Source: Microbacterium sp. SMR1
GTDB taxonomy: Bacteria; Actinomycetota; Actinomycetes; Actinomycetales; Microbacteriaceae
NCBI RefSeq assembly: GCF_003289625.1
Contig: NZ_QMBN01000001.1
Span: 434,001 to 498,000 of the forward strand
DNA length: 64,000 bases
Direction of reading: 5' to 3'
Positions 1 through 64,000 of this stretch are shown one piece after another. Made by a program: the position numbers and the translations under genes. The notes below the pieces were generated by a model that was not told where the DNA came from, made no database searches, and was given only the letters and a program-made list of their open reading frames with translations. Position 1 is the first letter of the stretch, and the number at the start of each line of letters is the position of its first letter.

Positions 1-93
1 TTCGACGCGATCGTGCGCATCGACACCCCCGGTGAGGCCGACTACTACCGCAACGGCGGCATCCTGCAGTACGTGCTGCGCTCGCTCGTCTGA
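1..93 (+). CDS. acnA: aconitate hydratase, C-terminal end (partial)
   Basis: The first 30 codons end in [20 protein letters not shown] and a TGA. This matches the conserved C-terminus of monomeric bacterial aconitases, which end with a '[17 protein letters not shown]' segment just before the stop. The TCA-cycle enzyme interconverts citrate and isocitrate with a 4Fe-4S cluster in the cytosol; cluster and catalytic residues lie upstream of the window. The gene is read towards dxs, and a 16-bp perfect hairpin follows the stop, so it is probably transcribed separately from dxs. The identification rests on the tail alone. Confidence 0.85.
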
Positions 94-113
94 GACACGG
101 AGCTGCAGTAGTC

Positions 114-150
114 CACGAGAGGCCGGAGCGTCCAGCTCCGGCCTCTCGTG
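114..150 (+). terminator. intrinsic-type hairpin after aconitase
   Basis: A perfect 16-bp stem (114-129 with 135-150) encloses a 5-nt loop. No T-run follows, as is common for terminators in high-GC actinobacteria. It separates the aconitase gene from dxs, whose likely -10 box TAGACT lies at 163-168. Confidence 0.75.
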
Positions 151-197
151 CATCCCGCTGATTAGACTTACCGGCACCCGATGGAAGGAGGAGCTCG

Positions 198-2186
198 ATG
201 TCGTTGCTCTCCTCGATCTCGCACCCGCGCGATCTCGACGCCCTCTCGATCGCTCAGCTCGAGACGCTCGCCGGTGAGATCCGCTCGTTCCTCGTCGAGA
301 ACGTCGCGCGCAGCGGCGGGCACCTCGGACCCAACCTCGGAGTCGTCGAGCTCACCCTCGCGATCCATCGGGTCTTCGACTCTCCGAACGACCCGGTGGT
401 CTTCGACACCGGGCATCAGTCCTACGTGCACAAGCTGATCACGGGCCGCCAGGACTTCTCGCGGCTGCGCTCGCGGGGCGGCTTGGCTGGCTACCCGCAG
501 CGCAGCGAGAGCGAGCACGACGTCGTCGAGTCGTCGCACGCGTCGAGCTCGCTCAGCTGGGCCGACGGCATCTCACGGGCCTTCGCCCGCACCGGTCGCA
601 CCGACCGCCATGTCGTCACCGTGGTCGGCGATGGCTCGCTGACCGGCGGGATGACGTGGGAGGCGCTCAACAACATCTCCGACGACAACGATCGCAACCT
701 GGTCATCGTCGTCAACGACAACGGCCGTTCGTATGCGCCGACGATCGGCGGCATGGCGCGTTTCCTGAACAGGGTGCGCACCACCGAGGGCTACCGGTCG
801 TTGCACGAAGGCTCAGCGTCGCTCTTCGGCCGCCTCGGGCCGGCGGCGCGGGCCGTCTACCGTGGACTCCGCGGTGGGACTCACGGATTCTTGTCCCGGT
901 TCGTGAACAATGAGGCCCTGTACTCGAATCTCGATATCAAGTACCTCGGACCCGTCGACGGCCACGACCTCGAGGCCATGATCGAGACCCTGCGCCTCGC
1001 GAAGTCGTACGGTGCGCCGGTCATCGTGCACGCGATCACCGAGAAGGGCCGCGGCTACGCGCCCGCCCGACTCGACGAAGCCGACCAGTTCCATGCCGTG
1101 GGGAAGATCGACCCTGCGACGGGCCAGCCGGTCTCCTCCGGTGGCAAGACCAGTTGGACCGACGTGTTCGCCGAGGAGCTCGTGTCTGCGGGGGAGCGCC
1201 GCAGCGATGTCGTCGCGATCACTGCGGCGATGCTGCGTCCGACCGGGCTACTGCCCTTCGCGCAGCGGTTCCCCGATCGTGTCCTGGACGTCGGCATCGC
1301 GGAGCAGCACGCCGTCGCGGCATCCGCCGGCCTCGCCTTCGGTGGCTTGCATCCGGTCGTCGCGATCTACGCGACGTTCATGAACCGCGCGTTCGACCAG
1401 ATGATGATGGATGTCGCGCTGCACCGCGCCGGTGTGACCTTCGTGCTCGACCGGGCAGGCGTGACCGGACCCGACGGACCCAGCCATCACGGCATCTGGG
1501 ACCTCGCGATGCTCCAGCTCGTGCCCGGCGTTCGCATCGCGGCGCCGCGGGACGCCGAGCGTCTCCGCGAGGTGTTCCGCGAGGCGGTCGAGATCGAGGA
1601 TGCGCCCACGGTCGTCCGCTACCCGAAGGGCTCGGTCGGCGACGAGCTGCCGGCCGTCGAGCGTCTGGACGACGGGACCGACGTGCTGGTGCGGGGCGAG
1701 TCGGACGATGTGCTCATCGTGGGCATCGGCCCGATGGCGCGCCTGGGCATCGAGGTCGCCGAGCGCCTGCGAGCACAGGGCATCGGCGCGACCGTCATCG
1801 ATCCTCGCTGGGTGGTCCCGGTCGCTCGCTCGGTCGTGGACCTCGCGGCTGGACACCGGCTGGTCATCACCATCGAGGACGGGATCCGTGTCGGTGGTAT
1901 CGGCACACGCATCCGCCAGGTTCTTCGCGAGGCCGGCATCGACACGGCCGTCGACGAGCTCGGACTGCCCGACGAGTTCATCGATCACGCGGAGCGCGAC
2001 GAGATCCTCGACGACGCGGGTCTGACGGCCGCGAAGATCGCGCACGACGTCGTCGCGCAGGTCCTCGGCACCCGCATCCCGATCGCCCGGCCAAGCGCGG
2101 ATGCCGCGACGGACTGGTCGGATGCCGCCGACGCGCCGGGCCGCGCGGGTGCGAGCGACGGCGAGCCTCAGCCTCGCGGCCGCTGA
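198..2186 (+). CDS. dxs: 1-deoxy-D-xylulose-5-phosphate synthase
   Basis: First and rate-controlling enzyme of the MEP pathway: it condenses pyruvate and glyceraldehyde 3-phosphate to DXP using thiamine diphosphate. The protein has 662 residues, normal to slightly long for the family. The ThDP/Mg motif GDGSLTGGM starts at residue 144 and is followed by NNISDDNDRNLVIVVNDN. The transketolase-like pyrimidine domain carries DVGIAEQHAV and DRAGVTGPDGPSHHG. The ATG is preceded by AAGGAGG at 185-191, and a -10-like TAGACT lies at 163-168. It supplies isoprenoid precursors that the crt operon at 56.7-61.7 kb would use. Its end overlaps the convergent membrane-protein gene by 19 bp. Confidence 0.97.
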   Translation: MSLLSSISHPRDLDALSIAQLETLAGEIRSFLVENVARSGGHLGPNLGVVELTLAIHRVFDSPNDPVVFDTGHQSYVHKLITGRQDFSRLRSRGGLAGYPQRSESEHDVVESSHASSSLSWADGISRAFARTGRTDRHVVTVVGDGSLTGGMTWEALNNISDDNDRNLVIVVNDNGRSYAPTIGGMARFLNRVRTTEGYRSLHEGSASLFGRLGPAARAVYRGLRGGTHGFLSRFVNNEALYSNLDIKYLGPVDGHDLEAMIETLRLAKSYGAPVIVHAITEKGRGYAPARLDEADQFHAVGKIDPATGQPVSSGGKTSWTDVFAEELVSAGERRSDVVAITAAMLRPTGLLPFAQRFPDRVLDVGIAEQHAVAASAGLAFGGLHPVVAIYATFMNRAFDQMMMDVALHRAGVTFVLDRAGVTGPDGPSHHGIWDLAMLQLVPGVRIAAPRDAERLREVFREAVEIEDAPTVVRYPKGSVGDELPAVERLDDGTDVLVRGESDDVLIVGIGPMARLGIEVAERLRAQGIGATVIDPRWVVPVARSVVDLAAGHRLVITIEDGIRVGGIGTRIRQVLREAGIDTAVDELGLPDEFIDHAERDEILDDAGLTAAKIAHDVVAQVLGTRIPIARPSADAATDWSDAADAPGRAGASDGEPQPRGR

Positions 2187-2758
2187 CGTCGTCGCCGGTC
2201 GGGGTAGATGATGCGGTAGCGCTCGTCGGGGGCATCCCCGGTGGCGGCGTCCGGGTCCTGGTCATGCCCGGGTGCGACGACCACCCCGGCGTCGGCCTGC
2301 CGAGCGTGTTTCGCGGTGACGAACCACGCGCCTGCGAGCCCGACGGCCGTCACCGGGGTGTTCGCGATCAGAAGCCATGAAGAGTCCAGGAGTGCCGCGA
2401 GTCCCGTGGTCGGAGCCGTCACGATGAGGGCGTAGATGGCGGTGACCACGACGCTGAGGAGTACGCCGTACGCGGCGAACGCCGCGAGGTGAACCGGGAC
2501 GTGCGGTGATCGCCTCAGCCATCTTCCGGGCACGTACGCACCGGGTGCCCCGATAGCGAGGGCGAAGACAGACGCGGGCAGGATGAAGAGAGCTGACACG
2601 ACGCCGATGCCGCCCGTGCTGATCGCCCAGACGGCGATCAGGAGCATCGCGGTCCAGAACCATGCTCGCGCAGCGCCGCGCAGGAACTCCGAATGGGTGA
2701 ACGCGAACGGTTCTGATGTCGTCCTCGGGGACTCCGGTCGATGCTCGGCGCCCGTCAC
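2168..2758 (-). CDS. small multi-pass membrane protein, TetR partner
   Basis: I do not recognise the family. The 196-residue product starts at a GTG overlapping the TetR stop (GTGA), so the two genes are translationally coupled. I see about four hydrophobic segments: AWFWTAMLLIAVWAI, a second one with ILPASVFALAIGA, LAAFAAYGVLLSVVVTAIYAL, and a last one with ANTPVTAVGLAGAWF. A basic cytoplasmic tail ends in PDRRRRQRPRG. There is no transporter signature or signal peptide. Coupling to a TetR regulator suggests it is that regulator's target, perhaps an accessory transporter or membrane-stress protein, but this is inference. A longer upstream reading in the same frame only shadows TetR. Confidence 0.8.
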   Translation of the reverse strand: MTGAEHRPESPRTTSEPFAFTHSEFLRGAARAWFWTAMLLIAVWAISTGGIGVVSALFILPASVFALAIGAPGAYVPGRWLRRSPHVPVHLAAFAAYGVLLSVVVTAIYALIVTAPTTGLAALLDSSWLLIANTPVTAVGLAGAWFVTAKHARQADAGVVVAPGHDQDPDAATGDAPDERYRIIYPDRRRRQRPRG

Positions 2759-3432
2759 GAGCGGGCCTCGGCGATGAGGTCGAGAAGTTCCCGCACCGGC
2801 CGCCGCAGCATCGGGAGGCGCGCCAGTGGGAGCGCCATCGCGAGCAGTGCCAGGCCCTTGTCGAGCAAGCGCCGCGTCTTCGCCTGGTGATCGGACTCGT
2901 CGTAGACCCAGTACATCGCGAGCAGCAGATGCGCGAGAACGAGCGCTCCGGGCAGCGCCTCGGCGATGTCCTTCGGAAGCTTGTGGTCGGCACCGTCGAC
3001 AGCGGTACGGAACAGATCCTCCACGATCGCGAGCGAGGCATTCGACTCGGGCGACAGCGGGTTGATCGACGATCGCGGCGAGACGGCGGCCGTCAGGAAC
3101 TCGGGCGCATGGCCATGCGTCGGCGTCAGTTGATCGAGGCCCGTGTGGAAGACGATCGCGAGCCTGTCCTTGAGGTCGCGCTCCGACTCGAGTCCGGGCA
3201 GGGCGGCCGCGCGGTGACCCTGCTGCACCTGCAGGTAGAACTCCTGCACGAGCTCGTTCTTCGACGCGAAGTGGTAGTTCGTCGTCCCGACCGACACACC
3301 GGCCTCCGACGCGATGCGGCGGATGGTGGTCGCGTCGTAGCCGCGTTCGCGAAACGAACGCAGCGCCGTCTCGACGATCAGGGCACGTGTGCGGTCGCGC
3401 TTCGATCCGGTCGGCTCCGGGGTGCTGAACAT
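2755..3432 (-). CDS. TetR/AcrR-family transcriptional regulator
   Basis: A 225-residue protein with the TetR DNA-binding domain at its N-terminus: a RALIVETALRSFRERGYDATTIRRIA segment (split here by helices 1-2), then EAGVSVGTTNYHF as the recognition helix and the conserved 'YHF.sK.eL' ending. The remainder is a helical ligand-binding domain; the ligand is unknown. The ATG at 3432 follows a TAGTAT box (3439-3444) by 6 nt, so the mRNA is probably leaderless. A perfect 14-bp palindrome covers the start codon (3425-3438), a likely autorepression site. It is coupled to the membrane-protein gene downstream. Confidence 0.93.
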   Translation of the reverse strand: MFSTPEPTGSKRDRTRALIVETALRSFRERGYDATTIRRIASEAGVSVGTTNYHFASKNELVQEFYLQVQQGHRAAALPGLESERDLKDRLAIVFHTGLDQLTPTHGHAPEFLTAAVSPRSSINPLSPESNASLAIVEDLFRTAVDGADHKLPKDIAEALPGALVLAHLLLAMYWVYDESDHQAKTRRLLDKGLALLAMALPLARLPMLRRPVRELLDLIAEARS

Positions 3433-3438
3433 GTTCAG
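3425..3438. promoter_or_regulatory. palindromic candidate TetR operator over start codon
   Basis: CTGAACATGTTCAG is a perfect 14-bp palindrome. It includes the ATG of the TetR gene and abuts the -10 box TAGTAT (3439-3444), so a bound dimer would cover the inferred transcription start. Position and symmetry are seen directly; binding by this TetR is inferred. Confidence 0.55.
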
Positions 3439-3498
3439 ATACTAGCGTGCAGGCAGCCCCGGCCACCGGCTTCCCCGCTCCCGTGGAAGCATGGAGGG

Positions 3499-6000
3499 AT
3501 GACCGGCGACAACCTCACCCGTACCGACGCCCAGCATCGTGCAGCCGAGGTCCGGCTCCACACCATCGATGTCTCCCTCGACGTCCGTGACGCCCCGCGC
3601 GCCGAGGAGACCACGTTCAGCACCCGTGCGATCCTGTCGTTCGATGCGCGCGTCGGCGGTGAGACCTGGGTCGACTTCCTCGGTTCGAGCGTCGATGCGG
3701 TCATCGTGAACGGCGAGAACCGGCCCGTGGAATGGGACGGCGCGCGCATCCGCATCCGCGACCTCTCGGAGCACAACACCGTCTCGATCGCGGCGCGCGG
3801 CGTCTACAGCCGCTCGGGCGAGGGCCTCCACCGCTTCGTCGACCCGGTCGACGGCGCCGTCTATCTGTACACGCAGTACGAGCCCGCGGACGCGCGTCGC
3901 GTCTACCCGTGTTTCGAGCAGCCGGACCTGAAGGCACGCTGGCGGATGCGGGTCGCGGCGCCGGAGGGCTGGCGGGTGCTGTCCAACGGTGCGGAGACCG
4001 ACCGCCGGGACCTCGACGGCGGTACCGAGGTCACCTTCGCTGAGACCCTCCCGATCTCCAGTTACATCACCGCCGTCGCAGCGGGCCCCTACCACCGCGT
4101 CGGCGCGGTCTGGGACGGACCCGAGGGACCTGTCGACCTGGGCGTCCTGTGCCGTGCCTCGCTGGCGCCGTACCTCGACGCCGAGGAGATCATCGACATC
4201 ACCCGCCGTGGGCTCGCGTACTTCGGTGAGGCGTTCGGGCTCGGCTATCCGTGGGGCAAGTACGACCAGATCTTCGTGCCCGAGTACAACCTCGGCGCGA
4301 TGGAGAACCCCGGTCTCGTCACGTTCACCGAGGCGTACGTCTTCCGCGGGGCCGCGACCGCCGCGCAGCGCGAGGCCCGCGCCAACACGATCCTCCACGA
4401 GATGGCGCACATGTGGTTCGGCGACCTCGTGACCATGCGGTGGTGGGACGACCTGTGGCTCAAGGAGTCCTTCGCGGACTTCATGGGCTCGCATGCGTCT
4501 GTCGCGACCGGGCTCTATCCGGATGCCTGGGTGAGCTTCGCGAGCCGGCGGAAGGGGTGGGCCTACGAGCAGGACCAGCTTCCGACCACGCATCCGATCG
4601 TGGCCGACATTCCCGACCTGCAGGCGGCCAAGCTCAACTTCGACGGGATCACGTACGCCAAGGGAGCGTCCGTGCTCAAGCAGCTCGTCGCGTACGTGGG
4701 GGAGGAGGCGTTCTTCGCCGGCGCGCGCAAGTACTTCGCCGACAACGCCTTCGGGAACACCACGCTCGGTGATCTGCTGGACGCCCTGGAGCACACCTCC
4801 GGGCGCGACCTGCGGGCGTGGAGTCGCGCCTGGCTCGAGACCACCGGGATGTCGGATCTGTCGGTCGAGCGCGGTGAATCGGACGGCGTCACGATCGTCC
4901 AGACCGATCCCCGACCCCACCGCGTGACGATCGGACGGTACGCGGCGTCGGAGGGGGCGCTCCGCCGAGAGGGCGGGGTCGAGCTCGATCTCGTCGACGC
5001 CCGGACGCCGCTGCCCGGGGATGCCGCGGGCGTGATCATCCCGAACGACGACGACCGCACCTATGCCAAGGTGCGCCTCGACGGTGACACGACGGCAGCG
5101 CTCGAGCGCTCGCTCTCGACGATCGGCGATCCGCTCGCCCGATCGGTGGCGTGGGCCGCGCTCTGGAACGCGGTTCGCGACGGTCGCCTCGACGTGGCAC
5201 GCTACCTCGAGATCGTCGGAGTGCACGCCGCGGCCGAGACCCACATCGGCCTCCTCACCGACGCAGTCGCGCATGCCGACTACGCGCTCGCCCACTACGC
5301 CGCTCCCGCACAGCGCGAGTCGCTCGCCGCGCGCTGGCTGGAGACCGTCTGGCGGTCGTTGCACGAAGCCCGCCCCGGGACGGACGCCCAGCTCGTCTGG
5401 GCGCGCGCCCTGGGCGCTGTCGCCGCGATGGATGCGGGGCGTGCGGCGTCGTTGCGCCAGCTGCTCGCCGGCGAAGGGCAGCTCCCCGACGGTCTCGTGC
5501 TCGATGCGGACCTGCGATGGAGCTGGCTGTTCGCGCTCGCCTCGACGGGCCAGGCCAGCGCCGCCGAGATCGACGCCGAGCTGGTCCGCGACGATACCGC
5601 GAAGGGGAGGCGAGCCCACCGCGCCGCCCGAGCGGCGCTGCCGGAGGCGCCGGTGCGCGAGGCCGCGTGGGTCGCGGCGTGGACGGATGAGACCCTGTCG
5701 AACGACGAGCTCGACGCCACGATCGCCGGTGTCCGCGCCGGAGGGCGACGCGATCTCATCGCGGCCCTCGACGGGGACTATTTCTCGCGCATCGCCCGAG
5801 TCTGGGAGACCCGGAGCATCGAGATCGCGCGCCGCCTCGTGCGCGGTCTGTTCCCGGCGTCGGATGACCTGACGGCGGCGACGACGTGGCTGGACTCGAG
5901 CCCCGGGGCGCCGGCCGCGTTGCGTCGCATCGTGATCGAGCAGCGCGATGTCCGCGAGCGCGACCTGCGCGTGCAGAGCGCGCAGGGCCGACCGGCGTGA
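3499..6000 (+). CDS. pepN: aminopeptidase N (M1 zinc metallopeptidase)
   Basis: Cytosolic aminopeptidase that removes N-terminal residues from peptides. The 833-residue length fits the actinobacterial pepN family. The exopeptidase motif GAMEN is at residues 266-270, and the zinc site is HEMAH at 300-304 with the third ligand E323 (LWLKESF). A C-terminal ERAP1-like helical domain follows. I chose the ATG at 3499 because the sequence then begins MTGDNLTRTDAQHRA, the usual actinobacterial pepN start, although the purine-rich stretch before it sits too close for a good ribosome binding site. The frame stays open upstream, but that part only mirrors the TetR gene. A convergent hairpin separates it from fadB. 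Confidence 0.95.
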   Translation: MTGDNLTRTDAQHRAAEVRLHTIDVSLDVRDAPRAEETTFSTRAILSFDARVGGETWVDFLGSSVDAVIVNGENRPVEWDGARIRIRDLSEHNTVSIAARGVYSRSGEGLHRFVDPVDGAVYLYTQYEPADARRVYPCFEQPDLKARWRMRVAAPEGWRVLSNGAETDRRDLDGGTEVTFAETLPISSYITAVAAGPYHRVGAVWDGPEGPVDLGVLCRASLAPYLDAEEIIDITRRGLAYFGEAFGLGYPWGKYDQIFVPEYNLGAMENPGLVTFTEAYVFRGAATAAQREARANTILHEMAHMWFGDLVTMRWWDDLWLKESFADFMGSHASVATGLYPDAWVSFASRRKGWAYEQDQLPTTHPIVADIPDLQAAKLNFDGITYAKGASVLKQLVAYVGEEAFFAGARKYFADNAFGNTTLGDLLDALEHTSGRDLRAWSRAWLETTGMSDLSVERGESDGVTIVQTDPRPHRVTIGRYAASEGALRREGGVELDLVDARTPLPGDAAGVIIPNDDDRTYAKVRLDGDTTAALERSLSTIGDPLARSVAWAALWNAVRDGRLDVARYLEIVGVHAAAETHIGLLTDAVAHADYALAHYAAPAQRESLAARWLETVWRSLHEARPGTDAQLVWARALGAVAAMDAGRAASLRQLLAGEGQLPDGLVLDADLRWSWLFALASTGQASAAEIDAELVRDDTAKGRRAHRAARAALPEAPVREAAWVAAWTDETLSNDELDATIAGVRAGGRRDLIAALDGDYFSRIARVWETRSIEIARRLVRGLFPASDDLTAATTWLDSSPGAPAALRRIVIEQRDVRERDLRVQSAQGRPA

Positions 6001-6002
6001 CG

Positions 6003-6043
6003 CGACGAGGAGCCCGCGGCTTCGTGCCACGGGGTCCTCGTCG
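6003..6043. terminator. hairpin between convergent pepN and fadB
   Basis: The outer stem CGACGAGGA (6003-6011) pairs with TCCTCGTCG (6035-6043), and the inner CCCG (6013-6016) pairs with CGGG (6030-6033). It lies in the 61-bp gap between two convergent genes and can work in either direction. No strong T-run is present. Confidence 0.6.
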
Positions 6044-6061
6044 GCGGTGCAGCGCTGGCTG

Positions 6062-8206
6062 TCAGCGGTTCGCGATCCCGCGGATGGGCGGGTGGTGGAA
6101 CGTGTCGCCGAACGCCCGCTCCGATGCGCCCTCCCGATCGAGGTAGGGCGAAGCGCCGCCGTCGATGAACGGCCAGCCCGCGCCCAGGATGAGACACAGG
6201 TCGATGTCCTGGACCTCGGGAACGACGCCCTCGTCGAGCATGAGCTTGATCTCCTGCGCCAGGCCGTCCTGAACGCGCTGGAGGATCGTGTCGGCCGCGA
6301 CCGGCGACGAACCCGTCGCCTTCTTCGCGATCTTCTCCGCGGCCTTGGTGAAGCCGGTGACCCGTCCTCCCTTGTCCTTCTCGACGACCTCGGGCAGTTC
6401 CGCGAGCTGGTGGAAGTTCTCGTTCGCATAGAAGCGGTCGGGGAACGCCGAGGTCATCGTGTCCTGCACGTGTGCGGCGACCTTCCAGCCGACGAGGTCG
6501 ATGAGCTGGAAGGGCCCCATCGGCAGCCCCAGCGGCGCGAAGGCCTTCTCGACATCGGCGACCGGCGTGCCCTCGTAGACGGCACGCGCCGCCTCGCCCA
6601 TGACTTTCGCCAGCAGTCGGTTCACGACGAAGCCGGGCGCGTCGGCCGTCAGGACGGCGTTCTTGCCGAGGCCCTTCGCGACGACGAACGCGGTCGACAG
6701 GGCAGCATCCGTCGTCTGCGATGTCTTCACGACCTCGATCAGCGGCATGACCGCGACGGGGTTGAAGAAGTGGAAGCCGACGAGACGCTCGGGGTGAGCG
6801 AGCTTCGCGCCGATCTCCGCCACGGACAGCGACGAGGTGTTCGTCGCGAGGATCGCGTCGTCAGCGATGATCTTCTCGATCTCGCCGAAGACCTGCTGCT
6901 TGACCCCGACCTCCTCGAACACCGCCTCGATGACGAAGTCGCAGTCGGCGTACTCGCTCTTGTCGACCGTGCCGTGCACGAGCGAGCGGAGCTTGCCCGC
7001 CGTGTCGGAATCGATGCGGCCCTTCGCCTCGAGCTTGCCGATCTCGTCGCGAATGTAGGCGAGCCCCTTGTCGACGCGCGCCTGATCGAGGTCCGTGATG
7101 AGCACGGGCACCTGGAGCTTGCGGACGAACAGCAGCGCGAACTGGCTGGCCATGAGGCCCGCGCCGATGACGCCGACCTTCGTCACCTTCTTCGCCAGCG
7201 CCTTGTCGGGAGCGCCGACCGGCCGCTTCGCGCGCTTCTGCACCAGGTCGAAAGCGTACATCGACGCGGCGAACTGGTCACCCGAGATGAGTTCGGCCAG
7301 AGCGTCGTCCTCGCGGGCGAAGCCTTCGTCGCGTGAGCCGCCGCGGGCCTTCTCGAGCAGCTCGAGGGCCAGGTAGGGAGCCTTCGGGACGGTGCCGATC
7401 TTCGACTCGAGCATGCCGCGGGCAACCTTGACGGCGATCGGCCACTTGGTCAGGCGCTCGAGCTTGCCGGGCTCGTTCTTGCGCGTGACCGAGACGGCGC
7501 CCGACAGCACGCGGTCGGCCCAGGCGAGCGAGTCCTCGAGGTAGCTCACCGCGGGGAAGATCGCGTCCATGATGCCCAGGTCGTACGCCTGCTGCGGCTT
7601 GAGCACGCGGTTCTGCTTGAGCGGATTGCTGATGACCACTTCGAGCGCGTTCTCGATCCCGATGAGGTTCGGCAGCAGGTAGGCGCCTCCCCAGCCCGGG
7701 ATGAGCCCGAGGAAGACCTCGGGCAGCGCGATCGCCGCGGCGGAGGCGTCCACGGTGCGGTACGTGCTGTTGAGCGCGATCTCGAGACCGCCGCCGAGGG
7801 CGAGGCCGTTCACGAAAGCGAAGGAGGGGACGCCCAGCTGCGACAGACGCCCGAGCACCTGGTGCCCGCGCTGCGCGACGAGCTTCGCGATTTCCTTCGA
7901 GGGCAACCGTGAGACATCGGAGAGGTCGGCGCCCGCAGCGAGGATGTACTGCTTGCCGGTGATGCCGACGGCGTCGATCTCCCCGGCCGCCGCACGGGCG
8001 GCGAGCGTCTCGAGCACGCCGCCCAGCTCGGCGAGCGTCGCCGGACCGAGCGTGTTCGGCCGGGTGTGGTCTCGTCCGTTGTCGAGGGTGATGAGCGCGA
8101 GCGTGCGGCCCGAGGCGAGCCGGACATCGCGCACCAGCGAATGCGTGACGACCTCGTCACCGGTGAGGGCGTCGAGGGGGGAGAAGTCGATGTCGTCGTA
8201 GGTCAT
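6062..8206 (-). CDS. fadB: multifunctional fatty-acid oxidation protein: enoyl-CoA hydratase / 3-hydroxyacyl-CoA dehydrogenase
   Basis: A 714-residue fusion that performs hydration of enoyl-CoA and oxidation of 3-hydroxyacyl-CoA in beta-oxidation. The N-terminal crotonase domain has the oxyanion and catalytic-Glu segments NGLALGGGLEIAL and LPEVFLGLIPGWGG. The NAD-binding Rossmann motif GVIGAGLMASQ lies near residue 341, followed by the dehydrogenase catalytic segment FHFFNPV and the C-terminal 3HCDH domain. The start is ATG at 8206; the frame runs further back but only into the thiolase gene. It lies 11 bp after fadA in the same direction, giving the alpha and beta halves of a trifunctional beta-oxidation complex. 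Confidence 0.95.
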   Translation of the reverse strand: MTYDDIDFSPLDALTGDEVVTHSLVRDVRLASGRTLALITLDNGRDHTRPNTLGPATLAELGGVLETLAARAAAGEIDAVGITGKQYILAAGADLSDVSRLPSKEIAKLVAQRGHQVLGRLSQLGVPSFAFVNGLALGGGLEIALNSTYRTVDASAAAIALPEVFLGLIPGWGGAYLLPNLIGIENALEVVISNPLKQNRVLKPQQAYDLGIMDAIFPAVSYLEDSLAWADRVLSGAVSVTRKNEPGKLERLTKWPIAVKVARGMLESKIGTVPKAPYLALELLEKARGGSRDEGFAREDDALAELISGDQFAASMYAFDLVQKRAKRPVGAPDKALAKKVTKVGVIGAGLMASQFALLFVRKLQVPVLITDLDQARVDKGLAYIRDEIGKLEAKGRIDSDTAGKLRSLVHGTVDKSEYADCDFVIEAVFEEVGVKQQVFGEIEKIIADDAILATNTSSLSVAEIGAKLAHPERLVGFHFFNPVAVMPLIEVVKTSQTTDAALSTAFVVAKGLGKNAVLTADAPGFVVNRLLAKVMGEAARAVYEGTPVADVEKAFAPLGLPMGPFQLIDLVGWKVAAHVQDTMTSAFPDRFYANENFHQLAELPEVVEKDKGGRVTGFTKAAEKIAKKATGSSPVAADTILQRVQDGLAQEIKLMLDEGVVPEVQDIDLCLILGAGWPFIDGGASPYLDREGASERAFGDTFHHPPIRGIANR

Positions 8207-8217
8207 GTCGGCGCGCC

Positions 8218-9435
8218 TCACTTCTTCGCGGTCTTCTTCTTGCCGGTGTAGTGCGGGTTCTCCCAGATCACGGATCCGCCCTGGCCGAGGCCCACGCACA
8301 TCGCGGTGAGGCCGTAGCGGACGTCGGGGCGCTCGGCGAACTGCGCGGCGAGCTGGATCATCAGACGCACACCGGATGCCGCCAGGGGGTGACCGACCGC
8401 GATCGCGCCGCCCCACGGGTTGACGCGCGGATCGTCGTCGTCGATGCCGAAGTGGTCGAGCAGCGAGAGCACCTGCACCGCGAACGCCTCGTTGAGCTCG
8501 AAGAGCCCGATGTCGTCGATCGTCAGGCCGGCCTTGGCGAGCGCCTTCTCGGTCGAGGGGATGGGGCCGATGCCCATCACCTCGGGCTGGACGCCGGCGA
8601 AGCCGAACGAGACCATCCGCATCTTCGGGGTGAGCCCCAGCTCCTTCACCGCGCGCGAGCCGGCGAGGAGGCTGATGGTCGCGCCATCGGTGAGGGGCGA
8701 CGAAGTGCCCGCGGTGACGCGGCCGTGCGGCCGGAAGGGGGTCTTCAGCTGCGCGAGGCCCTCCATGGTGGTCTCGGGCCGGCGCCCCTCATCCTCGGTC
8801 GCGAGGCCCCACGCGCCGTCCGCGGACTTCACCGCGACGGGAACGAGGTCGGGCTGCAGCTTGCCGGCGTCGTACGCGGCCTGCGCCTTCTGCTGGCTGC
8901 GCATGCCGAACCGGTCGGCGCGCTCCTTCGTGAGGACCGGGAAGCGGTCGTGCAGGCGCTCGGCGGTGATGCCCATGTTCAGGGCATCTGCGCTGACGAG
9001 CTTCTCGGTGAGGAAGCGGGGATTGGGGTCGGTGTCTCCGCCGCCGAGCGGGTGGCGGCCCATGTGCTCGACGCCGCCCGCGAGGGCGAGGTCGTACATG
9101 CCGATGCCGATCGACCCGGCCATCGTGGTGACGCTGGTCATCGCGCCTGCGCACATGCGGTCGATGGCGAAGCCCGGCACGCTCTGCGGAAGGCCGGCGA
9201 GGATCGCCGCAGTGCGGCCGAGGGTCAGGCCCTGATCGCCCTGCTGCGTCGTCGCGGCGATCGCCACGTCATCGATCCGGTCGAGCGGCACATCGGGGTT
9301 GCGTTCGATCACGCCCCGGATCGCTTTGACGACGAGGTCGTCCGCTCGGGTGTTCCAGTACATGCCCTTCTCGCCGGCGCGCCCGAACGGGGTACGCATG
9401 CCGTCGATGAAGTAGACGTCCGAGATCTCGGCCAC
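8218..9435 (-). CDS. fadA: acetyl-CoA C-acyltransferase (3-ketoacyl-CoA thiolase)
   Basis: A 405-residue thiolase that cleaves 3-ketoacyl-CoA to acetyl-CoA and a shortened acyl-CoA. The nucleophilic cysteine is C95 in DRMCAGAMTS. The C-terminal active-site motifs are GGAIAVGHPLAASG (His) and CVGLGQGG (second Cys). The start is GTG at 9435 with GGAGG upstream and a -10-like TAGGCT at 9464-9469. A C-terminal Lys-rich tail (KKKTAKK) follows the catalytic core. It is first in the fadA-fadB operon. A 72-bp gap with this promoter separates it from the RNase D-like gene. Confidence 0.96.
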   Translation of the reverse strand: MAEISDVYFIDGMRTPFGRAGEKGMYWNTRADDLVVKAIRGVIERNPDVPLDRIDDVAIAATTQQGDQGLTLGRTAAILAGLPQSVPGFAIDRMCAGAMTSVTTMAGSIGIGMYDLALAGGVEHMGRHPLGGGDTDPNPRFLTEKLVSADALNMGITAERLHDRFPVLTKERADRFGMRSQQKAQAAYDAGKLQPDLVPVAVKSADGAWGLATEDEGRRPETTMEGLAQLKTPFRPHGRVTAGTSSPLTDGATISLLAGSRAVKELGLTPKMRMVSFGFAGVQPEVMGIGPIPSTEKALAKAGLTIDDIGLFELNEAFAVQVLSLLDHFGIDDDDPRVNPWGGAIAVGHPLAASGVRLMIQLAAQFAERPDVRYGLTAMCVGLGQGGSVIWENPHYTGKKKTAKK

Positions 9436-9507
9436 TTTGCCTCCAGAAGATGGGATCGACTCCAGCCTAGAGAGCCGGGGAGGCCGGGAAAATCGGTTGG
9501 ATCGAAC

Positions 9508-10704
9508 CTACGAACCGCTCGAGGAGGGCGCGGCATCCCCGTTCACGGAATCCACAAAGGCTTGCGCGATCACCTGTGCGGTCTGCTCAATCTGCCACGG
9601 ACGTGCGCCGAGCTCGGCAAGTGCTGCGCCGACCGTCTCGGCGGAGATCTCGGCGGGCGGCGCCCACGCCACGCGGCGCAGGAGCTCGGGCGTGAGCAGG
9701 TTCTCCGTCGGCATCGACAGGTCCTCGGCACGCTGCTCGACGAGTGGCTTCGCCGCCTTCAGGCGGGCGTCGGCGGGAGGGTTCCGGTCGACCCAGGCCC
9801 GCACCGGCGGAAGTCCGTCGCCGGGCAGCCGGTCCGGCGGCAGCGACTGCTCGGCCCGGCCCGCCTCGAAGGCCGCCCACCAGCGGTCGAGCTGCGAGCG
9901 GCTCGCGCGGCCGGTGAAGTCCTTGACCTTCGCCAGGTCCTGCTTCGTCTTCGGGTCGGCGGCGAGCGCCGCGACGAGCGCGCGGTCGGGGACGAGCCGG
10001 CCGGGAGCGATGTCCTGCTCGCGGGCGTACTCCTCGCGCGCGGTCCACAGCGCACGAGCGACGGCAAGGGCACGCCGGCCGCGAATGGTGTGCAGGCCGC
10101 TGAGTCGGCGCCACGGGTCCTCCCGGGGCGGCTTGACCGGCCGATCGAGCACGGCTTGGAACTCCTGGGCCGCGAACTCGACCTTGCCCTGGGCCTCGAG
10201 CTCGCGGGCGAGCACGTCGCGGACGTCGATCAGGTGCTCGACGTCGAGAGCGGCGTACTCGAGCCACGATTGCGGCAGCGGGCGCGTCGACCAGTCGGCG
10301 GCCGAGTGCGCTTTCGCGAGGACGATGCCCAGCGTGTCCTCGACCACGGCGCCGAGCCCGACGCGGGCGTGGCCCAGTAGCCGTGCGGCCAGCTCGGTGT
10401 CGAAGATCGATGTCGGGTCGAGGCCGGCCTCGCGCAGCGAAGGCAGGTCTTGGCTCGCGGCATGCAGCACCCACTCGATCTCGCCGATCGCTGCCTGGAG
10501 GGGCGCGAAGGTCGAGATCGCCGGCGGGTCGAACAGGTGCACGCCCGCGCCGCGGCGGAACACCTGGATGAGATAGGCGCGTTGCGAGTATCGGAAGCCC
10601 GACGCCCGTTCGACGTCGACGGCGACAGGGCCGTCACCGGCCGCGAGCAGTTCCGCGGCGCGTTCGAGTCCGGCGTCATCGGCGATGACGGTGTAATCAG
10701 CCAC
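9508..10704 (-). CDS. rnd: RNase D-like 3'-5' exonuclease with HRDC domain
   Basis: A 398-residue DEDD-family exonuclease. Exo I is VAVDVERASG (D30, E32), Exo II includes HAASQDLPSL, and Exo III is YAALDVEHLIDV. An HRDC nucleic-acid-binding domain follows (LWTAREEYAREQDIAPGRLVPD), then a second helical C-terminal region. RNase D trims the 3' ends of tRNA precursors and other structured RNAs. Its start overlaps the end of the DUF3000 gene by 8 bp, so the two are co-transcribed and probably coupled. This pair next to fadAB is a recurrent actinobacterial arrangement. Confidence 0.93.
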   Translation of the reverse strand: MADYTVIADDAGLERAAELLAAGDGPVAVDVERASGFRYSQRAYLIQVFRRGAGVHLFDPPAISTFAPLQAAIGEIEWVLHAASQDLPSLREAGLDPTSIFDTELAARLLGHARVGLGAVVEDTLGIVLAKAHSAADWSTRPLPQSWLEYAALDVEHLIDVRDVLARELEAQGKVEFAAQEFQAVLDRPVKPPREDPWRRLSGLHTIRGRRALAVARALWTAREEYAREQDIAPGRLVPDRALVAALAADPKTKQDLAKVKDFTGRASRSQLDRWWAAFEAGRAEQSLPPDRLPGDGLPPVRAWVDRNPPADARLKAAKPLVEQRAEDLSMPTENLLTPELLRRVAWAPPAEISAETVGAALAELGARPWQIEQTAQVIAQAFVDSVNGDAAPSSSGS

Positions 10705-11287
10705 GGTTCCCCCGGCGTGCTCCGAAAACGGCGACGCCCTCCGACCCCGGAGGAAGGCCGGCCAGCATGCAGGTCAGTTCCGCCCAGGCGTCGATGTGGG
10801 CGGTGATGTCTCCGACGGGGGTCCACGAGGCGCGCAGCTCGATCTGCGCACCGTCGCCCTCCTCGGCAAGGCTCCCGAAGCCGCGCGAGAGTGTCTTCGT
10901 CGCGGTCCCCGAAACCGAGTGGAACGAGGCGTCGCGGTGATCGAGAGCGTCGATCAGCCATGACCAGGCGACCTCGGCGAGAAGCGGATCGACTCCGATC
11001 TCGGGTTCGAGCGGCGCCTGAGCGAAAGCGACGATGCGCCACGGACCGCCCCAGGCGTCGGGCTCGTCGTCGTCGTGGAGGATGATGATGCGCCCGGTGC
11101 CGTAGGGGGAGTCGACGGCGTGATCCTCGGGCCGCACATCGCCCGCGAGTGCGAGGGCTTCCGGCGCGAGCCCGGTCGGTGCGGGGATCTCGCGCACCAC
11201 GAGGTCGTCGCGGAACGTCATCGCCAGCACCGCATCGCGAGCGACGACGAATGCCGTCGCGTCGGCGGGAGGACGGGAATCGGCCAC
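10697..11287 (-). CDS. DUF3000-family protein
   Basis: A 196-residue protein of the actinobacterial DUF3000 family, recognised by segments such as GRIIILHDDDEPDAWGGPWR and AEVAWSWLIDAL and by its constant position before an RNase D-like gene. Function is unknown; no catalytic motif or membrane segment is visible. GTG at 11287 lies 6 nt after a TAGTCT box (11294-11299), so the mRNA is probably leaderless. This promoter overlaps that of the divergent hydrolase gene: the two -10 boxes share the TA at 11298-11299. Confidence 0.88.
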   Translation of the reverse strand: MADSRPPADATAFVVARDAVLAMTFRDDLVVREIPAPTGLAPEALALAGDVRPEDHAVDSPYGTGRIIILHDDDEPDAWGGPWRIVAFAQAPLEPEIGVDPLLAEVAWSWLIDALDHRDASFHSVSGTATKTLSRGFGSLAEEGDGAQIELRASWTPVGDITAHIDAWAELTCMLAGLPPGSEGVAVFGARRGNRG

Positions 11288-11312
11288 GTCGACAGACTAG
11301 AGTGAGGCCTCG

Positions 11313-12533
11313 ATGATGGGTTCCAGGCGCGCCGGGGCTGCGGGCGCATCTCCCGCAGCAGCCACCGCCGCGAAGACGACGATCGCGGCGCTCGCTGGAG
11401 CCCTCGGTATCTCGCTCGCGGCGCTCGGCACCGTGTCGATGCGCGTAGCTCGCAGAGTCGTGACGCCCGCGGGGCGGGTGCCCGATACGGAACTGCTCGC
11501 CGTCGACGTCGCCGCGCAGACGCTCACCCTCTCGCGCACCCCAGACACCGAGCTCCCCGGTCGATACGGGCTGTTCACGACGGGCACCGCGTCGTACGTC
11601 AAGGTCGGTGCCGTGCTGGCTCTGGACGAGAGTTCGGTCAAGCGCAAGCTGCTCACGCAGATCGGAACCGACGACCGGCTGTCGGCTGCTGCCGCGTTCA
11701 GCGGCTGGTACTACTCCGATCCCGCGGAGCTGCACCTGCCGTACCACTCTGAGCTCGTCGGGTCCCCGCTCGGGCCCTGCCCCGCGTGGTTCTTCCCTGC
11801 CGCAGACGAGGCAGGAGAGCCGAGCGACACCTGGGTCATTCAGATCCACGGACGTGGCACGACGCGGACCGAGACGCTCCGCGCGGTGCCGGTGTTCCAC
11901 GCCGCCGGTGTCTCATCCCTGCTGGTGTCGTATCGCAACGACGGCGAGGCACCGCGCAGTCGCTCGGGCACGTACATGCTCGGCGCGACCGAATGGCGCG
12001 ACGTGGATGCCGCGATCGGAGCGGCCCGCCGCCGCGGCGCGCGCCGGATCTTCCTCATGGGCTGGTCGATGGGCGGCGCGATCGCCCTCCAGGTGGCACT
12101 CAACTCGGCCCATCGCGACATCATCGCCGGAGTCGTGCTCGAATCGCCGGCGATCGACTGGCGCATCGTGCTCGACTACCAGGCGCACCTGCTGCGCATC
12201 CCGGGGCCGGTCGCGAGCACGGCCGTGCGGGCACTGGACAGTGAGTGGGGCTCGCGGGTCGTCGGGCTGAACACGCCGATACCGTTCGACCGGCTCGACG
12301 TGGTCGCGCGTGCGGCCGAGCTGCGGCATCCGATCCTCATCCTGCACAGCGACGACGACGGCTTCGTCCCCGCGGACGCGTCGTATCAGCTGGCGGAGGC
12401 GCGTCCCGATCTCGTCGAGCTCGAGGTGTTCCGGACCGCCCGGCATACGAAGCTGTGGAACTACGACCCCGAACGGTGGACCTCGGTCATCGGCGAGTGG
12501 CTCGAGCGCCGACGCTCAGCCGCAGATAGCTGA
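11313..12533 (+). CDS. alpha/beta-hydrolase with N-terminal membrane anchor
   Basis: A 406-residue hydrolase of unknown substrate. The N-terminus has a hydrophobic segment (about residues 23-41), either a membrane anchor or an uncleaved signal. The nucleophile elbow is GWSMGG (S252); the acid is probably within HSDDDG (347-349), and the catalytic His is H378 in TARHTK. IHGRGTTR supplies the oxyanion region. Together these support a working Ser-Asp-His triad, typical of dienelactone-hydrolase or prolyl-oligopeptidase-like proteins. A -10-like TAGAGT lies at 11298-11303. The end overlaps the convergent reductase gene by 47 bp. Confidence 0.88.
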   Translation: MMGSRRAGAAGASPAAATAAKTTIAALAGALGISLAALGTVSMRVARRVVTPAGRVPDTELLAVDVAAQTLTLSRTPDTELPGRYGLFTTGTASYVKVGAVLALDESSVKRKLLTQIGTDDRLSAAAAFSGWYYSDPAELHLPYHSELVGSPLGPCPAWFFPAADEAGEPSDTWVIQIHGRGTTRTETLRAVPVFHAAGVSSLLVSYRNDGEAPRSRSGTYMLGATEWRDVDAAIGAARRRGARRIFLMGWSMGGAIALQVALNSAHRDIIAGVVLESPAIDWRIVLDYQAHLLRIPGPVASTAVRALDSEWGSRVVGLNTPIPFDRLDVVARAAELRHPILILHSDDDGFVPADASYQLAEARPDLVELEVFRTARHTKLWNYDPERWTSVIGEWLERRRSAADS

Positions 12534-13194
12534 AGCCCGCGGCATCCATCAGGGCGCCCGCGACGGCGGTCGGCGCGTCGTCGGCGACCGGCAGGACCGG
12601 AAGTCGGACGGGGCCGATCCGTGGCGCGACCGTGAGGCAGATCTCGTCGACCACGCCCGCGGCGACGAACTGCGCTGCGAAGGTCGGACCTCCCTCGCAG
12701 ACGACGCGCTCCCAGCCGCGGGCCGACACGGCGGCCAGCACGTCGGCGGGGGACAGATCGGGACCGCGGCCAGCGGTGACGACGGTGACGCCGGCGGGCG
12801 CCTCGGGGTGGACGCCGTCGGGGACGACGAGGACGACGCGCCCGGCCTCGACCTCGGTCAGGCGGTGGCCGTCGAGACGCCCCGACCGCGAGACGATCGC
12901 GAGGGCAGCGGTGCGCGGGACGACGTAGCCCTCGGCCCGGACGCTCTCCGCGCCCACGACGACGACGTCGGCATCCCGGCGGATGATGCCGAGGATGCTG
13001 CGGTCGGTCTGGCTCGTGATGGTGTCGCTCGTCCCGTCACCGCCGGAAGCCGACCCGGTGAGGGTGGTCACCATGTTCAGGCGGACGTACGCGCCCGGCG
13101 CTCGCCGGTAGCGCCGCTCGAGCCACGCCCGTCCGTCATCCGTCGCGGAATCGGCGCTTTCGCCGGTTTCCGGAAGCATCTCGGTCACACGCAC
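12487..13194 (-). CDS. RibD C-terminal-like (pyrimidine) reductase family protein
   Basis: A 235-residue dihydrofolate-reductase-fold protein of the RibD C-terminal family, which use NADPH to reduce pterin- or riboflavin-type intermediates. Family features are YVRLNMVTTLTGSAS near the start, SILGIIRRDADVVVVGAESV, and the late VVCEGGPTFAAQFVAAGVVDE motif, which corresponds to the 'EGG..L...L...GLVDE' signature. The N-terminal deaminase half of RibD is absent. The GTG start has AAAGGA 9 nt upstream. It is a solitary gene, convergent with the hydrolase and not next to other rib genes, so involvement in riboflavin synthesis cannot be assumed. Confidence 0.88.
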   Translation of the reverse strand: MRVTEMLPETGESADSATDDGRAWLERRYRRAPGAYVRLNMVTTLTGSASGGDGTSDTITSQTDRSILGIIRRDADVVVVGAESVRAEGYVVPRTAALAIVSRSGRLDGHRLTEVEAGRVVLVVPDGVHPEAPAGVTVVTAGRGPDLSPADVLAAVSARGWERVVCEGGPTFAAQFVAAGVVDEICLTVAPRIGPVRLPVLPVADDAPTAVAGALMDAAGFSYLRLSVGARATRR

Positions 13195-13227
13195 GGCGTC
13201 ATCCTTTCACGCGGTTAGGGTTGATCC

Positions 13228-14256
13228 GTGACGAGCACATCCGCCGGAATCCTGCGCCTCAGCGACCGCCGTCCCGAGGTGAGCGGCACCGAGATGCTCG
13301 CCGCCCTGGTGCCGCCGCCGCAGTTCGACGCGGCGACGTTCGATTCGTACCGGGCCGACCCGCAGTACCCGTCGCAGCAAGAGGCGAAGGACCTCCTCGA
13401 GGCGTTCGCCGGGGGCGGCGCCCCCGCGGCGCGCGGGGGACTGTTCCGCCGTGCGAAGAAGGTGCCCGAGACGAAGCCCGGCGTCTATCTCGACGGCGGC
13501 TTCGGCGTTGGCAAGACCCACCTGCTCGCCGCGATCTATCACGCGATGCCGGCACGCCGGAAGTACTTCGGGTCGTTCATCGAGTACACCGCGCTCGTGG
13601 GGGCCGTCGGCTACCAGAACACCGTGCAGCTCCTCCGCGGCGCCGATCTGCTCTGCATCGACGAGTTCGAGCTCGACGACCCGGGCGACACGATGGTGAT
13701 GACGCGGCTCCTCGGCGAGCTCGTCGCGTCGGGCACGCGTCTCGCGGCGACCTCGAACACGCCGCCGAACGCCCTGGGCGAGGGACGATTCGCCGCTCAG
13801 GACTTCCTGCGTGAGATCCACGCGATGTCGGCGAGCTTCCAGACGATCCGGATCGACGGCACCGACTACCGGCAGCGTGCCGTCGACGGGCACGCCGTCG
13901 CACTCGCGCCCGATGAATACGAGGCGACGATCGCGGAGGCCGCGGCATCCGGACTCGTCTCGGACGACGTGTTCGCCGACGTCATCGCGCACCTCGCGAC
14001 CGTCCACCCCTCGCGCTACATCCGTCTCGTCGATGACATCGCCACGATCGGCCTGCGTGACGTGACGCAGTTGACGGACCAGTCGGCCGCCCTGCGCTTC
14101 GTCGCGTTCGTCGACCGCGCCTACGACGCGCAGATCCCGATCCGCGCGACGGGGCGTCCGCTCGACGAGGTGTTCGGCGACGAGATGCTCGGCGGGGGAT
14201 ACCGCAAGAAGTACCTGCGCGCCATCTCGCGCCTCGTGGCTCTCACCCACTCCTGA
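13228..14256 (+). CDS. zapE: ZapE/AFG1-family cell-division ATPase
   Basis: A 342-residue AFG1-like P-loop ATPase. Walker A is GGFGVGKT (residues 90-97) and Walker B is LLCIDEFEL (D145, E146). The family segments FGSFIEYTALVG and DTMVMTRLLGEL, and the sensor-like ATSNTPPN, are present. In E. coli ZapE associates with the divisome; the actinobacterial members have not been tied to a defined step as far as I know. GTG at 13228 comes 6 nt after TAGGGT (13216-13221), indicating a leaderless transcript. It is diverged from the reductase gene by 33 bp. Confidence 0.92.
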   Translation: MTSTSAGILRLSDRRPEVSGTEMLAALVPPPQFDAATFDSYRADPQYPSQQEAKDLLEAFAGGGAPAARGGLFRRAKKVPETKPGVYLDGGFGVGKTHLLAAIYHAMPARRKYFGSFIEYTALVGAVGYQNTVQLLRGADLLCIDEFELDDPGDTMVMTRLLGELVASGTRLAATSNTPPNALGEGRFAAQDFLREIHAMSASFQTIRIDGTDYRQRAVDGHAVALAPDEYEATIAEAAASGLVSDDVFADVIAHLATVHPSRYIRLVDDIATIGLRDVTQLTDQSAALRFVAFVDRAYDAQIPIRATGRPLDEVFGDEMLGGGYRKKYLRAISRLVALTHS

Positions 14257-14316
14257 GCGCCTGTGCAGGAGTCGTGCGGCGCGAGGAAACCTGATGTTTA
14301 CCGGGGGAGCGGCAGC

Positions 14317-14332
14317 GTAACCGTTCGGAAAC
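14317..14332 (+). promoter_or_regulatory. GlnR-type box upstream of amt
   Basis: GTAAC-N6-GAAAC (14317-14321 and 14328-14332) fits the actinobacterial GlnR operator consensus GTnAC-n6-GAAAC described for Streptomyces and mycobacteria. A weaker GAAAC-N6-TTTAC lies at 14286-14301. The box is 85 bp upstream of the amt start. Nitrogen control of amt is inferred from the match; no GlnR gene is in this window. Confidence 0.6.
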
Positions 14333-14421
14333 ACGACTGCGCCGTCGGGGGAAACTGGGCGCCTCGACACTGAGGGGACCCGACGCTACACCTGCGTCCC
14401 TGCAGAGAGGTTCCCTTCGAG

Positions 14422-15690
14422 ATGGATCAAGGCAACACCGCATTCATACTCATCGCGGCCGCATTCGTCCTGCTGATGACGCCAGGACTCGCGTTCTTCT
14501 ACGGCGGTCTCGTCAAGGCCAAGAGCGTCATCAGCATGATGATGATGAGCTTCGGCGCCCTCGGGCTCATCGGCGTCCTCTGGGTGCTCTTCGGCTACGC
14601 CATCGCCTTCCCCGGCGCTGAGGGAACCGTCGCCCCCTGGTCGATCGACTGGAGCGCGATCGGTCTGAGCAGCCTGCTCGAGACGCCCGCCGACGCCGAC
14701 TTCCCGCCGATGGCCTTCGTGTGCTTCCAGGCGACCTTCGCGATCCTCACCGTCGCGCTCGTCTCGGGCGCCATCGCCGACCGCGCCAAGTTCGGTGCGT
14801 GGATGCTGTTCGCCGGTGTCTGGGCGACGATCGTCTACTTCCCCGTCGCGAGCTGGGTCTTCAACTTCGGCCTCGCCGACGACGGCTCGTTCGAATACGG
14901 GGGCTGGATCACCAAGGGCCTGCAGGACGTCTTCGGCGTCGGAGCGATCGACTTCGCCGGTGGTACCGCGGTGCACATCAACGCCGGTGCTGCGGCTCTC
15001 GCCCTCGCTCTGGTCCTCGGCAAGCGCGTCGGCTTCCAGAAGGGCGTCCACGTTCCCCACAACCCGCCATTCGTGCTCCTCGGCGCCGGTCTGCTGTGGT
15101 TCGGCTGGTTCGGCTTCAACGCGGGCTCCGAGCTCGCCGCCGACGGCACCGCCGCGCTCGCCTTCATCAACACGATCGCCGCTCCCGCCGCAGCTCTCCT
15201 GGCCTGGCTGCTCGTCGAGAAGATCAAGGACGGCAAGCCCACCTCCGTCGGCGCCGCGTCGGGCGCTGTCGCGGGCCTCGTCGCCATCACCCCGGCTTGC
15301 GCCTCGGTGGACCCCATCTGGGCGATCGTGCTCGGTCTCATCGCCGGTGCCGCCTGCGCCCTGGCGATCGAGCTGAAGTACAAGCTCGGCTTCGACGACT
15401 CGCTCGACGTCGTGGGCATCCACCTCGTCGGCGGCCTCATCGGAACGCTGTACCTCGGCTTCTTCGCCAACGGCACGGGCCTGTTCATGGGCGGCGACGC
15501 CAGCCAGCTGATCGTCCAGGCGATCGCGGCCCTCGCTGTCCTCGTCTACTCCTTCGTGCTGGCCTTCATCATCGGCTTCGCGATCGAGAAGACCATCGGC
15601 TTCCGCGTGAAGAACGAGGACGAGATCGCCGGCATCGACACGGTCATGCACGGCGAGGTCGGCTACACCCTCTCGGACGCGAAGGTCTGA
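14422..15690 (+). CDS. amt: ammonium transporter
   Basis: A 422-residue Amt/Mep channel with 11 expected membrane helices, mediating ammonium uptake across the cytoplasmic membrane. The conserved pore features are D178 and H185 in DFAGGTAVHI and H334 in DVVGIHLVGG, the twin-histidine pair. GPGLAFFYGGLV-like TPGLAFFYGG near residue 20 is typical. The ATG has AGAGAGG upstream. A GlnR-type box lies in the promoter region. Unlike many actinobacterial loci, no glnK or glnD follows: a strong terminator comes directly after the gene, so it is monocistronic here. Confidence 0.97.
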   Translation: MDQGNTAFILIAAAFVLLMTPGLAFFYGGLVKAKSVISMMMMSFGALGLIGVLWVLFGYAIAFPGAEGTVAPWSIDWSAIGLSSLLETPADADFPPMAFVCFQATFAILTVALVSGAIADRAKFGAWMLFAGVWATIVYFPVASWVFNFGLADDGSFEYGGWITKGLQDVFGVGAIDFAGGTAVHINAGAAALALALVLGKRVGFQKGVHVPHNPPFVLLGAGLLWFGWFGFNAGSELAADGTAALAFINTIAAPAAALLAWLLVEKIKDGKPTSVGAASGAVAGLVAITPACASVDPIWAIVLGLIAGAACALAIELKYKLGFDDSLDVVGIHLVGGLIGTLYLGFFANGTGLFMGGDASQLIVQAIAALAVLVYSFVLAFIIGFAIEKTIGFRVKNEDEIAGIDTVMHGEVGYTLSDAKV

Positions 15691-15710
15691 TCAGACCTCG
15701 GCTCTGACCC

Positions 15711-15748
15711 GGGCGGGGCATCGCGGAGTGATCCGCGGTGTCCCGCCC
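15711..15748 (+). terminator. strong hairpin terminator of amt
   Basis: A 17-bp stem (15711-15727 with 15732-15748) pairs fully in RNA if two G-U wobbles are counted. The loop is GTGA, and TGTTTCTCGTT follows. It lies 20 bp after the amt stop. A separate 16-nt palindrome AGGTCTGATCAGACCT (15683-15698) spans the stop codon itself. Confidence 0.85.
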
Positions 15749-15769
15749 TGTTTCTCGTTGGCGCTCGGT

Positions 15770-15826
15770 TGGCAGGCGGCGCCGCTTCGCGCGAGGTGAA
15801 GCGGCGCGAGCTGCCAGGTGAAGCGG
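15770..15826. repeat. imperfect inverted repeat plus direct repeat
   Basis: A 19-bp inverted repeat (15770-15788 with 15798-15816, three mismatches, 9-nt loop) follows the amt terminator. The 11-mer AGGTGAAGCGG occurs twice (15794-15804 and 15816-15826), 22 bp apart. It fills most of the gap before the PemK/MazF-like gene. Function is unknown; it may be a decayed palindromic element. Confidence 0.55.
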
Positions 15827-15874
15827 AGGGTGTGGCGGGGTGGCGCGCCTCGCGAGCTGGGTAGGTTTGGGCGC

Positions 15875-16438
15875 ATGGGTGTGCTTTCGCGTGTGTGGGA
15901 TCTGCTGCGACCGCGTCGAACGGTGGGTGACTCGGGTCGGCCGTCCGCTGCGCGTCCGCGGCCGGGGACCGTCACGCCGGCTCGCCCCAACATGCCGTCC
16001 GCGTCGGGCGGAGGGGTCGCGGGCGCGGCATCCGTCGTCGAGGTGGCGCTGCCCGATGCGCGCAGCCTGCGTCTGGCTTACGAGCCGACGCCCGACGGGC
16101 AGCCCGATCCCGGCGAGATCGTCTGGGCCTGGGTTCCGTATGCGGAGGATGCCGCGCGCGGCAAGGATCGCCCGCTGCTCGTCCTCGCGCGCGCCGACAG
16201 AGGCCGCAGCTGGGCCATGAAGCTCACGAGCAAGCCGCACGACGGCGAGCGCGACCACATCCCGCTCGGGACGGGGGATTGGGACCGCGAGCGGCGACCA
16301 TCGTGGCTCGACGTCGACCAGATCTACCTCGTGCCCACGAGCGGCATCCGCCGCACGGCCGGCGCCCTCGACCGCGCGACCTACGGTCGGGTCGCGCAAG
16401 CCCTCTCGCAGCGCTACGGCTGGCGCGCCGCGAGCTGA
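15875..16438 (+). CDS. PemK/MazF-like protein (orphan)
   Basis: A 187-residue protein whose C-terminal two thirds (about residues 60-187) resemble the PemK/MazF toxin fold. DPGEIVWAWVPYAED, GKDRPLLVLAR (the conserved 'RPvlV' strand) and MKLTSKPHD are visible. The N-terminal 55 residues are basic and proline-rich, with no clear domain. Family members are usually mRNA endoribonucleases, but no antitoxin gene is adjacent, so toxicity is unproven. I chose the ATG at 15875 because it lies 7 nt after TAGGTT (15862-15867), a leaderless-type start; an upstream ATG at 15818 would add 19 residues overlapping the repeat region. Confidence 0.75.
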   Translation: MGVLSRVWDLLRPRRTVGDSGRPSAARPRPGTVTPARPNMPSASGGGVAGAASVVEVALPDARSLRLAYEPTPDGQPDPGEIVWAWVPYAEDAARGKDRPLLVLARADRGRSWAMKLTSKPHDGERDHIPLGTGDWDRERRPSWLDVDQIYLVPTSGIRRTAGALDRATYGRVAQALSQRYGWRAAS

Positions 16439-16463
16439 CCCGCGCCGGCTCGGCGCCTCGAAA

Positions 16464-16522
16464 GCGCACCCTCTCGGCGAGGACGTGCCGGGGAGCGTGC
16501 GCTCTCGCGGAGACGGTGCGTC
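16464..16522. repeat. inverted pair of 25-bp repeat modules (copies 1 and 2)
   Basis: Copy 1 (plus strand, 16464-16488) reads CGCACC-N6-GCGAG-GACGTGC. Copy 2 (minus strand, 16520 down to 16497) reads CGCACC-N6-GCGAG-AGCGCAC. The two 6-nt cores, CTCTCG and GTCTCC, differ while the flanks are kept. The pair sits between the PemK/MazF-like gene and the VIT gene and could form a long hairpin. Confidence 0.65.
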
Positions 16523-16574
16523 CTCGGCGCATGGGGGCCCGCCGTGATCGCCGCACGGGTGGTTTCATGGCCTC

Positions 16575-17309
16575 ATGAGCGAATCGTTCTCGGAGGCCCC
16601 GGGGGCGCACCCGGGGGAGCCGCACGCGTCGTCCATGTCGGGGCGGCTCAACTGGTTGCGCGCGGGCGTCCTGGGCGCGAATGACGGCATCGTGTCGACC
16701 GCGGCCCTGGTCGTCGGTGTCGCGGGGGCGACGACGGAGGCCGCACCGATCTTCGCCGCCGGCGTCGCGGGCCTCGTGGGCGGCGCGATCTCCATGGCGC
16801 TCGGCGAGTACGTCTCGGTCAGCAGTCAGAGCGACAGTCAGCGGGCGATGATCACCAAGGAGCGCCGCGAGCTCGCCGAGGACCCCGAGGCGGAGCTCAT
16901 CGAGCTGGCGGGGCTCTACGAGCAGCGCGGGCTCTCGCCCGAGACCGCGCGACGGGTGGCGGAGGAACTGACCGAGCACGATGTGGTCGCCGCGCACCTC
17001 GAGGCCGAGCTGGGGCTGACCGAGGACGAGGTCGTCAGTCCGCGGGCGGCGGCCGGAGCGAGTGCGCTCGCCTTCACCATCGGCGCGCTGCTGCCGCTCC
17101 TCGCGATCCTCCTGCCGCCCGCCGGCATCCGGGTTCCCGTCACTTTCGTCGCGGTCCTCATCGCTCTCGCTCTCACCGGCTACCTGAGCGCGCGTCTCGG
17201 CGACAGTCCGCCGCTTCGCCCCGTCATCCGGGTCGTCGTCGGAGGGGCACTCGCGCTGATCGCGACCTTCACGGTGGGCTCGCTCCTCGGCGTCTCCGGC
17301 GCCGTCTGA
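16575..17309 (+). CDS. VIT1/CCC1-family metal transporter
   Basis: A 244-residue member of the vacuolar iron transporter (VIT1/CCC1) family, which move Fe2+ or Mn2+ across membranes. The diagnostic first helix LRAGVLGANDGIVSTAALVVGVAG is followed (split in helix 2) by GLVGGAISMALGEYVSVSSQ. A hydrophilic loop with KERRELAEDPEAELIEL and many acidic residues, the metal-binding domain position, comes next, and three C-terminal membrane helices end the protein. It is cytoplasmic-membrane located and probably serves metal efflux or storage. It is flanked on both sides by the same family of paired repeats. No regulator adjoins it. Confidence 0.92.
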   Translation: MSESFSEAPGAHPGEPHASSMSGRLNWLRAGVLGANDGIVSTAALVVGVAGATTEAAPIFAAGVAGLVGGAISMALGEYVSVSSQSDSQRAMITKERRELAEDPEAELIELAGLYEQRGLSPETARRVAEELTEHDVVAAHLEAELGLTEDEVVSPRAAAGASALAFTIGALLPLLAILLPPAGIRVPVTFVAVLIALALTGYLSARLGDSPPLRPVIRVVVGGALALIATFTVGSLLGVSGAV

Positions 17310-17343
17310 CCCGGCTCCCCATGCGATGTCGAGCGCGGAGAGA

Positions 17344-17400
17344 ACGCACCGCTGACGCGAGGACGCATGGTGTTCGGTGCGTGCTCGCGGCCTTGGTGCT
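17344..17400. repeat. inverted pair of 25-bp repeat modules (copies 3 and 4)
   Basis: Copy 3 (plus, 17345-17368) reads CGCACC-N6-GCGAG-GACGCAT. Copy 4 (minus, 17400 down to 17377) reads AGCACC-N6-GCGAG-CACGCAC. The cores are GCTGAC and AAGGCC. This is the same layout as copies 1 and 2 on the other side of the VIT gene. Confidence 0.65.
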
Positions 17401-17431
17401 TGCTCGACGCGCGCAGAGTGCACGCCCAACG

Positions 17432-17460
17432 AAAAACGCCCCGGCTGTGAGAGCCGGGGC
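17432..17460 (-). terminator. intrinsic terminator of tRNA-Val(CAC)
   Basis: On the minus strand the stem GCCCCGGCT/AGCCGGGGC (17452-17460 with 17438-17446) has a 5-nt loop and is followed by GTTTTT (the AAAAA run at 17432-17436). It lies directly downstream of the leftward tRNA gene. Confidence 0.85.
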
Positions 17461-17464
17461 GGGG

Positions 17465-17541
17465 TGGTGGGCGATGCGGGACTCGAACCCACGACCTCTT
17501 CCGTGTGAAGGAAGCGCGCTAACCAACTGCGCCAATCGCCC
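17465..17541 (-). tRNA. tRNA-Val(CAC)
   Basis: A full cloverleaf: acceptor GGGCGAT pairs with ATCGCCC, the anticodon arm is CTTCC-TTCACAC-GGAAG with anticodon CAC (reads GUG), and the T-arm contains GTTCGAGTC. The discriminator A is followed by an encoded CCA (17465-17467). An intrinsic terminator follows. Confidence 0.95.
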
Positions 17542-17632
17542 ATCTGGCCCGTGAGGGCCGAGACACGAGCATACCGGATGCCGCGACGGTTCCCGAACGC
17601 GGCGGCGAGACACGCGCGGGGCGACGCCGGTT

Positions 17633-17660
17633 TTGCACTCGTGCGATCGTCGGCTAATGT
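17633..17660 (+). promoter_or_regulatory. promoter of the tRNA Gly-Cys-Val cluster
   Basis: TTGCAC (17633-17638) and TAATGT (17655-17660) are spaced by 16 bp and lie 33 bp upstream of tRNA-Gly. This is one of the better -35/-10 pairs in the window and is consistent with a strong stable-RNA promoter. Confidence 0.55.
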
Positions 17661-17692
17661 TTAACAAGTGCCGGAGCGATCCGGAACGAAAT

Positions 17693-17764
17693 GCGGATGT
17701 AGCGCAGTGGTAGCGCATCACCTTGCCAAGGTGAGGGTCGCGAGTTCGAATCTCGTCATCCGCT
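17693..17764 (+). tRNA. tRNA-Gly(GCC)
   Basis: Acceptor GCGGATG pairs with CATCCGC; the anticodon loop TTGCCAA sits in stem TCACC/GGTGA (anticodon GCC). The T-arm has GTTCGAATC. The discriminator is T, and no CCA is encoded. Confidence 0.95.
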
Positions 17765-17819
17765 CGAGTGCGAGGATCTCCCGTCAGGGTGATCCGGCAC
17801 GTGGGTCAGAACCACACAC

Positions 17820-17890
17820 GGTGGCGTGGCCGAGCGGCTAGGCACCGGCCTGCAAAGCCGTTTACACGGGTTCGAATCCCGTCGCCACCT
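17820..17890 (+). tRNA. tRNA-Cys(GCA)
   Basis: Acceptor GGTGGCG pairs with CGCCACC; the anticodon loop CTGCAAA gives anticodon GCA. The T-arm has GTTCGAATC. The discriminator is T, as usual for tRNA-Cys (U73), and CCA is not encoded. Confidence 0.95.
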
Positions 17891-17917
17891 CGCCTCATAA
17901 CTGAACAGCCTGTATAG

Positions 17918-17989
17918 GCGCGATTGGCGCAGCGGTAGCGCGCTTCCCTGACACGGAAGAGGTCACTGGTTCGATCCCAGTATCGCGCA
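17918..17989 (+). tRNA. tRNA-Val(GAC)
   Basis: Acceptor GCGCGAT pairs with ATCGCGC; the anticodon arm CTTCC-CTGACAC-GGAAG has anticodon GAC (reads GUC/GUU). Its anticodon stem equals that of tRNA-Val(CAC) on the opposite strand 0.4 kb away. CCA is not encoded. Confidence 0.95.
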
Positions 17990-17994
17990 CCGAG

Positions 17995-18020
17995 AAACCC
18001 CCGGTTCTGCCGGGGGTTTT
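17995..18020 (+). terminator. intrinsic terminator after tRNA cluster
   Basis: A 10-bp stem AAACCCCCGG/CCGGGGGTTT with loop TTCTG ends in a TTTT run. It closes the tRNA Gly-Cys-Val unit. Confidence 0.9.
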
Positions 18021-18087
18021 GTCGTTTGCGGGTCCGTGACCTGGATCTCCGCTGCGCCGGAGTTCTCCGCCGGTTAGGCTCGGCGCC

Positions 18088-18594
18088 ATGACTCAGCTCG
18101 TGCTCACCGTCGTCGGAGACGACCGAGTCGGACTCGTCCGCACGCTCGCCGACACCGTCGCGGCGCACGGCGGCAACTGGGAGCGCAGCGAACTCGCGGA
18201 GCTCGCCGGCGCCTTCGCGGGGATCGTGCTGGTGGAGGTGCCCGCCGATCGCGAGGCCGGCCTCGTCGAGGCGCTCGAGCGTCTGGACGGCTTGCTGCGC
18301 ATCACGACACACCAGCCGTTGACGCCAGTCGTCGCGAGCGGGCAGGTGCTGCGTTTCACGGTGCTCGGCAACGACCGTCCCGGAATCGTGCGCGAGGTGA
18401 GCGACGCGATCGGCGCCCACGCGCTGAGCATCGACGCGCTGACCAGCCGCACCCTCGACGCTCCGATGGCGGGCGGCACGCTGTTCGAGGCGACTCTCGT
18501 GGTCCGCCTGCCCGCGGACTTCGACGCCGCCGACATCGTGGCGGACCTCGAGCGTCTCGCGGGTGAGATCCAGGTCGACCTCACCCTGACGTGA
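18088..18594 (+). CDS. tandem ACT-domain protein (GcvR-like)
   Basis: A 168-residue protein made of two ACT domains, VLTVVGDDRVGLVRTLADT at the start and FTVLGNDRPGIVREVSDAI from about residue 90. This is the layout of glycine-cleavage regulator GcvR and related amino-acid-sensing proteins. No DNA-binding domain is present, so it probably acts through a partner or binds an amino acid. The ATG is 7 nt after TAGGCT (18075-18080), suggesting a leaderless mRNA. It has no gcv neighbours, so the name GcvR is not justified on context. Confidence 0.88.
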   Translation: MTQLVLTVVGDDRVGLVRTLADTVAAHGGNWERSELAELAGAFAGIVLVEVPADREAGLVEALERLDGLLRITTHQPLTPVVASGQVLRFTVLGNDRPGIVREVSDAIGAHALSIDALTSRTLDAPMAGGTLFEATLVVRLPADFDAADIVADLERLAGEIQVDLTLT

Positions 18595-18638
18595 GCCTCG
18601 ACACCTCTAGTGGCTACGGCCGGGCGAGGTGAGGCTCA
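18592..18638. terminator. bidirectional hairpin spanning two convergent stops
   Basis: TGAGCCT (18592-18598) pairs with AGGCTCA (18632-18638), and CACCTC (18602-18607) pairs with GAGGTG (18626-18631). The outer arms contain the stop codons of both convergent genes. Confidence 0.65.
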
Positions 18639-19799
18639 GCGCAGTGCGAGCGGCAGGACCGACAAGCCGACGGCGAGCGGTGCCGCAACGAGGCCCCAGA
18701 GGATGAAGCGCCGCCAGGGGACGTCGACACCCACCGCGTGCAGCCGCTCGTGCCAGAGCAGCGTCGCAAGCGACGCCCACGGGGTGATGAGCGGTCCCGC
18801 ATTGACACCGACGAGCAGCGCGCCGAGACGCTCCGGGGTTCCCGCCGCCGACTCGAGCAGCAGGTACGCGGGCAGGTTGTCGACGGTGTTCGCCGCGACG
18901 AGGGCGGTGCCCGCCATGCGCCACAGCTCGAACGGCCCGCCGGCCTCTCCGGCGACCAGCGACACCACCGCTGCGGAGCCGAGGGACTCGAGCGCCGCCA
19001 TGGCGGTGAACAGTCCCGCCGCGAACACGAGCAGCTGCCACGGGACGAGGCGCGCGGAGAGCCCGCGAGGCGATCGCCATGCGAAGAGTCCGATGAGCAG
19101 AATCGCGGCGACCGTCGCCGGGATCCACGGCTCCAGCCCGCTGACGAGGGCCGGCATGAGTGCGAGGACGACGACGGATGCCACGACCAGCTGCATCCGG
19201 TCGGTGACGCGCGGCACAGGCGCGGGCTCGAAGCGCCCGACGAGCGAGCGCCGGTGGACGGCGAACAGTAGCGCGACCGTCACGAGGATCGCGACGGCTG
19301 CAGACGGCCCCATCAGCGCGAGGAACGCCAGGGGGCCGCCCTCGGGCAGCCGGCTGAGGGCCAGCAGGTTGGTGAGGTTCGACACGGGGAGCACGAGCGA
19401 AGCGGTGTTCGCGAGCCACACCGTTGTGAAGGCGAAGGGCAGCGGCGGCAGTCCGTTGGCGCGTGCGACGGCGACGACGACCGGGGTGAGCAGCACCGCG
19501 GTCGTGTCGAGCGAGAGGAAGGCCGTGGCGACGACGGCGAGCGCCACGACGAGGAGCCAGAGCACAATGGTCCGGCCCCGGGAGGCGCGGGCGAGCCGGC
19601 CGGCCGCGACGTCGAACACGCCGGCCTTCGCCGCCAGCTCCGCCACGATCGTGACGGCGACCACGAAGGCGAGGATCGGCGCGACCCGCTCGACGATCCC
19701 GACGAGCTCGCTCGGGGGCAGGATGCCGCTGACGACCGCGCCCGCCGCCACGAGCAGCAGTGCGGCTCCGGCGATGGCGAGCTTCACGGCATCCATCAT
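18636..19799 (-). CDS. ArsB/SLC13-family (ion transporter superfamily) permease
   Basis: A 387-residue membrane protein with about ten to eleven hydrophobic helices in two repeats. The duplicated family signatures are visible as [19 protein letters not shown] (near residue 100) and [13 protein letters not shown] (near 300), the latter followed by [20 protein letters not shown]. This is the ArsB/NhaD/citrate-transporter superfamily; arsenite export is one possibility, but no arsR, arsC or other ars gene is nearby, so the substrate is unknown. It ends convergently with the ACT-domain gene. Confidence 0.88.
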
Positions 19800-19852
19800 G
19801 GGCCCTCGGGGCCCGCTCTGAAGTCGCCGACGCTCACGAGTAGGATCGACGC

Positions 19853-19924
19853 ATGGAACGACGCCGGATCGGAGCCCGTGTGCTCACCCGCTTCGTCGCC
19901 GCCGGCCGAACGCTCTCGGCCTGA
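19853..19924 (+). CDS. candidate 23-residue leaderless leader peptide before thrS
   Basis: An ATG at 19853 lies exactly 6 nt after TAGGAT (19841-19846), the leaderless-start geometry seen at a dozen genes here. The ORF encodes 23 residues starting MERRRIG, with two threonine codons (ACC, ACG), and ends 70 bp before the thrS start. The transcript could form a hairpin GGCCGA/TCGGCC (19904-19921) over the ORF end, a second one GGACGC/GCGTCC (19932-19948), or instead pair ACGCTC (19910-19915) with GAGCGT (19941-19946). A role in thrS attenuation is speculative. It could also be a chance short ORF. Confidence 0.4.
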
Positions 19925-19994
19925 GCGGGCGGGACGCGGCGAGCGTCCGAAGCTGAGTAGCCTTGATCCGAGCCACCCATCTGGAGATGTTCCC

Positions 19995-22031
19995 TTGACT
20001 GACGTCGTTTCCCCGTCGGACGTGTCGTACCCCGCCGACGGCTTCGCCCTCTTCCCCGACCGCTCCGTCGTCGCTCTGCGCGTCAACGGCGATCTGAAGG
20101 ACCTCGCGACGGTCGTCGCCGAGACGGATGCCGTCGAGCCGGTGACCGTATCGAGCCCCGACGGTCTCGCGATCCTCCGCCACTCGACGGCGCACGTGCT
20201 GGCCCAGGCCGTGCAGCGCATCCGGCCGCAGTCGAACCTCGGGATCGGACCGCCCATCGAGGACGGCTTTTACTACGACTTCGGCGTCGATGAGCCCTTC
20301 ACTCCGGAGGACCTCAAGTCGATCAAGAAGGAGATGGAGCGCATCGCCCGCGAGAACCAGCGGTTCGTCCGCCGGGTCGTCACCGCTGACGAGGCGCGCG
20401 CCGAGCTCGCCGACGAGCCCTTCAAGCTCGAGCTCGTCGACCTCGCCGGCGGCCCCGGGTCGGGCGCTGATGCCGCCGAGGGCGCGTCGGCCGAGATCGG
20501 CGCCGGTGAGCTGACGATCTACGACAACGTCACCCGCGACGGGGAGACCGCCTGGAAGGACCTCTGCCGCGGACCGCACGTGCCCGGCACCCGTATGGTC
20601 GGCAACGGCTGGGATCTGACCCGGGTGGCGGCCGCCTACTGGCGCGGCAGCGAGAAGAACCCGCAGCTGCAGCGCATCTACGGCACCGCGTGGCCGTCGA
20701 AGGACGAACTGCGCGCGTACCAGGAGCGCCTGGCCGAGGCGGCCCGCCGCGATCACCGCAAGCTCGGCGTCGAGCTCGACCTGTTCTCGTTCCCCGACGA
20801 GATCGGCCCCGGCCTGTCCGTGTTCCACCCCAAGGGCGGCATCATCCGCTACGAGATCGAGCGCTACATGCGCGAGCAGCTGCTCGCGAACGACTACGAG
20901 GTCGTGAACACGCCGCACATCACCAAGGGCGATCTGTTCATGACGAGCGGCCACCTGCAGTGGTATGCCGACGGCATGTACCCGCCCATGAAGCTCGATG
21001 AGACCGTCGACGCCGAGGGCAACGTGACGCGGCAGGGGCAGGAGTACTACCTCAAGCCGATGAATTGCCCGTTCCACAACCTGATCTTCCGCTCGCGCGG
21101 ACGCAGCTACCGCGAGCTGCCGCTGCGGCTCAGCGAGTTCGGTTCGGTCTACCGCTACGAGAAGAGCGGCACGCTGTCCGGGCTCACCCGCGTGCGCGGC
21201 ATGACCCAGGACGACACTCACATCTACGTCACCCCCGACCAGGTCGAGGACGAGCTCGTGCGGAGCCTCGAGTTCGTGCTGCAGACTCTGCGCGACTACG
21301 GACTCAACGACTTCTACCTCGAGCTGTCGACGAAGGAGGAGGGCAACCCGAAGTTCATCGGCGACGACTCCCTCTGGCAGCATGCGACCGAGACGCTCCG
21401 GCGTGTCGCCGAGGGGTCGGGTCTCGAGCTCGTTCCGGATCCCGGCGGCGCGGCGTTCTACGGCCCGAAGATCTCGGTGCAGGCCCGCGATGCGATCGGC
21501 CGCACCTGGCAGATGTCGACCATCCAGCTCGATTTCAATCAGCCCGAGCGTTTCGAACTCGAGTACACCGGCCCTGACGGCGAGAAGCACCGCCCGGTGA
21601 TGATCCACCGTGCTCTGTTCGGGTCGATCGAACGCTTCTTCGCGATCCTGCTCGAGCACTACGCGGGTGCCTTCCCGGTCTGGCTCGCGCCCGTGCAGGT
21701 CGTCGGCATCCCCGTCGCCGACGACTACGCGCCGTACCTGCAGGAGATCGTCTCGCGTCTGCGCAAGGCCGGCGTCCGTGCCGAGCTCGACCGCTCGGAT
21801 GACCGGATGCAGAAGAAGATCCGCACCCACACCACGCAGAAGGTTCCGCTGCAGCTCATCGCGGGCGAACAGGACCGCGCCGGAGGCACGGTCTCGTTCC
21901 GCTTCCGCGACGGATCGCAGACCAACGGCGTCGCCGTGGACGAAGCCGTCGAGCGCATCCTGGCGGCCATCGCGAACCGCACGCTCGTCGACACGGCGGA
22001 GCACCTGGACGCTGCGGGACAGCTCGCGTGA
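19995..22031 (+). CDS. thrS: threonyl-tRNA synthetase
   Basis: A 678-residue class II synthetase that charges tRNA-Thr. The N-terminal TGS domain ([17 protein letters not shown]) is followed by the editing domain with [11 protein letters not shown] (HxxxH), the catalytic core with KPMNCPFHN (zinc Cys) and the C-terminal anticodon-binding domain beginning [14 protein letters not shown] chose the TTG at 19995 because the sequence then starts (M)TDVVSPSD, usual for related proteins, with GGAGA upstream and a TAGCCT box at 19958-19963. An in-frame GTG at 19878 would add 39 unrelated residues and overlaps the small ORF. The stop overlaps the HIT-protein start (GTGA). Confidence 0.95.
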
Positions 22032-22585
22032 CGGGCTCGTCGGACACCCCGCGCCCTGTCGAGGACGCCGCGCGCCTGGCCGGGGTGCCCGACGAGTTCC
22101 AGCGGCTGTGGACACCGCACCGGATGGCGTACATCCAGGCCGGTCCCGAGCCGCTGCGCGACGAGTGCCCTTTCTGCGCGGCGCCCGGCAAGTCGGATGC
22201 CGACGGCCTCATCGTCGCGCGGGGGCGCACCGCCTACGTGCTGCTGAACCTCTTCCCGTACAACTCGGGTCACCTGCTGGTGTGCCCGTACCGGCACATC
22301 CCGACGTACGACCTCGCGACCGCTGAGGAGGTGGCCGAGATCGGTGCGCTGACGCAGACGGCCATGCGCGTGCTGCGGGAGGTGTCGCGGTGCGACGGTT
22401 TCAACCTCGGGATGAATCAGGGCGCGGTCGCGGGCGCCGGCGTCGACGGGCACCTGCACCAGCACGTCGTGCCCCGGTGGGCGACCGACGCGAACTTCTT
22501 CCCGATCATCGCGAAGACGAAGGCACTCCCGCAGCTGCTCGGCGAGGTCCGCGAAGCGGTCGCGGGCGCCTGGCCGACCGACTGA
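22028..22585 (+). CDS. HIT-family nucleotide hydrolase/transferase
   Basis: A 185-residue HIT protein with the histidine triad [10 protein letters not shown] (H142, H144, H146) and a CPFC pair at residues 47-50 that can bind zinc. The close actinobacterial relatives include the AP4A phosphorylase/HIT protein encoded after thrS. The enzyme acts on dinucleoside polyphosphates or nucleotide adducts; the exact substrate is not visible. Its GTG start overlaps the thrS stop by 4 nt, so the two are coupled. In many actinobacteria pgsA follows this pair, but here a lipoprotein gene does. Confidence 0.93.
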
Positions 22586-22674
22586 CCACTCCTTCCTCGT
22601 GCTCGACCCCGAGCGCAAGCCCCGCCGCGGGGCGCTGCGGGGACGATAACCTGAGCGCTCACTGAGGAGGCGCC

Positions 22675-23247
22675 ATGTCGATCACCGCCCGTCCCCGTAC
22701 CGCGACCCTCGCCGCACTGGCCGTCCTGGGCGTGGTCGCCCTGGCGGGGTGCACGCCCGCGAGTGATGCGGGCTCTTCGGAGGGGACTCCGACTCCGGCT
22801 CCGACGGCGTCCGCGCAGGAGGAGAGCTCGGCTGCGACCCCCGACGCAGGCGACGCTCTCGCCGAGCGCGACGCCTTCATCGCGGAGCAGCAGCAGCCGG
22901 TGGGACAGCCCACGCTCACCGCGAAGACGCCCGCGCAGCAGGAGCTCGTCGCCCAACAGCGCGCGCACCTCGAGGCGAACGGCGGACAGTGGTCCGAGCA
23001 GGCCGAGACCGTGACGCTCGCCCTTGCCCTGGACGCGTGCGAGACCTCCATCCTCAACGGGCACGAGGTCGACCAGAACGTGTTCCAGATGCACGTCACG
23101 TCGTCGCCGCTCATCCAGAGCCTCGCCGTCGACGACGCGTCGCGCGAGGGCGCCGTGAGCATCATGGTCTTCGGCACGCGGTTCCTCTGCCCGGACGACG
23201 CTCCGCAGTGGGAGCAGGCGTGGACGGAGTCCGGCGGACAGCAGTGA
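22675..23247 (+). CDS. secreted lipoprotein of unknown function
   Basis: A 190-residue product with a lipoprotein signal peptide: the basic N-terminus MSITARPRT, a hydrophobic stretch, and lipobox LAGC with C26 as the lipidated residue. A Ser/Thr/Pro/Ala-rich linker (about 27-60) leads to a globular C-terminal half with two cysteines (DACETS and RFLCPDD) that may form a disulfide; the RFLCPDDAPQWEQAW end is reminiscent of DUF732-type small secreted domains, but weakly. GAGGAGG lies 7 nt before the ATG, and a TAACCT box is upstream. It ends 6 bp from the convergent pdxY stop. Confidence 0.85.
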   Translation: MSITARPRTATLAALAVLGVVALAGCTPASDAGSSEGTPTPAPTASAQEESSAATPDAGDALAERDAFIAEQQQPVGQPTLTAKTPAQQELVAQQRAHLEANGGQWSEQAETVTLALALDACETSILNGHEVDQNVFQMHVTSSPLIQSLAVDDASREGAVSIMVFGTRFLCPDDAPQWEQAWTESGGQQ

Positions 23248-23253
23248 CGCCGG

Positions 23254-24105
23254 TCAGCGCACCCGCTCGACCGTGAACTGCATCCGCGGGTGCGCGTAGG
23301 CCTCCTGGCTCTCGACGAGCTGGAGTTCGCGCTCGCCCGACTCGTGCGTACGCGTGAGCAGGTCGAACACGCTCGAGGTCGTGCGCGCCAGCGCCTCGGC
23401 TGCGGAGCCGGTGCTGCGGTAGTGAGCGGTGAACAGGGCCGCCGTCACATCGCCGGATCCGTTCGCCTTCATGGGAATGTGGGGCGTGCGGACGATCCAA
23501 GCCCCGGCGTCGTCCGCGGCGAGCATCTCGATCGTGCCTTCGGGCCGGTCCGGTCGCTCGACGCTCGTCACGAGCACGGTGCGCGGACCCATCGCGCGGG
23601 CGGCGTCGACGGAGGCGAGAGTCGAGTCGAGATCGGTCGGCTCGGTCTCGGTCAGGAAGCCGAGCTCGAACTGGTTCGGGGTGATGATGTCTGCGGCCGG
23701 CACGACGCGCTCGCGGAGCAGGATCGGGATCGCGGGCGCCACGAAGCACCCGGACTTCGCGTTGCCCATGACGGGGTCGCACGCGTAGACGGCATCCGGG
23801 TTCGCGGCCTTGACACGCGCGACGGTGTCGAGGATGACGTCGGCGATGCCCTCGCCCCCCTGGTAGCCCGACAGGACGACGTCGATCTGCGGGAAGGCGC
23901 CGCGATCCTCGACACCCGCGATGACGGCGCGGACGTCGTCCGGGCTGATCATCGGGCCACCCCAGGCGCCGTACCCGGTGTGGTTGGAGAAGTTCACCGT
24001 GTAGACCGGCATGACCTCCACGCCGATGCGCTGCAGCGGGAACACCGCGGCGGAGTTGCCGACGTGTCCGTATGCGACGGCCGACTGGATCGAGAGCACC
24101 TTCAT
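23254..24105 (-). CDS. pdxY: pyridoxal kinase
   Basis: A 283-residue ribokinase-fold kinase that phosphorylates pyridoxal (and probably other B6 vitamers) with ATP in the salvage pathway. Diagnostic segments are SIQSAVAYGHVGNSAAVFPLQ at the start (split after 20), NFSNHTGYGAWGG, DPVMGN, TPNQFEL and the anion-hole/catalytic ANGSGDVTAALF. The ATG is 4 bp after the stop of the MocR-like gene in the same direction, so both are one transcript. Together with the divergent pdxS-pdxT it forms a complete locus for B6 salvage, synthesis and control. Confidence 0.94.
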   Translation of the reverse strand: MKVLSIQSAVAYGHVGNSAAVFPLQRIGVEVMPVYTVNFSNHTGYGAWGGPMISPDDVRAVIAGVEDRGAFPQIDVVLSGYQGGEGIADVILDTVARVKAANPDAVYACDPVMGNAKSGCFVAPAIPILLRERVVPAADIITPNQFELGFLTETEPTDLDSTLASVDAARAMGPRTVLVTSVERPDRPEGTIEMLAADDAGAWIVRTPHIPMKANGSGDVTAALFTAHYRSTGSAAEALARTTSSVFDLLTRTHESGERELQLVESQEAYAHPRMQFTVERVR

Positions 24106-24109
24106 GGGG

Positions 24110-25438
24110 TCATGCCTTTCGAGAGGGGAGGGCGGATGCGACGAGGTCGCGCGTGAGCAGTGCGGCGTCGGCGTCGTTCAGGTCGTGCACGGTCAGCCGC
24201 AGGTGGCGCGAGGGTGCGTCGTCGGCCAGCCGGAATTCGTCGCCGGTGCGCGCGAGCCAGCCCCGGCGCATCAGGGCGTCGGCGACGGAGCGGGCGGTGC
24301 CGGGTACCTCGATCCAGAGACTGAGTCCGTCACCGGCTGCGCAGGGGAGGCCCGCGCGCGTCAGCTCGGCTGCGAAGGCGCTGTTGCGGTCGGCGTAGTG
24401 AGCCCGAGCGGCGGCGATCGTGCCGGCGGCGGTGTCGTCCGAGACGAGAGCGTGGGTCAGTCGCTGCAGCAGGTGGCTGACCCACGTGGTGCCCGAGCCG
24501 AGGCGCAGGGCCAGGCGTTCCGCGGTCGTGGGGTCGGATGCCGTGACCGCGAGGCACATGTCCGGTCCGAGGAACTTCGACACCGAGCGCACCCGTGCCC
24601 AGCGTTCGTGCTGGTCGCCGATGACTGAGCGGTACGGCTGGGTCGACAGGAGGGAGAAGTGGTCGTCCTCGATGACGAGGACGAACGGATGATCGGCCAG
24701 TACCGCGCGCAGGGCTGCCGCGCGCTCGGCCGACAGGCTCGCACCGGTGGGATTCTGCGCTCGCGGGGTGATGACGACGGCGCGGGCGCCCGCATCCAGG
24801 GCTGCTCGCAGCCCATCGACCGTCATGCCCTCGCTGTCGACGGGCACCGGGATCGCGCGGTAGCCGGCGAGGCGCACCGTGTGGATGCTCGCGAGGAAGC
24901 ACGGGTCTTCGAGGGCAACTGCGTCGTCGCGGGTGAGAGCCTGCGCCAGGAGGCGCTCGACGGCGTCGACGGCGCCACCGGTGACGGTGAGGTGGATGTC
25001 GGCATCCGCTGCCGTGTCAGCGGCGAACCAGTTCCTGGCCCAGGCTGCGAGACCGGCGTCGATGACCGGTTCGCCGTACAGGACGGGGCGTCCGGCGACT
25101 CGGCCGAGCACGTCGCGCGGATCGGGGATGAGAGCAGGATCCGGATTCCCCGACCCGACGTCGCGCAGCACCGTGTCGGCGGCCACGCCCTCGGCGGCGA
25201 CGGGGGAGACCTCGGCGATACGCGTTCCGCCGCGGCCGCGGGCCACGACGACGCCGGCCTGCGCGAGGAGCCGGTAGGCGGCGACCACGGTGTTCCGGTT
25301 GACGCCGAGCTGCTCCGCCAGGGCGCGCACCGGCGGCAGAGCGTCGTCCGCGCGCAGGGAGCCTCGCTCGAGCAGCATCCGGACGCTGTCGGCGATCTCA
25401 CCCGCCGTGTGTCCGGTGATCGTGTCACGGGAAGTCAT
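24110..25438 (-). CDS. pdxR: MocR-family (GntR-HTH/aminotransferase) regulator, PdxR-like
   Basis: A 442-residue fusion of a GntR winged helix ([34 protein letters not shown], residues about 25-65) and a fold-type I aminotransferase domain. Retained PLP-site segments are [32 protein letters not shown] and [10 protein letters not shown], with the PLP lysine in SVSKF. Proteins of this type sense PLP and control pdxST in corynebacteria and other Gram-positives; the divergent placement against pdxS supports that role. The ATG is 7 nt after TAAGAT (25446-25451), so the mRNA is probably leaderless. The symbol is assigned from context. Confidence 0.85.
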
Positions 25439-25522
25439 CGGGACGATCTTATGTCGGATGCCATGCTACTTTTTGGCCTAGGCCGAACTGCATCCCGAGA
25501 AACGGCCGGATCGGAGCCCATC
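25439..25522. promoter_or_regulatory. divergent pdxR/pdxS control region
   Basis: This 84-bp region separates the MocR-like gene and pdxS. It holds TAAGAT for the regulator (minus strand), a TACTTT box (25467-25472) and a perfect 10-bp palindrome GGCCTAGGCC (25475-25484). It is the expected site for PLP-responsive regulation; the exact operator is not determined. Confidence 0.5.
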
Positions 25523-26419
25523 GTGTCGAACGACCAGACCGTCACCGGATCATCACGCGTCAAGCGCGGCCTCGCAGAGATGCTGAAGGGCGGCGTCATC
25601 ATGGACGTCGTCACCGCCGATCAAGCACGGATCGCGGAGGATGCCGGCGCCGTGGCCGTCATGGCACTCGAGCGCGTCCCCGCCGACATACGCGCCCAGG
25701 GCGGGGTGGCGCGCATGAGCGACCCCGACCTGATCGACGAGATCATCGCGTCGGTATCGATCCCCGTGATGGCGAAGGCCCGCATCGGGCACTTCGTGGA
25801 AGCGCGCGTGCTCCAGGAACTCGGTGTGGACTACATCGACGAGTCCGAAGTGCTGTCGCCGGCCGACTACACGCACCACATCGACAAGTGGGGCTTCACC
25901 GTCCCGTTCGTGTGCGGTGCCACCAACCTCGGCGAGGCTCTGCGCCGCATCACGGAGGGGGCCGCGATGATCCGGTCCAAGGGCGAGGCCGGCACGGGCG
26001 ACGTCTCGGAGGCGACGCGCCACATCCGCACGATCACCGCCGAGATCCGTGCTCTGCAGGCGAAGAGCCCCGACGAGCTGTACGTCGCGGCGAAGGAGCT
26101 CCAGGCGCCGTACGACCTCGTCGCCGAGGTCGCGGCCACCGGCACCCTGCCCGTCGTGCTCTTCACCGCGGGCGGTGTCGCCACCCCTGCCGACGCTGCG
26201 ATGATGATGCAGCTCGGCGCGGACGGCGTCTTCGTGGGTTCCGGCATCTTCAAGTCGGGCGACCCCGCGCGCCGTGCCGCGGCCATCGTGAAGGCGACGA
26301 CCTTCCACGATGACGCCGCCGTCGTCGCCGAGGCCTCGCGCGGACTCGGCGAGGCGATGGTCGGCATCAACGTCTCCGATCTGCCTGCTCCGCACCGTCT
26401 CGCCGATCGCGGCTGGTGA
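25523..26419 (+). CDS. pdxS: pyridoxal 5'-phosphate synthase, synthase subunit
   Basis: A 298-residue TIM-barrel subunit of the DXP-independent PLP synthase. It makes PLP from ribose 5-phosphate, glyceraldehyde 3-phosphate and ammonia supplied by PdxT. The active-site Asp and Lys are D28 (GGVIMDVV) and K85 ([11 protein letters not shown]); the phosphate-binding [11 protein letters not shown] is present with its second lysine. The start is GTG at 25523 with GGAG upstream; the frame is open further back, but that region belongs to the divergent regulator. pdxT follows after 4 bp. Confidence 0.97.
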
Positions 26420-26423
26420 GTCG

Positions 26424-27035
26424 GTGAACGAAGGGATGCCGCCGCGCGTCGGAGTCCTCGCCCTGCAGGGAGACGTCCGCGAACACCTGCGCGTGCTCAT
26501 GGAGCTCGGCGCGACGGCATCCCTCGTCCGTCGTCCCGGCGACCTGGCGGCGGTGGACGGTCTCGTCCTCCCCGGCGGGGAGTCGAGCGTCATCGACAAG
26601 CTGGCACGCGCGTTCGGGATGCAGCAGCCCATCCGCGACGCGATCACGGCGGGCAAGCCGGTCTACGGCACCTGCGCCGGGCTCATCCTGCTCGCCGACC
26701 GCGTCGACGGGGCGATCGCGGGTCAGGAGACCTTCGGCGGGCTCGATGTGACCGTGCGGCGGAACGCCTTCGGCGGACAGACCGACTCGTTCGAGACGGC
26801 GCTCGCCGTCGCGGGCTGGGACGCGCCCGTCCACGCGGCGTTCATCCGAGCGCCCCTCGTCACCGAGCTCGGGCCGCAGGTGCGGTCGCTCGCGACCCTG
26901 CCGGATGGCGGGGTCGTCGCGGTCGAGCAGGGTCGTCTGCTCGCGACGGCCTTCCACCCGGAGGTCTCGGGCGAGCGCCGCTTCCATGAGAGGTTCCTCG
27001 CGCACGTCCGCGAGGCGCGCGCATCCGCCCGGTAA
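26424..27035 (+). CDS. pdxT: pyridoxal 5'-phosphate synthase, glutaminase subunit
   Basis: A 203-residue class I glutamine amidotransferase that delivers ammonia to PdxS. The start [13 protein letters not shown], the PGGESS motif, the nucleophile in YGTCAGL (C84) and the His-Glu pair in FHPEVSGE give a full catalytic triad. I used the GTG at 26424, 4 bp after the pdxS stop; an ATG at 26436 is also possible and would give 199 residues. yebC follows after 10 bp but has its own leaderless-type promoter. Confidence 0.94.
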
Positions 27036-27045
27036 GATCGAGCGC

Positions 27046-27807
27046 ATGTCCGGTCACTCCAAATGGGCCACGACCAAGCACAAGAAAGCCGTCGTCGACG
27101 CGCGCCGTGCCAAGTCGTGGGCCAAGCTCATCAAGAACATCGAGGTTGCTGCGAAGCTCGGCGGCCCCGATCTGCAGGGCAACCCCACGCTCTTCGACGC
27201 CGTCCTGAAGGCCAAGAAGACCTCGGTCCCGAAAGACAACATCGACCGCGCGATCAAGCGTGGCGCCGGTATCGGCGGCGAGGCCGTCGAGTACTCCTCG
27301 ATCATGTACGAGGGCTACGGACCGAACGGCGTCGCGTTCCTCATCGAGTGTCTGACCGACAACAAGAACCGCGCCGCGGCCGAGGTCCGCACCGCTCTCA
27401 GTCGTAACGGCGGAACGCTGGCCGACCCGGGCAGCGTCGCTTACAACTTCAGCCGCAAGGGCGTCATCGTCGTCCCGTCCGAGGGCACGACCGAAGACGA
27501 CGTCATGCTCGCCGTCCTCGAGGCGGGGGCGGAAGAGGTCGAGCCGCACGGCGACGGCTTCGGCGTCATCACCGAGGCCTCCGACCTCGTGTCGGTGCGC
27601 AGCGCCCTGCAGGACGCCGGCATCGAGTACGACTCCGCCGACGTCGAGTTCGTCCCCTCGCTCAAGGTGGAGGTCGACGCCGACACCGCCCGCAAGGTGT
27701 TCCGTCTCATCGACGCCCTCGAGGACAGCGACGACGTGCAGAACGTCTACACGAACTTCGACCTCACCCCCGAGGTGCAGGCCGAGCTCGAGAGCGACGA
27801 CGAGTAA
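27046..27807 (+). CDS. yebC: YebC/PmpR-family regulator / translation factor
   Basis: A 253-residue YebC protein of normal length. [21 protein letters not shown] is the invariant N-terminus (first 20 residues shared by the family), followed by [26 protein letters not shown]-type segments. Family members have been described as transcriptional regulators and, more recently, as factors that relieve ribosome stalling on proline-rich stretches. The ATG is 7 nt after TAAGAT (27033-27038), so it can be expressed as a leaderless mRNA within the pdxT-ruvC cluster. A long inverted repeat follows the stop. Confidence 0.96.
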
Positions 27808-27823
27808 CAGTCCGGGCATCACT

Positions 27824-27877
27824 CGCAGTTCCCGGCATCCAGCGCAGCTCATTCTGCGTCGGATGTCGGGAACTGCG
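27824..27877. repeat. 24-bp inverted repeat between yebC and ruvC
   Basis: Two 24-bp arms (27824-27847 and 27854-27877) match at 21 positions around a CTCATT loop. The arms start CGCAGTTCCCGGCATCC on one side and its near-reverse complement on the other. There is no T-run. It may terminate yebC or be a mobile palindromic unit. Confidence 0.7.
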
Positions 27878-27931
27878 CGTTTCGCGGGTTGTCGCCGCTC
27901 CGCTCGGCTGCGGCAGACGTACCGTGGGGGA

Positions 27932-28501
27932 GTGACCTCTCTGCGCGTGCTCGGTGTCGATCCCGGGCTCACCCGATGCGGAGTCGGCGTCGTCGACGTC
28001 GCCCGCGATCGATCCGCCGCCCTCGTGCATGTCGGGGTCGTCCGATCCGACGTCGAGCTGCCGATCGAGCGGCGGCTCGCGACGATCGCAGCGGGCCTGC
28101 GTGCGGTCATCGCAGAGCACCAGCCTCACGTCGTCGCCGTCGAGCGGGTCTTCGCTCAGCACAACCGGAGCACCGTCATGGGGACGGCGCAGGCGAGCGG
28201 CATCGCGCTGCTCGTCGCCGCGGAGAGCGGCCTCGATGCCGCGACCCACACGCCCTCCGAGGTCAAGGCGGCGATCACCGGCTACGGCTCGGCGGAGAAG
28301 CTGCAGGTGCAGACGATGGTCGCCCGCGTGCTGCGCCTGGACTCGCTGCCCCAGCCCGCGGATGCCGCTGATGCGCTGGCCCTCGCGATCTGCCATGCGT
28401 GGCGACGCGGCGTCGGCGGCCCGGCGTCGTCGTCCGGCACAGCGGCGCTCACTCCGGCGCAGCGGGCGTGGGCGGACGCCGAGCGTCTGGCCCGGCGCTG
28501 A
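27932..28501 (+). CDS. ruvC: Holliday junction resolvase RuvC
   Basis: A 189-residue endonuclease that cleaves Holliday junctions as part of RuvABC. The N-terminus RVLGVDPGLTRCGVGVVD carries the first catalytic Asp. VAVERVFAQHN holds the catalytic Glu, and the C-terminal DAADALALAICHAW holds the last acidic pair. The GTG at 27932 lies 6 nt after TACCGT (27920-27925), again leaderless-like, with a G-rich stretch in between. The C-terminal tail is slightly extended. ruvA and ruvB follow. Confidence 0.96.
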   Translation: MTSLRVLGVDPGLTRCGVGVVDVARDRSAALVHVGVVRSDVELPIERRLATIAAGLRAVIAEHQPHVVAVERVFAQHNRSTVMGTAQASGIALLVAAESGLDAATHTPSEVKAAITGYGSAEKLQVQTMVARVLRLDSLPQPADAADALALAICHAWRRGVGGPASSSGTAALTPAQRAWADAERLARR

Positions 28502-28518
28502 CGCTCCCACCCGGTGGT

Positions 28519-28536
28519 GAGCGACGCGTGTCGCTC
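28519..28536 (+). terminator. short hairpin between ruvC and ruvA
   Basis: GAGCGAC (28519-28525) pairs with GTCGCTC (28530-28536) over a GCGT loop, 18 bp after the ruvC stop. It is a weak terminator or attenuator; ruvA has its own promoter box downstream. Confidence 0.4.
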
Positions 28537-28571
28537 GAACATAGCTGCGAAGCGGCGCCTAGGCTCGGATC

Positions 28572-29189
28572 ATGATCTCCTCCCTGCGCGGCAGCGTGCT
28601 GCACCTCGAGTCCGACAGCGTCGTCATCGACGTCGGCGGGGTCGGGTTCTCGGTCGCCGTGACCCCCGACATCCCGCGCTCGTTCCACGTCGGCGATGAG
28701 ATCGTGCTGCACACGAACCTCGTCGTCCGCGAGGACGCGCTCTCGCTGTTCGGTTTCGAGACGCGCGAGCAGCTCGGAGTCTTCCTGCTGCTCATCGGCG
28801 TGACCGGTGTCGGACCGAAGTCGGCTCTCGGCGTGCTGTCGGCACTGAGCGTCGCTCAGATCGCCGAGGCGGTCACCGCCGAAGACGACGCCCCGTTCCG
28901 ACGGGTGTCGGGCATCGGGCCCAAGACCGCGAAGCTCATCGTGGTACAGCTGGCGGGCAAGCTGCAGGCGGTGCCGTCTGCTCAGCCGGCGTCCGCTCCC
29001 TCGGGGGGAGGGACGCTCGTGGGTCAGGTCGTCGCAGCGCTCGTGGCTCTGGGGTGGAGCGAACGCGTGGCCGCGGATGCCGTCGCGCAGGTCACGGCGG
29101 ATGCTGCGGCCCCCGCGACCGTGCCTGCTCTGCTGAAGCTCGCGCTCGCGCAGCTCGGGCCGGCGCGACCGGAGCAGACCGGTGTCTGA
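28572..29189 (+). CDS. ruvA: Holliday junction branch-migration protein RuvA
   Basis: A 205-residue tetrameric DNA-binding subunit that targets RuvB to Holliday junctions. Domain I is the N-terminal OB fold ([28 protein letters not shown]). Two helix-hairpin-helix motifs follow ([17 protein letters not shown] and [14 protein letters not shown]), and the C-terminal RuvB-binding domain includes [16 protein letters not shown]. The ATG is 6 nt after TAGGCT (28560-28565). The stop overlaps the ruvB start by 8 bp. Confidence 0.97.
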
Positions 29190-30207
29190 CGCGCACGAGC
29201 TCGCCGCCGACGAGACCGAACTGGCCGTCGAGGGGGCACTACGGCCGACCTCGCTCGCGGAGTTCGTCGGACAGCAGAAGGTGCGCGGGCAGCTCGAGCT
29301 GCTTCTGCAGGCGGCCGCGATGCAGGACCGTCCAGCCGACCACATCCTGCTGTCGGGACCTCCCGGTCTCGGGAAGACGACGCTCGCGATGATCGTCGCC
29401 CACGAGAGCGGCCGGCCGCTGCGGATGTCGAGCGGCCCGGCGATCCAGCACGCGGGCGATCTCGCGGCGCTGCTGTCGAGCCTCGTGCCCGGCGAGGTGC
29501 TCTTCATCGACGAGATCCACCGTATGGCGCGCTCGGCGGAGGAGATGCTGTACCTCGCGATGGAGGACTTCCGCATCGACATCATGGTCGGCAAGGGTGC
29601 CGGTGCCACCAGCATCCCTCTCGAGCTGGCCCCGTTCACCCTGGTCGGCGCAACGACCCGGTCGGGCCTCCTGCCCAACCCGCTTCGCGACCGGTTCGGG
29701 TTCACCGCGCACATGGAGTACTACGAGCCGGAGGAGCTCGAACGCGTGATCCAGCGGTCCGCGAGCGTCCTCGCCGTCGACGTCCCGGCCGTCGCACGGG
29801 CCGAGATCGCGCGCCGCTCCCGCGGCACACCGCGCATCGCGAACCGCCTGCTGCGCCGCGTCCGAGACTTCGTCGTGGTGCACGGTGACACGGCGGCGGG
29901 TGCGACGGAGGCGGATGTCGCGGCCGCGCTCGAGCTGTACGACGTCGACGCTATCGGCCTCGATCGGCTCGACCGTGCCGTGCTCGACGCACTCGTGCGC
30001 CGATTCGGCGGTGGGCCCGTCGGGCTCAACACCCTCGCGGTCACGGTCGGGGAGGAAGCGGAGACGATCGAGTCGGTCGTCGAGCCGTACCTCGTCCGCA
30101 TCGGGTTCGTGGGCCGGTCGCCGCGCGGCCGCGTCGCGATGCCCTCGGCCTACCGCCACCTGGGCGTTCCCCGCGCCGACGGGGCGCTCGAGATCGATGA
30201 CCTATAA
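29182..30207 (+). CDS. ruvB: Holliday junction branch-migration ATPase RuvB
   Basis: A 341-residue AAA+ motor that drives branch migration with RuvA. Walker A is GPPGLGKTT (59-67), Walker B is LFIDEIHR (D110, E111), sensor 1 lies in LVGATTRSG, and the arginine-finger region NPLRDRFGF is present. The C-terminal winged helix contains [17 protein letters not shown]. The start is GTG at 29182, inside the end of ruvA. A TATAAT hexamer overlaps its stop codon and may serve yajC. Confidence 0.98.
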
Positions 30208-30208
30208 T
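30203..30208 (+). promoter_or_regulatory. TATAAT -10-like box at the ruvB stop
   Basis: A perfect consensus -10 hexamer, unusual in this GC-rich sequence, is formed by the last codon and stop of ruvB. It would give a leader of about 70 nt for yajC-secDF. The -35 region is poor, so this is tentative. Confidence 0.35.
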
Positions 30209-30286
30209 CGCTGAAGGCTTCTCGCCGACGAATCCCGAGGGTGCGCATTCTTCGCGTGCCTACCCGTGAAAGGTGCTCCCACCTCC

Positions 30287-30790
30287 ATGCTCTTCTTCGC
30301 CACCACCCCGGCCGACGCCCCTCCCGCGAATCCGGCGGTGCAGTTCTTCGCCGAGTACGGTCTGCTGATCATCCTCGCGCTGCTCATCGTCTTCATGTTC
30401 TGGAGCCAGCGCCGTCGCGCGCAGCGGATGAAGGCGGAGCAGGCGGAGAAGTCCCGTCAGCTGCTTCCCGGAGCGAAGGTGCTGCTGCAGGGCGGCTTCT
30501 ACGGCACGATCGTCGAGTACGACGGCGAGGACCTCTCGAAGTCGGCTCGCGTCGAGCTCGCGCCCGGCGTCGAGGTCGAGGTGCACAGCCAGGCGATCCT
30601 GCGTGTGGTCGACCCCGCAGAGGGAACGCTCACCGAGGACGAGTACATCGAGGCTGAGGAGCACCACGACGAGTACGTCGCCGATGTCGAGCAGGGTCTG
30701 ATCACCTCGGTCAGCGACGACGCCGCGCGTGATCGCGCCGACGCCGCTTCCGAGGGCGCGGCCGACCGCGACGACAAGCCCCGCGCCTGA
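30287..30790 (+). CDS. yajC: preprotein translocase accessory subunit YajC
   Basis: A 167-residue single-pass membrane protein that associates with SecDF. The N-terminal helix FAEYGLLIILALLIVFMFW is followed by the basic SQRRRAQRMK and the conserved beta-rich core (LLPGAKVLLQGGFYGTIVEY). The C-terminus is an acidic extension of about 60 residues, longer than in enterobacterial YajC but usual for actinobacteria. I chose the ATG at 30287 (MLFFATT) with AAAGG upstream; an in-frame GTG at 30266 would add seven residues. It is followed by secD and secF. Confidence 0.93.
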   Translation: MLFFATTPADAPPANPAVQFFAEYGLLIILALLIVFMFWSQRRRAQRMKAEQAEKSRQLLPGAKVLLQGGFYGTIVEYDGEDLSKSARVELAPGVEVEVHSQAILRVVDPAEGTLTEDEYIEAEEHHDEYVADVEQGLITSVSDDAARDRADAASEGAADRDDKPRA

Positions 30791-30834
30791 CCCGCCGCTG
30801 ACCCGGCGCTCGCTCGACGAAAGCTGACCTCCCC

Positions 30835-32550
30835 GTGGCGACTTCCACACCTGTGCGCCGTGCCTGGCGCGCGCTGACCGGACTCGTGGTCCTGACGGCG
30901 CTCCTGTTCGGTATCAACGCGCTCGGCGTCTATGTGTTCAAGGCGAGTTCGTGGGCTCCGGAGCTCGCACTCGACCTCCAGGGCGGGACGCAGATCATCC
31001 TCGAGGCGCAGTCCGACGGGGCGGCGCCCTCGAGCGAGCAGATGCAGCAGGCGGCGTCCATCATCCGACAGCGCGTCGACGCATCCGGCCTGGTCGAGGC
31101 CGACATCGCCACGCAGGCCGGCAACCAGATCGTCGTTCAGCTTCCGGGCGAGGTCGATGACGAGACCCGTGAGCGTATCGACGCCTCGGCCCAGCTGCAG
31201 TTGCGCGCGGTGCTCTACACCGGCTCACCCGCCACCAGCTTCGTCGGCGACGACGGCAACGAGACGCCGTACCCGACTCCCGATCCCAACCTCCCGGCGA
31301 CCCCGTCGACGACGCCGTCCAATGGCAGCGACCCGGCGTGGATCACCGAGGCGCTGCAGGCTCAGTTCCTCGCCTACGACTGCGCGAATCCGGCGAACGA
31401 CCCCGCGGACGCACCGGCCGATCAGCCGCTCGTCACCTGCGACCGCACCGGGACCGCGAAGTACATCCTCGGCCCGGTCGAGCTCGACGGCTCGTCCATC
31501 GACAACGCCACGAACGGTCTCGAGCAGAGCACCGGTCGCTGGGCCGTGAACATCACGTTCGATCAGCAGGGCACCGAGACGTTCGGCAAGATCAGCCAGC
31601 GACTCTACGGGCAGCAGTCGCCGCTCAACCAGTTCGCCTTCGTGCTCGACGGCGCTGTGCTGTCGGCGCCCTCCATGGATGCCGTCATCCTCACCGGCAA
31701 GCCGTCCATCACGGGCACGTTCGACCAGGACAGCTCGAAGGTGCTCGCCGACCAGCTGAAGTTCGGTGCTCTGCCGCTGAGCTTCGAGGTGCAGAGCACC
31801 AACACGATCTCCGCGACGCTCGGCTCCCAGCAGCTGCAGATCGGTCTCATCGCCGGCCTCATCGGCCTCGCGCTCGTCGCGGTGTACTCGCTCGTCGTAT
31901 ACCGGGCGCTCGGAACCGTCATCATCGCGTCACTGGTGGTCATGGCCGTGCTCACCTACGCGGCGCTCACGATCCTCGCCTGGCGCATGGGCTTCCGGCT
32001 CTCGCTGGCCGGTGTCGCGGGCCTCATCGTGACCATCGGTTTCACCGCAGACTCCTTCATCGTCTACTTCGAACGCATCAGAGACGAGCTGCGCGACGGC
32101 AAGTCGATCACGAGCGCGGTCGAGGACGGCTGGTCCCGTGCCAAGCGGACCATCTTCATCTCGAAGTCGATCAACATCCTCGCCGCGGTCGTGCTGTACA
32201 TCCTGGCCGACTCGACGGTGAAGGGCTTCGCGTTCACCCTCGGGCTCACGACCGCGATCGACATCCTGATCTTCATCCTCTTCACGCATCCCGTGCTGCA
32301 GCTGCTCGTGCGCACGCGGTTCTTCGGGTCGGGGCACAAGCTGTCGGGTCTCGACCCGGACGCGCTGGGCGCCGTGTACCGCGGACGGGCGCAGTTCCGC
32401 GAGCCGGTCGCCGCGGCGGCGAAGACCTCTGCAGGACGCCGCGCAGCGAAGTCGCGTGGTGAGGCCGAACGGCGACAGACGATCGCGGAGCGCAAGCGTG
32501 CTGAACAGGCCGCAGGCGACCAGCGCGATGCGACGGGGGACAAGCACTGA
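30835..32550 (+). CDS. secD: protein translocase subunit SecD
   Basis: A 571-residue SecD with six membrane helices and a large periplasm-side domain; with SecF it uses the proton gradient to promote protein export. The N-terminal helix is followed by the conserved ALDLQGGTQIILEA. A Pro/Thr-rich insertion (about residues 142-165) lies in the P1 domain. The transmembrane block has VAVYSLVVYRALG and the signature ITIGFTADSFIVYFERIRDE-like VTIGFTADSFIVYFERIRDE. The C-terminal 60 residues are highly charged. The start is GTG; the stop overlaps the secF ATG by 1 nt. Confidence 0.97.
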   Translation: MATSTPVRRAWRALTGLVVLTALLFGINALGVYVFKASSWAPELALDLQGGTQIILEAQSDGAAPSSEQMQQAASIIRQRVDASGLVEADIATQAGNQIVVQLPGEVDDETRERIDASAQLQLRAVLYTGSPATSFVGDDGNETPYPTPDPNLPATPSTTPSNGSDPAWITEALQAQFLAYDCANPANDPADAPADQPLVTCDRTGTAKYILGPVELDGSSIDNATNGLEQSTGRWAVNITFDQQGTETFGKISQRLYGQQSPLNQFAFVLDGAVLSAPSMDAVILTGKPSITGTFDQDSSKVLADQLKFGALPLSFEVQSTNTISATLGSQQLQIGLIAGLIGLALVAVYSLVVYRALGTVIIASLVVMAVLTYAALTILAWRMGFRLSLAGVAGLIVTIGFTADSFIVYFERIRDELRDGKSITSAVEDGWSRAKRTIFISKSINILAAVVLYILADSTVKGFAFTLGLTTAIDILIFILFTHPVLQLLVRTRFFGSGHKLSGLDPDALGAVYRGRAQFREPVAAAAKTSAGRRAAKSRGEAERRQTIAERKRAEQAAGDQRDATGDKH

Positions 32551-33539
32551 TGCGTTTCTTCAATCGGTTCGGCAACGACCTCTACACGGGGAAGCTCTCG
32601 TTCCCCTTCGTCGCCCGTCGCACGCTGTGGTTCATCATCGCCGCCGCCCTCGTGCTGGGCTCGGTGCTCGTCCTCGTGGTCAAGCCGCCGCAGTTCTCGA
32701 TCGAGTTCACGGGCGGATCGCAGTTCACCGTCACGAACGTGTCGAACACCGATCAGCTGCTCGCGACCGACGCGGTGCAGGAGGTCGTGCCCGGCGCGAC
32801 GACGAAGGTGACGACGATCGGCGAGGACGCTGTGCGCGTGCAGACCGACCAGATGTCCGACGCCGAGACCCGCGACGTCACGGCGCGACTGGCCGAGGCG
32901 TACGACGTCCCGGCCGCCGAGGTGAGCTCATCGTTCATCGGGCCGAGCTGGGGCCAGGACGTCACCCGACAGTCGCTGTGGGGCCTGGCGATCTTCCTCG
33001 CGCTGACGTTCCTGATCCTGGCGCTGTACTTCCGCACCTGGAAGATGTCCGTCGCCGCCATCATCGGCCTGGTCGACGTGCTCGTCGTGACCGTGGGCGT
33101 CTACTCGCTCTTCGGGTTCGAGATCTCTCCCGCGGCGGTCATCGGCTTCCTCACGATCCTGTCCTACTCGCTGTACGACACCACGGTCGTGTTCGACAAG
33201 GTCCGCGAGAACACGTTCGAAGACGGCGAGAAGTCGGGGCGGACGTTCGGCGAGTCGGTCAACCTGGCGGCCAACCAGACGCTCGTGCGCTCGATCAACA
33301 CGACGATCGTTGCGGCCCTTCCGACCGGTGCGATCCTCTTCATCGGTGCGCTCTGGCTGGGTGCTCAGACCCTCACCGACATCTCGCTGTCGATCTTCGT
33401 CGGAACGCTCGTCGCCGCCTACTCGACGCTGTTCGTCGCGGTGCCGCTGTTCGCCCTGCTGCGCGAGAACGAGCCCGCCATCAAGGCGAACGACACCCGG
33501 GTTCTCGAGTCGCGCGAGCGTGCTTCGGTCGAGGCCTGA
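32550..33539 (+). CDS. secF: protein translocase subunit SecF
   Basis: A 329-residue partner of SecD with six membrane helices. FSIEFTGGSQFTV after the first helix and the helix 4-5 signature SYSLYDTTVVFDKVRENT are diagnostic. The ATG overlaps the secD stop (TGATG), ensuring coupled translation at equal amounts. A relA promoter-like TAGAAT follows at 33556. Confidence 0.98.
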   Translation: MRFFNRFGNDLYTGKLSFPFVARRTLWFIIAAALVLGSVLVLVVKPPQFSIEFTGGSQFTVTNVSNTDQLLATDAVQEVVPGATTKVTTIGEDAVRVQTDQMSDAETRDVTARLAEAYDVPAAEVSSSFIGPSWGQDVTRQSLWGLAIFLALTFLILALYFRTWKMSVAAIIGLVDVLVVTVGVYSLFGFEISPAAVIGFLTILSYSLYDTTVVFDKVRENTFEDGEKSGRTFGESVNLAANQTLVRSINTTIVAALPTGAILFIGALWLGAQTLTDISLSIFVGTLVAAYSTLFVAVPLFALLRENEPAIKANDTRVLESRERASVEA

Positions 33540-33588
33540 GCGCCGCGAGGGCGCGTAGAATCGATGTCTGCATGGCGGAGGTGAGGGT

Positions 33589-35841
33589 ATGACCGAGATC
33601 ACCCCGCCCCCTGCCCAGAGCTCGCTCCGGCGTCTCGTTCCTCGGATCTTCTCCCGCGCTGCGCCGCGGGAGGGGCTGGAGCAACTCGTCCGGACGGTGC
33701 GCGCACATCACCCCAAGGGCGACATCGCGATCATCGATCGCGCTTATCAGACGGCGTCACGGGCGCACGCGCAGCAGAAGCGTCAGAGCGGCGAGCCGTA
33801 CATCACGCATCCGCTCGCCGTAGCCCAGATCCTCGCCGAGCTCGGCCTCGGCCCGAGGGCCATTGCAGCCGCGCTGCTCCACGACACCGTAGAGGACACC
33901 TCATACGGTCTGGACCAGCTGACGGCGGAGTTCGGCGACGAAGTCGCCATGCTCGTCGACGGCGTCACGAAGCTCGACAAGGTCAAGTACGGCGACGCCG
34001 CGCAGGCCGAGACCGTGCGCAAGATGATCGTCGCGATGTCGCGCGACATCCGGGTCCTGCTGATCAAACTGGCCGACCGGCTGCACAACGCGCGTACCTG
34101 GGGCTTCGTGCCGCCGGAGAAAGCGGCGAAGAAGGCGACCGAGACCCTCGAGATCTACGCGCCGCTCGCGCACCGGCTGGGTATCCAGGCCATCAAGAGC
34201 GAGCTCGAAGATCTCTCCTTCGCGGTCCTGCATCCGAAGCTGTACGCCGAGATCGACAGCCTCGTCACCCAGCGCACCCCGCAGCGCGAGCAGTACCTGC
34301 AGACCGTGATCGACGCCGTCGAGACGGATCTCCGTGAGCTCCGCATCCGCGGTCGCGTCATGGGGCGACCGAAGCAGCTCTACTCCGTCTACCAGAAGAT
34401 GGTGGTGCGCGGGCGCGAGTTCGACGACATCTACGACCTCATCGGCATCCGTGTGCTGGTGACGACGGTCCGCGACTGCTACGCCGTGCTCGGCTCGATC
34501 CACGCGCGGTGGACGCCCTTGCCCGGGCGGTTCAAGGACTACATCGCGACCCCGAAGTTCAACCTGTATCAGTCTCTCCACACCACCGTGATCGGACCGG
34601 GTGGTCGCACGGTCGAGATCCAGATCCGCACCCACGAGATGCACCAGCAGGCCGAGTTCGGTGTCGCGGCGCACTGGAAGTACAAGGAGCGGATGGCGGG
34701 CGGCAAGGCCGACGCCAAGGCGATCGACAACGACATGGCGTGGCTCGCCCACATCTCCGACTGGCAGGCCGAGACGGCCGACCCGGGGGAGTTCCTCGAC
34801 TCGCTCCGATTCGAGATCGGCGCGAAGGAGGTCTATGTCTTCACCCCGAAGGGGCGGGTCATCGGCCTGCCGGCGGGGGCCACCCCGGTCGACTTCGCCT
34901 ACGCCGTGCACACCGAGATCGGCCACCGCACGATGGGTGCGAAGGTGAACGGGCGTCTCGTGCCGCTCGAGTCGACCCTTTCCAGCGGCGATGTCGTCGA
35001 GGTGTTCACCTCGAAGAACCCCGACGCCGGCCCGAGCCAGGACTGGCTGACATTCGTCAAGAGCACGCGGGCCCGCAACAAGATCCGCGGCTGGTTCACG
35101 AAGGAGCGGCGCGAAGAGGCCGTCGAGCAGGGCAAGGACGCGATCGCTCGGGCGATGCGACGTCAGAACCTGCCGCTCCAGCGCCTCATGGGGCAGGACG
35201 CGTTCACGGAAGTGGCGCACCAGCTGCGCTACGAGGACGTCACTGCGCTCTACGCGGCTGTGGGCGAGGGACACGTCTCGACGCAGTCGGTGATCGAGAA
35301 GGTCACCGCGCTCGTCCGGGCAGAGGAGGACACCTCCACCGGCCCGATCCAGCTGCCGGCTGTGGGACGGTCGCGCCAGAAGCGCGACAGCGACTCGGGT
35401 GTTCTCGTCCGCGGCGCGCCCGACATCCTCGTGAAGCTCGCGAAGTGCTGCACGCCGGTTCCGGGTGATGAGATCGTCGGCTTCGTCACCCGCGGGAGCG
35501 GCGTGTCGGTGCACCGCTCCGACTGCACGAACGTCGAGTCGCTCATGCGCGATCCGGAACGACTCATCGAGGTGTCGTGGGCGCCGACGACGAAGAGTCT
35601 CTTCCTGGTCCAGATCCAGGTGGAAGCGCTCGACCGTGCCGGGCTCCTCAGCGACGTCACGCGCGTGCTCAGCGAGCACCACGTCAACATCCTCTCCGCG
35701 TCGGTGCAGACCAACAACGATCGGCTCGCACTCAGCAGGTTCGTGTTCGAGATGGGCGACACCGTCCACCTCGACCGCGTGCTGAACGCGGTGCGGCGCA
35801 TCGACGCGGTCTACGACGTGTACCGCGTCACGTCGTCCTGA
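33589..35841 (+). CDS. rel: bifunctional (p)ppGpp synthetase/hydrolase (Rel)
   Basis: A 750-residue RelA/SpoT homologue, the single long RSH typical of actinobacteria. The hydrolase domain is intact ([11 protein letters not shown]98-D99). The synthetase domain has [18 protein letters not shown] and the substrate loop [18 protein letters not shown] (20 or fewer residues). TGS ([14 protein letters not shown]), the zinc-finger region ([12 protein letters not shown]) and a C-terminal ACT domain follow. It makes and degrades (p)ppGpp in the stringent response. A TAGAAT box lies at 33556-33561, with GGAGG upstream of the ATG. The end overlaps the next, convergent gene by 14 bp. Confidence 0.97.
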
Positions 35842-36382
35842 CCGGCGGGCGCTCCAGCCAGGCCAGGGCCTGCCGTTTGAACGGCAGGGGGCCGCTCGAC
35901 GCCAACGACCGATGCGCCTCGTCGAGGATGCCGGGGAACGCGGCGATCATCGCGACGGCGCCCGCGCGTGGCGCGTCGCTGGCGGCGGCATCGGCGCGCA
36001 ACAGGTCGCACAGGGTCCGGACGCGGCTCGACACGGGCATCCCGCCCAGATGCACGGTCTCTCGCGCCGGAAGCTGAAGGTCGCGGTAGTGCAGCCGATG
36101 ATCGAGCACGTGGTTCCGGCGTCGCTCGGTGCAGCGCTGCACGCTGTGCCGCACCGGGGGGTCCGCGAGCGCGCCGTGGACCCAGGCAGCCGATTCGTGC
36201 GTCAGGGCCAGGCCCGGCGCGACGAGGGGGCGCAGCGATGCGGCCCGGATCTCGGGTCCTTCGACGACGTCCGCAGGCATGAATGCTTCGCCGACCTCGA
36301 CGACGTCACCGTCGAGACGTGCAGCAGCCAGCTCGGCCAGGGAGAGCCGGGTACCCGGGGTGTAGACGAACGGCCAGATCAT
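35828..36382 (-). CDS. AbiEi-antitoxin-like protein (orphan)
   Basis: The 184-residue protein has features of the AbiEi-type antitoxin C-terminal fold: [13 protein letters not shown] (the 'SAA.lHGl' segment), a beta-rich middle with [10 protein letters not shown], and [16 protein letters not shown] (the 'ipvTs..RTl.DL' segment). The usual N-terminal winged helix is missing or degenerate, and no AbiEii nucleotidyltransferase is adjacent. The function is therefore open. I prefer the ATG at 36382 ([14 protein letters not shown]); an upstream ATG at 36454 would add 24 residues but lies inside the terminator hairpin of the DUF349 gene. Confidence 0.65.
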
Positions 36383-36424
36383 TCCGTCAGTCTGGCGGGT
36401 GCACCCGAACCGCGCGGAGAGAGC

Positions 36425-36464
36425 CGAACGGTCTGTGGACAGCATGGCCTCCACAGACCGTTCG
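36425..36464 (-). terminator. hairpin terminator of the DUF349 gene
   Basis: A perfect 15-bp stem (CGAACGGTCTGTGGA, 36425-36439, with 36450-36464) and a 10-nt loop lie 17 bp after the stop of the leftward DUF349 gene. Confidence 0.8.
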
Positions 36465-36481
36465 CGTTCGCGGGGAGAGAG

Positions 36482-37753
36482 TCAGCCGCCGAGAGCGCTG
36501 AGCCAGGCCTTCCGGGCGCTGAGCGCCTCTTTGGCTTGTGCGATGGCGCGTTTGTCGCCCGACGCCTCCGCGTCGGCGACTTCGGCTTCGAGCTTCGCGA
36601 TCGCGTCGTGCAGCTGCGACAGCATGTCGCCCTGGCGCGCCTTCGTCTCGGGGTTGTTGTTCTTCCAGTCGGCGTCCTCGCGCGCACGCACGGACTGCTC
36701 GATCTTGCGGAGCTCGTCGTCGAGGGCGCGCTCCTTGTCGCGGGGGAAGATGCGACCGATCTCGTCCCAACGGCGCTGGATGCCCGTGAGCAGCGCCCGG
36801 GCGGCAGCGGTGTCCTTCTCTGCGGTCACGGCGGCGGCCTCGTCGAGCAGAGCGCGCTTCGCGACGATCTTCTCCTGCGAGGCCTCGGCGTCGGCCTGCT
36901 CGCGCTCCGCGCGGGCACCGTAGAGCGCGTCGCCTGCGGCCTTGAACCGTGCCCAGAGCGCGTCGTCGGCCTTCTTGCCCGCGCGGCCCGACTGCTTCCA
37001 CTGCTCGAGCAGATCGCGATAGGCGCCGATGCCGTCCTCGCCGCGGGGAGCGAGGGCCTCGGCCCGCTCGATGAGGCGCTGCTTCGCGTCGCGCGCGCTC
37101 TTGTGCGTCTCGTCGAGGCTGGCGTAGAACTCACGACGGTGCTTGTCGATGGCCGATCGGGCGTCGCGGAATCGCTTCCAGAGCTGCTGGCCGGTGCCGC
37201 GGGGGAGACGCGGGCCGTCGGCCTGATGGCGCTGCCAGCGGTCGAAGAGGTCGGTGACCTCTGCGGAGGTCTGCTTCCACTGGATCGACTTCGGATCGCG
37301 CGCGGCGATCGCCTCGATCGCCTCGACGAGCGCCGTACGCTCGCCGATCGCGGCGTCGAGCGCCTGCTTGGCCTCCGCCGCCTCGGACTCGGAGGCGGCG
37401 TCGAGCTCGCCCTCCAGCGCGACCAGACGCGCCTCCAGCGCGGCCAGGTTGCCGACGGCCGCAGCCCCCGCGATGCGGGAACGGAGCGTGCTCACGGTCG
37501 AGCGCAGGTCGGAGGCTGACGCTCCGCCGCGGCGGTGACGGACCTCGATGAGCGTCACTTCGCCGGCGAGGTCGGAGAACTTGCGCTGGAAGTAGGCGAG
37601 CGCCTCTTCGGGCGTGCCGTCGGGGTACTGGCCGACGACGCGCCATTCGGCCCCCTCGCGCACCGAGACGGTGCCGTCGTCATCGACGCGACCCCACGGG
37701 GCGTCGTCGGCGGGGGTGGTCGTGGAGTCAGGGGTGGAAGTCACGGAAGGCAC
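36482..37753 (-). CDS. DUF349 repeat protein
   Basis: A 423-residue, almost entirely helical, highly charged protein built of repeated DUF349 modules. The recurrent pattern 'W...Gr.....d..LW.rFk.a.d' is visible as FDRWQRHQADGPRLPRG..LWKRFRDARSAI, LLEQWKQSGRAGKKADDALWARFKAAGDALY and IQRRWDEIGRIFPRDKERALDDELR (each cited in part). Coiled-coil propensity is high. DUF349 proteins are widespread in actinobacteria; their role is not defined. The start is a GTG at 37753 with only a weak ribosome site; a TAGGCT box lies about 45 bp upstream. Confidence 0.88.
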   Translation of the reverse strand: MPSVTSTPDSTTTPADDAPWGRVDDDGTVSVREGAEWRVVGQYPDGTPEEALAYFQRKFSDLAGEVTLIEVRHRRGGASASDLRSTVSTLRSRIAGAAAVGNLAALEARLVALEGELDAASESEAAEAKQALDAAIGERTALVEAIEAIAARDPKSIQWKQTSAEVTDLFDRWQRHQADGPRLPRGTGQQLWKRFRDARSAIDKHRREFYASLDETHKSARDAKQRLIERAEALAPRGEDGIGAYRDLLEQWKQSGRAGKKADDALWARFKAAGDALYGARAEREQADAEASQEKIVAKRALLDEAAAVTAEKDTAAARALLTGIQRRWDEIGRIFPRDKERALDDELRKIEQSVRAREDADWKNNNPETKARQGDMLSQLHDAIAKLEAEVADAEASGDKRAIAQAKEALSARKAWLSALGG

Positions 37754-37812
37754 CTCGTCGCGGCACGCGCCGCATGGGGGTCAGGTCGGGGGACAGCCTA
37801 GTACGCAGGGCG

Positions 37813-38127
37813 TCAGGGCGATGGGATCGTTGTCGGAGTGGAATCCGCCGGTGTCGGGGTCTGTGTCGGCGTCGGCGTGGGCGACAGGGTCTCCGTGGGA
37901 GAGGGCGCCGGGCTCTCGGCGGGCGCGGGCGCGCCGGGACCGGCGGTGAAGTATGCGACCTGAGCGCCGATTGCGGCGAGGATCAGCACACCGCCGGCGA
38001 TGGCGGCGATGACGTTGTCGCGTGACCGGCGCCGCGCGAGGCCGTCGTGGTACTCGCGTCGGGCCGCGTAGAGACGGGCGCGTTCGTGCGCCGCGCGATC
38101 GTCCCGGTTCTTGCGGCGACCTGCCAC
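37813..38127 (-). CDS. small single-pass membrane protein with Pro/Thr tail
   Basis: A 104-residue protein: a basic N-terminal region (MAGRRKNRDDRAAHERARLY), one membrane helix (NVIAAIAGGVLILAAIGAQVA, about residues 38-57) and an extracellular tail of proline, threonine and serine (PSPTETLSPTPTPTQTPTP). This type II topology with a low-complexity tail is common among actinobacterial envelope proteins; no function can be given. GTG at 38127 has GGAGG upstream. Confidence 0.8.
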   Translation of the reverse strand: MAGRRKNRDDRAAHERARLYAARREYHDGLARRRSRDNVIAAIAGGVLILAAIGAQVAYFTAGPGAPAPAESPAPSPTETLSPTPTPTQTPTPADSTPTTIPSP

Positions 38128-38226
38128 GTTGCCTCCTTCGTGCCCGTTGCGGGCCGCTCAAGCCTATGGCGCGGGTCAGCACCGCGACAAAATCCCGGTG
38201 TCGGTGCGCGCGAGTAGCCTGAGAGG

Positions 38227-39552
38227 ATGACCGATTCGAGCGCGCTCTTCTCCGGGCAGACGCCGCTCGCGGTGCGGATGCGCCCCACCTCGCTCGACGA
38301 GGTCGCGGGCCAGGGGCATCTGCTGCGGCCCGGCTCGCCCCTGGTCGCCCTCGCGTCGCGCGACGGCAACCGGGCGGGAGCGGTCTCCGTCATTTTGTGG
38401 GGGCCGCCCGGCACCGGCAAGACCACGCTCGCGCAGGCGATCGCCCGCTCGTCGGGCCGCCGCTTCGTCGAGCTGTCGGCGGTCACGGCCGGTGTGAAGG
38501 ACGTGCGCGAGGTCATGCAAGAGGCGATGACGCAGCGCGACCTCTACGGCATCTCGACGATCCTGTTCCTCGACGAGATCCACCGCTTCACGAAGGCGCA
38601 GCAGGATGCTCTGCTGCCGGGCGTCGAGAACGGCTGGGTCCTGCTCATCGCCGCGACGACCGAGAACCCGTCGTTCTCCGTCGTCGCGCCCCTGCTGTCC
38701 CGCTCGCTGCTGCTCACCCTCCAGCCGCTCAGCGACGATGACCTCGGCGGGCTCATCGACCGCGCCGTCGCGGACGCCCGCGGACTCGCCGGCTTGGTCG
38801 TCCTGGCCGATGATGCGCGGACGGCGCTGATCCGGCTGGCCTCCGGCGATGCCCGACGCGCGCTGACGTCGCTCGAGGCCGCCGCGACGATGGCCGAGCC
38901 CGGCGATGACGACGAGGCGCCGGTCATCACCGCTGACCACGTGGCTCAGGCGGTCGACCGTGCATTGCTCCGGTACGACAGGCAGGGCGACGAGCACTAC
39001 GACGTCATCAGCGCGTTCATCAAGTCGATCCGCGGATCGGATGTCGATGCCGCCATGCACTACCTGGCTCGGATGATCGAGGCGGGCGAAGATCCTCGGT
39101 TCATCGCGCGGCGCCTGGTCATCTCAGCCTCTGAAGACATCGGCCTGGCCGATCCGCAGGCTCTCACGATCGCCGTTGCCGCCGCCGACGCGGTCGCTTT
39201 CATCGGGATGCCGGAAGGCCGCATCCCGCTCGCCGAAGCCACGGCGTATCTCGCGACCACCGCCAAGTCGAACGCCGCCTACAACGCGATCAACGCGGCC
39301 ATCTCCGATGTCCGCGCCGGCGGGTTCGGTCGCGTGCCCAAACATCTGCGCGATGCTCACTATGCCGGCGCGAAGCGGCTGGGGCACGGCAAGGGGTACG
39401 TCTATCCGCACGACCTCGAGGTCGGCGTCGCGACCCAGCAGTACCTCCCCGACGAATTGCGGGGCAAGCGGTACTACGAGCCGACGAATCGCGGTGTCGA
39501 GCGCGAGATCGGCGCGCGGGTCGAGAAGCTGCGGAAGATCCTGGGGGACTGA
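38227..39552 (+). CDS. rarA: replication-associated recombination AAA+ ATPase RarA (MgsA)
   Basis: A 441-residue clamp-loader-like ATPase acting at stalled replication forks. Walker A is GPPGTGKTT (59-67), Walker B is ILFLDEIHRF (D116, E117), sensor 1 is AATTENPS, and the arginine-finger segment is PLLSRSLLL. The C-terminal MgsA tetramerisation domain has DVISAFIKSIRGSD and PLAEATAYLATTAKSNAAY. The ATG is 6 nt after TAGCCT (38215-38220) with GAGAGG between. The NUDIX-TPR-NUDIX gene begins 3 bp after the stop, so the two form an operon. Confidence 0.97.
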   Translation: MTDSSALFSGQTPLAVRMRPTSLDEVAGQGHLLRPGSPLVALASRDGNRAGAVSVILWGPPGTGKTTLAQAIARSSGRRFVELSAVTAGVKDVREVMQEAMTQRDLYGISTILFLDEIHRFTKAQQDALLPGVENGWVLLIAATTENPSFSVVAPLLSRSLLLTLQPLSDDDLGGLIDRAVADARGLAGLVVLADDARTALIRLASGDARRALTSLEAAATMAEPGDDDEAPVITADHVAQAVDRALLRYDRQGDEHYDVISAFIKSIRGSDVDAAMHYLARMIEAGEDPRFIARRLVISASEDIGLADPQALTIAVAAADAVAFIGMPEGRIPLAEATAYLATTAKSNAAYNAINAAISDVRAGGFGRVPKHLRDAHYAGAKRLGHGKGYVYPHDLEVGVATQQYLPDELRGKRYYEPTNRGVEREIGARVEKLRKILGD

Positions 39553-39555
39553 GCC

Positions 39556-41073
39556 GTGGACGATCCCGCACCCGCGTGGACGCTGCTGGGCTCGTCGCCC
39601 GCCTTCGACGGCTACGTGCGCGTGCGCCGCGACCGCTACCTGCTGCCCGACGGCAGTGAGAGCGACTGGGATGTCGTCGAGGTCGGCGACACCGTCACGG
39701 TGGTCGCGGTCACGCCCGACGACACCGTCGTGCTGTTCGATCAGTACCGCGTCGGCCCCCAGCGCGTGCTGGGCGAGCTGCCCGGCGGGCTGATCGATCC
39801 CGGTGAGGACGCTGTCGCGGCGGGCGTGCGAGAGCTGCTGGAGGAGACCGGGTATCGTGCCGGCGCCGTCTTCGACGCCGGCGGTGAGTGGGCCGCCGCG
39901 AACGCGCGGCGACGACGGCACGTGGTCATCGCCGCCGACTGTCTGCGCGTCGCCGCGCCGGAATGGGGCGAGCACGAGACGGGTCGGGTGCGGACGATCG
40001 CGGCATCCGACCTCATCGATCACCTGACTGCCGGCGAGACCAGCGACGGCGGGCCCGCCCTGCGGGGGCTCATCCGCTTCGCGGCGAGTCGGGGCGTCGA
40101 CCCCGCACTCCGCGCTCTGCAGTCTCGCGTGCGGGAGCTTCTCGCGACGTTCCCCGCCGACGACGACACGACGGCCGGTGCCGATCCGTTCGACGCGTTC
40201 TGGGATGCCGCCGACGGGAAGAACGCCGCCGCCCTGTGGGCCGAGCTCGACCAGCTCGCCGGGCACTCGGCCGAGGCGGTGCGCAGCTACGAGCGCGCCT
40301 CGCTGCACGACTTCCTCGGTGAGGAAGCCGAGGCGATCCCGCTGTACCGGTCGGCGCTCGAGGCGGGCCTGGCCGGAAAGCGGCGCTCCGCGTGCGTCAT
40401 CCAATTGGCGAGCTCGCTGCGCAACGTCGGCGATCCCTCGGGCGCTCTCGCACTGCTGCACCGCTTTCCCGACACCGATCCGCTCGTCGACGCCGCCCGG
40501 GCGTTCGAGGCGCTGGCGCTGTTCACCGATCAGAAGCCCGCGCCCGCACTCCGGACGGCGCTGCAGGCGCTCGCGCCACACCTCCCGGCCTACCGCCGTT
40601 CGGTGGAGGCGTACGCAGCCGACCTCACCTCGCCTCGCCGTATCCGGGTCATCTCGGTCGCCGTCATCGTCGCTGACGGGTACGTCCTCGCGGAGGAGTA
40701 CGCCGGCGGGCCGGGCGCTGGGCCGTTCCTCCGAGCACCCGGCGGCGGCGTGGAGTTCGGTGAGACCGCGGCGGCCGCCATGCGCCGCGAGCTGCGCGAG
40801 GAGCTCGCCGCCGGCGTCGACGAACTCACGCTGCTCACCGTGAACGAGAACATCTTCGACGACGGTCGCAAGAGCGGGCACGAGATCGCGCATGTCTTCG
40901 CCGTCCGCAGCGCCACGCTCGAGGCGCTGCCCCTCGGGGAACGGCTCACGGTGCTCGACGGAGACACCTCCGTCGGCTGGTATCGCATCGACGACCTGCG
41001 ACGCGATGCGACCCCGTTCTACCCGGTCGGCGTCCTCGACCTCGCCGCCGCGGTCGACGCGGACGCCGTCTGA
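39556..41073 (+). CDS. three-domain NUDIX - tetratricopeptide - NUDIX protein
   Basis: A single 505-residue ORF holds three domains. An N-terminal ADP-ribose-pyrophosphatase-like NUDIX (about 1-175) has a complete box G78-x5-E84-x7-R92-E93-x2-E96-E97-x-G99. A middle tetratrico-peptide-repeat group 5-type domain spans about 210-355 (DPFDAFWDAADG, LHDFLGEEAEAIPLYRSAL, VIQLASSLRNVGDPSGALALL). A second, distinct NUDIX (about 363-500) has G397-x5-E403-x7-R411-E412-x2-E415-E416, with Ala in place of the final Gly. NUDIX enzymes hydrolyse nucleoside diphosphates linked to another moiety; the substrates here are unknown. The frame is uninterrupted. GTG starts 3 bp after rarA, and an rpsD promoter begins at the stop. 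Confidence 0.9.
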   Translation: MDDPAPAWTLLGSSPAFDGYVRVRRDRYLLPDGSESDWDVVEVGDTVTVVAVTPDDTVVLFDQYRVGPQRVLGELPGGLIDPGEDAVAAGVRELLEETGYRAGAVFDAGGEWAAANARRRRHVVIAADCLRVAAPEWGEHETGRVRTIAASDLIDHLTAGETSDGGPALRGLIRFAASRGVDPALRALQSRVRELLATFPADDDTTAGADPFDAFWDAADGKNAAALWAELDQLAGHSAEAVRSYERASLHDFLGEEAEAIPLYRSALEAGLAGKRRSACVIQLASSLRNVGDPSGALALLHRFPDTDPLVDAARAFEALALFTDQKPAPALRTALQALAPHLPAYRRSVEAYAADLTSPRRIRVISVAVIVADGYVLAEEYAGGPGAGPFLRAPGGGVEFGETAAAAMRRELREELAAGVDELTLLTVNENIFDDGRKSGHEIAHVFAVRSATLEALPLGERLTVLDGDTSVGWYRIDDLRRDATPFYPVGVLDLAAAVDADAV

Positions 41074-41079
41074 TAGACT
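41074..41079 (+). promoter_or_regulatory. -10 box of rpsD
   Basis: TAGACT follows directly after the stop codon of the preceding gene. It implies an rpsD leader of about 140 nt, long enough for S4 autoregulation. Confidence 0.55.
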
Positions 41080-41229
41080 CGACCGGCTCGAAGCCCAGTT
41101 TTCGGGCATCCCTCTCTTCTGATCAAGACCTCTCGGCGTGCCCCGGCGTGCAGTCCGAGACGGGCGAGGAGACGGAGATACGTCCGTGAGTCGTGAACGT
41201 CGCGACCACGTCATCGGAAGGAGAGCTTC
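41080..41229 (+). other. long 5' leader of rpsD
   Basis: About 150 bp without a convincing ORF. Short potential stems are present (GCCC/GGGC around 41093-41107; others near 41160-41210), but I cannot assign a known S4-binding pseudoknot. AAGGAGAG precedes the GTG start. Confidence 0.4.
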
Positions 41230-41859
41230 GTGACCACGAAGTCTCAGGACCGCCGCAAGGTCCGTCTGTCGCGCGCCCTCGGCGTCGCGCTGACCCCGAA
41301 GGCCGCCCGCTACCTCGAGAAGCGTCCCTACGCTCCGGGTGAGCACGGCCGCACCAAGCGCAAGGCCGACAGCGACTACGCCGTCCGTCTGCGCGAGAAG
41401 CAGCGTCTGCGCGAGCAGTACGGCATCCGCGAGAAGCAGCTGCGCATCCAGTTCAACGAGGCCCGCCGCAAGGACGGTCTGACCGGTGAGAACCTGGTCG
41501 AGCAGCTCGAGATGCGTCTGGACGCGCTCGTCGTTCGTGCCGGTTTCGCCCGCACGACCGCACAGGCCCGCCAGCTGGTCGTGCACCGTCACATCCTCGT
41601 CGACGGCCAGCTCGTCGACCGCCCGTCGTTCCGCGTGAAGCCGGGTCAGCTCATCCACGTCAAGGAGAAGAGCGAGTCGCTCGAGCCCTTCCAGGTCGCA
41701 GCCGCCGGCGGTCACGCCGACGTCCTGCCCCCGGTCCCGGGCTACCTCGAGGTCGAGCTCGACAAGCTGCAGGCGCGCCTCGTGCGCCGCCCGAAGCGCG
41801 CCGAGGTGCCCGTCACGTGTGACGTGCAGCTCGTCGTCGAGTACTACGCCGCGCGCTGA
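41230..41859 (+). CDS. rpsD: 30S ribosomal protein S4
   Basis: The 209-residue primary rRNA-binding protein of the 30S subunit, which nucleates assembly on 16S rRNA. The C-terminal S4 RNA-binding domain is clear: EMRLDALVVRAGFARTTAQARQLVVHRHILVDG (in part) and RPSFRVKPGQLIHV. The N-terminus RKVRLSRALGVALTPKA is the usual actinobacterial type, without zinc cysteines. It starts with GTG behind AAGGAGAG. As in other actinobacteria with this layout, it stands apart from the rpsM-rpsK-rpoA cluster and precedes alaS. Confidence 0.98.
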   Translation: MTTKSQDRRKVRLSRALGVALTPKAARYLEKRPYAPGEHGRTKRKADSDYAVRLREKQRLREQYGIREKQLRIQFNEARRKDGLTGENLVEQLEMRLDALVVRAGFARTTAQARQLVVHRHILVDGQLVDRPSFRVKPGQLIHVKEKSESLEPFQVAAAGGHADVLPPVPGYLEVELDKLQARLVRRPKRAEVPVTCDVQLVVEYYAAR

Positions 41860-41889
41860 GTCGTACGGCTCGCTGAGTCTCAGCACTGC

Positions 41890-41925
41890 CATGAAGGGCG
41901 TCGGGTTCTCCCGGCGCCCTTCATG
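41890..41925 (+). terminator. hairpin terminator of rpsD
   Basis: A 16-bp stem (41890-41905 with 41910-41925, one wobble) with a TTCT loop, followed by CTTTG. It lies 31 bp after the rpsD stop. Confidence 0.85.
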
Positions 41926-41947
41926 CTTTGCACCTAACATGGATGCC

Positions 41948-42250
41948 ATGAAGAACGCGCTGTGGTTCGTTTTGGGCGTCGCCGGCGGTTTCGTCGCCGC
42001 GCACGTGGTCAACAAGGATCCGCGCGGTCACGAGATGCTCGCCGAGGTCGACGCGCGGATCTCCGAATTCGCCGATCGGATCGGCGATGCCTACCGCGAG
42101 CAGGAAGCCCGCATCGAGGGTCTCGCAGCCGACGTGAAGGGCGTGGCCTCCGACGTCCTCGACTCGGCCGCGGACGCCGCCTCCGACGCCGCGGACGCAG
42201 CGCGCGACGCGGTCGCGAAGGCCAAGAACGCCGCCGACTCCTCACACTGA
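41948..42250 (+). CDS. small membrane-anchored helical protein (YtxH-like)
   Basis: A 100-residue protein with an N-terminal hydrophobic helix (ALWFVLGVAGGFVAAHVV) and a long amphipathic, Ala/Asp/Lys-rich helical tail with an apparent heptad rhythm (VKGVASDVLDSAADAASDAA). This resembles YtxH/late-embryogenesis-like envelope proteins. Function is unknown. I chose the ATG at 41948, 7 nt after TAACAT (41935-41940), a leaderless-type start; an ATG three codons upstream (41939) overlaps that box. It lies between rpsD and alaS and probably co-transcribes with alaS. Confidence 0.75.
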   Translation: MKNALWFVLGVAGGFVAAHVVNKDPRGHEMLAEVDARISEFADRIGDAYREQEARIEGLAADVKGVASDVLDSAADAASDAADAARDAVAKAKNAADSSH

Positions 42251-42317
42251 CACCCGACCTGATCTTGACGTCGCGCCTCCGGGCGCGACGCCGATGCCTG
42301 CCTGCCGAAGGAACCCG

Positions 42318-44981
42318 ATGAAGACCGCCGAGATCGCCCAGCGCTACCTGGACTACTTCGAGAAGAAGGGGCACACGATCGTGCCCTCCGCATCGCTCGT
42401 CACCGACGACCCCGCGCTGCTGTTCACCGTCGCAGGCATGGTCCCCTTCATCCCGTACCTCTCGGGCGACGTCCCTGCGCCGTACGCGCGAGCGGCCGAT
42501 GTCCAGAAGTGCATCCGCACCAACGACATCGAAGAGGTGGGCAAGACGCCGCGCCACGGCACCTTCTTCCAGATGCTCGGCAACTGGTCCTTCGGCGACT
42601 ACTTCAAAGAGGGCGCCATCTCGTTCGCATGGGAACTGCTGACCAGCCCCGAATCGGAGGGCGGCCTCGGGTTCGACCCGAAGGATCTCTGGGTCACGGT
42701 CTACGAAGAGGACGACGAGGCGCGCCAGCTGTGGCTGAAGCACTCGACGCTGCCCGACGAGCGCATCCAGCGTCTCGGCAAGGACACCAACTACTGGAGC
42801 ACCGGCCTCCCGGGTCCTGCCGGCCCGTGCTCGGAGATCTTCTTCGACCGCGGTCCCGCGTACGGCATCGACGGCGGACCGGCGACCGACGACGACCGGT
42901 ATGTCGAGATCTGGAACCTCGTGTTCATGCAGTACGAGATCGCAGACGTGCGCTCGAAGTACGACTTCACGATCGTCGGCGAGCTGCCGAATAAGAACAT
43001 CGACACGGGCATGGGGCTCGAGCGCGTCGCCTTCATCAAGCAGGGCGTCGACAACATGTACGAGACCGACCAGGTGCGTCCCGTGCTCGACAAGGCCGTC
43101 GAGCTCTCGGGCAAGACCTACGGCGCGAACCACGAAGACGACGTGCGGTTCCGTGTCATCGCGGACCACGTCCGGTCGTCGCTCATGCTGCTCTCCGACG
43201 GCGTGACGCCCTCGAACGACGGGCGCGGCTACATCCTGCGTCGCCTGATGCGTCGCGCCATCCGCTCGATGCGCCTGCTGGGCGTCGAGGGACCGAGCTT
43301 CGCGGAGCTGTTCGCAGCGTCGCGCGACGCGATGAAGGAGGCGTACCCGATCGTCGAGACCGACTACGCGCGGCTCTCGCAGTACGCCCTCGCCGAGGAG
43401 GCGACATTCCTGCGCACCCTGGCCGCGGGATCCGAGCTGCTCGACGAGTCGGTCGAGCAGGCCAAGAAGGCGGGGGAGGGCAAGCTGAGCGGCGCGCAGG
43501 CGTTCCTCCTGCACGACACGTACGGGTTCCCCATCGACCTGACTCTCGAGATCGTCGAGGAGGCGGGGCTCAGCGTCGACCGCGGCGCCTTCGATTCGCT
43601 CATGCAGGAGCAGCGCGAGCGCGCCAAGGCCGACGCGCGGTCCCGCAAGGGGCAGCTCGCCGACACGAGCGTCTACCGTGACTTCCGCGCTCAGGGCGAG
43701 ACGGTGTTCACGGGCTACACCGAGCTCGAGACGGGCTCGCGGGTACTCGGCCTTCTGGTCGGCGGCGTCTCCGTCGACCGCGCCAGCCAAGGTCAGATCG
43801 CCGAGGTGATCCTCGCCGAGACGGCGCTGTACGCCGAGTCGGGCGGCCAGGTCGCCGACAAGGGCGTCATCGTGGGCCCGGGCTACGAGCTCGAGGTCCT
43901 CGACGTGCAGAAGCCGGTGCCCGGTCTCGTCAGCCACACCGTCGAGGTGACGACGGGTGAAGTGGCCGTGGGCGAGGCCGCCACGACGGTGGTGGATGCC
44001 GCGAACCGCCGCGCTGCGCAGCAGGCCCACTCCGCGACGCACCTCGTGCACGCGGCACTGCGCGACACGCTGGGCAAGAGCGCGACCCAGGCCGGCTCGC
44101 TCAACCGCGCCGGCTACCTGCGCTTCGATTTCTCCTGGGGCCAGGCGCTCTCGCCCGAGACTCGTACCGAGATCGAGGAGATCGCCAACAACGCCGTCCG
44201 CGACAACCTCGAGGTCATGACCCGGATCATGTCGCTCGACGAGGCGAAAGCCGCCGGCGCGATGGCCCTGTTCGGCGAGAAGTACGGCGAGACCGTCCGC
44301 ATGGTCGACATCGGCGGCCCCTGGTCGCGCGAGCTCTGCGCGGGGACCCACGTCTCGTCGAGCGCCGAGGTCGGTCTCATCAACCTCATCGGCGAATCGT
44401 CGGTGGGCGCGTCGAACCGGCGCGTGGAGGCGCTCGTCGGGCAGGACGCCTTCCGTGAGCTCGCCGCCGAGCGTGCCATCGTGTCGCAGCTGACGACCTC
44501 GCTGAAGACGCCGCGCGACCAGCTCGCCGCTCGCGTGGCCGAGCTCGCCGCGAGCCTGAAGGCCGCCGAGAAGCGGATCGCCCAGTTCGAGGCTCGCGCC
44601 CTCGCCGACCGGCTGCCGCAGCTGGTGGGCGCTGCGGCGGCCGCCGGCCCGTTCCAGATCGTCGCCGAATCGCTGGGCTCGGCGGGATCGGCGGACGATG
44701 TCCGCACCCTGGCACTGCAGGTGCGCGACCGTCTCGGAGTCGACGCCGCAGCGATCGTCGCCCTCGGGGCCGTCGTGGGGGACCGCCCCGTCGTGGTCGT
44801 CGCCACCAACGATGCCGCCCGCGCGGCAGGAGCCAAGGCCGGTGTGCTCGCGAAGGCCGCGGCATCCGCTCTCGGCGGCGGTGGCGGCGGGCGCGATGAC
44901 GTGGCGCAGGGCGGCGGTACGGACGCCGCAGCGCTTCCCGTGGCCCTCCGCGCGGTGCGCGACGCGGCGAGCGGCCTGTGA
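42318..44981 (+). CDS. alaS: alanyl-tRNA synthetase
   Basis: An 887-residue class II synthetase that charges tRNA-Ala and edits mischarged Ser/Gly. The N-terminal motif-1 region KTAEIAQRYLDYFEKKGH, the catalytic core segment PSASLVTDDPALLFTVAGM and CIRTNDIEEVG are intact. The editing/zinc motif HSATHLVHAAL and the later CAGTHVSS ligands are present, and a C-terminal C-Ala domain ends with GGGGGRDDVAQGGGTD. The ATG at 42318 has GAAGGA upstream; an earlier ATG (42294) adds eight unrelated residues. The stop overlaps the ruvX GTG by 4 nt. Confidence 0.98.
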   Translation: MKTAEIAQRYLDYFEKKGHTIVPSASLVTDDPALLFTVAGMVPFIPYLSGDVPAPYARAADVQKCIRTNDIEEVGKTPRHGTFFQMLGNWSFGDYFKEGAISFAWELLTSPESEGGLGFDPKDLWVTVYEEDDEARQLWLKHSTLPDERIQRLGKDTNYWSTGLPGPAGPCSEIFFDRGPAYGIDGGPATDDDRYVEIWNLVFMQYEIADVRSKYDFTIVGELPNKNIDTGMGLERVAFIKQGVDNMYETDQVRPVLDKAVELSGKTYGANHEDDVRFRVIADHVRSSLMLLSDGVTPSNDGRGYILRRLMRRAIRSMRLLGVEGPSFAELFAASRDAMKEAYPIVETDYARLSQYALAEEATFLRTLAAGSELLDESVEQAKKAGEGKLSGAQAFLLHDTYGFPIDLTLEIVEEAGLSVDRGAFDSLMQEQRERAKADARSRKGQLADTSVYRDFRAQGETVFTGYTELETGSRVLGLLVGGVSVDRASQGQIAEVILAETALYAESGGQVADKGVIVGPGYELEVLDVQKPVPGLVSHTVEVTTGEVAVGEAATTVVDAANRRAAQQAHSATHLVHAALRDTLGKSATQAGSLNRAGYLRFDFSWGQALSPETRTEIEEIANNAVRDNLEVMTRIMSLDEAKAAGAMALFGEKYGETVRMVDIGGPWSRELCAGTHVSSSAEVGLINLIGESSVGASNRRVEALVGQDAFRELAAERAIVSQLTTSLKTPRDQLAARVAELAASLKAAEKRIAQFEARALADRLPQLVGAAAAAGPFQIVAESLGSAGSADDVRTLALQVRDRLGVDAAAIVALGAVVGDRPVVVVATNDAARAAGAKAGVLAKAAASALGGGGGGRDDVAQGGGTDAAALPVALRAVRDAASGL

Positions 44982-45448
44982 GCGGATTCCGGCCGGGCGT
45001 GCGGCTCGGCGTCGATGTGGGTACGGCCCGCATTGGCGTCGCCCGATGCGACCGCGACGGCCTGCTCGCGGTTCCGGTCGAGACCGTGCCGCGCGCAGAG
45101 GGAGATCTCGCACGCATCGGCGCTCTGGCCGAGGAGTACGACGCCGTCGAGCTCGTGGTGGGCCTGCCGGTCGCGCTCAGCGGGCGGGAGACCGCGTCGA
45201 CGGCAGACGCGCGCGGTTTCGCCGAGGCTCTCGCGGCCGCCGGACACCGTGTCCGTCTCGTCGACGAGCGGCTGAGCACCGTGAGCGCCCACAGTGCGTT
45301 GCGCGGTTCGGGCCGATCACAGCGATCGTCTCGTAGCATTGTTGACCAGGTCGCCGCCGTAGTGCTCCTCCAGCAGGCACTCGACGTCGAGAAGAGCACC
45401 GGTAACCCGCCCGGTGTTCCCGTCGCACCCTCGCAGGAGCACCCCTGA
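44978..45448 (+). CDS. ruvX: Holliday junction resolvase-like / pre-16S rRNA nuclease YqgF
   Basis: A 156-residue RNase H-fold protein of the RuvX/YqgF family, which matures the 5' end of 16S rRNA. The signatures RLGVDVGTARIGVARCD, VVGLPVALSGRETA, RLVDERLSTVSAH and the C-terminal SIVDQVAAVVLLQQAL are all seen, with the acidic catalytic residues kept. It overlaps alaS by 4 nt and is 1 bp from mltG, the conserved alaS-ruvX-mltG-aroE order. Confidence 0.95.
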   Translation: MSGFRPGVRLGVDVGTARIGVARCDRDGLLAVPVETVPRAEGDLARIGALAEEYDAVELVVGLPVALSGRETASTADARGFAEALAAAGHRVRLVDERLSTVSAHSALRGSGRSQRSSRSIVDQVAAVVLLQQALDVEKSTGNPPGVPVAPSQEHP

Positions 45449-45449
45449 C

Positions 45450-46862
45450 ATGACTGACCGCCCGCCGCACGACAATGGCGTCCCGACGAGCCGACGCGCC
45501 GCGCGTGCGGCATCCCAGAGTCCGGCGTCCCAGGGTCCGGCATCCACGCCGGGAGGTGCAGCGCGTCCCGAGGACTCCTCGCGTGCGGAGCACACCCCGA
45601 CCCCGGCCGCGGAGCACCGCGGATCGGTGCGCGCACCGGCGTCCCGCGAGCAGGCTCCGGGCGCACAGGCGTCGTACGAGCAGACGCCGCGGGCCGCTGC
45701 GCCTGCGGTCGGCACGCTCGACGCCCTGTTCACGGGTGAAGTGAGCACGCACGAGGTGGGTGCCGTTCCCAGCCGGCATGATCGCGACCGCAAGAAGAGC
45801 CGGATCGCGAAATGGGTCGTCCTCATCGTGATCCTGGCGATCCTCGGCAGCATCGTGGCCGCGGGCGCATGGGTGTGGAACACGTACGAGCCTCAGATCC
45901 GCTCCGTGATGGGGTGGGAGGAGCCGAAGGACTTCGAGCCCGGCGAGGCGACCGGCGAGGTGCTGGTGACCGTCGTGAGCGGCGACACCGGGTCGACGAT
46001 CTCTCAGACGCTCTTCGATCAGGGCGTCACGAAGACACCGACGGCGTTCTACGATCACCTCATCGCGACGGCACAGGACCCGACGTTCCAGCCGGGGGTG
46101 TACGCGTTGCAGCAGCGCATGACATCCGAGGCGGCCCTGAGGCTCATCCTCGATCCCGCGAGCAAGCGACAGAACGCCGCGCAGCTGCGAGAGGGCCTGA
46201 CCGTCGACCAGACCGTCGAGGTGCTCGCACAGGGTACGGGCATGCCGGTCGAGGACTTCACCGCCGCTGTCGCCGACCCATCCGCGTACGGCGTCGCGGC
46301 CGACACGCTGGAGGGCTGGCTGTTCCCGGCGACCTATCAGTTCGACCCCGGGCTCTCGGCCACGGACATCGTGCGCACGATGGTCGACCGCACGCTCGAG
46401 TCGCTCGACGCCGCGGGCGTTCCTCAGGAGCGCCGCGAGGAGATCCTCACGACGGCATCGATCATTCAGCGCGAGGCGCGTCTGTCCGACGACTTCTACA
46501 AGGTCTCTCGCGTCATCGCCAACCGCCTCGCAGACGGCATGCCCCTGCAGATGGACTCGACGGCCCAGTACGGGTACAACGAGATGCACGACGGTACGGT
46601 CAGCTCGTCGGCGGAGGCGCTCGAGGACGACAATCCCTGGAACACGTACGTCCGAGCGGGGCTGCCGGCGGGTCCGATCGCGAATCCCGGCGATGAGGCG
46701 ATCGACGCGGCGATGAATCCCGCAGACGGGCCGTGGCTGTACTTCGTCACCTGGAACATGGACACCGGCGAGACGATCTTCTCCGCGACCTACGAGGAGC
46801 ACCAGGCCGGCATCGAGCAGTGGCACGCGTGGTGCGACGCGAATGACAACCGCGGCTGCTGA
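45450..46862 (+). CDS. mltG: endolytic murein transglycosylase MltG
   Basis: A 470-residue membrane-bound lytic transglycosylase that cuts nascent peptidoglycan strands. The cytoplasmic N-terminus (about 119 residues) is low-complexity with short repeats of PASQGPAS type. One membrane helix follows (about 121-144), then the LysM-like subdomain (VVSGDTGSTISQTLFDQGV) and the YceG catalytic domain. The catalytic glutamate is E342 in ASIIQREA; YNTYVRAGLP-type NTYVRAGLPAGPIANPG is also diagnostic. The ATG has AGGAG upstream. The end overlaps aroE by 20 bp. Confidence 0.94.
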   Translation: MTDRPPHDNGVPTSRRAARAASQSPASQGPASTPGGAARPEDSSRAEHTPTPAAEHRGSVRAPASREQAPGAQASYEQTPRAAAPAVGTLDALFTGEVSTHEVGAVPSRHDRDRKKSRIAKWVVLIVILAILGSIVAAGAWVWNTYEPQIRSVMGWEEPKDFEPGEATGEVLVTVVSGDTGSTISQTLFDQGVTKTPTAFYDHLIATAQDPTFQPGVYALQQRMTSEAALRLILDPASKRQNAAQLREGLTVDQTVEVLAQGTGMPVEDFTAAVADPSAYGVAADTLEGWLFPATYQFDPGLSATDIVRTMVDRTLESLDAAGVPQERREEILTTASIIQREARLSDDFYKVSRVIANRLADGMPLQMDSTAQYGYNEMHDGTVSSSAEALEDDNPWNTYVRAGLPAGPIANPGDEAIDAAMNPADGPWLYFVTWNMDTGETIFSATYEEHQAGIEQWHAWCDANDNRGC

Positions 46863-47703
46863 CCTGTCTGCGGGAGACCCGCGCCGCTTCGAAGTGTGGG
46901 GCTCGCCGATCGGCCACAGCCTGTCGCCGGTCCTCCACACCGCGGCGTACGACCGGCTCGGTCTGCCGTGGCGGTACGGGCGGCGGCACGTCGACGAGGC
47001 GTCGTTCGCGAGCGAGCTGACAGCCCTCGGGACGGAGTTCCACGGGCTGTCGCTCACCATGCCGCTCAAGACACTCGCGCACGACGCGGCTCGGATGCGG
47101 GATGCCGCGGCGACCGCAACCGGCGCAGCGAACACGCTCCTCCGGACGGGCGATGGGTGGGCGGCGTTCAACACCGACGTCGGCGGACTCGCGGCTGCGC
47201 TCGCGGAGATCGGGTCCGCGGCTGCGCCTCGTGCCCGCATCGTCGGCGCAGGCGCGACGGCGACGTCGGCGCTCCTCGCGCTCGAGCGCGTCGGCGTCGG
47301 CCGGATCGATATCGCGGCACGACGGCCCGCCGCAGCCGAGCCGTTGCGGACGCTCGCGGCGAGCCGAGGCATCGCGGCGACGGTGTCGCCCCTCGACGCG
47401 CCGGCGGGGGAGGTCGAGCTGACCGTGTCGACCCTGCCGGGCGACGCGCCGGTCGCTGACGCCGTCTCCGCGGGTCTCGCCGCGAGCGGGGGTACCCTCT
47501 ACGACGTCGTCTACGGCACGTGGCCGACAGCGCTCGGACACGCCTGGCTCGCCGCGGGACAGCCGGCCCACCCGGGCGCGACCATGCTGCTGCATCAGGC
47601 GGTGCTCCAGATCCGCATCTTCGCGACCGGTTCGCCCGACGACCCGCTGCCCGGCGAGGAGGACGTCGTCGCCGTCATGCGCCGGGCGCTCATGGGAGGA
47701 TAG
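46843..47703 (+). CDS. aroE: shikimate dehydrogenase
   Basis: A 286-residue NADP(H)-dependent oxidoreductase that reduces 3-dehydroshikimate. The shikimate-binding [13 protein letters not shown], catalytic K76 (SLTMPLK) and D112 (FNTDVGGL) are present, followed by the dinucleotide fold ([15 protein letters not shown]). The usual 'NVT' before the lysine segment reads SLT here, and the Gly-rich loop is GAGATAT rather than GAGGA, both variants seen in actinobacteria. The ATG lies 20 bp inside mltG. aroC follows after 4 bp. Confidence 0.93.
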
Positions 47704-47707
47704 ACGA

Positions 47708-48919
47708 ATGCTCCGCGTGCTCACGGCCGGCGAATCGCACGGCCCCGAACTCGTCGCCCTCATGGAGGGCCTCCCCGCCGGCGTGCCGGTCTCACGTGCC
47801 GCGATCCAGGCCGACCTCGCTCGGCGCAAGCTGGGCTACGGCCGCGGCTCGCGCATGAAGTTCGAGGAGGACGAACTCACCATCTCGACGGGCGTCCGAC
47901 ACGGCTTCAGCCTCGGCAGCCCCATCGCTCTGCGCATCGGCAACACCGAGTGGCCGAAGTGGGTCGAGGTGATGAGCCCGGAGCCGATCGAGCTCACCGA
48001 GCGCTCCCGCGGGCGCGGTGCCGCCCTGACTCGGCCTCGCCCCGGCCACGCCGACCTCGTCGGCATGCAGAAGTACGGATTCGACGAGGCCCGGCCGATC
48101 CTCGAGCGCGCGAGCGCCCGTGAGACGGCCGCGCGCGTGGCTCTCGGCGCGGTGGCCCGGTCGTTCCTGAACGAGCTCGGCATCCGGCTGGTCAGCCACA
48201 CCCTCTCGATCGGCCCCGTGCGGGTGCCCGACGGCTCGGCGCTGCCGACGCCCGACGATGTCGACGTGCTGGATGCCGATCCGCTGCGGTGCTTCCACGC
48301 CGAGACCTCTGCCGCGATGGTCGCCGAGGTGGACGCTGCGAAGAAGGACGGCGACACGCTGGGCGGCATCGTCGAGGTCCTCGCGTACGGGCTCCCGCCC
48401 GGGCTCGGATCCCACGTGCAGTGGGACCGCCGTCTCGACGCGAAGCTCGCGCAGGCGCTCATGGGTATCCAGGCGATCAAGGGCGTCGAGGTCGGCGACG
48501 GCTTCGAGACCACGCGTCGTCGCGGCTCCGCAGCACACGACGAGCTCTTCGCGACCGACGCCGGCATCGCGCGCTCGAGCGACAAGGCGGGTGGCACGGA
48601 GGGCGGGATGTCGACGGGCACCGTCCTCCGGGTCCGAGCGGGCATGAAGCCGATCGCGACGGTGCCGAAGGCGCTGCGCACGGTGGACGTCGCGTCGGGC
48701 GACGCGGCGACGGCTCACCACCAGCGGTCCGACGTCTGCGCCGTGCCGGCAGCCGGTGTCGTCGCCGAAGCGATGGTCGCGATCGTGCTCGCGGAGTCCG
48801 TGCTCGAGAAGTTCGGGGGCGACAACGTCGCCGAGACCCGCCGCAACCTCGAGGGATACCTCGCGGCGATCCCCGAGACGCTGCGCTCGGCGGCGCTGAG
48901 CGACGACGCGATCGGATGA
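47708..48919 (+). CDS. aroC: chorismate synthase
   Basis: A 403-residue FMN-dependent enzyme converting EPSP to chorismate, the branch point for aromatic amino acids, folates and quinones. The three family signatures are visible: [41 protein letters not shown] (in part) and [13 protein letters not shown] with the late [16 protein letters not shown]. The length is normal. The stop overlaps the aroK ATG by 4 nt. Confidence 0.98.
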
Positions 48920-49425
48920 CCGCCCCGGCGATCGTCCTGATCGGACCGATGGGCGCGGGCAAGTCGAGCATCGGCAAGAAGCTCGCGCGCGTTCTCGGCG
49001 CGACGTTCACCGACAGCGACGGCCTCGTCGTCCGCGACCACGGCCCCATCGAACGGCTCTTCGCGGAGCGTGGCGAGGAGCGCTTCCGCGAGATCGAGAG
49101 GCTCGCGGTCGCCGAGGCCCTCGGGCGCGGCGGCGTCGTCGCCCTCGGTGGCGGCGCGGTGCTGCATCCCGATACCCGGAGCGACCTCGCCGCGCACCGT
49201 GTGGTGCTGCTCACCGTTTCGGAGCAGACGATCGCCTCCCGCCTCGCCGGCACCACGCGCCCGCTGCTCCAGGGCGACGACCCGGTGGGGCGCTGGCGCG
49301 AGGTCGCCGAGAGCCGACGCGAGCTCTACGATCAGCTCGCCGACGCACGCTTTGACACATCCACCGGCCGGATCCAGGACATCGTCGACGCCATCGCGGC
49401 GTGGGCTCAGGAGGAGACGTCATGA
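48916..49425 (+). CDS. aroK: shikimate kinase
   Basis: A 169-residue P-loop kinase that phosphorylates shikimate. Walker A is GPMGAGKSS (10-18), the shikimate-binding [18 protein letters not shown] and GGGAVLHP segments are present, and the LID arginine is in TRPLLQGDD. The start is ATG at 48916, overlapping the aroC stop; the frame is open upstream only as a shadow of aroC. It overlaps aroB by 4 nt. Confidence 0.95.
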
Positions 49426-50498
49426 CAGACACCACCGTCATCACCGTCGGGGGCACCGCGCCTTACGACGTGACCATCGGGCGCGGCATTCTTCCGCTCG
49501 TCGGCTCGGCGCTGCCCGAGGCCGCCCGCAAGGTGCTCATCGTGCACCCCCCGACGCTGTCCGCACAGGCCGAGCGTCTCCGCGAGATCCTGGGGTCGGA
49601 CCGCCAGGTGCTGCTGGCGGAGATCCCCGACGCCGAGCAGGGCAAGCGCGTCGAGGTCGCGGCGTTCTGCTGGCAGGTCATGGGCCAGGCGGACTTCACG
49701 CGCACGGATGCCGTCGTCGGGTTCGGTGGCGGCGCCGTGACCGACCTCGCCGGCTTCGTCGCCGCGACGTGGCTGCGCGGCATCGCGGTCGTGCAGGTCC
49801 CCACGACGGTGCTCGGCATGGTGGATGCCGCGGTCGGCGGGAAGACGGGCATCAACACCGCCGAGGGGAAGAACCTCGTGGGGGCGTTCTGGCCGCCGGT
49901 CGCCGTCGTCTGCGACCTCGACCTGCTCGACGGGCTCTCGCGCAACGAGCGCGTCGCCGGCTTCGCGGAGGTGGTGAAGGCCGGATTCATCTGGCACCCC
50001 GAGATCCTCGACCTCATCGAGGCCGATCCCGAGGCGGCCGTCGACCCGCACAGCGACGCGTTCCGGCGGAGCATCGAGCTCGCGATCGACATGAAGGCGA
50101 AGGTCGTGGGGGAGGACCTGCGCGAGGCCGGACTGCGCGAGGTGCTCAACTACGGCCACACCCTCGGCCACGCCATCGAGCATGCCGAGCGGTACCAGTG
50201 GCGCCACGGCGCCGCGATCTCGGTGGGGATGATGTTCGCGGCCGAGCTGTCGCGTCTGGCGGGACGACTCCCGGATGCCGCAGCCCAGCGTCACCGCGAC
50301 ATCCTCGAGACCCTCGGGCTGCCCACCTCGTACCGTGCGGGTGCGTGGCGCCAGCTGCTGGCGACGATGCAGCGCGACAAGAAGACCCGCGGCTCGATGC
50401 TGCGGTTCATCGTGCTCGACGACATCGCCAAGCCGACCGTTCTGCAGGCCCCCGATGAGTCGCTGCTCTTCGCCGCCTACCAGGAGGTGGGGGCCTGA
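49422..50498 (+). CDS. aroB: 3-dehydroquinate synthase
   Basis: A 358-residue NAD- and metal-dependent enzyme that cyclises DAHP to 3-dehydroquinate. The NAD-binding [22 protein letters not shown] (in part), the [19 protein letters not shown] segment and the metal-binding histidines in [13 protein letters not shown] are intact. The ATG at 49422 is preceded by AGGAGGA and overlaps the aroK stop. aroQ follows after 28 bp with its own promoter-like box. Confidence 0.97.
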
Positions 50499-50526
50499 GC
50501 CGGCGCGTCATCGGTAGGGTGGGCGC

Positions 50527-50970
50527 GTGAGCACCCCTCGACGCCTGCTGCTGGTCAACGGGCCGAACCTCAATCTGCTCGGCACCCGCGAGCCCGAGAT
50601 CTACGGACGCGAGACCCTCGCCGACGTCGAGGCCCTCGTCATCGCGGCGGCCGGGGAACGCGGCGTCGAGGTGCGCTGCGTGCAGAGCAACCATGAGGGC
50701 GTCCTCATCGACGCCATCCACGAGGCCCGTGCGGACTGCGTCGGCATCGTCATCAACCCCGGCGGGCTCACGCACACCTCCGTCGTCCTCCGTGATGCGC
50801 TCGCGGGAGTGTCCCTGCCGGTGGCCGAAGTCCACATCTCCGACGTCTACGAGCGCGAGAGCTTCCGCCACCACTCCTACGTCGCCGACGTCGCCTCGGT
50901 CCATGTCATCGGCGAAGGTGTCGCCGGATACGCGCGCGCGACGCGACAGCTGCTCGACATCCTCGCGTAG
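50527..50970 (+). CDS. aroQ: type II 3-dehydroquinate dehydratase
   Basis: A 147-residue dodecameric type II dehydroquinase. The N-terminus [21 protein letters not shown] carries the catalytic Tyr (Y26), SNHEG and [10 protein letters not shown] form the active site, and H103 in AEVHISDV is the catalytic His. GTG at 50527 is 6 nt after TAGGGT (50515-50520), leaderless-like. The TAG stop is part of a TAGAAT box that may drive efp. Confidence 0.97.
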
Positions 50971-50973
50971 AAT
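50968..50973 (+). promoter_or_regulatory. -10 box of efp-nusB overlapping the aroQ stop
   Basis: TAGAAT begins with the TAG stop codon of aroQ. It lies 51 bp before the efp start and would give a leader of about 44 nt. Confidence 0.5.
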
Positions 50974-51023
50974 CGATCCTCGGCCCGTCGGCCGCCCGAC
51001 CACACGAACGGAACTCCACACTC

Positions 51024-51584
51024 ATGGCATCGACCGCAGACATCAAGAACGGCGTCGTCCTCAGCATCGACGGTCAGCTTTGGAACGTCATCGAGTTCCA
51101 GCACGTCAAGCCCGGCAAGGGTGGCGCGTTCGTGCGCACGAAGCTGAAGAACGTCGTGTCGGGCAAGACCGTCGACCGCACCTACAACGCCGGCGCGAAG
51201 ATCGAGATCGAGAACGTCGACCGCCGCGACTTCACCTACCTGTACAACGACGGCGACAACTTCGTCTTCATGGACGTCGACGACTACGACCAGATCACGG
51301 TCCCCGCCGCCACCGTCGGCGACGCGAAGAACTACCTGCTCGAGAACCAGCAGGTGCAGATCGCGCTGAACAACGGCAACCCGCTCTACATCGAGCTGCC
51401 CGCTTCGGTCGTCCTCGAGATCACGTACACCGAGCCGGGCCTGCAGGGCGACCGCTCGTCGGCGGGCACGAAGTCCGCGACGGTCGAGACCGGCTACGAG
51501 ATCCAGGTTCCGCTGTTCGTCGAGCAGGGCACGAAGGTCAAGGTCGACACCCGCACGGGTGACTACCTCGGCCGCGTGAACTGA
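51024..51584 (+). CDS. efp: elongation factor P
   Basis: A 186-residue translation factor that enters the E site and relieves stalling at polyproline. The three beta-barrel domains are of normal length. The tip lysine is K32 in [10 protein letters not shown], so this is the lysine type of EF-P; its modification status cannot be read, and no modification enzyme gene is in the window. Typical segments are [19 protein letters not shown] (in part), [12 protein letters not shown] and the C-terminal [18 protein letters not shown]. nusB follows after 16 bp. Confidence 0.98.
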
Positions 51585-51600
51585 CGCCGGCCCTCGTCCG

Positions 51601-52011
51601 ATGAGCGCTCGCTCCAAGGCGCGCAAGCGCGCCCTCGACATCCTCTACCAGTCCGACATCCGCGGCGACGACCTCGGGGTGACCCTCGCCGCCGAGGCGA
51701 AGCGCGCGGCGCTCGAGCCCGCCCGCGAGGCGTCGTGGCTGTACGCGCGCGAGATCATCGACGGCATCATCGACAACCGCGACGACATCGACGAGCAGAT
51801 CACGACGTTCGCGAAGGACTGGTCGCTCGCGCGGATGCCCGCCGTCGACCGGGCGATCCTCCGACTCGGCGTCTGGGAGATCGTGTACAACGACGCGGTT
51901 CCCGCCGCAGTCGCCATCGACGAGGCCGTCGAGCTCGCGAAGGAGTTTTCGACCGACGGGTCGAGCGCTTTCGTCCACGGCGTCCTCGGTCGGGTCGCCC
52001 GACTGGGCTGA
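51601..52011 (+). CDS. nusB: transcription antitermination factor NusB
   Basis: A 136-residue all-helical protein that binds boxA RNA with S10 in rRNA antitermination. SARSKARKRALDILYQSDIRG at the start (in part), SWLYAREIIDGI, WSLARMPAVDRAILRLGVWEI (in part) and AVAIDEAVELAKEFSTDGSS (C-terminal helix) are the family hallmarks. It follows efp by 16 bp, a conserved pair. Confidence 0.97.
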   Translation: MSARSKARKRALDILYQSDIRGDDLGVTLAAEAKRAALEPAREASWLYAREIIDGIIDNRDDIDEQITTFAKDWSLARMPAVDRAILRLGVWEIVYNDAVPAAVAIDEAVELAKEFSTDGSSAFVHGVLGRVARLG

Positions 52012-52057
52012 CCGACGTCGGAGGCACCCTCGAGAATCCTCGTATGAGGTCGAACCC

Positions 52058-54988
52058 GTGATCGAGAGGGCAGCGCCGTCGTGGCGCGCCGTCCTGGCGC
52101 CGGCGGCGTCGGGTGAGAACGCGGTCGCCCTGGGCGTGCAGCTGCGCCAGCGAGAAAGCGCCGCCGCCGCTCATTGGGGGCCGCGTCGGGTGCTTCCGGC
52201 GACCCCGCGGAGCGTCGCCACCTCCGACGGCGAGCTCCGGCTCGCGGTGCGTCCGCTCTCTCGCAGCGGAACCAGTGGCCGATGGGTGCAGGGCGACGAG
52301 AGCTGGGAATCGCTGCGACGTGGTGCGTGGCGGGTCGATCCGGTGCGCGCGCGCTGGTTCTCGACGCTGTACGGCATCGCGCATGACGCTCGGCTGCTCG
52401 GCGGCTACGGCGACTCGGAGTGGTTGACGCTCGACGGCGCCGACTCCGAGCTCCTCTGGCCCCACCTTCGCGCCGCGGCCGGTCTCGGCATCCCGATCGT
52501 ACCGACCCGACCCGATCAGCAGGTGCTCCTGGCCGACGGCGCGTCGATCGAGGTGCGGGTGGACAGCGTCGACGGTGACCTGCAGCTCACGCCCGTCGTT
52601 CGGTTCGCCGGCGGTGAGGAAACCGCTGCGCATGCGCGTCCGCTCGGACATGTCGGCGTCTACGGCGCCAGCCAGGTCGCGGATGGCCTGCGGGTGGTGT
52701 TCGCGCCGGTGGGCTTCGGCTCGGGTGTCCGATCTCTCCTGGCGGCCGGCGACTCGATCCGCGTTCCCGCGGCGGATCGCGAAGAGTTCCTCCGCGAGGC
52801 ATACCCCAGATTGGCCCGCGAGACGGTCGTCGTGCCCGCACCGGGAGTCCGACTGCCCCCGCCCGAACGCACGACGGTCGTCGTCACCGTCGATCACGGC
52901 CCGCGCGATGAGCTCGCGTACGCGTTCGCCTGGCAGGTGCCCGGCGCGGGCCGCGTCGCGTGGGACGCCGCCGCGGGATCGGCGTCCGCCGACCACGAGC
53001 TCCGAGTGGCCCTCGAGGCGGCGTGGGCGAGCGCTACGGACGACCCGTTCGTGCCCGAAGGAACCCGCAGCGGCGTCGAGGCGGCGGAGTTCACGACCGA
53101 GGTGCTGCCGGTGCTGCAGGCGCTCGACGGGGTCCGCGTCGAGGTGTCGGGCGTGACGCGGTCGTATCGGGAGCTTTCGGGCGACCCGCGCATCACCGTG
53201 AAGACGGTCGAGACCACCGACGCGGACTGGTTCGACCTCGGCGTGCACGTCGAGGTCGAGGGACGCCGCGTTCCGTTCCGTCCCCTGTTCACCGCCCTCG
53301 CGCAGCGTCGGAAGAAGATGCTGCTGTCCGATGGTGCGTACTTCTCCCTCTCGCATCCGGCACTCGACCGTCTGCGCGAGCTCATCGAGGATTCGCGCGA
53401 CCTGGTCGAATGGGAGACCGGCAGCGCCCGCGTCAGCCGCTATCAGGTGGAGCTCTGGACGGCGTTCGAGGACGTCGCCGACGAGGCGGAGCCGGCCGTG
53501 CGGTGGCGTGCGGCCGTCGACGACTTCCGCGATGCGGCAGCCGAGAGGGTGCCGGTCGCCGCCGAGGAGGCGCCGGTCGGCGTCGTCACCGCCCTGCGGC
53601 CCTACCAGCACGAGGGTTTCGTATGGCTCGCGACACTGCGCGATGCGCGCCTGGGGGGCATCCTGGCCGATGACATGGGGCTCGGCAAGACTCTGCAGCT
53701 CCTCGCGCTGCTCGAGCGCGAGCGCGAGCGCGGTTCGAGTCGGCCCGCGCTCGTCGTCGCGCCGGCCTCGGTGGTGTCGGCATGGCGCGACGAAGCTGCA
53801 CGTCATGCCCCGGGCCTGCGCGCTGTCGTGGTCGACGGTGTGGGGGCCGCGCTCGAGCGGATCGAGGCGGATCTCGTCCTGACCTCCTATGCGCTGCTCC
53901 GCCTCGATGCCGCCGCGTACGCCGAGCGCGAGTGGTCGACGGTCGTGCTCGATGAGGCGCAGTACGTCAAGAACCCGCGGACGCGCGTGCACCGCGCCGT
54001 TCTCGGCCTGCGTGCCGATGTCGTCTTCGCTGCCACCGGCACACCGCTCGAGAACAGTCTGACCGACCTCTGGGCGATCCTGTCGCTGACGAGCCCCGGC
54101 CTCTTCCCCTCGGCCCGACGCTTCCGGGAGGAGTATGTACAGCCGATCGAGCGTGGCCGTGTCGACGAGAACCTCGAAGGGGGCCCCGCGCGCGAACGCC
54201 GGCTTGCGCGGCTGCGGCGGCGCATCCGGCCGTTCCTGCTCCGACGCACGAAGGATGTCGTGGCTCCCGAGTTGCCGCCTCGGCAGGAGCAGGACGTGCG
54301 CGTCGAGCTCTCGAGCGGTCACCGTGCCGTCTACGAGCGCGTGCTGCAGCGGGAGCGCCGGAAGGTGCTCGGGCTGCTGGACGATCTCGACAGCCAGCGG
54401 TTCATCGTCTTCCGATCCCTGACTCTTCTGCGCATGCTCGCGCTCGCGCCCGCTCTCGTGGACGCCGGTGGGCCGGGTCTCGTCCCGAGCAAGCTCGAGG
54501 CGCTCCGCGGGCGCTTGGACGAGGTGATCGCCGAGGGGCACCGAGCGCTCGTGTTCAGTCAGTTCACCTCGTTCCTCGACATCGTCGAAGCCGACCTCCG
54601 GGCGCGCGGCACCGGAGTGGTCCGCCTCGACGGTTCGACGAGCAACCGGGCGGCGGTGGTGGAAGCGTTTCGGAAGTGCGATGACCCGGTGTTCCTCATC
54701 AGCCTCAAAGCGGGCGGCGTGGGGCTGACCCTCACGGAGGCCGACTACGTCTTCCTGCTCGATCCCTGGTGGAATCCGGCGGCCGAGCAGCAGGCGATCG
54801 ATCGCACGCACCGCATCGGCCAAGACCGGCCAGTGAGCGTGTACCGCCTGATCGCGGCGGGCACGATCGAGGAGAAGGTGGTGGAGCTGCAGCGGCGCAA
54901 GGCACGACTCGTCGGTGCGGTCCTCGACGCCGACGGCGCGTTCTCGAACGCCCTGACCGCCGACGACATCCGCCTCCTGCTGGCGTGA
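52058..54988 (+). CDS. SNF2-family DEAD/H-box ATPase without SWIM finger
   Basis: A 976-residue Swi2/Snf2-type ATPase. The N-terminal 500 residues match the accessory region of bacterial SNF2 proteins, and the motor follows: motif I ILADDMGLGKT (near residue 540), motif II VLDEAQYVKN, motif III FAATGTPLENSL, and the C-terminal lobe with VFSQFTSFLDI, LKAGGVGLTLTEADYV and DRTHRIGQDRPV. The SWIM zinc finger (CxC...CxH) that usually begins this family is absent: the protein starts where the post-SWIM region does. No upstream start in frame exists, so it is a natural short form or a truncated gene. The role is probably DNA or nucleoprotein remodelling. Confidence 0.92.
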   Translation: MIERAAPSWRAVLAPAASGENAVALGVQLRQRESAAAAHWGPRRVLPATPRSVATSDGELRLAVRPLSRSGTSGRWVQGDESWESLRRGAWRVDPVRARWFSTLYGIAHDARLLGGYGDSEWLTLDGADSELLWPHLRAAAGLGIPIVPTRPDQQVLLADGASIEVRVDSVDGDLQLTPVVRFAGGEETAAHARPLGHVGVYGASQVADGLRVVFAPVGFGSGVRSLLAAGDSIRVPAADREEFLREAYPRLARETVVVPAPGVRLPPPERTTVVVTVDHGPRDELAYAFAWQVPGAGRVAWDAAAGSASADHELRVALEAAWASATDDPFVPEGTRSGVEAAEFTTEVLPVLQALDGVRVEVSGVTRSYRELSGDPRITVKTVETTDADWFDLGVHVEVEGRRVPFRPLFTALAQRRKKMLLSDGAYFSLSHPALDRLRELIEDSRDLVEWETGSARVSRYQVELWTAFEDVADEAEPAVRWRAAVDDFRDAAAERVPVAAEEAPVGVVTALRPYQHEGFVWLATLRDARLGGILADDMGLGKTLQLLALLERERERGSSRPALVVAPASVVSAWRDEAARHAPGLRAVVVDGVGAALERIEADLVLTSYALLRLDAAAYAEREWSTVVLDEAQYVKNPRTRVHRAVLGLRADVVFAATGTPLENSLTDLWAILSLTSPGLFPSARRFREEYVQPIERGRVDENLEGGPARERRLARLRRRIRPFLLRRTKDVVAPELPPRQEQDVRVELSSGHRAVYERVLQRERRKVLGLLDDLDSQRFIVFRSLTLLRMLALAPALVDAGGPGLVPSKLEALRGRLDEVIAEGHRALVFSQFTSFLDIVEADLRARGTGVVRLDGSTSNRAAVVEAFRKCDDPVFLISLKAGGVGLTLTEADYVFLLDPWWNPAAEQQAIDRTHRIGQDRPVSVYRLIAAGTIEEKVVELQRRKARLVGAVLDADGAFSNALTADDIRLLLA

Positions 54989-55092
54989 GCTTCCCCTCGC
55001 ATCGACGTCGGGTGAACTGACACGGCCCACGGCGGGCGGGGGTCGCCGACGCCTCACGTAGACTCGACCAGTCGCAACAGGAGGTCATCGTC

Positions 55093-56661
55093 ATGCGCAT
55101 CACAGGCCTGGGACACGCCGGAATGTTCATCGAGACGGCAGGGGGCAGCATCCTCTGCGACCCGGTCGTCGGACCGAGCTTCTTCGGCTCGTGGTTCCCG
55201 TTCCCCGACAACCGGGGCCTCGACTGGGAGCGCTTCGGGCGCGCCGACTTCCTGTACATCTCGCACCGGCACCGCGATCACTTCGACCCCGCGCTGCTGC
55301 GCGCGCACGTCCCCACCGACATCCGCGTGCTTCTGCCGGACTACCCGACCGACGATCTCGAACGCGATCTCCGCGATCTCGGGTACGACAACATCATCTA
55401 CACGCAGGCGGGTGTGCCCCTGGAGTTCGGCGACCTCAAGGTCATGGTCACGCCCCTGCGCGCCCCGAGCGACGGCCCGATCGGCGACTCGTCCCTGTCG
55501 GTCGACGACGGCACCGCCTCGGTGCTGAACCAGAACGACTCCCACCCGCTGGATCTCGAGAAGCTGATGTCGTTCGGCAAGCCCGAGGCCTACTTCACCC
55601 AGGTCTCCGGCGCGATCTGGTGGCCGATGGTCTACGACCTGCCGCAGGACGCGAAGCAGAACTTCGCTCAGCTCAAGCGCGATGCGCAGAACAAGCGCGC
55701 GATGTACTACATCGACAAGGTCGACGCGCCTCACGTCTTCCCGATGGCCGGACCGCCGATGTTCCTGCGCGAAGAGCTCTTCCGTTACAACGGCTGGGGC
55801 GAGCAGAACGACTCGATCTTCACCGATCAGGCGCAGTTCCTCGCGCATATGGCCGAAGAGCGTCCCGACCAGAAGGGCTACCTGTTCGTTCCGGGAACGC
55901 AGGTCGATCTCAACGACGGCGTGCTGGAGGTCACCCAGACGCTGTACACGGATGCCGAGATCGAGCGCATCTTCTCGGACAAGTGGGCCTACCTCGCCGA
56001 GCAGCGCGACAGTCGTCAGGCCGAGGTCCGCGCCGAGATCGAGCGTCGCGCCCCGATCCTGCCGCCGGATGAGATGCTGGCTGCGATCAAGCAGTGGTGG
56101 GAGCCGCTTCTGCGCCGCGCGCGGACGATCCGCAACGGTGTGGGCGGGATGGTGCGCTTCCGCATCGGCGAGCTCGACATGGTGGTCGACTTCCCGAAGG
56201 CGAAGGTCCGCGAGTACGCCGGTGAGGAGTGCGTCTACTGGTACACGATCCCCGCCGACCTGGTGTCGACGAACATCCGCGACCACGAGATCGACTGGTC
56301 GAACTCGATCTTCCTGTCGATGCAGTTCGAGGTCGGCCGCAGCGGCAAGTTCAACGAGTTCCTCACGACGTTCTTGAAGTGCCTGTCCCGTGATCGCATC
56401 GAGTACGTCGAGAACTGGTACGCCGAGCAGTCGGATCAGACCGAGGATGCCGAACTGGGCGACTGGACCGTGCAGCGCCGGTGCCCGCACCTGCGAGCAG
56501 ACCTCACGAAGACGGGCAAGATCGAGGACGGTGTGCTCACCTGCTCGCTGCACGACTGGAAGTGGGACCTCGCGACCGGGCGATGCCTGACCACCCAGGG
56601 ACACCCGATTCGCGCGAGCCGCATCATCGAGACCGCGAACGCGACCAACCCCGCCGCCTGA
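55093..56661 (+). CDS. metallo-beta-lactamase-fold protein with C-terminal Rieske domain
   Basis: A 522-residue protein. The N-terminal MBL-fold hydrolase has the metal motif SHRHRDHFD (H58, H60, D62, H63), and the region to about residue 250 resembles UlaG/CMP-sialate-hydroxylase-like MBL domains. A middle region without recognised motif follows. The C-terminus is a Rieske 2Fe-2S domain with C464-x-H466 (CPH) and C484-x2-H487 (CSLH). The order MBL-then-Rieske is the reverse of CMP-Neu5Ac hydroxylase. The substrate is unknown; a redox or oxygenase role is inferred from the cluster. TAGACT lies at 55059 and CAGGAGG upstream of the ATG. It ends convergently with the crt operon. Confidence 0.87.
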   Translation: MRITGLGHAGMFIETAGGSILCDPVVGPSFFGSWFPFPDNRGLDWERFGRADFLYISHRHRDHFDPALLRAHVPTDIRVLLPDYPTDDLERDLRDLGYDNIIYTQAGVPLEFGDLKVMVTPLRAPSDGPIGDSSLSVDDGTASVLNQNDSHPLDLEKLMSFGKPEAYFTQVSGAIWWPMVYDLPQDAKQNFAQLKRDAQNKRAMYYIDKVDAPHVFPMAGPPMFLREELFRYNGWGEQNDSIFTDQAQFLAHMAEERPDQKGYLFVPGTQVDLNDGVLEVTQTLYTDAEIERIFSDKWAYLAEQRDSRQAEVRAEIERRAPILPPDEMLAAIKQWWEPLLRRARTIRNGVGGMVRFRIGELDMVVDFPKAKVREYAGEECVYWYTIPADLVSTNIRDHEIDWSNSIFLSMQFEVGRSGKFNEFLTTFLKCLSRDRIEYVENWYAEQSDQTEDAELGDWTVQRRCPHLRADLTKTGKIEDGVLTCSLHDWKWDLATGRCLTTQGHPIRASRIIETANATNPAA

Positions 56662-56679
56662 TCTCGTCAGCGCCGAACG

Positions 56680-56714
56680 GGTGGTGGCCGATCACGACGT
56701 GATCAGCCACCACC
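56680..56714. terminator. bidirectional terminator at the end of the crt operon
   Basis: A 16-bp stem (56680-56695 with 56699-56714, one mismatch that is a G-U wobble in the leftward transcript) with a 3-nt loop. It overlaps the last codons of crtEb and ends both convergent units. Confidence 0.7.
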
Positions 56715-57567
56715 AGACGAGCAGCAGGGTGACGAGGAAGCCGCCGAGCTGGTTGAGCCAGAGAAAGCGGTCCCAGCCCGCGGTGGCTCGTTCGCACGTC
56801 TCGTCGGTGATGTTCCGGAACGGCCACAGCGTGATGAGGTACGGGACCGCCACGAGAGCCGCAAGCGGGCCCGGCCAGCTGGTCGCGAGCATGAGAACGC
56901 CGGCGAGGGCGTAGCAGCCCAGCGCGAACCTCACGGTCCAGCGCGCGCCGCGCACGGTCGCGATGGACGCGATCCCCGCCTCGCGGTCGGCCTGGACGTC
57001 CTGTACGGCCCCGAACGCGTGCGAGGCGACGCCCCACGCGGCGAAGCCCAGCAGGATGAGGACGAGCTGCCACGTCCAGGTCGCGCCGGTGAGGACCAGC
57101 CCGTACACGGCGGGGGAGAAGAAGTGGATGCTGCTCGTGATCGAGTCGGCGAACGGTCGCTCTTTCAGCCGGAGCGGGGGAGCGCTGTAGAACACGACGA
57201 AGAACAGGCTCGCGGCGAGGACGAGCCAGGACAGCGGGGAGCCGACCGCGACGAGATAGGCCACGAACGGCAAGCACGACAGGGCGGCGGCCCAGAGCGT
57301 CGCAAGGTGCACCCGCCGGTCGAGGATGGCGCCGTGCGCGCCGCCCTTCCGCGGGTTCCGCAGGTCGGACTCGTAGTCGAAGACGTCGTTGATGCCGTAC
57401 ATCGCGAGGTTGTACGGGACGAGGAAGAACAGGGTGCCGATGAGCAGCGTCGCGTCGATCTGGCGAGTGGTGAGGAGGTACGCCGCGGCGAACGGGTAGG
57501 CGGTGTTGATCCAGCTCACCGGGCGGGAGGCGACGAGGAGCTGGCGCGCGAGCGCGGGGGCGGTCAT
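56692..57567 (-). CDS. crtEb: UbiA-family prenyltransferase, lycopene elongase
   Basis: A 291-residue membrane prenyltransferase. Two Asp-rich motifs, NDVFDYESD (60-68) and DVQADREAG, bind prenyl diphosphate and Mg. About eight membrane helices are seen. Its position as the last gene of crtE-B-I-Ye-Yf-Eb matches corynebacterial CrtEb and related enzymes that add two C5 units to lycopene to make C50 flavuxanthin-type products. I chose the ATG at 57567, which overlaps the crtYf stop (ATGA); the longer frame reads into crtYf. Confidence 0.92.
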   Translation of the reverse strand: MTAPALARQLLVASRPVSWINTAYPFAAAYLLTTRQIDATLLIGTLFFLVPYNLAMYGINDVFDYESDLRNPRKGGAHGAILDRRVHLATLWAAALSCLPFVAYLVAVGSPLSWLVLAASLFFVVFYSAPPLRLKERPFADSITSSIHFFSPAVYGLVLTGATWTWQLVLILLGFAAWGVASHAFGAVQDVQADREAGIASIATVRGARWTVRFALGCYALAGVLMLATSWPGPLAALVAVPYLITLWPFRNITDETCERATAGWDRFLWLNQLGGFLVTLLLVWWWLITS

Positions 57568-57866
57568 CGTTTCGGCTTCTCCAAGAGGGTCGCGACGGCA
57601 GGCACCAGGAAGGCCGCGCACAGCGGGTAGGCGAAGTCTTCGAGCGGCGCGAGTCCGATTCGGATGCCGCTCAGGTGCTCTTCCGGATAGGTGAAGAGCC
57701 CGGCGGCGATCATCACGTTATCGAATACCGCCGTCAGCAGGAGGAGCACGACCGCGGCGACCGAGGACCAGGCCATGCGGGCGGCGAAGCGCGGGCGCCG
57801 AGCGGACATCGCTGTCACGACGACGGTCACGAGGACGAAGGGGATGACGATGAGGGGATAGGTCAT
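57564..57866 (-). CDS. crtYf: C50 carotenoid epsilon-cyclase subunit CrtYf
   Basis: A 100-residue protein with three membrane helices. It contains the cyclase motif as APLEDFAYP, the counterpart of 'PLEE/D' in heterodimeric lycopene cyclases. It needs its partner CrtYe to cyclise the C50 precursor. The ATG at 57866 overlaps the crtYe stop by 4 nt, and its own stop overlaps crtEb in the same way. A long open frame running through it in the same direction is not coding upstream. Confidence 0.9.
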   Translation of the reverse strand: MTYPLIVIPFVLVTVVVTAMSARRPRFAARMAWSSVAAVVLLLLTAVFDNVMIAAGLFTYPEEHLSGIRIGLAPLEDFAYPLCAAFLVPAVATLLEKPKR

Positions 57867-58210
57867 GGCGCGACATCCCTCCAGCGGGGCTCGTGCGGCC
57901 GTCCCTCGTGCCGGCGCCGCGCGCCGCCGTAGGCGACCAGCGCGAGGTAGCTGAGGAAGAGGAGGAAGACCGGCTCTTCGAGCGGCAGGTGCGGGGCGAG
58001 ATCGACACCGAGCAGCGCGGGGCTGTCGCCCTTGACGAACACGCCCGTTGCGATGCCGACAGCGTCCCACAGCAGGAAGAATGCCGTGCCGAGCACAGAG
58101 GCGATCACCGTGCGTCGACGGTCGCGCCAGAACGCCAGGCGGAACCGACGATCGAGCAGCCCGACACCGCAGAGCGATACGAGCAGGGCGAGCAGGTACA
58201 GGCCCGGCAC
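57863..58210 (-). CDS. crtYe: C50 carotenoid epsilon-cyclase subunit CrtYe
   Basis: A 115-residue protein with three membrane helices and the motif LPLEEPVFLLF, the 'PLEEP' cyclase signature of CrtYc/CrtYe-type subunits. The basic C-terminal tail ends in EPRWRDVAP. The start is GTG, 3 bp after the crtI stop. With CrtYf it would form the rings of the C50 carotenoid. Confidence 0.9.
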   Translation of the reverse strand: MPGLYLLALLVSLCGVGLLDRRFRLAFWRDRRRTVIASVLGTAFFLLWDAVGIATGVFVKGDSPALLGVDLAPHLPLEEPVFLLFLSYLALVAYGGARRRHEGRPHEPRWRDVAP

Positions 58211-58213
58211 CGC

Positions 58214-59809
58214 TCAGCCGGTGGGGGCAGCGGGCTCGGGCAGCGGGCCGGCGGTCGTGTCTCCGCGCAGGCGCTTGACGACGAGCTCTGCCGAGATCAG
58301 GCACATCGGCAGCCCGATGCCCGGGAGCACGGAGGCGCCGGCGTAGTAGAGACCGGCAACCTTCTTGGAGGCGTTCCCCGGGCGGAACAACGCGCTCTGT
58401 CCCAGCGTGTGCGCGAGTCCCAGGGAGTTTCCGCGCCACGCCCCGAGGTCGCGCGCGAAGTCCGCGGGTGCGATCGTGCGGCGGACGCGTACGCGAGAAG
58501 CGAGATCGTCCACCCCGGTCCACTGCGCGATCTGCTCGATCGCCCGGTCGGCGGCGGCTTCGATCGCGGCGTCGCCGGCCCCGTCGACACCTCCGCGGCC
58601 GAGTTCGGGGTCGGCCGGGATGGGAACCAGGACGAACAGGTTCTCCGATCCGGCGGGAGCGACGGTGTCGTCGGTCGCGCTGGGACGGCACACGTACAGG
58701 GACGCGGGATCGGGGATGTGGGTGTCCCGTCCCGAGATCGCATCGAAGTTCTCGCGCCAACCGCGGGTGAAGAGCAGGGTGTGGTGCGACAGCTCGGGCA
58801 GTTCGCCCTCGACGCCGAGGAGGATCAGCAGCGCGCCGAAGCTCGGCGTGCGCTTGCGCCACCAGCGCTCGGGGTACGTCTGCCGCTCGGGAGGGAGCAG
58901 GACCGTCTCGGTGTGGTGCAGATCGGCTGCGGACACCACGATGTCGGCGGCGACCTCGCTCGTGTCGGCCAGACGGACCCCGCGGGCGCTGCCGTCCGCG
59001 GCGGTGAGGATCTGCGCGACGGCGGTGCCGGTGCGCACCTCGACGCCGCGTTCGCGCGCCAAGCGCTCGATCGCCGCGATGATCTCGGTGAAGCCGCCGC
59101 GCGGGTACAGCACGGCGTCGTCGAGGTCGAGGTGGCTCATGAGGTGGTAGAGGCTCGGCACGTCATACGGCGACGAGCCGAGGAAGACCGCGGGGTAGCC
59201 GAGGACCTGGCGCAGCATCGGGTCCTCGAACCGGCTGTCGACGAACCGGTTCAGCGAGCGGGTGAGCAGCGGAGCGAGCGTCGGGATGCGCCGCAGGATG
59301 TCGGGGTCGCGGAGCCCCTCGGACGAGGCGTACGTGTCGTACAGGAACTTCGATACCGCGAGGTCGTAGGCGTCGGCAGCGGAATCGAGGTATTCGTCCA
59401 GTCGTGCGCCGGCACCGGGCTCACGGCTCTCGAACAGCGCTGTCGCCTCGGCTCGCCCCGACACGACGTCGATGTGATCTCCGATGCCGTCGCCCTCGGG
59501 CTCCGCGTAGACGCGATAGGCCGGGACCAGGGGGACCAGGTCGAGTTCAGCCGCCGCCGTCGTCCCGAGCAGGGCGAAGAAGTGCTCGAAGACCTCGGGC
59601 ATGAGGTACCAGCTCGGCCCGGTGTCGAACCGGAAGCCGTCGCGCTCCCATGTGCCGGCCCGTCCGCCCGTCTCCTCCCGCGCCTCGATAACCGTCACGG
59701 CGTAACCCTCATCGGCCAGCAGCGCAGCCGTGGCGAGACCGGCGATGCCGCCGCCGATCACGACGACGCGCGAGCCGGGCGCGGGGCGCTGCGATCGTGC
59801 CCGGGTCAT
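58214..59809 (-). CDS. crtI: phytoene desaturase
   Basis: A 531-residue FAD-dependent desaturase turning phytoene into lycopene. The N-terminal FAD-binding motif VVVIGGGIAGLATAALLA (G19-G24) is followed by the conserved RAGTWERDGFRFDTGPSWYL (20 residues). The C-terminal carotenoid-oxidoreductase signature is seen around GLYYAGASVLPGIGLPMCL. The stop is 3 bp from the crtYe start, and its own start overlaps crtB by 4 nt. Confidence 0.96.
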   Translation of the reverse strand: MTRARSQRPAPGSRVVVIGGGIAGLATAALLADEGYAVTVIEAREETGGRAGTWERDGFRFDTGPSWYLMPEVFEHFFALLGTTAAAELDLVPLVPAYRVYAEPEGDGIGDHIDVVSGRAEATALFESREPGAGARLDEYLDSAADAYDLAVSKFLYDTYASSEGLRDPDILRRIPTLAPLLTRSLNRFVDSRFEDPMLRQVLGYPAVFLGSSPYDVPSLYHLMSHLDLDDAVLYPRGGFTEIIAAIERLARERGVEVRTGTAVAQILTAADGSARGVRLADTSEVAADIVVSAADLHHTETVLLPPERQTYPERWWRKRTPSFGALLILLGVEGELPELSHHTLLFTRGWRENFDAISGRDTHIPDPASLYVCRPSATDDTVAPAGSENLFVLVPIPADPELGRGGVDGAGDAAIEAAADRAIEQIAQWTGVDDLASRVRVRRTIAPADFARDLGAWRGNSLGLAHTLGQSALFRPGNASKKVAGLYYAGASVLPGIGLPMCLISAELVVKRLRGDTTAGPLPEPAAPTG

Positions 59810-60681
59810 GCGCCGGCTCGCAGGGGAGCGGCGCCGACCGTCGCGCGAGCGGCCAGGCCGAGCTTCACGGTGTTCGGTACGCGGACTCGCTGGTCGGTGT
59901 CACCGGCCCGTCGCAGGCGGCGGGAGAGCGCCGTGAACAGATCGTGCGCTGCAGTGACGGCGCGTCGGCAGTCCGCCGGCAGGCGCGGGATGATGGCGCC
60001 GGCCGCGTCGAGGTCTGCGTCGATACGGTCGAGCACTTCCACGCGCGAGGCGGTGCCGTCGGCGCCGTCGACACCGAGGTAGTCGCGGCCGAGGGATCCG
60101 ACGTCGTGGGGGAGATCACGCAAGAAGTTCACGTCCTGGAATGCGGCGCCGAGGCGACGTGCGCCGTCGACGAGATCGGGGTCGGCGGGGCGCGGGTGCG
60201 AGCCGCCGGCGTTGACGAAGGTCTGGAGGCACATCAGTCCGACGACTTCGGCCGAACCATAGACGTAGGAGGCGTGCGAGCCCGCGTCGTGGGACGACAC
60301 CTCGAGATCGGTCCGCATCGAGGAGAAGAAGGGTCGCACGAGGTCTGCGCCGATACCGCACTCCCGCGCCGTCGACGCGAACGCGTGGACGATGAGGTTC
60401 GCGCTGAAGCCCTCCTCGACCGCCAGGAGCGTCTCCTCCTCGAGCGCGTCCAGGACGCGTCGTTGTGCCGTCAGGGGCATCCCGGCCTGCTCGGCGGATC
60501 CGTCGACGATCTCGTCGGCCACGCGAACCAGGGCGTAGATGTTCCGCACGTGCGGACGCACGCGCGGCCCCAGGAGCCGCGCAGCGAGCCCGAACGAGGT
60601 CGAGTAGGCCGAGATCACGACGGCTGCGGCGTCACGCGCGGTTCGGTCGTACAGGGCGATCGCGGAGTGGTCGGGAGTCAC
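59806..60681 (-). CDS. crtB: phytoene synthase
   Basis: A 291-residue squalene/phytoene synthase joining two geranylgeranyl diphosphates head to head. The first Asp-rich motif is ADEIVD (D56, D60) and the second lies in QDVNFLRDLPHDV. YVYGSAEVVGLMCL is the other family segment. It starts with GTG overlapping the crtE stop. Downstream of CrtE and upstream of CrtI, it completes the route to lycopene. Confidence 0.96.
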   Translation of the reverse strand: MTPDHSAIALYDRTARDAAAVVISAYSTSFGLAARLLGPRVRPHVRNIYALVRVADEIVDGSAEQAGMPLTAQRRVLDALEEETLLAVEEGFSANLIVHAFASTARECGIGADLVRPFFSSMRTDLEVSSHDAGSHASYVYGSAEVVGLMCLQTFVNAGGSHPRPADPDLVDGARRLGAAFQDVNFLRDLPHDVGSLGRDYLGVDGADGTASRVEVLDRIDADLDAAGAIIPRLPADCRRAVTAAHDLFTALSRRLRRAGDTDQRVRVPNTVKLGLAARATVGAAPLRAGA

Positions 60682-61739
60682 GGGATCCGTCCTTCGATGC
60701 CGTCGGCGAGCTGCTCGATGAGCGCACGCGCGGCGGGTGGCAGTTCGGCCGCCCGACGCCGCACCGAGGAGAGCGTCTGGCCGATGAGGGTCACCAGCTG
60801 CTCGCGGGCGCCGCTCGCGTCGAGCTCGCGCTGTGCCGCCTGGACGGCGATCGGACCCGTCGGCGCCATCGCCAGCGCGGACGACACCTGTGGCCAGGAT
60901 GCCGAGTCGCGGGCGAAGGAGATGAGAGGCGTGCGCTTGGCCTCGCGGAGGTCCGCGCCGGCGCCCCGGCCGGCCTGCGCCTCGTCGCCGAAGGTGCCGA
61001 TCAGATCGTCCACCAGCTGGAAGGCTAGGCCGAGGTCCGCTCCGACCGACATCAGCACGCCGCGATCACCGTCGTCCGCCCCGGCGAGCACGGCACCCGC
61101 CGCGAGCGGTGCGCAGAAGGAGTAGACCGCCGTCTTGTCGTGAGCCGTGCTGAGCAGTTGCGCGGTCTCCGGCTCGGCAGGGACGACGGCCTGCTCGACG
61201 TCGGCGAGCTCTCCGATGGCCGACACCAGCACCGCATCGTCGAGCAGATCGAACAGGGGTACCCGCTGATCCGACGCGACGTCGGCCGTGGCCACGAGAC
61301 GCGCCGCCTCGTAGAGAAGGATGTCGCCGGCAAGGACGGCGGCGGCATCGCCCACCCGCTCGGCGTCGTCTGCGCTGACGCCCAGGGACCGGGCGTGCGA
61401 TCGGAAGGTCCCGCCGACGTTGGGAACACCGCGCCGCTCGATGTCGCGGTCGATCAGATCGTCGTGGATCACGAACGCGCTGTGGAGCAGTTCGAACGCG
61501 GCTGCCACGTCCCACAGGCCGGGCGTGGCCAGGCGGTCGCCGCCGAACGCGTCGAACGACGCCACCACCAGAGCCGGGCGGAAGCGCTTGCCGCCGGATG
61601 TCGCCGCCGAGGCGGCGCGGATGAGGGCAAGAGCCGATGAGCCCCGAGGGATGGCCCGCTGTGTGAGCCTGGTGAGGACTTCCTCGAGCGCGCGATCGAC
61701 AGCGGCTCTGCTGTCATCGGGCAAGGAGATCACGTTCAC
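60678..61739 (-). CDS. crtE: geranylgeranyl diphosphate synthase
   Basis: A 353-residue trans-polyprenyl synthase. The first Asp-rich motif is HDDLIDRD (D93, D94, D97), GGKRFRPAL is the substrate-binding segment, and FQLVDDLIGTFGD is the second Asp-rich motif. It makes GGPP for CrtB. It is the first gene of the operon; the start is GTG at 61739. The promoter region, shared with the divergent marR gene, contains a palindrome. No idi gene is attached. Confidence 0.94.
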   Translation of the reverse strand: MNVISLPDDSRAAVDRALEEVLTRLTQRAIPRGSSALALIRAASAATSGGKRFRPALVVASFDAFGGDRLATPGLWDVAAAFELLHSAFVIHDDLIDRDIERRGVPNVGGTFRSHARSLGVSADDAERVGDAAAVLAGDILLYEAARLVATADVASDQRVPLFDLLDDAVLVSAIGELADVEQAVVPAEPETAQLLSTAHDKTAVYSFCAPLAAGAVLAGADDGDRGVLMSVGADLGLAFQLVDDLIGTFGDEAQAGRGAGADLREAKRTPLISFARDSASWPQVSSALAMAPTGPIAVQAAQRELDASGAREQLVTLIGQTLSSVRRRAAELPPAARALIEQLADGIEGRIP

Positions 61740-61771
61740 CGTCCTGGATATGCCATTCGCGAGGCGTTTTT

Positions 61772-61786
61772 GCTAGCTTAACTAGC
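61772..61786. promoter_or_regulatory. palindrome with overlapping divergent -10 boxes (crtE / marR)
   Basis: GCTAG-CTTAA-CTAGC is a 15-bp interrupted palindrome. It contains TAGCTT (plus, 61774-61779) and TAAGCT (minus, 61775-61780), so one bound MarR dimer would block both promoters. Divergent MarR control of crt genes is known from Corynebacterium (CrtR); binding here is inferred. Confidence 0.6.
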
Positions 61787-61827
61787 GTTTGAGCCGATGA
61801 TAACCAGGCTCGAGAGGTGGTGTCCAC

Positions 61828-62295
61828 ATGGCTGACCCGAATGCCGAGGTGGCGAGAAGTCGTGTAGAGCGCTCGGCTCTCGAAGCCGTGCGAGCGTTCA
61901 GCGACGCGATGGATCGCATGCATACCGGGCTCCGCTCGGACATGGACATGAACGCCACCGACCTCTCGGCGCTGCGCATGCTCAGCATTCGCGAGCAGCG
62001 CGGTGAGCTGGTGAAGCCGCACGACCTCGCGCGCCATCTGGGTATATCGAGCGCTTCCACGACGAAGATGCTCGATCGACTGGCGAAGGAGGGGTTCATC
62101 GAGCGCGCGCCGCACCCGAACGACCGACGTGCACTGGTCATCACGCTCACCGAATCGTCCCGGCAGGACTTCGGCCGGCATTTCGCCGCACGCCTGCGCC
62201 GCATGCGAGAGGCGATGGACCCGTTCAGTCCCGAGGAGCTCGCGACGGTCACACGCTTCCTCGACGGCATGAGCGAAGCGGTGCTGGCCGACTGA
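61828..62295 (+). CDS. crtR: MarR-family regulator of the carotenoid operon
   Basis: A 155-residue MarR-type winged-helix protein: ATDLSALRMLSI, VKPHDLARHLGISSASTTKMLDRL (recognition helix, cited in part) and the wing HPNDRRALVITLT. The flanking helices form the dimer. It is divergent from crtE over 88 bp with a shared palindromic promoter. Corynebacterial CrtR, similarly placed, represses the crt operon and responds to GGPP-type isoprenoids; the symbol is given by analogy. GAGAGG lies before the ATG. A strong T-run terminator follows. Confidence 0.85.
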   Translation: MADPNAEVARSRVERSALEAVRAFSDAMDRMHTGLRSDMDMNATDLSALRMLSIREQRGELVKPHDLARHLGISSASTTKMLDRLAKEGFIERAPHPNDRRALVITLTESSRQDFGRHFAARLRRMREAMDPFSPEELATVTRFLDGMSEAVLAD

Positions 62296-62350
62296 CGAAG
62301 AGCCGCTGAGACTGGCTCCGCTGGCTTTCGGCGGGCGCGGCTACATGCAA

Positions 62351-62387
62351 CGAAGGCCCCGTCTTTCGACGGGGCCTTCGTGTTTTT
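62351..62387 (+). terminator. intrinsic terminator of marR
   Basis: A perfect 13-bp stem (62351-62363 with 62368-62380) with loop TTTC is followed by TGTTTTT. In the other direction it also ends the leftward tRNA-Met transcript. Confidence 0.95.
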
Positions 62388-62388
62388 G

Positions 62389-62462
62389 TTGCGGGGACAG
62401 GATTTGAACCTGCGACCTCTGGGTTATGAGCCCAGCGAGCTACCGAGCTGCTCCACCCCGCG
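62389..62462 (-). tRNA. initiator tRNA-fMet(CAT)
   Basis: The cloverleaf has anticodon arm CTGGG-CTCATAA-CCCAG, giving anticodon CAT. Two initiator hallmarks are present: a C1-A72 mismatch at the acceptor end (C then GCGGGG / CCCCGC then A) and three consecutive G-C pairs in the anticodon stem. CCA is not encoded. Confidence 0.95.
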
Positions 62463-62595
62463 GCACAAGAGATAACACTAGCACGGGGTCCGAGGGACGT
62501 CCAATCGGGGTGGCATCCGGAGCGTCCCGGGCGTGTCGTGACGCTCCGGCATCCGGGTGTTGGCGTCCTCGGTCCGGGGCGAGGAAGATAGCGAC

Positions 62596-63111
62596 ATGAG
62601 TCCCGCCACCCCGGTCGCCGACCGAGGCGATGACGTCGCAGACGACGGTCGTGCCGAGTCGGCGGACGAGCGTGCCGACCGCAACTGGAACGAGCTGCTC
62701 CAGGAGTTGCGCGTCCTGCAGACGGGCACCCAGATCCTGACCGGTTTTCTGCTGGCTCTCGCCTTCCAACCGGCGTTCCGCGACCTGAGCGGGCCGCAGC
62801 GGGTGTTCTATCTGACCCTCGTCGTGCTGGCAGCACTCAGCGCGATCGTCGCCCTGTCGCCGGTGGCCCTCCATCGCGGCTTGTTCCGCCGCCGGGCCAA
62901 GCCCGCCGTCGTCGCGTTCGGTCACACGGCTCTGCTGTTCGCGCTGGTGACGGTATCGGTCCTGCTGGTGGGCGTGGTCGTCTTCGTCTTCGACGTCGTG
63001 GTCAGCACTGCGGCATCCTGGGTAGCGGGGGGCGCGCTGGCGTTCCTCATAGCTCTGCTCTGGGTGGTCTCACCGCTCATCTACCGCCACCGCCGTTCGG
63101 AGGACCGATGA
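62596..63111 (+). CDS. DUF6328-type four-helix membrane protein
   Basis: A 171-residue protein with an acidic cytoplasmic N-terminus (about 40 residues), the family segment WNELLQELRVLQTGTQILTGFLL (in part), and four hydrophobic helices ending in a basic RHRRSEDR tail. It matches the DUF6328 family, common in actinobacteria, of unknown function. The ATG at 62596 has GAGGAAG upstream. It overlaps the nitrilase gene by 4 nt (ATGA), so the two are one operon. Confidence 0.85.
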   Translation: MSPATPVADRGDDVADDGRAESADERADRNWNELLQELRVLQTGTQILTGFLLALAFQPAFRDLSGPQRVFYLTLVVLAALSAIVALSPVALHRGLFRRRAKPAVVAFGHTALLFALVTVSVLLVGVVVFVFDVVVSTAASWVAGGALAFLIALLWVVSPLIYRHRRSEDR

Positions 63112-63926
63112 CAGCTCTCGCCGTGGCCCAGTTCGCGCCCGCGGCCGACGTCGACGACAACCTCCGCGCGATCGCCGGGTTCGTCGAACGCGCTCGGTCG
63201 CGCGGAGCCCAGATCGTCCTTTTCCCGGAGTACTCGAGCTACTTCGTCGACCCGTTCGACGAGACGCTCCGCGAGAACGCCCAGGACCTCCAGGGTCCGT
63301 TCGTCGAGGGGCTCGGCGACCTCGCACGTCATCACGGGGTGCACATTGTCGCCGGCCTTCTGGAGCGGGCTTCGGACGCCGAGCGCGTGCGCAACACGGT
63401 CGTGGCCGTGGGACCCGACGGGCTCGTCGCGTCGTACCGCAAACTGCACCTCTACGATGCCTTCGGGCAGCGCGAGTCCGACTGGGTCGAGCCCGGTGAG
63501 ATCGCACCGCCGGAGACGTTCGAGATCGACGGCGTGCGCTTCGCGCTGATGACCTGTTACGACCTGCGGTTCCCGGAGATCGGCCGCGTACTCGCCGACA
63601 CCGGCGCGCACGTCGTCCTCGTTCCCGCACAGTGGGTGCGCGGTCCGCTCAAGGAATTGCAGTGGAACACCCTGTTGCGGGCTCGCGCTATCGAGAACAC
63701 CTTCTTCGTCGCGGCCGCGGACCATCCGCCGCCGCTGGGGGTCGGCAACTCCGGGGTGTTCGATCCGCAGGGTGTGGAGATCGCCGCGGTGGGAACGTCG
63801 AGCGACGTCGCCGTCGCCCACATCGACGTCCATGCGGTCGAGCGCGTCCGACGGGTCAACCCCGCGCTTCGGCTGCGCCGCTTCGAGGTCGTGCCCCGGT
63901 CAGAAGGCCCGCGCGAGTCGAGCTGA
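63108..63926 (+). CDS. nitrilase-superfamily amidohydrolase (omega-amidase-like)
   Basis: A 272-residue carbon-nitrogen hydrolase. The catalytic triad is E41 (LFPEYSS), K112 (YRKLHLYDAF) and C150 (MTCYDLRFPE). RKLHLYDAFG and the CYDLRFPE segment are typical of the Nit1/Nit2 branch, which deaminates alpha-ketoglutaramate or deaminated glutathione. It ends convergently, overlapping by 27 bp an aminotransferase gene, which would fit a transaminase/omega-amidase pair. It is coupled to the DUF6328 gene. Confidence 0.92.
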   Translation: MTALAVAQFAPAADVDDNLRAIAGFVERARSRGAQIVLFPEYSSYFVDPFDETLRENAQDLQGPFVEGLGDLARHHGVHIVAGLLERASDAERVRNTVVAVGPDGLVASYRKLHLYDAFGQRESDWVEPGEIAPPETFEIDGVRFALMTCYDLRFPEIGRVLADTGAHVVLVPAQWVRGPLKELQWNTLLRARAIENTFFVAAADHPPPLGVGNSGVFDPQGVEIAAVGTSSDVAVAHIDVHAVERVRRVNPALRLRRFEVVPRSEGPRESS

Positions 63927-64000
63927 CGCCTCGGCCAGGACGTCCGGGCGCTTGCAGGCGGCGAACCTCACCAGCGTGGCGTACTCGGTCCGGTGCGCGG
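63900..64000 (-). CDS. class I/II aminotransferase, C-terminal end (partial)
   Basis: The frame read leftwards from the window edge ends in EYATLVRFAACKRPDVLAEA and a short helix SARLARAF before TGA at 63900-63902. This resembles the C-terminus of PLP-dependent aminotransferases of the kynurenine/glutamine-transaminase-K type ('..lvRf.f.Kr.evL.eA..rL'). Only about 33 codons are visible, so the identification is tentative, but a transaminase beside an omega-amidase is a sensible pairing. Confidence 0.6.
   Translation of the reverse strand, partial: AHRTEYATLVRFAACKRPDVLAEASARLARAF

Follow-up and report, generated by a model that had tools for sequence, protein, structure and literature searches.

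A single gene directly behind rarA in Microbacterium sp. SMR1 encodes a protein in which two different NUDIX domains enclose a TPR_5 domain. It was found in a stretch of 64,000 nucleotides, referred to here as the window, and the fusion is a real, conserved composite protein that does not result from a sequencing error. It is probably a two-site hydrolase for nucleotide house-cleaning, with the TPR part acting as a spacer or dock. The overall reading favoured here, with moderate confidence, is that of a composite Nudix hydrolase with two sites and a TPR spacer or dock, whose N-terminal domain is an optional module, whose gene is probably coupled to rarA in translation and which is restricted so far to Microbacterium. 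The genes and domains concerned are the following (positions in the window; N, T and C denote the three parts of the protein):

38227..39552, + strand: rarA (MgsA-type AAA+ ATPase), upstream; Pfam MgsA_C (E 3.2e-72), AAA_assoc_2 and AAA
39556..41073, + strand: NUDIX-TPR_5-NUDIX fusion gene, one open reading frame of 505 codons (505 aa) with a GTG start; Pfam
39556..40149, + strand: N-terminal NUDIX domain (N), residues 1-198, ADP-ribose/NDP-sugar pyrophosphatase-like; Pfam, sequence and fold matches in the PDB
39787..39855, + strand: Nudix box 1, residues 78-100, canonical GX5EX7REUXEEXG; translation
40150..40179, + strand: linker of variable length among orthologues; pLDDT below 50 at residues 200-208, gapped alignment columns
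40180..40626, + strand: TPR_5 region (T), a helical solenoid, residues 209-357; Pfam (243-357), model helices, BH0479 (3k9i)
40639..41058, + strand: C-terminal NUDIX domain (C), residues 362-501, MutT-like; Pfam (365-484), VIA alignments with 2pqv, 4dyw and MutT 3a6t
40744..40812, + strand: Nudix box 2, residues 397-419, with Ala418 for the final Gly; translation
41230..41859, + strand: rpsD (ribosomal protein S4), downstream flank; Pfam Ribosomal_S4 and S4

Architecture and conservation of the fusion protein

The rarA stop codon ends at 39552, which leaves a gap of 3 nt to the GTG of the fusion gene, and the frame is uninterrupted, as the first-pass annotation of this DNA had stated. In the Pfam search, the protein scored 87.3 bits against NUDIX (PF00293; cut-off 21.1 bits, E 1.1e-24), with two matches above the cut-off (window 39691-40011 and 40648-41007), and 126.7 bits against TPR_5 (PF12688; cut-off 24.2 bits, E 7e-37) over residues 243-357. 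These matches and the translation confirmed the two different NUDIX boxes that had been placed around a TPR_5 domain. The AlphaFold2 model, obtained with a 22-row alignment, reached a mean pLDDT of 85.4 and a pTM of 0.41, so that the packing of the domains is not fixed by it; a NUDIX fold (9-177), a set of helices (183-356) and a second NUDIX fold (362-501) were formed, with residues 200-208 as a loose linker. When T-C was modelled alone, the pLDDT was 89.7 and the pTM 0.61.

Full-length relatives were detected, among the matches listed, in 21 of the 366 Microbacterium genomes searched (the window's own included), and M. arborescens was a further case, giving a total of 22 with the window; L032 (M. 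sp. Yaish 1) and G211 were counted once. All 22 are open through the three domains, measure 500-517 aa and have rpsD downstream, and both TPR_5 and NUDIX were matched by Pfam in every one of them. One TGA is listed for G124 and for G160, and the coordinates place it at the gene's own stop. The domain search and the genome count proposed in the first-pass annotation gave the same three-domain order in 22 genomes, each time right behind rarA. The dN/dS was between 0.10 and 0.34 in N, T and C alike in the ten pairs tried (10/10), which indicates purifying selection on every domain in these pairs.

Additionally, at least 22 more of the 366 genomes carry, among the matches listed, the TPR and C-terminal NUDIX parts without a fused N, and two of these T-C genomes (G008 and G349) carry N as a separate frame. 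In a family scan of 398 genomes, a set that includes Microbacterium, the window's fusion was the only one found at E <= 1e-32; the N piece was matched in G397 and G404 and the T piece in G513 and G565. The match in G565 extends beyond a stop, and its locus (L064) appears to encode a TPR protein of 166 aa. A class scan of 394 genomes with a T-C profile (E <= 1e-12) gave T and C in one match only in G000 and G082, both of them Microbacterium. The best three, four and five candidates per genome were scored in the family, genus and class scans, respectively; since so few were scored and the weaker matches of the genus scan were listed in part, weak fusions may be missed. In the genomes sampled, the fusion has been found so far only in some Microbacterium.

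Nudix boxes and candidate activities

Box 1 reads G78-x5-E84-x7-R92-E93-L-x-E96-E97-T-G99 and fits GX5EX7REUXEEXGU, its final hydrophobic position being occupied by Tyr. Box 2 (G397-x5-E403-x7-R411-E412-L-x-E415-E416-L-A418) retains the G, E, R, E, E and E, and its final Gly is replaced by Ala, as had been noticed in the first-pass annotation. In the alignment of the 22 orthologues, G78, E84, R92, E93, E96, E97 and G99 of the first box were invariant (22/22), and so were G397, E403, R411, E412, E415 and E416 of the second. E141 was also invariant in all 22, without this implying that it corresponds to E142, the catalytic base of Rv1700 (MT-ADPRase), which is located in a loop that follows the box. 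Position 418 is variable, with Ala in nine orthologues, Gly in seven and Asp in six. According to passages in PMC5389931, DR_0079, an active pyrimidine-NTP diphosphatase, has Asn at the final-Gly position of its box; therefore, a change at this position is no sign of inactivity, and the suggestion that Ala418 may alter the activity was not supported.

The N half matched by sequence the PDB chains of a methanol dehydrogenase activator (E 1.5e-10), an ADP-ribose pyrophosphatase (E 2e-10) and NudF (E 1.5e-08); 8wv3, 9jax and 5c7q were among the entries matched. Its nearest structures by fold were 2yvm (NDX2, Z 18.1) and 5c7q (NDP-sugar hydrolase, Z 16.6), and other ADPRases, including Rv1700, were also near. 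The C half matched by sequence the MutT/NUDIX protein 4dyw (E 2.3e-07) and chains of geranyl diphosphate phosphohydrolase and Nudix hydrolase 1; by fold, 2pqv was the nearest (Z 15.4), with MutT, Nudix hydrolase and ADPRase chains tied at about 14. Because NUDIX chains filled the Foldseek and VIA lists, the comparison of the TPR part with the PDB was confined to sequence, and it gave a match to BH0479 (3k9i, E 6.3e-07).

None of the NCBIfam cut-offs was reached by the fusion protein among the families listed, and therefore no substrate is named. It scored 62.9 of 169 bits for NudE (NF008736) and 43.3 of 97.9 bits for the MutT 8-oxo-dGTP diphosphatase (TIGR00586), both below the equivalog cut-off, 18.2 of 79.55 bits for the ADP-ribose diphosphatase YffH/AdpP (TIGR00052), below the subfamily cut-off, and 20.1 of 475 bits for MutT1 (NF052459), whose best stretch (75-102) lies in the N half and not in the C half. 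A role as a defence system was also considered and rejected: the sole PADLOC match, PDC-S07 (45.8 bits, E 1.1e-12), consists of two stretches, the best of which (366-431) is the front of the C-terminal NUDIX domain, and was taken as general NUDIX likeness; there was no other defence sign.

From these likenesses we infer that the N domain would cut NDP-X compounds of the ADP-ribose or NDP-sugar kind, whereas the substrates of the C domain would be (d)NTP-like or comparable small nucleotides. At both sites, the glutamates of the respective box would presumably work with Mg in the way usual for Nudix enzymes. Joining both NUDIX domains, the TPR_5 solenoid would probably offer a surface for docking or self-association. 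The hydrolase proposed in the first-pass annotation is supported to this extent, as a reading of the sequence. The genome of the window holds 12 further NUDIX matches besides the two of the fusion in the Pfam search, and therefore the activity may be redundant; a second TPR_5 match was not found in this genome by Pfam.

Alternatively, one or both NUDIX domains could sense a nucleotide, as in NrtR, with the TPR domain, a module that often mediates partner binding, relaying the signal to another protein. Passages in PMC5389931 describe noncatalytic Nudix domains as typical of multidomain proteins, and NrtR-type Nudix regulators sense ADPr according to passages in PMC9503650. However, neither box varies in its catalytic-motif residues across the 22 orthologues, the dN/dS is low and no DNA-binding domain was detected by Pfam in the window protein, and a sensor is regarded as unlikely.

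It is rather improbable, too, that damaged nucleotides are processed at the two NUDIX sites one after the other, by analogy with MutT1 and ADPRase of mycobacteria, in such a way that 8-oxo-(d)GTP would be converted to the diphosphate at one site and then to the monophosphate at the other. The mycobacterial enzymes divide the steps between them, one leading to the diphosphate and the other to the monophosphate, and the title of Patil 2013 reportedly speaks of two stages for this pair. Degradation of 8-oxo-(d)GTP and 8-oxo-GDP by MutT1 and ADPRase of M. tuberculosis is stated in PMC8784731, and the nearest structures are of the ADPRase type, Rv1700 included, for the N half and of the MutT type for the C half. 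Nevertheless, fold likeness gives no substrates, the low MutT1 score falls in the wrong half for such a series, and N is absent in the T-C species, having been lost or exchanged repeatedly. Since these species lack N, the C site would have no need of it. The multi-step hydrolase of the first-pass annotation is supported in its hydrolase reading, and the obligatory coupling of its two sites is weakened by these species. Within the favoured composite hydrolase, T-C would be the steadier core and N an optional domain, present as a separate coupled gene in two species.

The rarA-rpsD gap and the history of the N domain

Seven loci of other genera were read. No N, T or C lay between rarA and rpsD in the six with rpsD in view (6/6), and no rpsD was seen in the seventh (L125). 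Within Microbacterium, the gap had no N, T or C in 29 of 79 rows (some with other inserts), and its states ranged over N, T, C, N+T, N|T-C, T-C, N-T-C and empty. The whole set of 86 rows comprised 22 N-T-C, 15 T-C, 5 with C alone, 4 with T alone, 2 split N|T-C, 1 with N alone, 1 N+T, 29 with none and 7 of other genera, counts that are not frequencies since the genomes were chosen partly for having a match. The gap holds no N, T or C in the outgroups and in these 29 rows, and therefore it looks like a landing site rather than the seat of an old rarA partner. In nine of the 22 fusion loci there is an extra stretch of about 0.8 kb before rpsD. A DUF1361-type membrane protein gene was observed between the fusion and rpsD in one locus (L132:3044-3778), and L134 and L136 contain what seem, by eye, to be similar genes; therefore, the place tolerates insertions. 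In five other Microbacterium loci (L085, L087, L091, L102 and L104), a C-type NUDIX gene with 47-56% identity to the C half stands alone behind rarA.

Several N-T-C and T-C species share a start at GTGACTGA, which holds the rarA stop, and N is therefore either there as a cleanly delimited in-frame block or missing altogether, as seen in G046 (N-T-C) versus G147 (T-C), whose T-C parts are 91.9% identical. The stop of N overlaps the next start by 4 nt in G008 and G349 (N|T-C) and in G330 (N|T), the N piece of the latter being truncated (114 aa). In G008 and G349, 31-39 residues are missing from the front of T in the T-C frame; fission would account for this, and so would a state preceding the fusion.

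A backbone tree of 86 rows was built from the rarA tail, rpsD and alaS by a quick search, after G041, G010, G014 and G201 (a T-C genome) were dropped for short sequence. The T-C protein tree and the constraint test were also quick searches, and the N tree and the tests on G046 and G175 were careful ones. On the backbone, the N-T-C rows, the split rows and 14 of the 15 T-C rows fell into one supported clade of 39, which includes one empty species. N-T-C and T-C species interleave on both the backbone and the T-C tree. The backbone requires 10 changes for N-T-C, of which 7 or more are forced by starred branches, and the T-C tree requires 9, with 6 or more forced; N-T-C as a single clade was rejected (p-AU 2.8e-70; quick tree, 44 rows). 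The main blocks of the N tree largely agree with those of the backbone, and the Spearman coefficients against backbone distances were 0.69 for N, 0.75 for T and 0.65 for C, so that N tracks the backbone about as closely as the other two parts. The change counts alone cannot separate loss of N from gain; the evidence favours repeated loss rather than repeated gain, with perhaps a re-gain sometimes, and T-C is therefore the steadier core.

On the backbone, G046 (N-T-C) sits among the T-C species G147, G015, G350 and G146. The N tree pairs its N domain with the one from G149 (99/94), a grouping of G046 and G149 that the backbone rejects (p-AU 6.8e-07), and G280+G046 was only just not rejected by the N data (p-AU 0.052). 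It is possible that the N of G046, whose sister G147 has none, was re-gained by recombination, and a purely vertical descent of N is not secure. In G175, a distant species, N clusters with the split-type sequences of G349 and G008 (97/91). The data did not reject a tree in which the G175 domain branches outside the rest of the Microbacterium N domains (p-AU 0.18; 27-row N tree), and therefore the hint of a transfer is weak. The TPR-NUDIX part was not found in G175, and a 4-base repeat run was observed right after the stop of its lone N-NUDIX gene (L155, oriented position ~2055).

Standalone TPR_5 relatives of about 160-200 aa were found by the genus search in many Microbacterium, and in six of the eight loci read (L007, L008, L010, L012, L014 and L017) they lie between genes read as tig and clpP1-clpP2. 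When the L008 copy was used as the query in 80 genomes, an identity of at least 56%, a threshold set after seeing the list and just above the best rarA-site T itself (55%), was reached in 0 of 44 genomes with T at the rarA site versus 17 of 36 others, the species being related. Moreover, an additional TPR_5 at a greater distance (35-46%) is present in 14 of the 44. Given the post hoc threshold, the relatedness and these second copies, a mutual exclusion of the rarA-site T and the close tig-clpP copy is a hint only, to which no statistic is attached. No TPR_5 was present in the tig-clpP gap of six genomes looked at. In another genus, a standalone N-NUDIX relative (L062, 1501-2076, minus strand) has a similar AGxEWxAANSxRRKH stretch, and a gene resembling rbfA (named by eye) lies near it.

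The start of the fusion is within 13 nt of the rarA stop, or overlaps it, in 15 of the 22 loci, the start counted being the first start codon at most 20 nt before the end of that stop. Because of the 3-nt gap or the overlaps, translation is likely coupled to rarA, and the fusion would probably be made together with RarA. A partnership with RarA at replication forks, in which the protein would clean up nucleotides at the fork, would agree with its position right behind rarA in 22/22 and with the frequent overlap of stop and start, but such a gene is missing from the gap in 6/6 readable outgroup loci and 29/79 Microbacterium rows, the DUF1361 gene of L132 also sits between rarA and rpsD, and relatives of N or T exist away from rarA; this role is highly improbable. 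The landing site explains the rarA neighbourhood, the functional tie to rarA drawn in the first-pass annotation found no support, and no new fork-repair factor is shown by these data. Finally, the joining of three genes by a sequencing or assembly error, to which the separate frames of N and T-C in two species could point, is ruled out by the 22 intact full-length members, the other 21 of which are 53-85% identical to the window protein, and has practically no chance of being correct.

Read as a composite hydrolase, the fusion may link ADP-ribose/NDP-sugar and MutT-type clean-up. With the series of states at one site, the genus would allow a direct test of how a multidomain enzyme may arise from coupled genes and be trimmed afterwards. 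A bolder account, given a small chance, would see a single-chain two-enzyme clean-up protein with a TPR dock, assembled from coupled genes at the landing site behind rarA, in which ADPRase-like and MutT-like sites would act on linked substrates (e.g., oxidised (d)GTP and then the diphosphate) and the optional N would tune the protein between species.

Comparison with known proteins

A described NUDIX-TPR-NUDIX protein was not found in the open-licence PMC literature, which was covered mostly at listing level, in agreement with the first-pass annotation. As far as searched, the domain order is new and built from known kinds of domain, and NUDIX-TPR_5-NUDIX is added here as an order unseen in that open literature. 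Tandem NUDIX as such is already known: passages in PMC5389931 put the number of two-Nudix proteins among those it collected at seven and cite Lin 2009 on double Nudix proteins, and the words TPR and tetratricopeptide are absent from the part of its main text that was covered.

The N half shares sequence matches, the canonical box and the fold (Z 14-18 over ~166-185 residues) with NudF and the ADP-ribose and NDP-sugar pyrophosphatases (5c7q, 5c7t, 2yvm, Rv1700); unlike them, it is joined to TPR_5 and a second NUDIX domain, and the identity is ~18-26%. The C half resembles the MutT-type Nudix hydrolases 4dyw, 2pqv and 3a6t by fold (Z ~14-15 over 120-133 residues) and in the box glutamates that it keeps, although ADPRases fit it nearly as well (Z ~14); in contrast to the MutT type, it stays under the MutT equivalog cut-off, has Ala as the final box residue and lies within a fusion. 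The double MutT/Nudix proteins that Lin 2009 is said to treat likewise have two Nudix domains in one chain; an intervening TPR domain has no report among them in the open-licence PMC literature, whereas here TPR_5 lies between the two. The middle domain is similar to BH0479 and the TPR_5 family, of which standalone relatives occur in many Microbacterium, while in this protein it is flanked by two enzyme domains.
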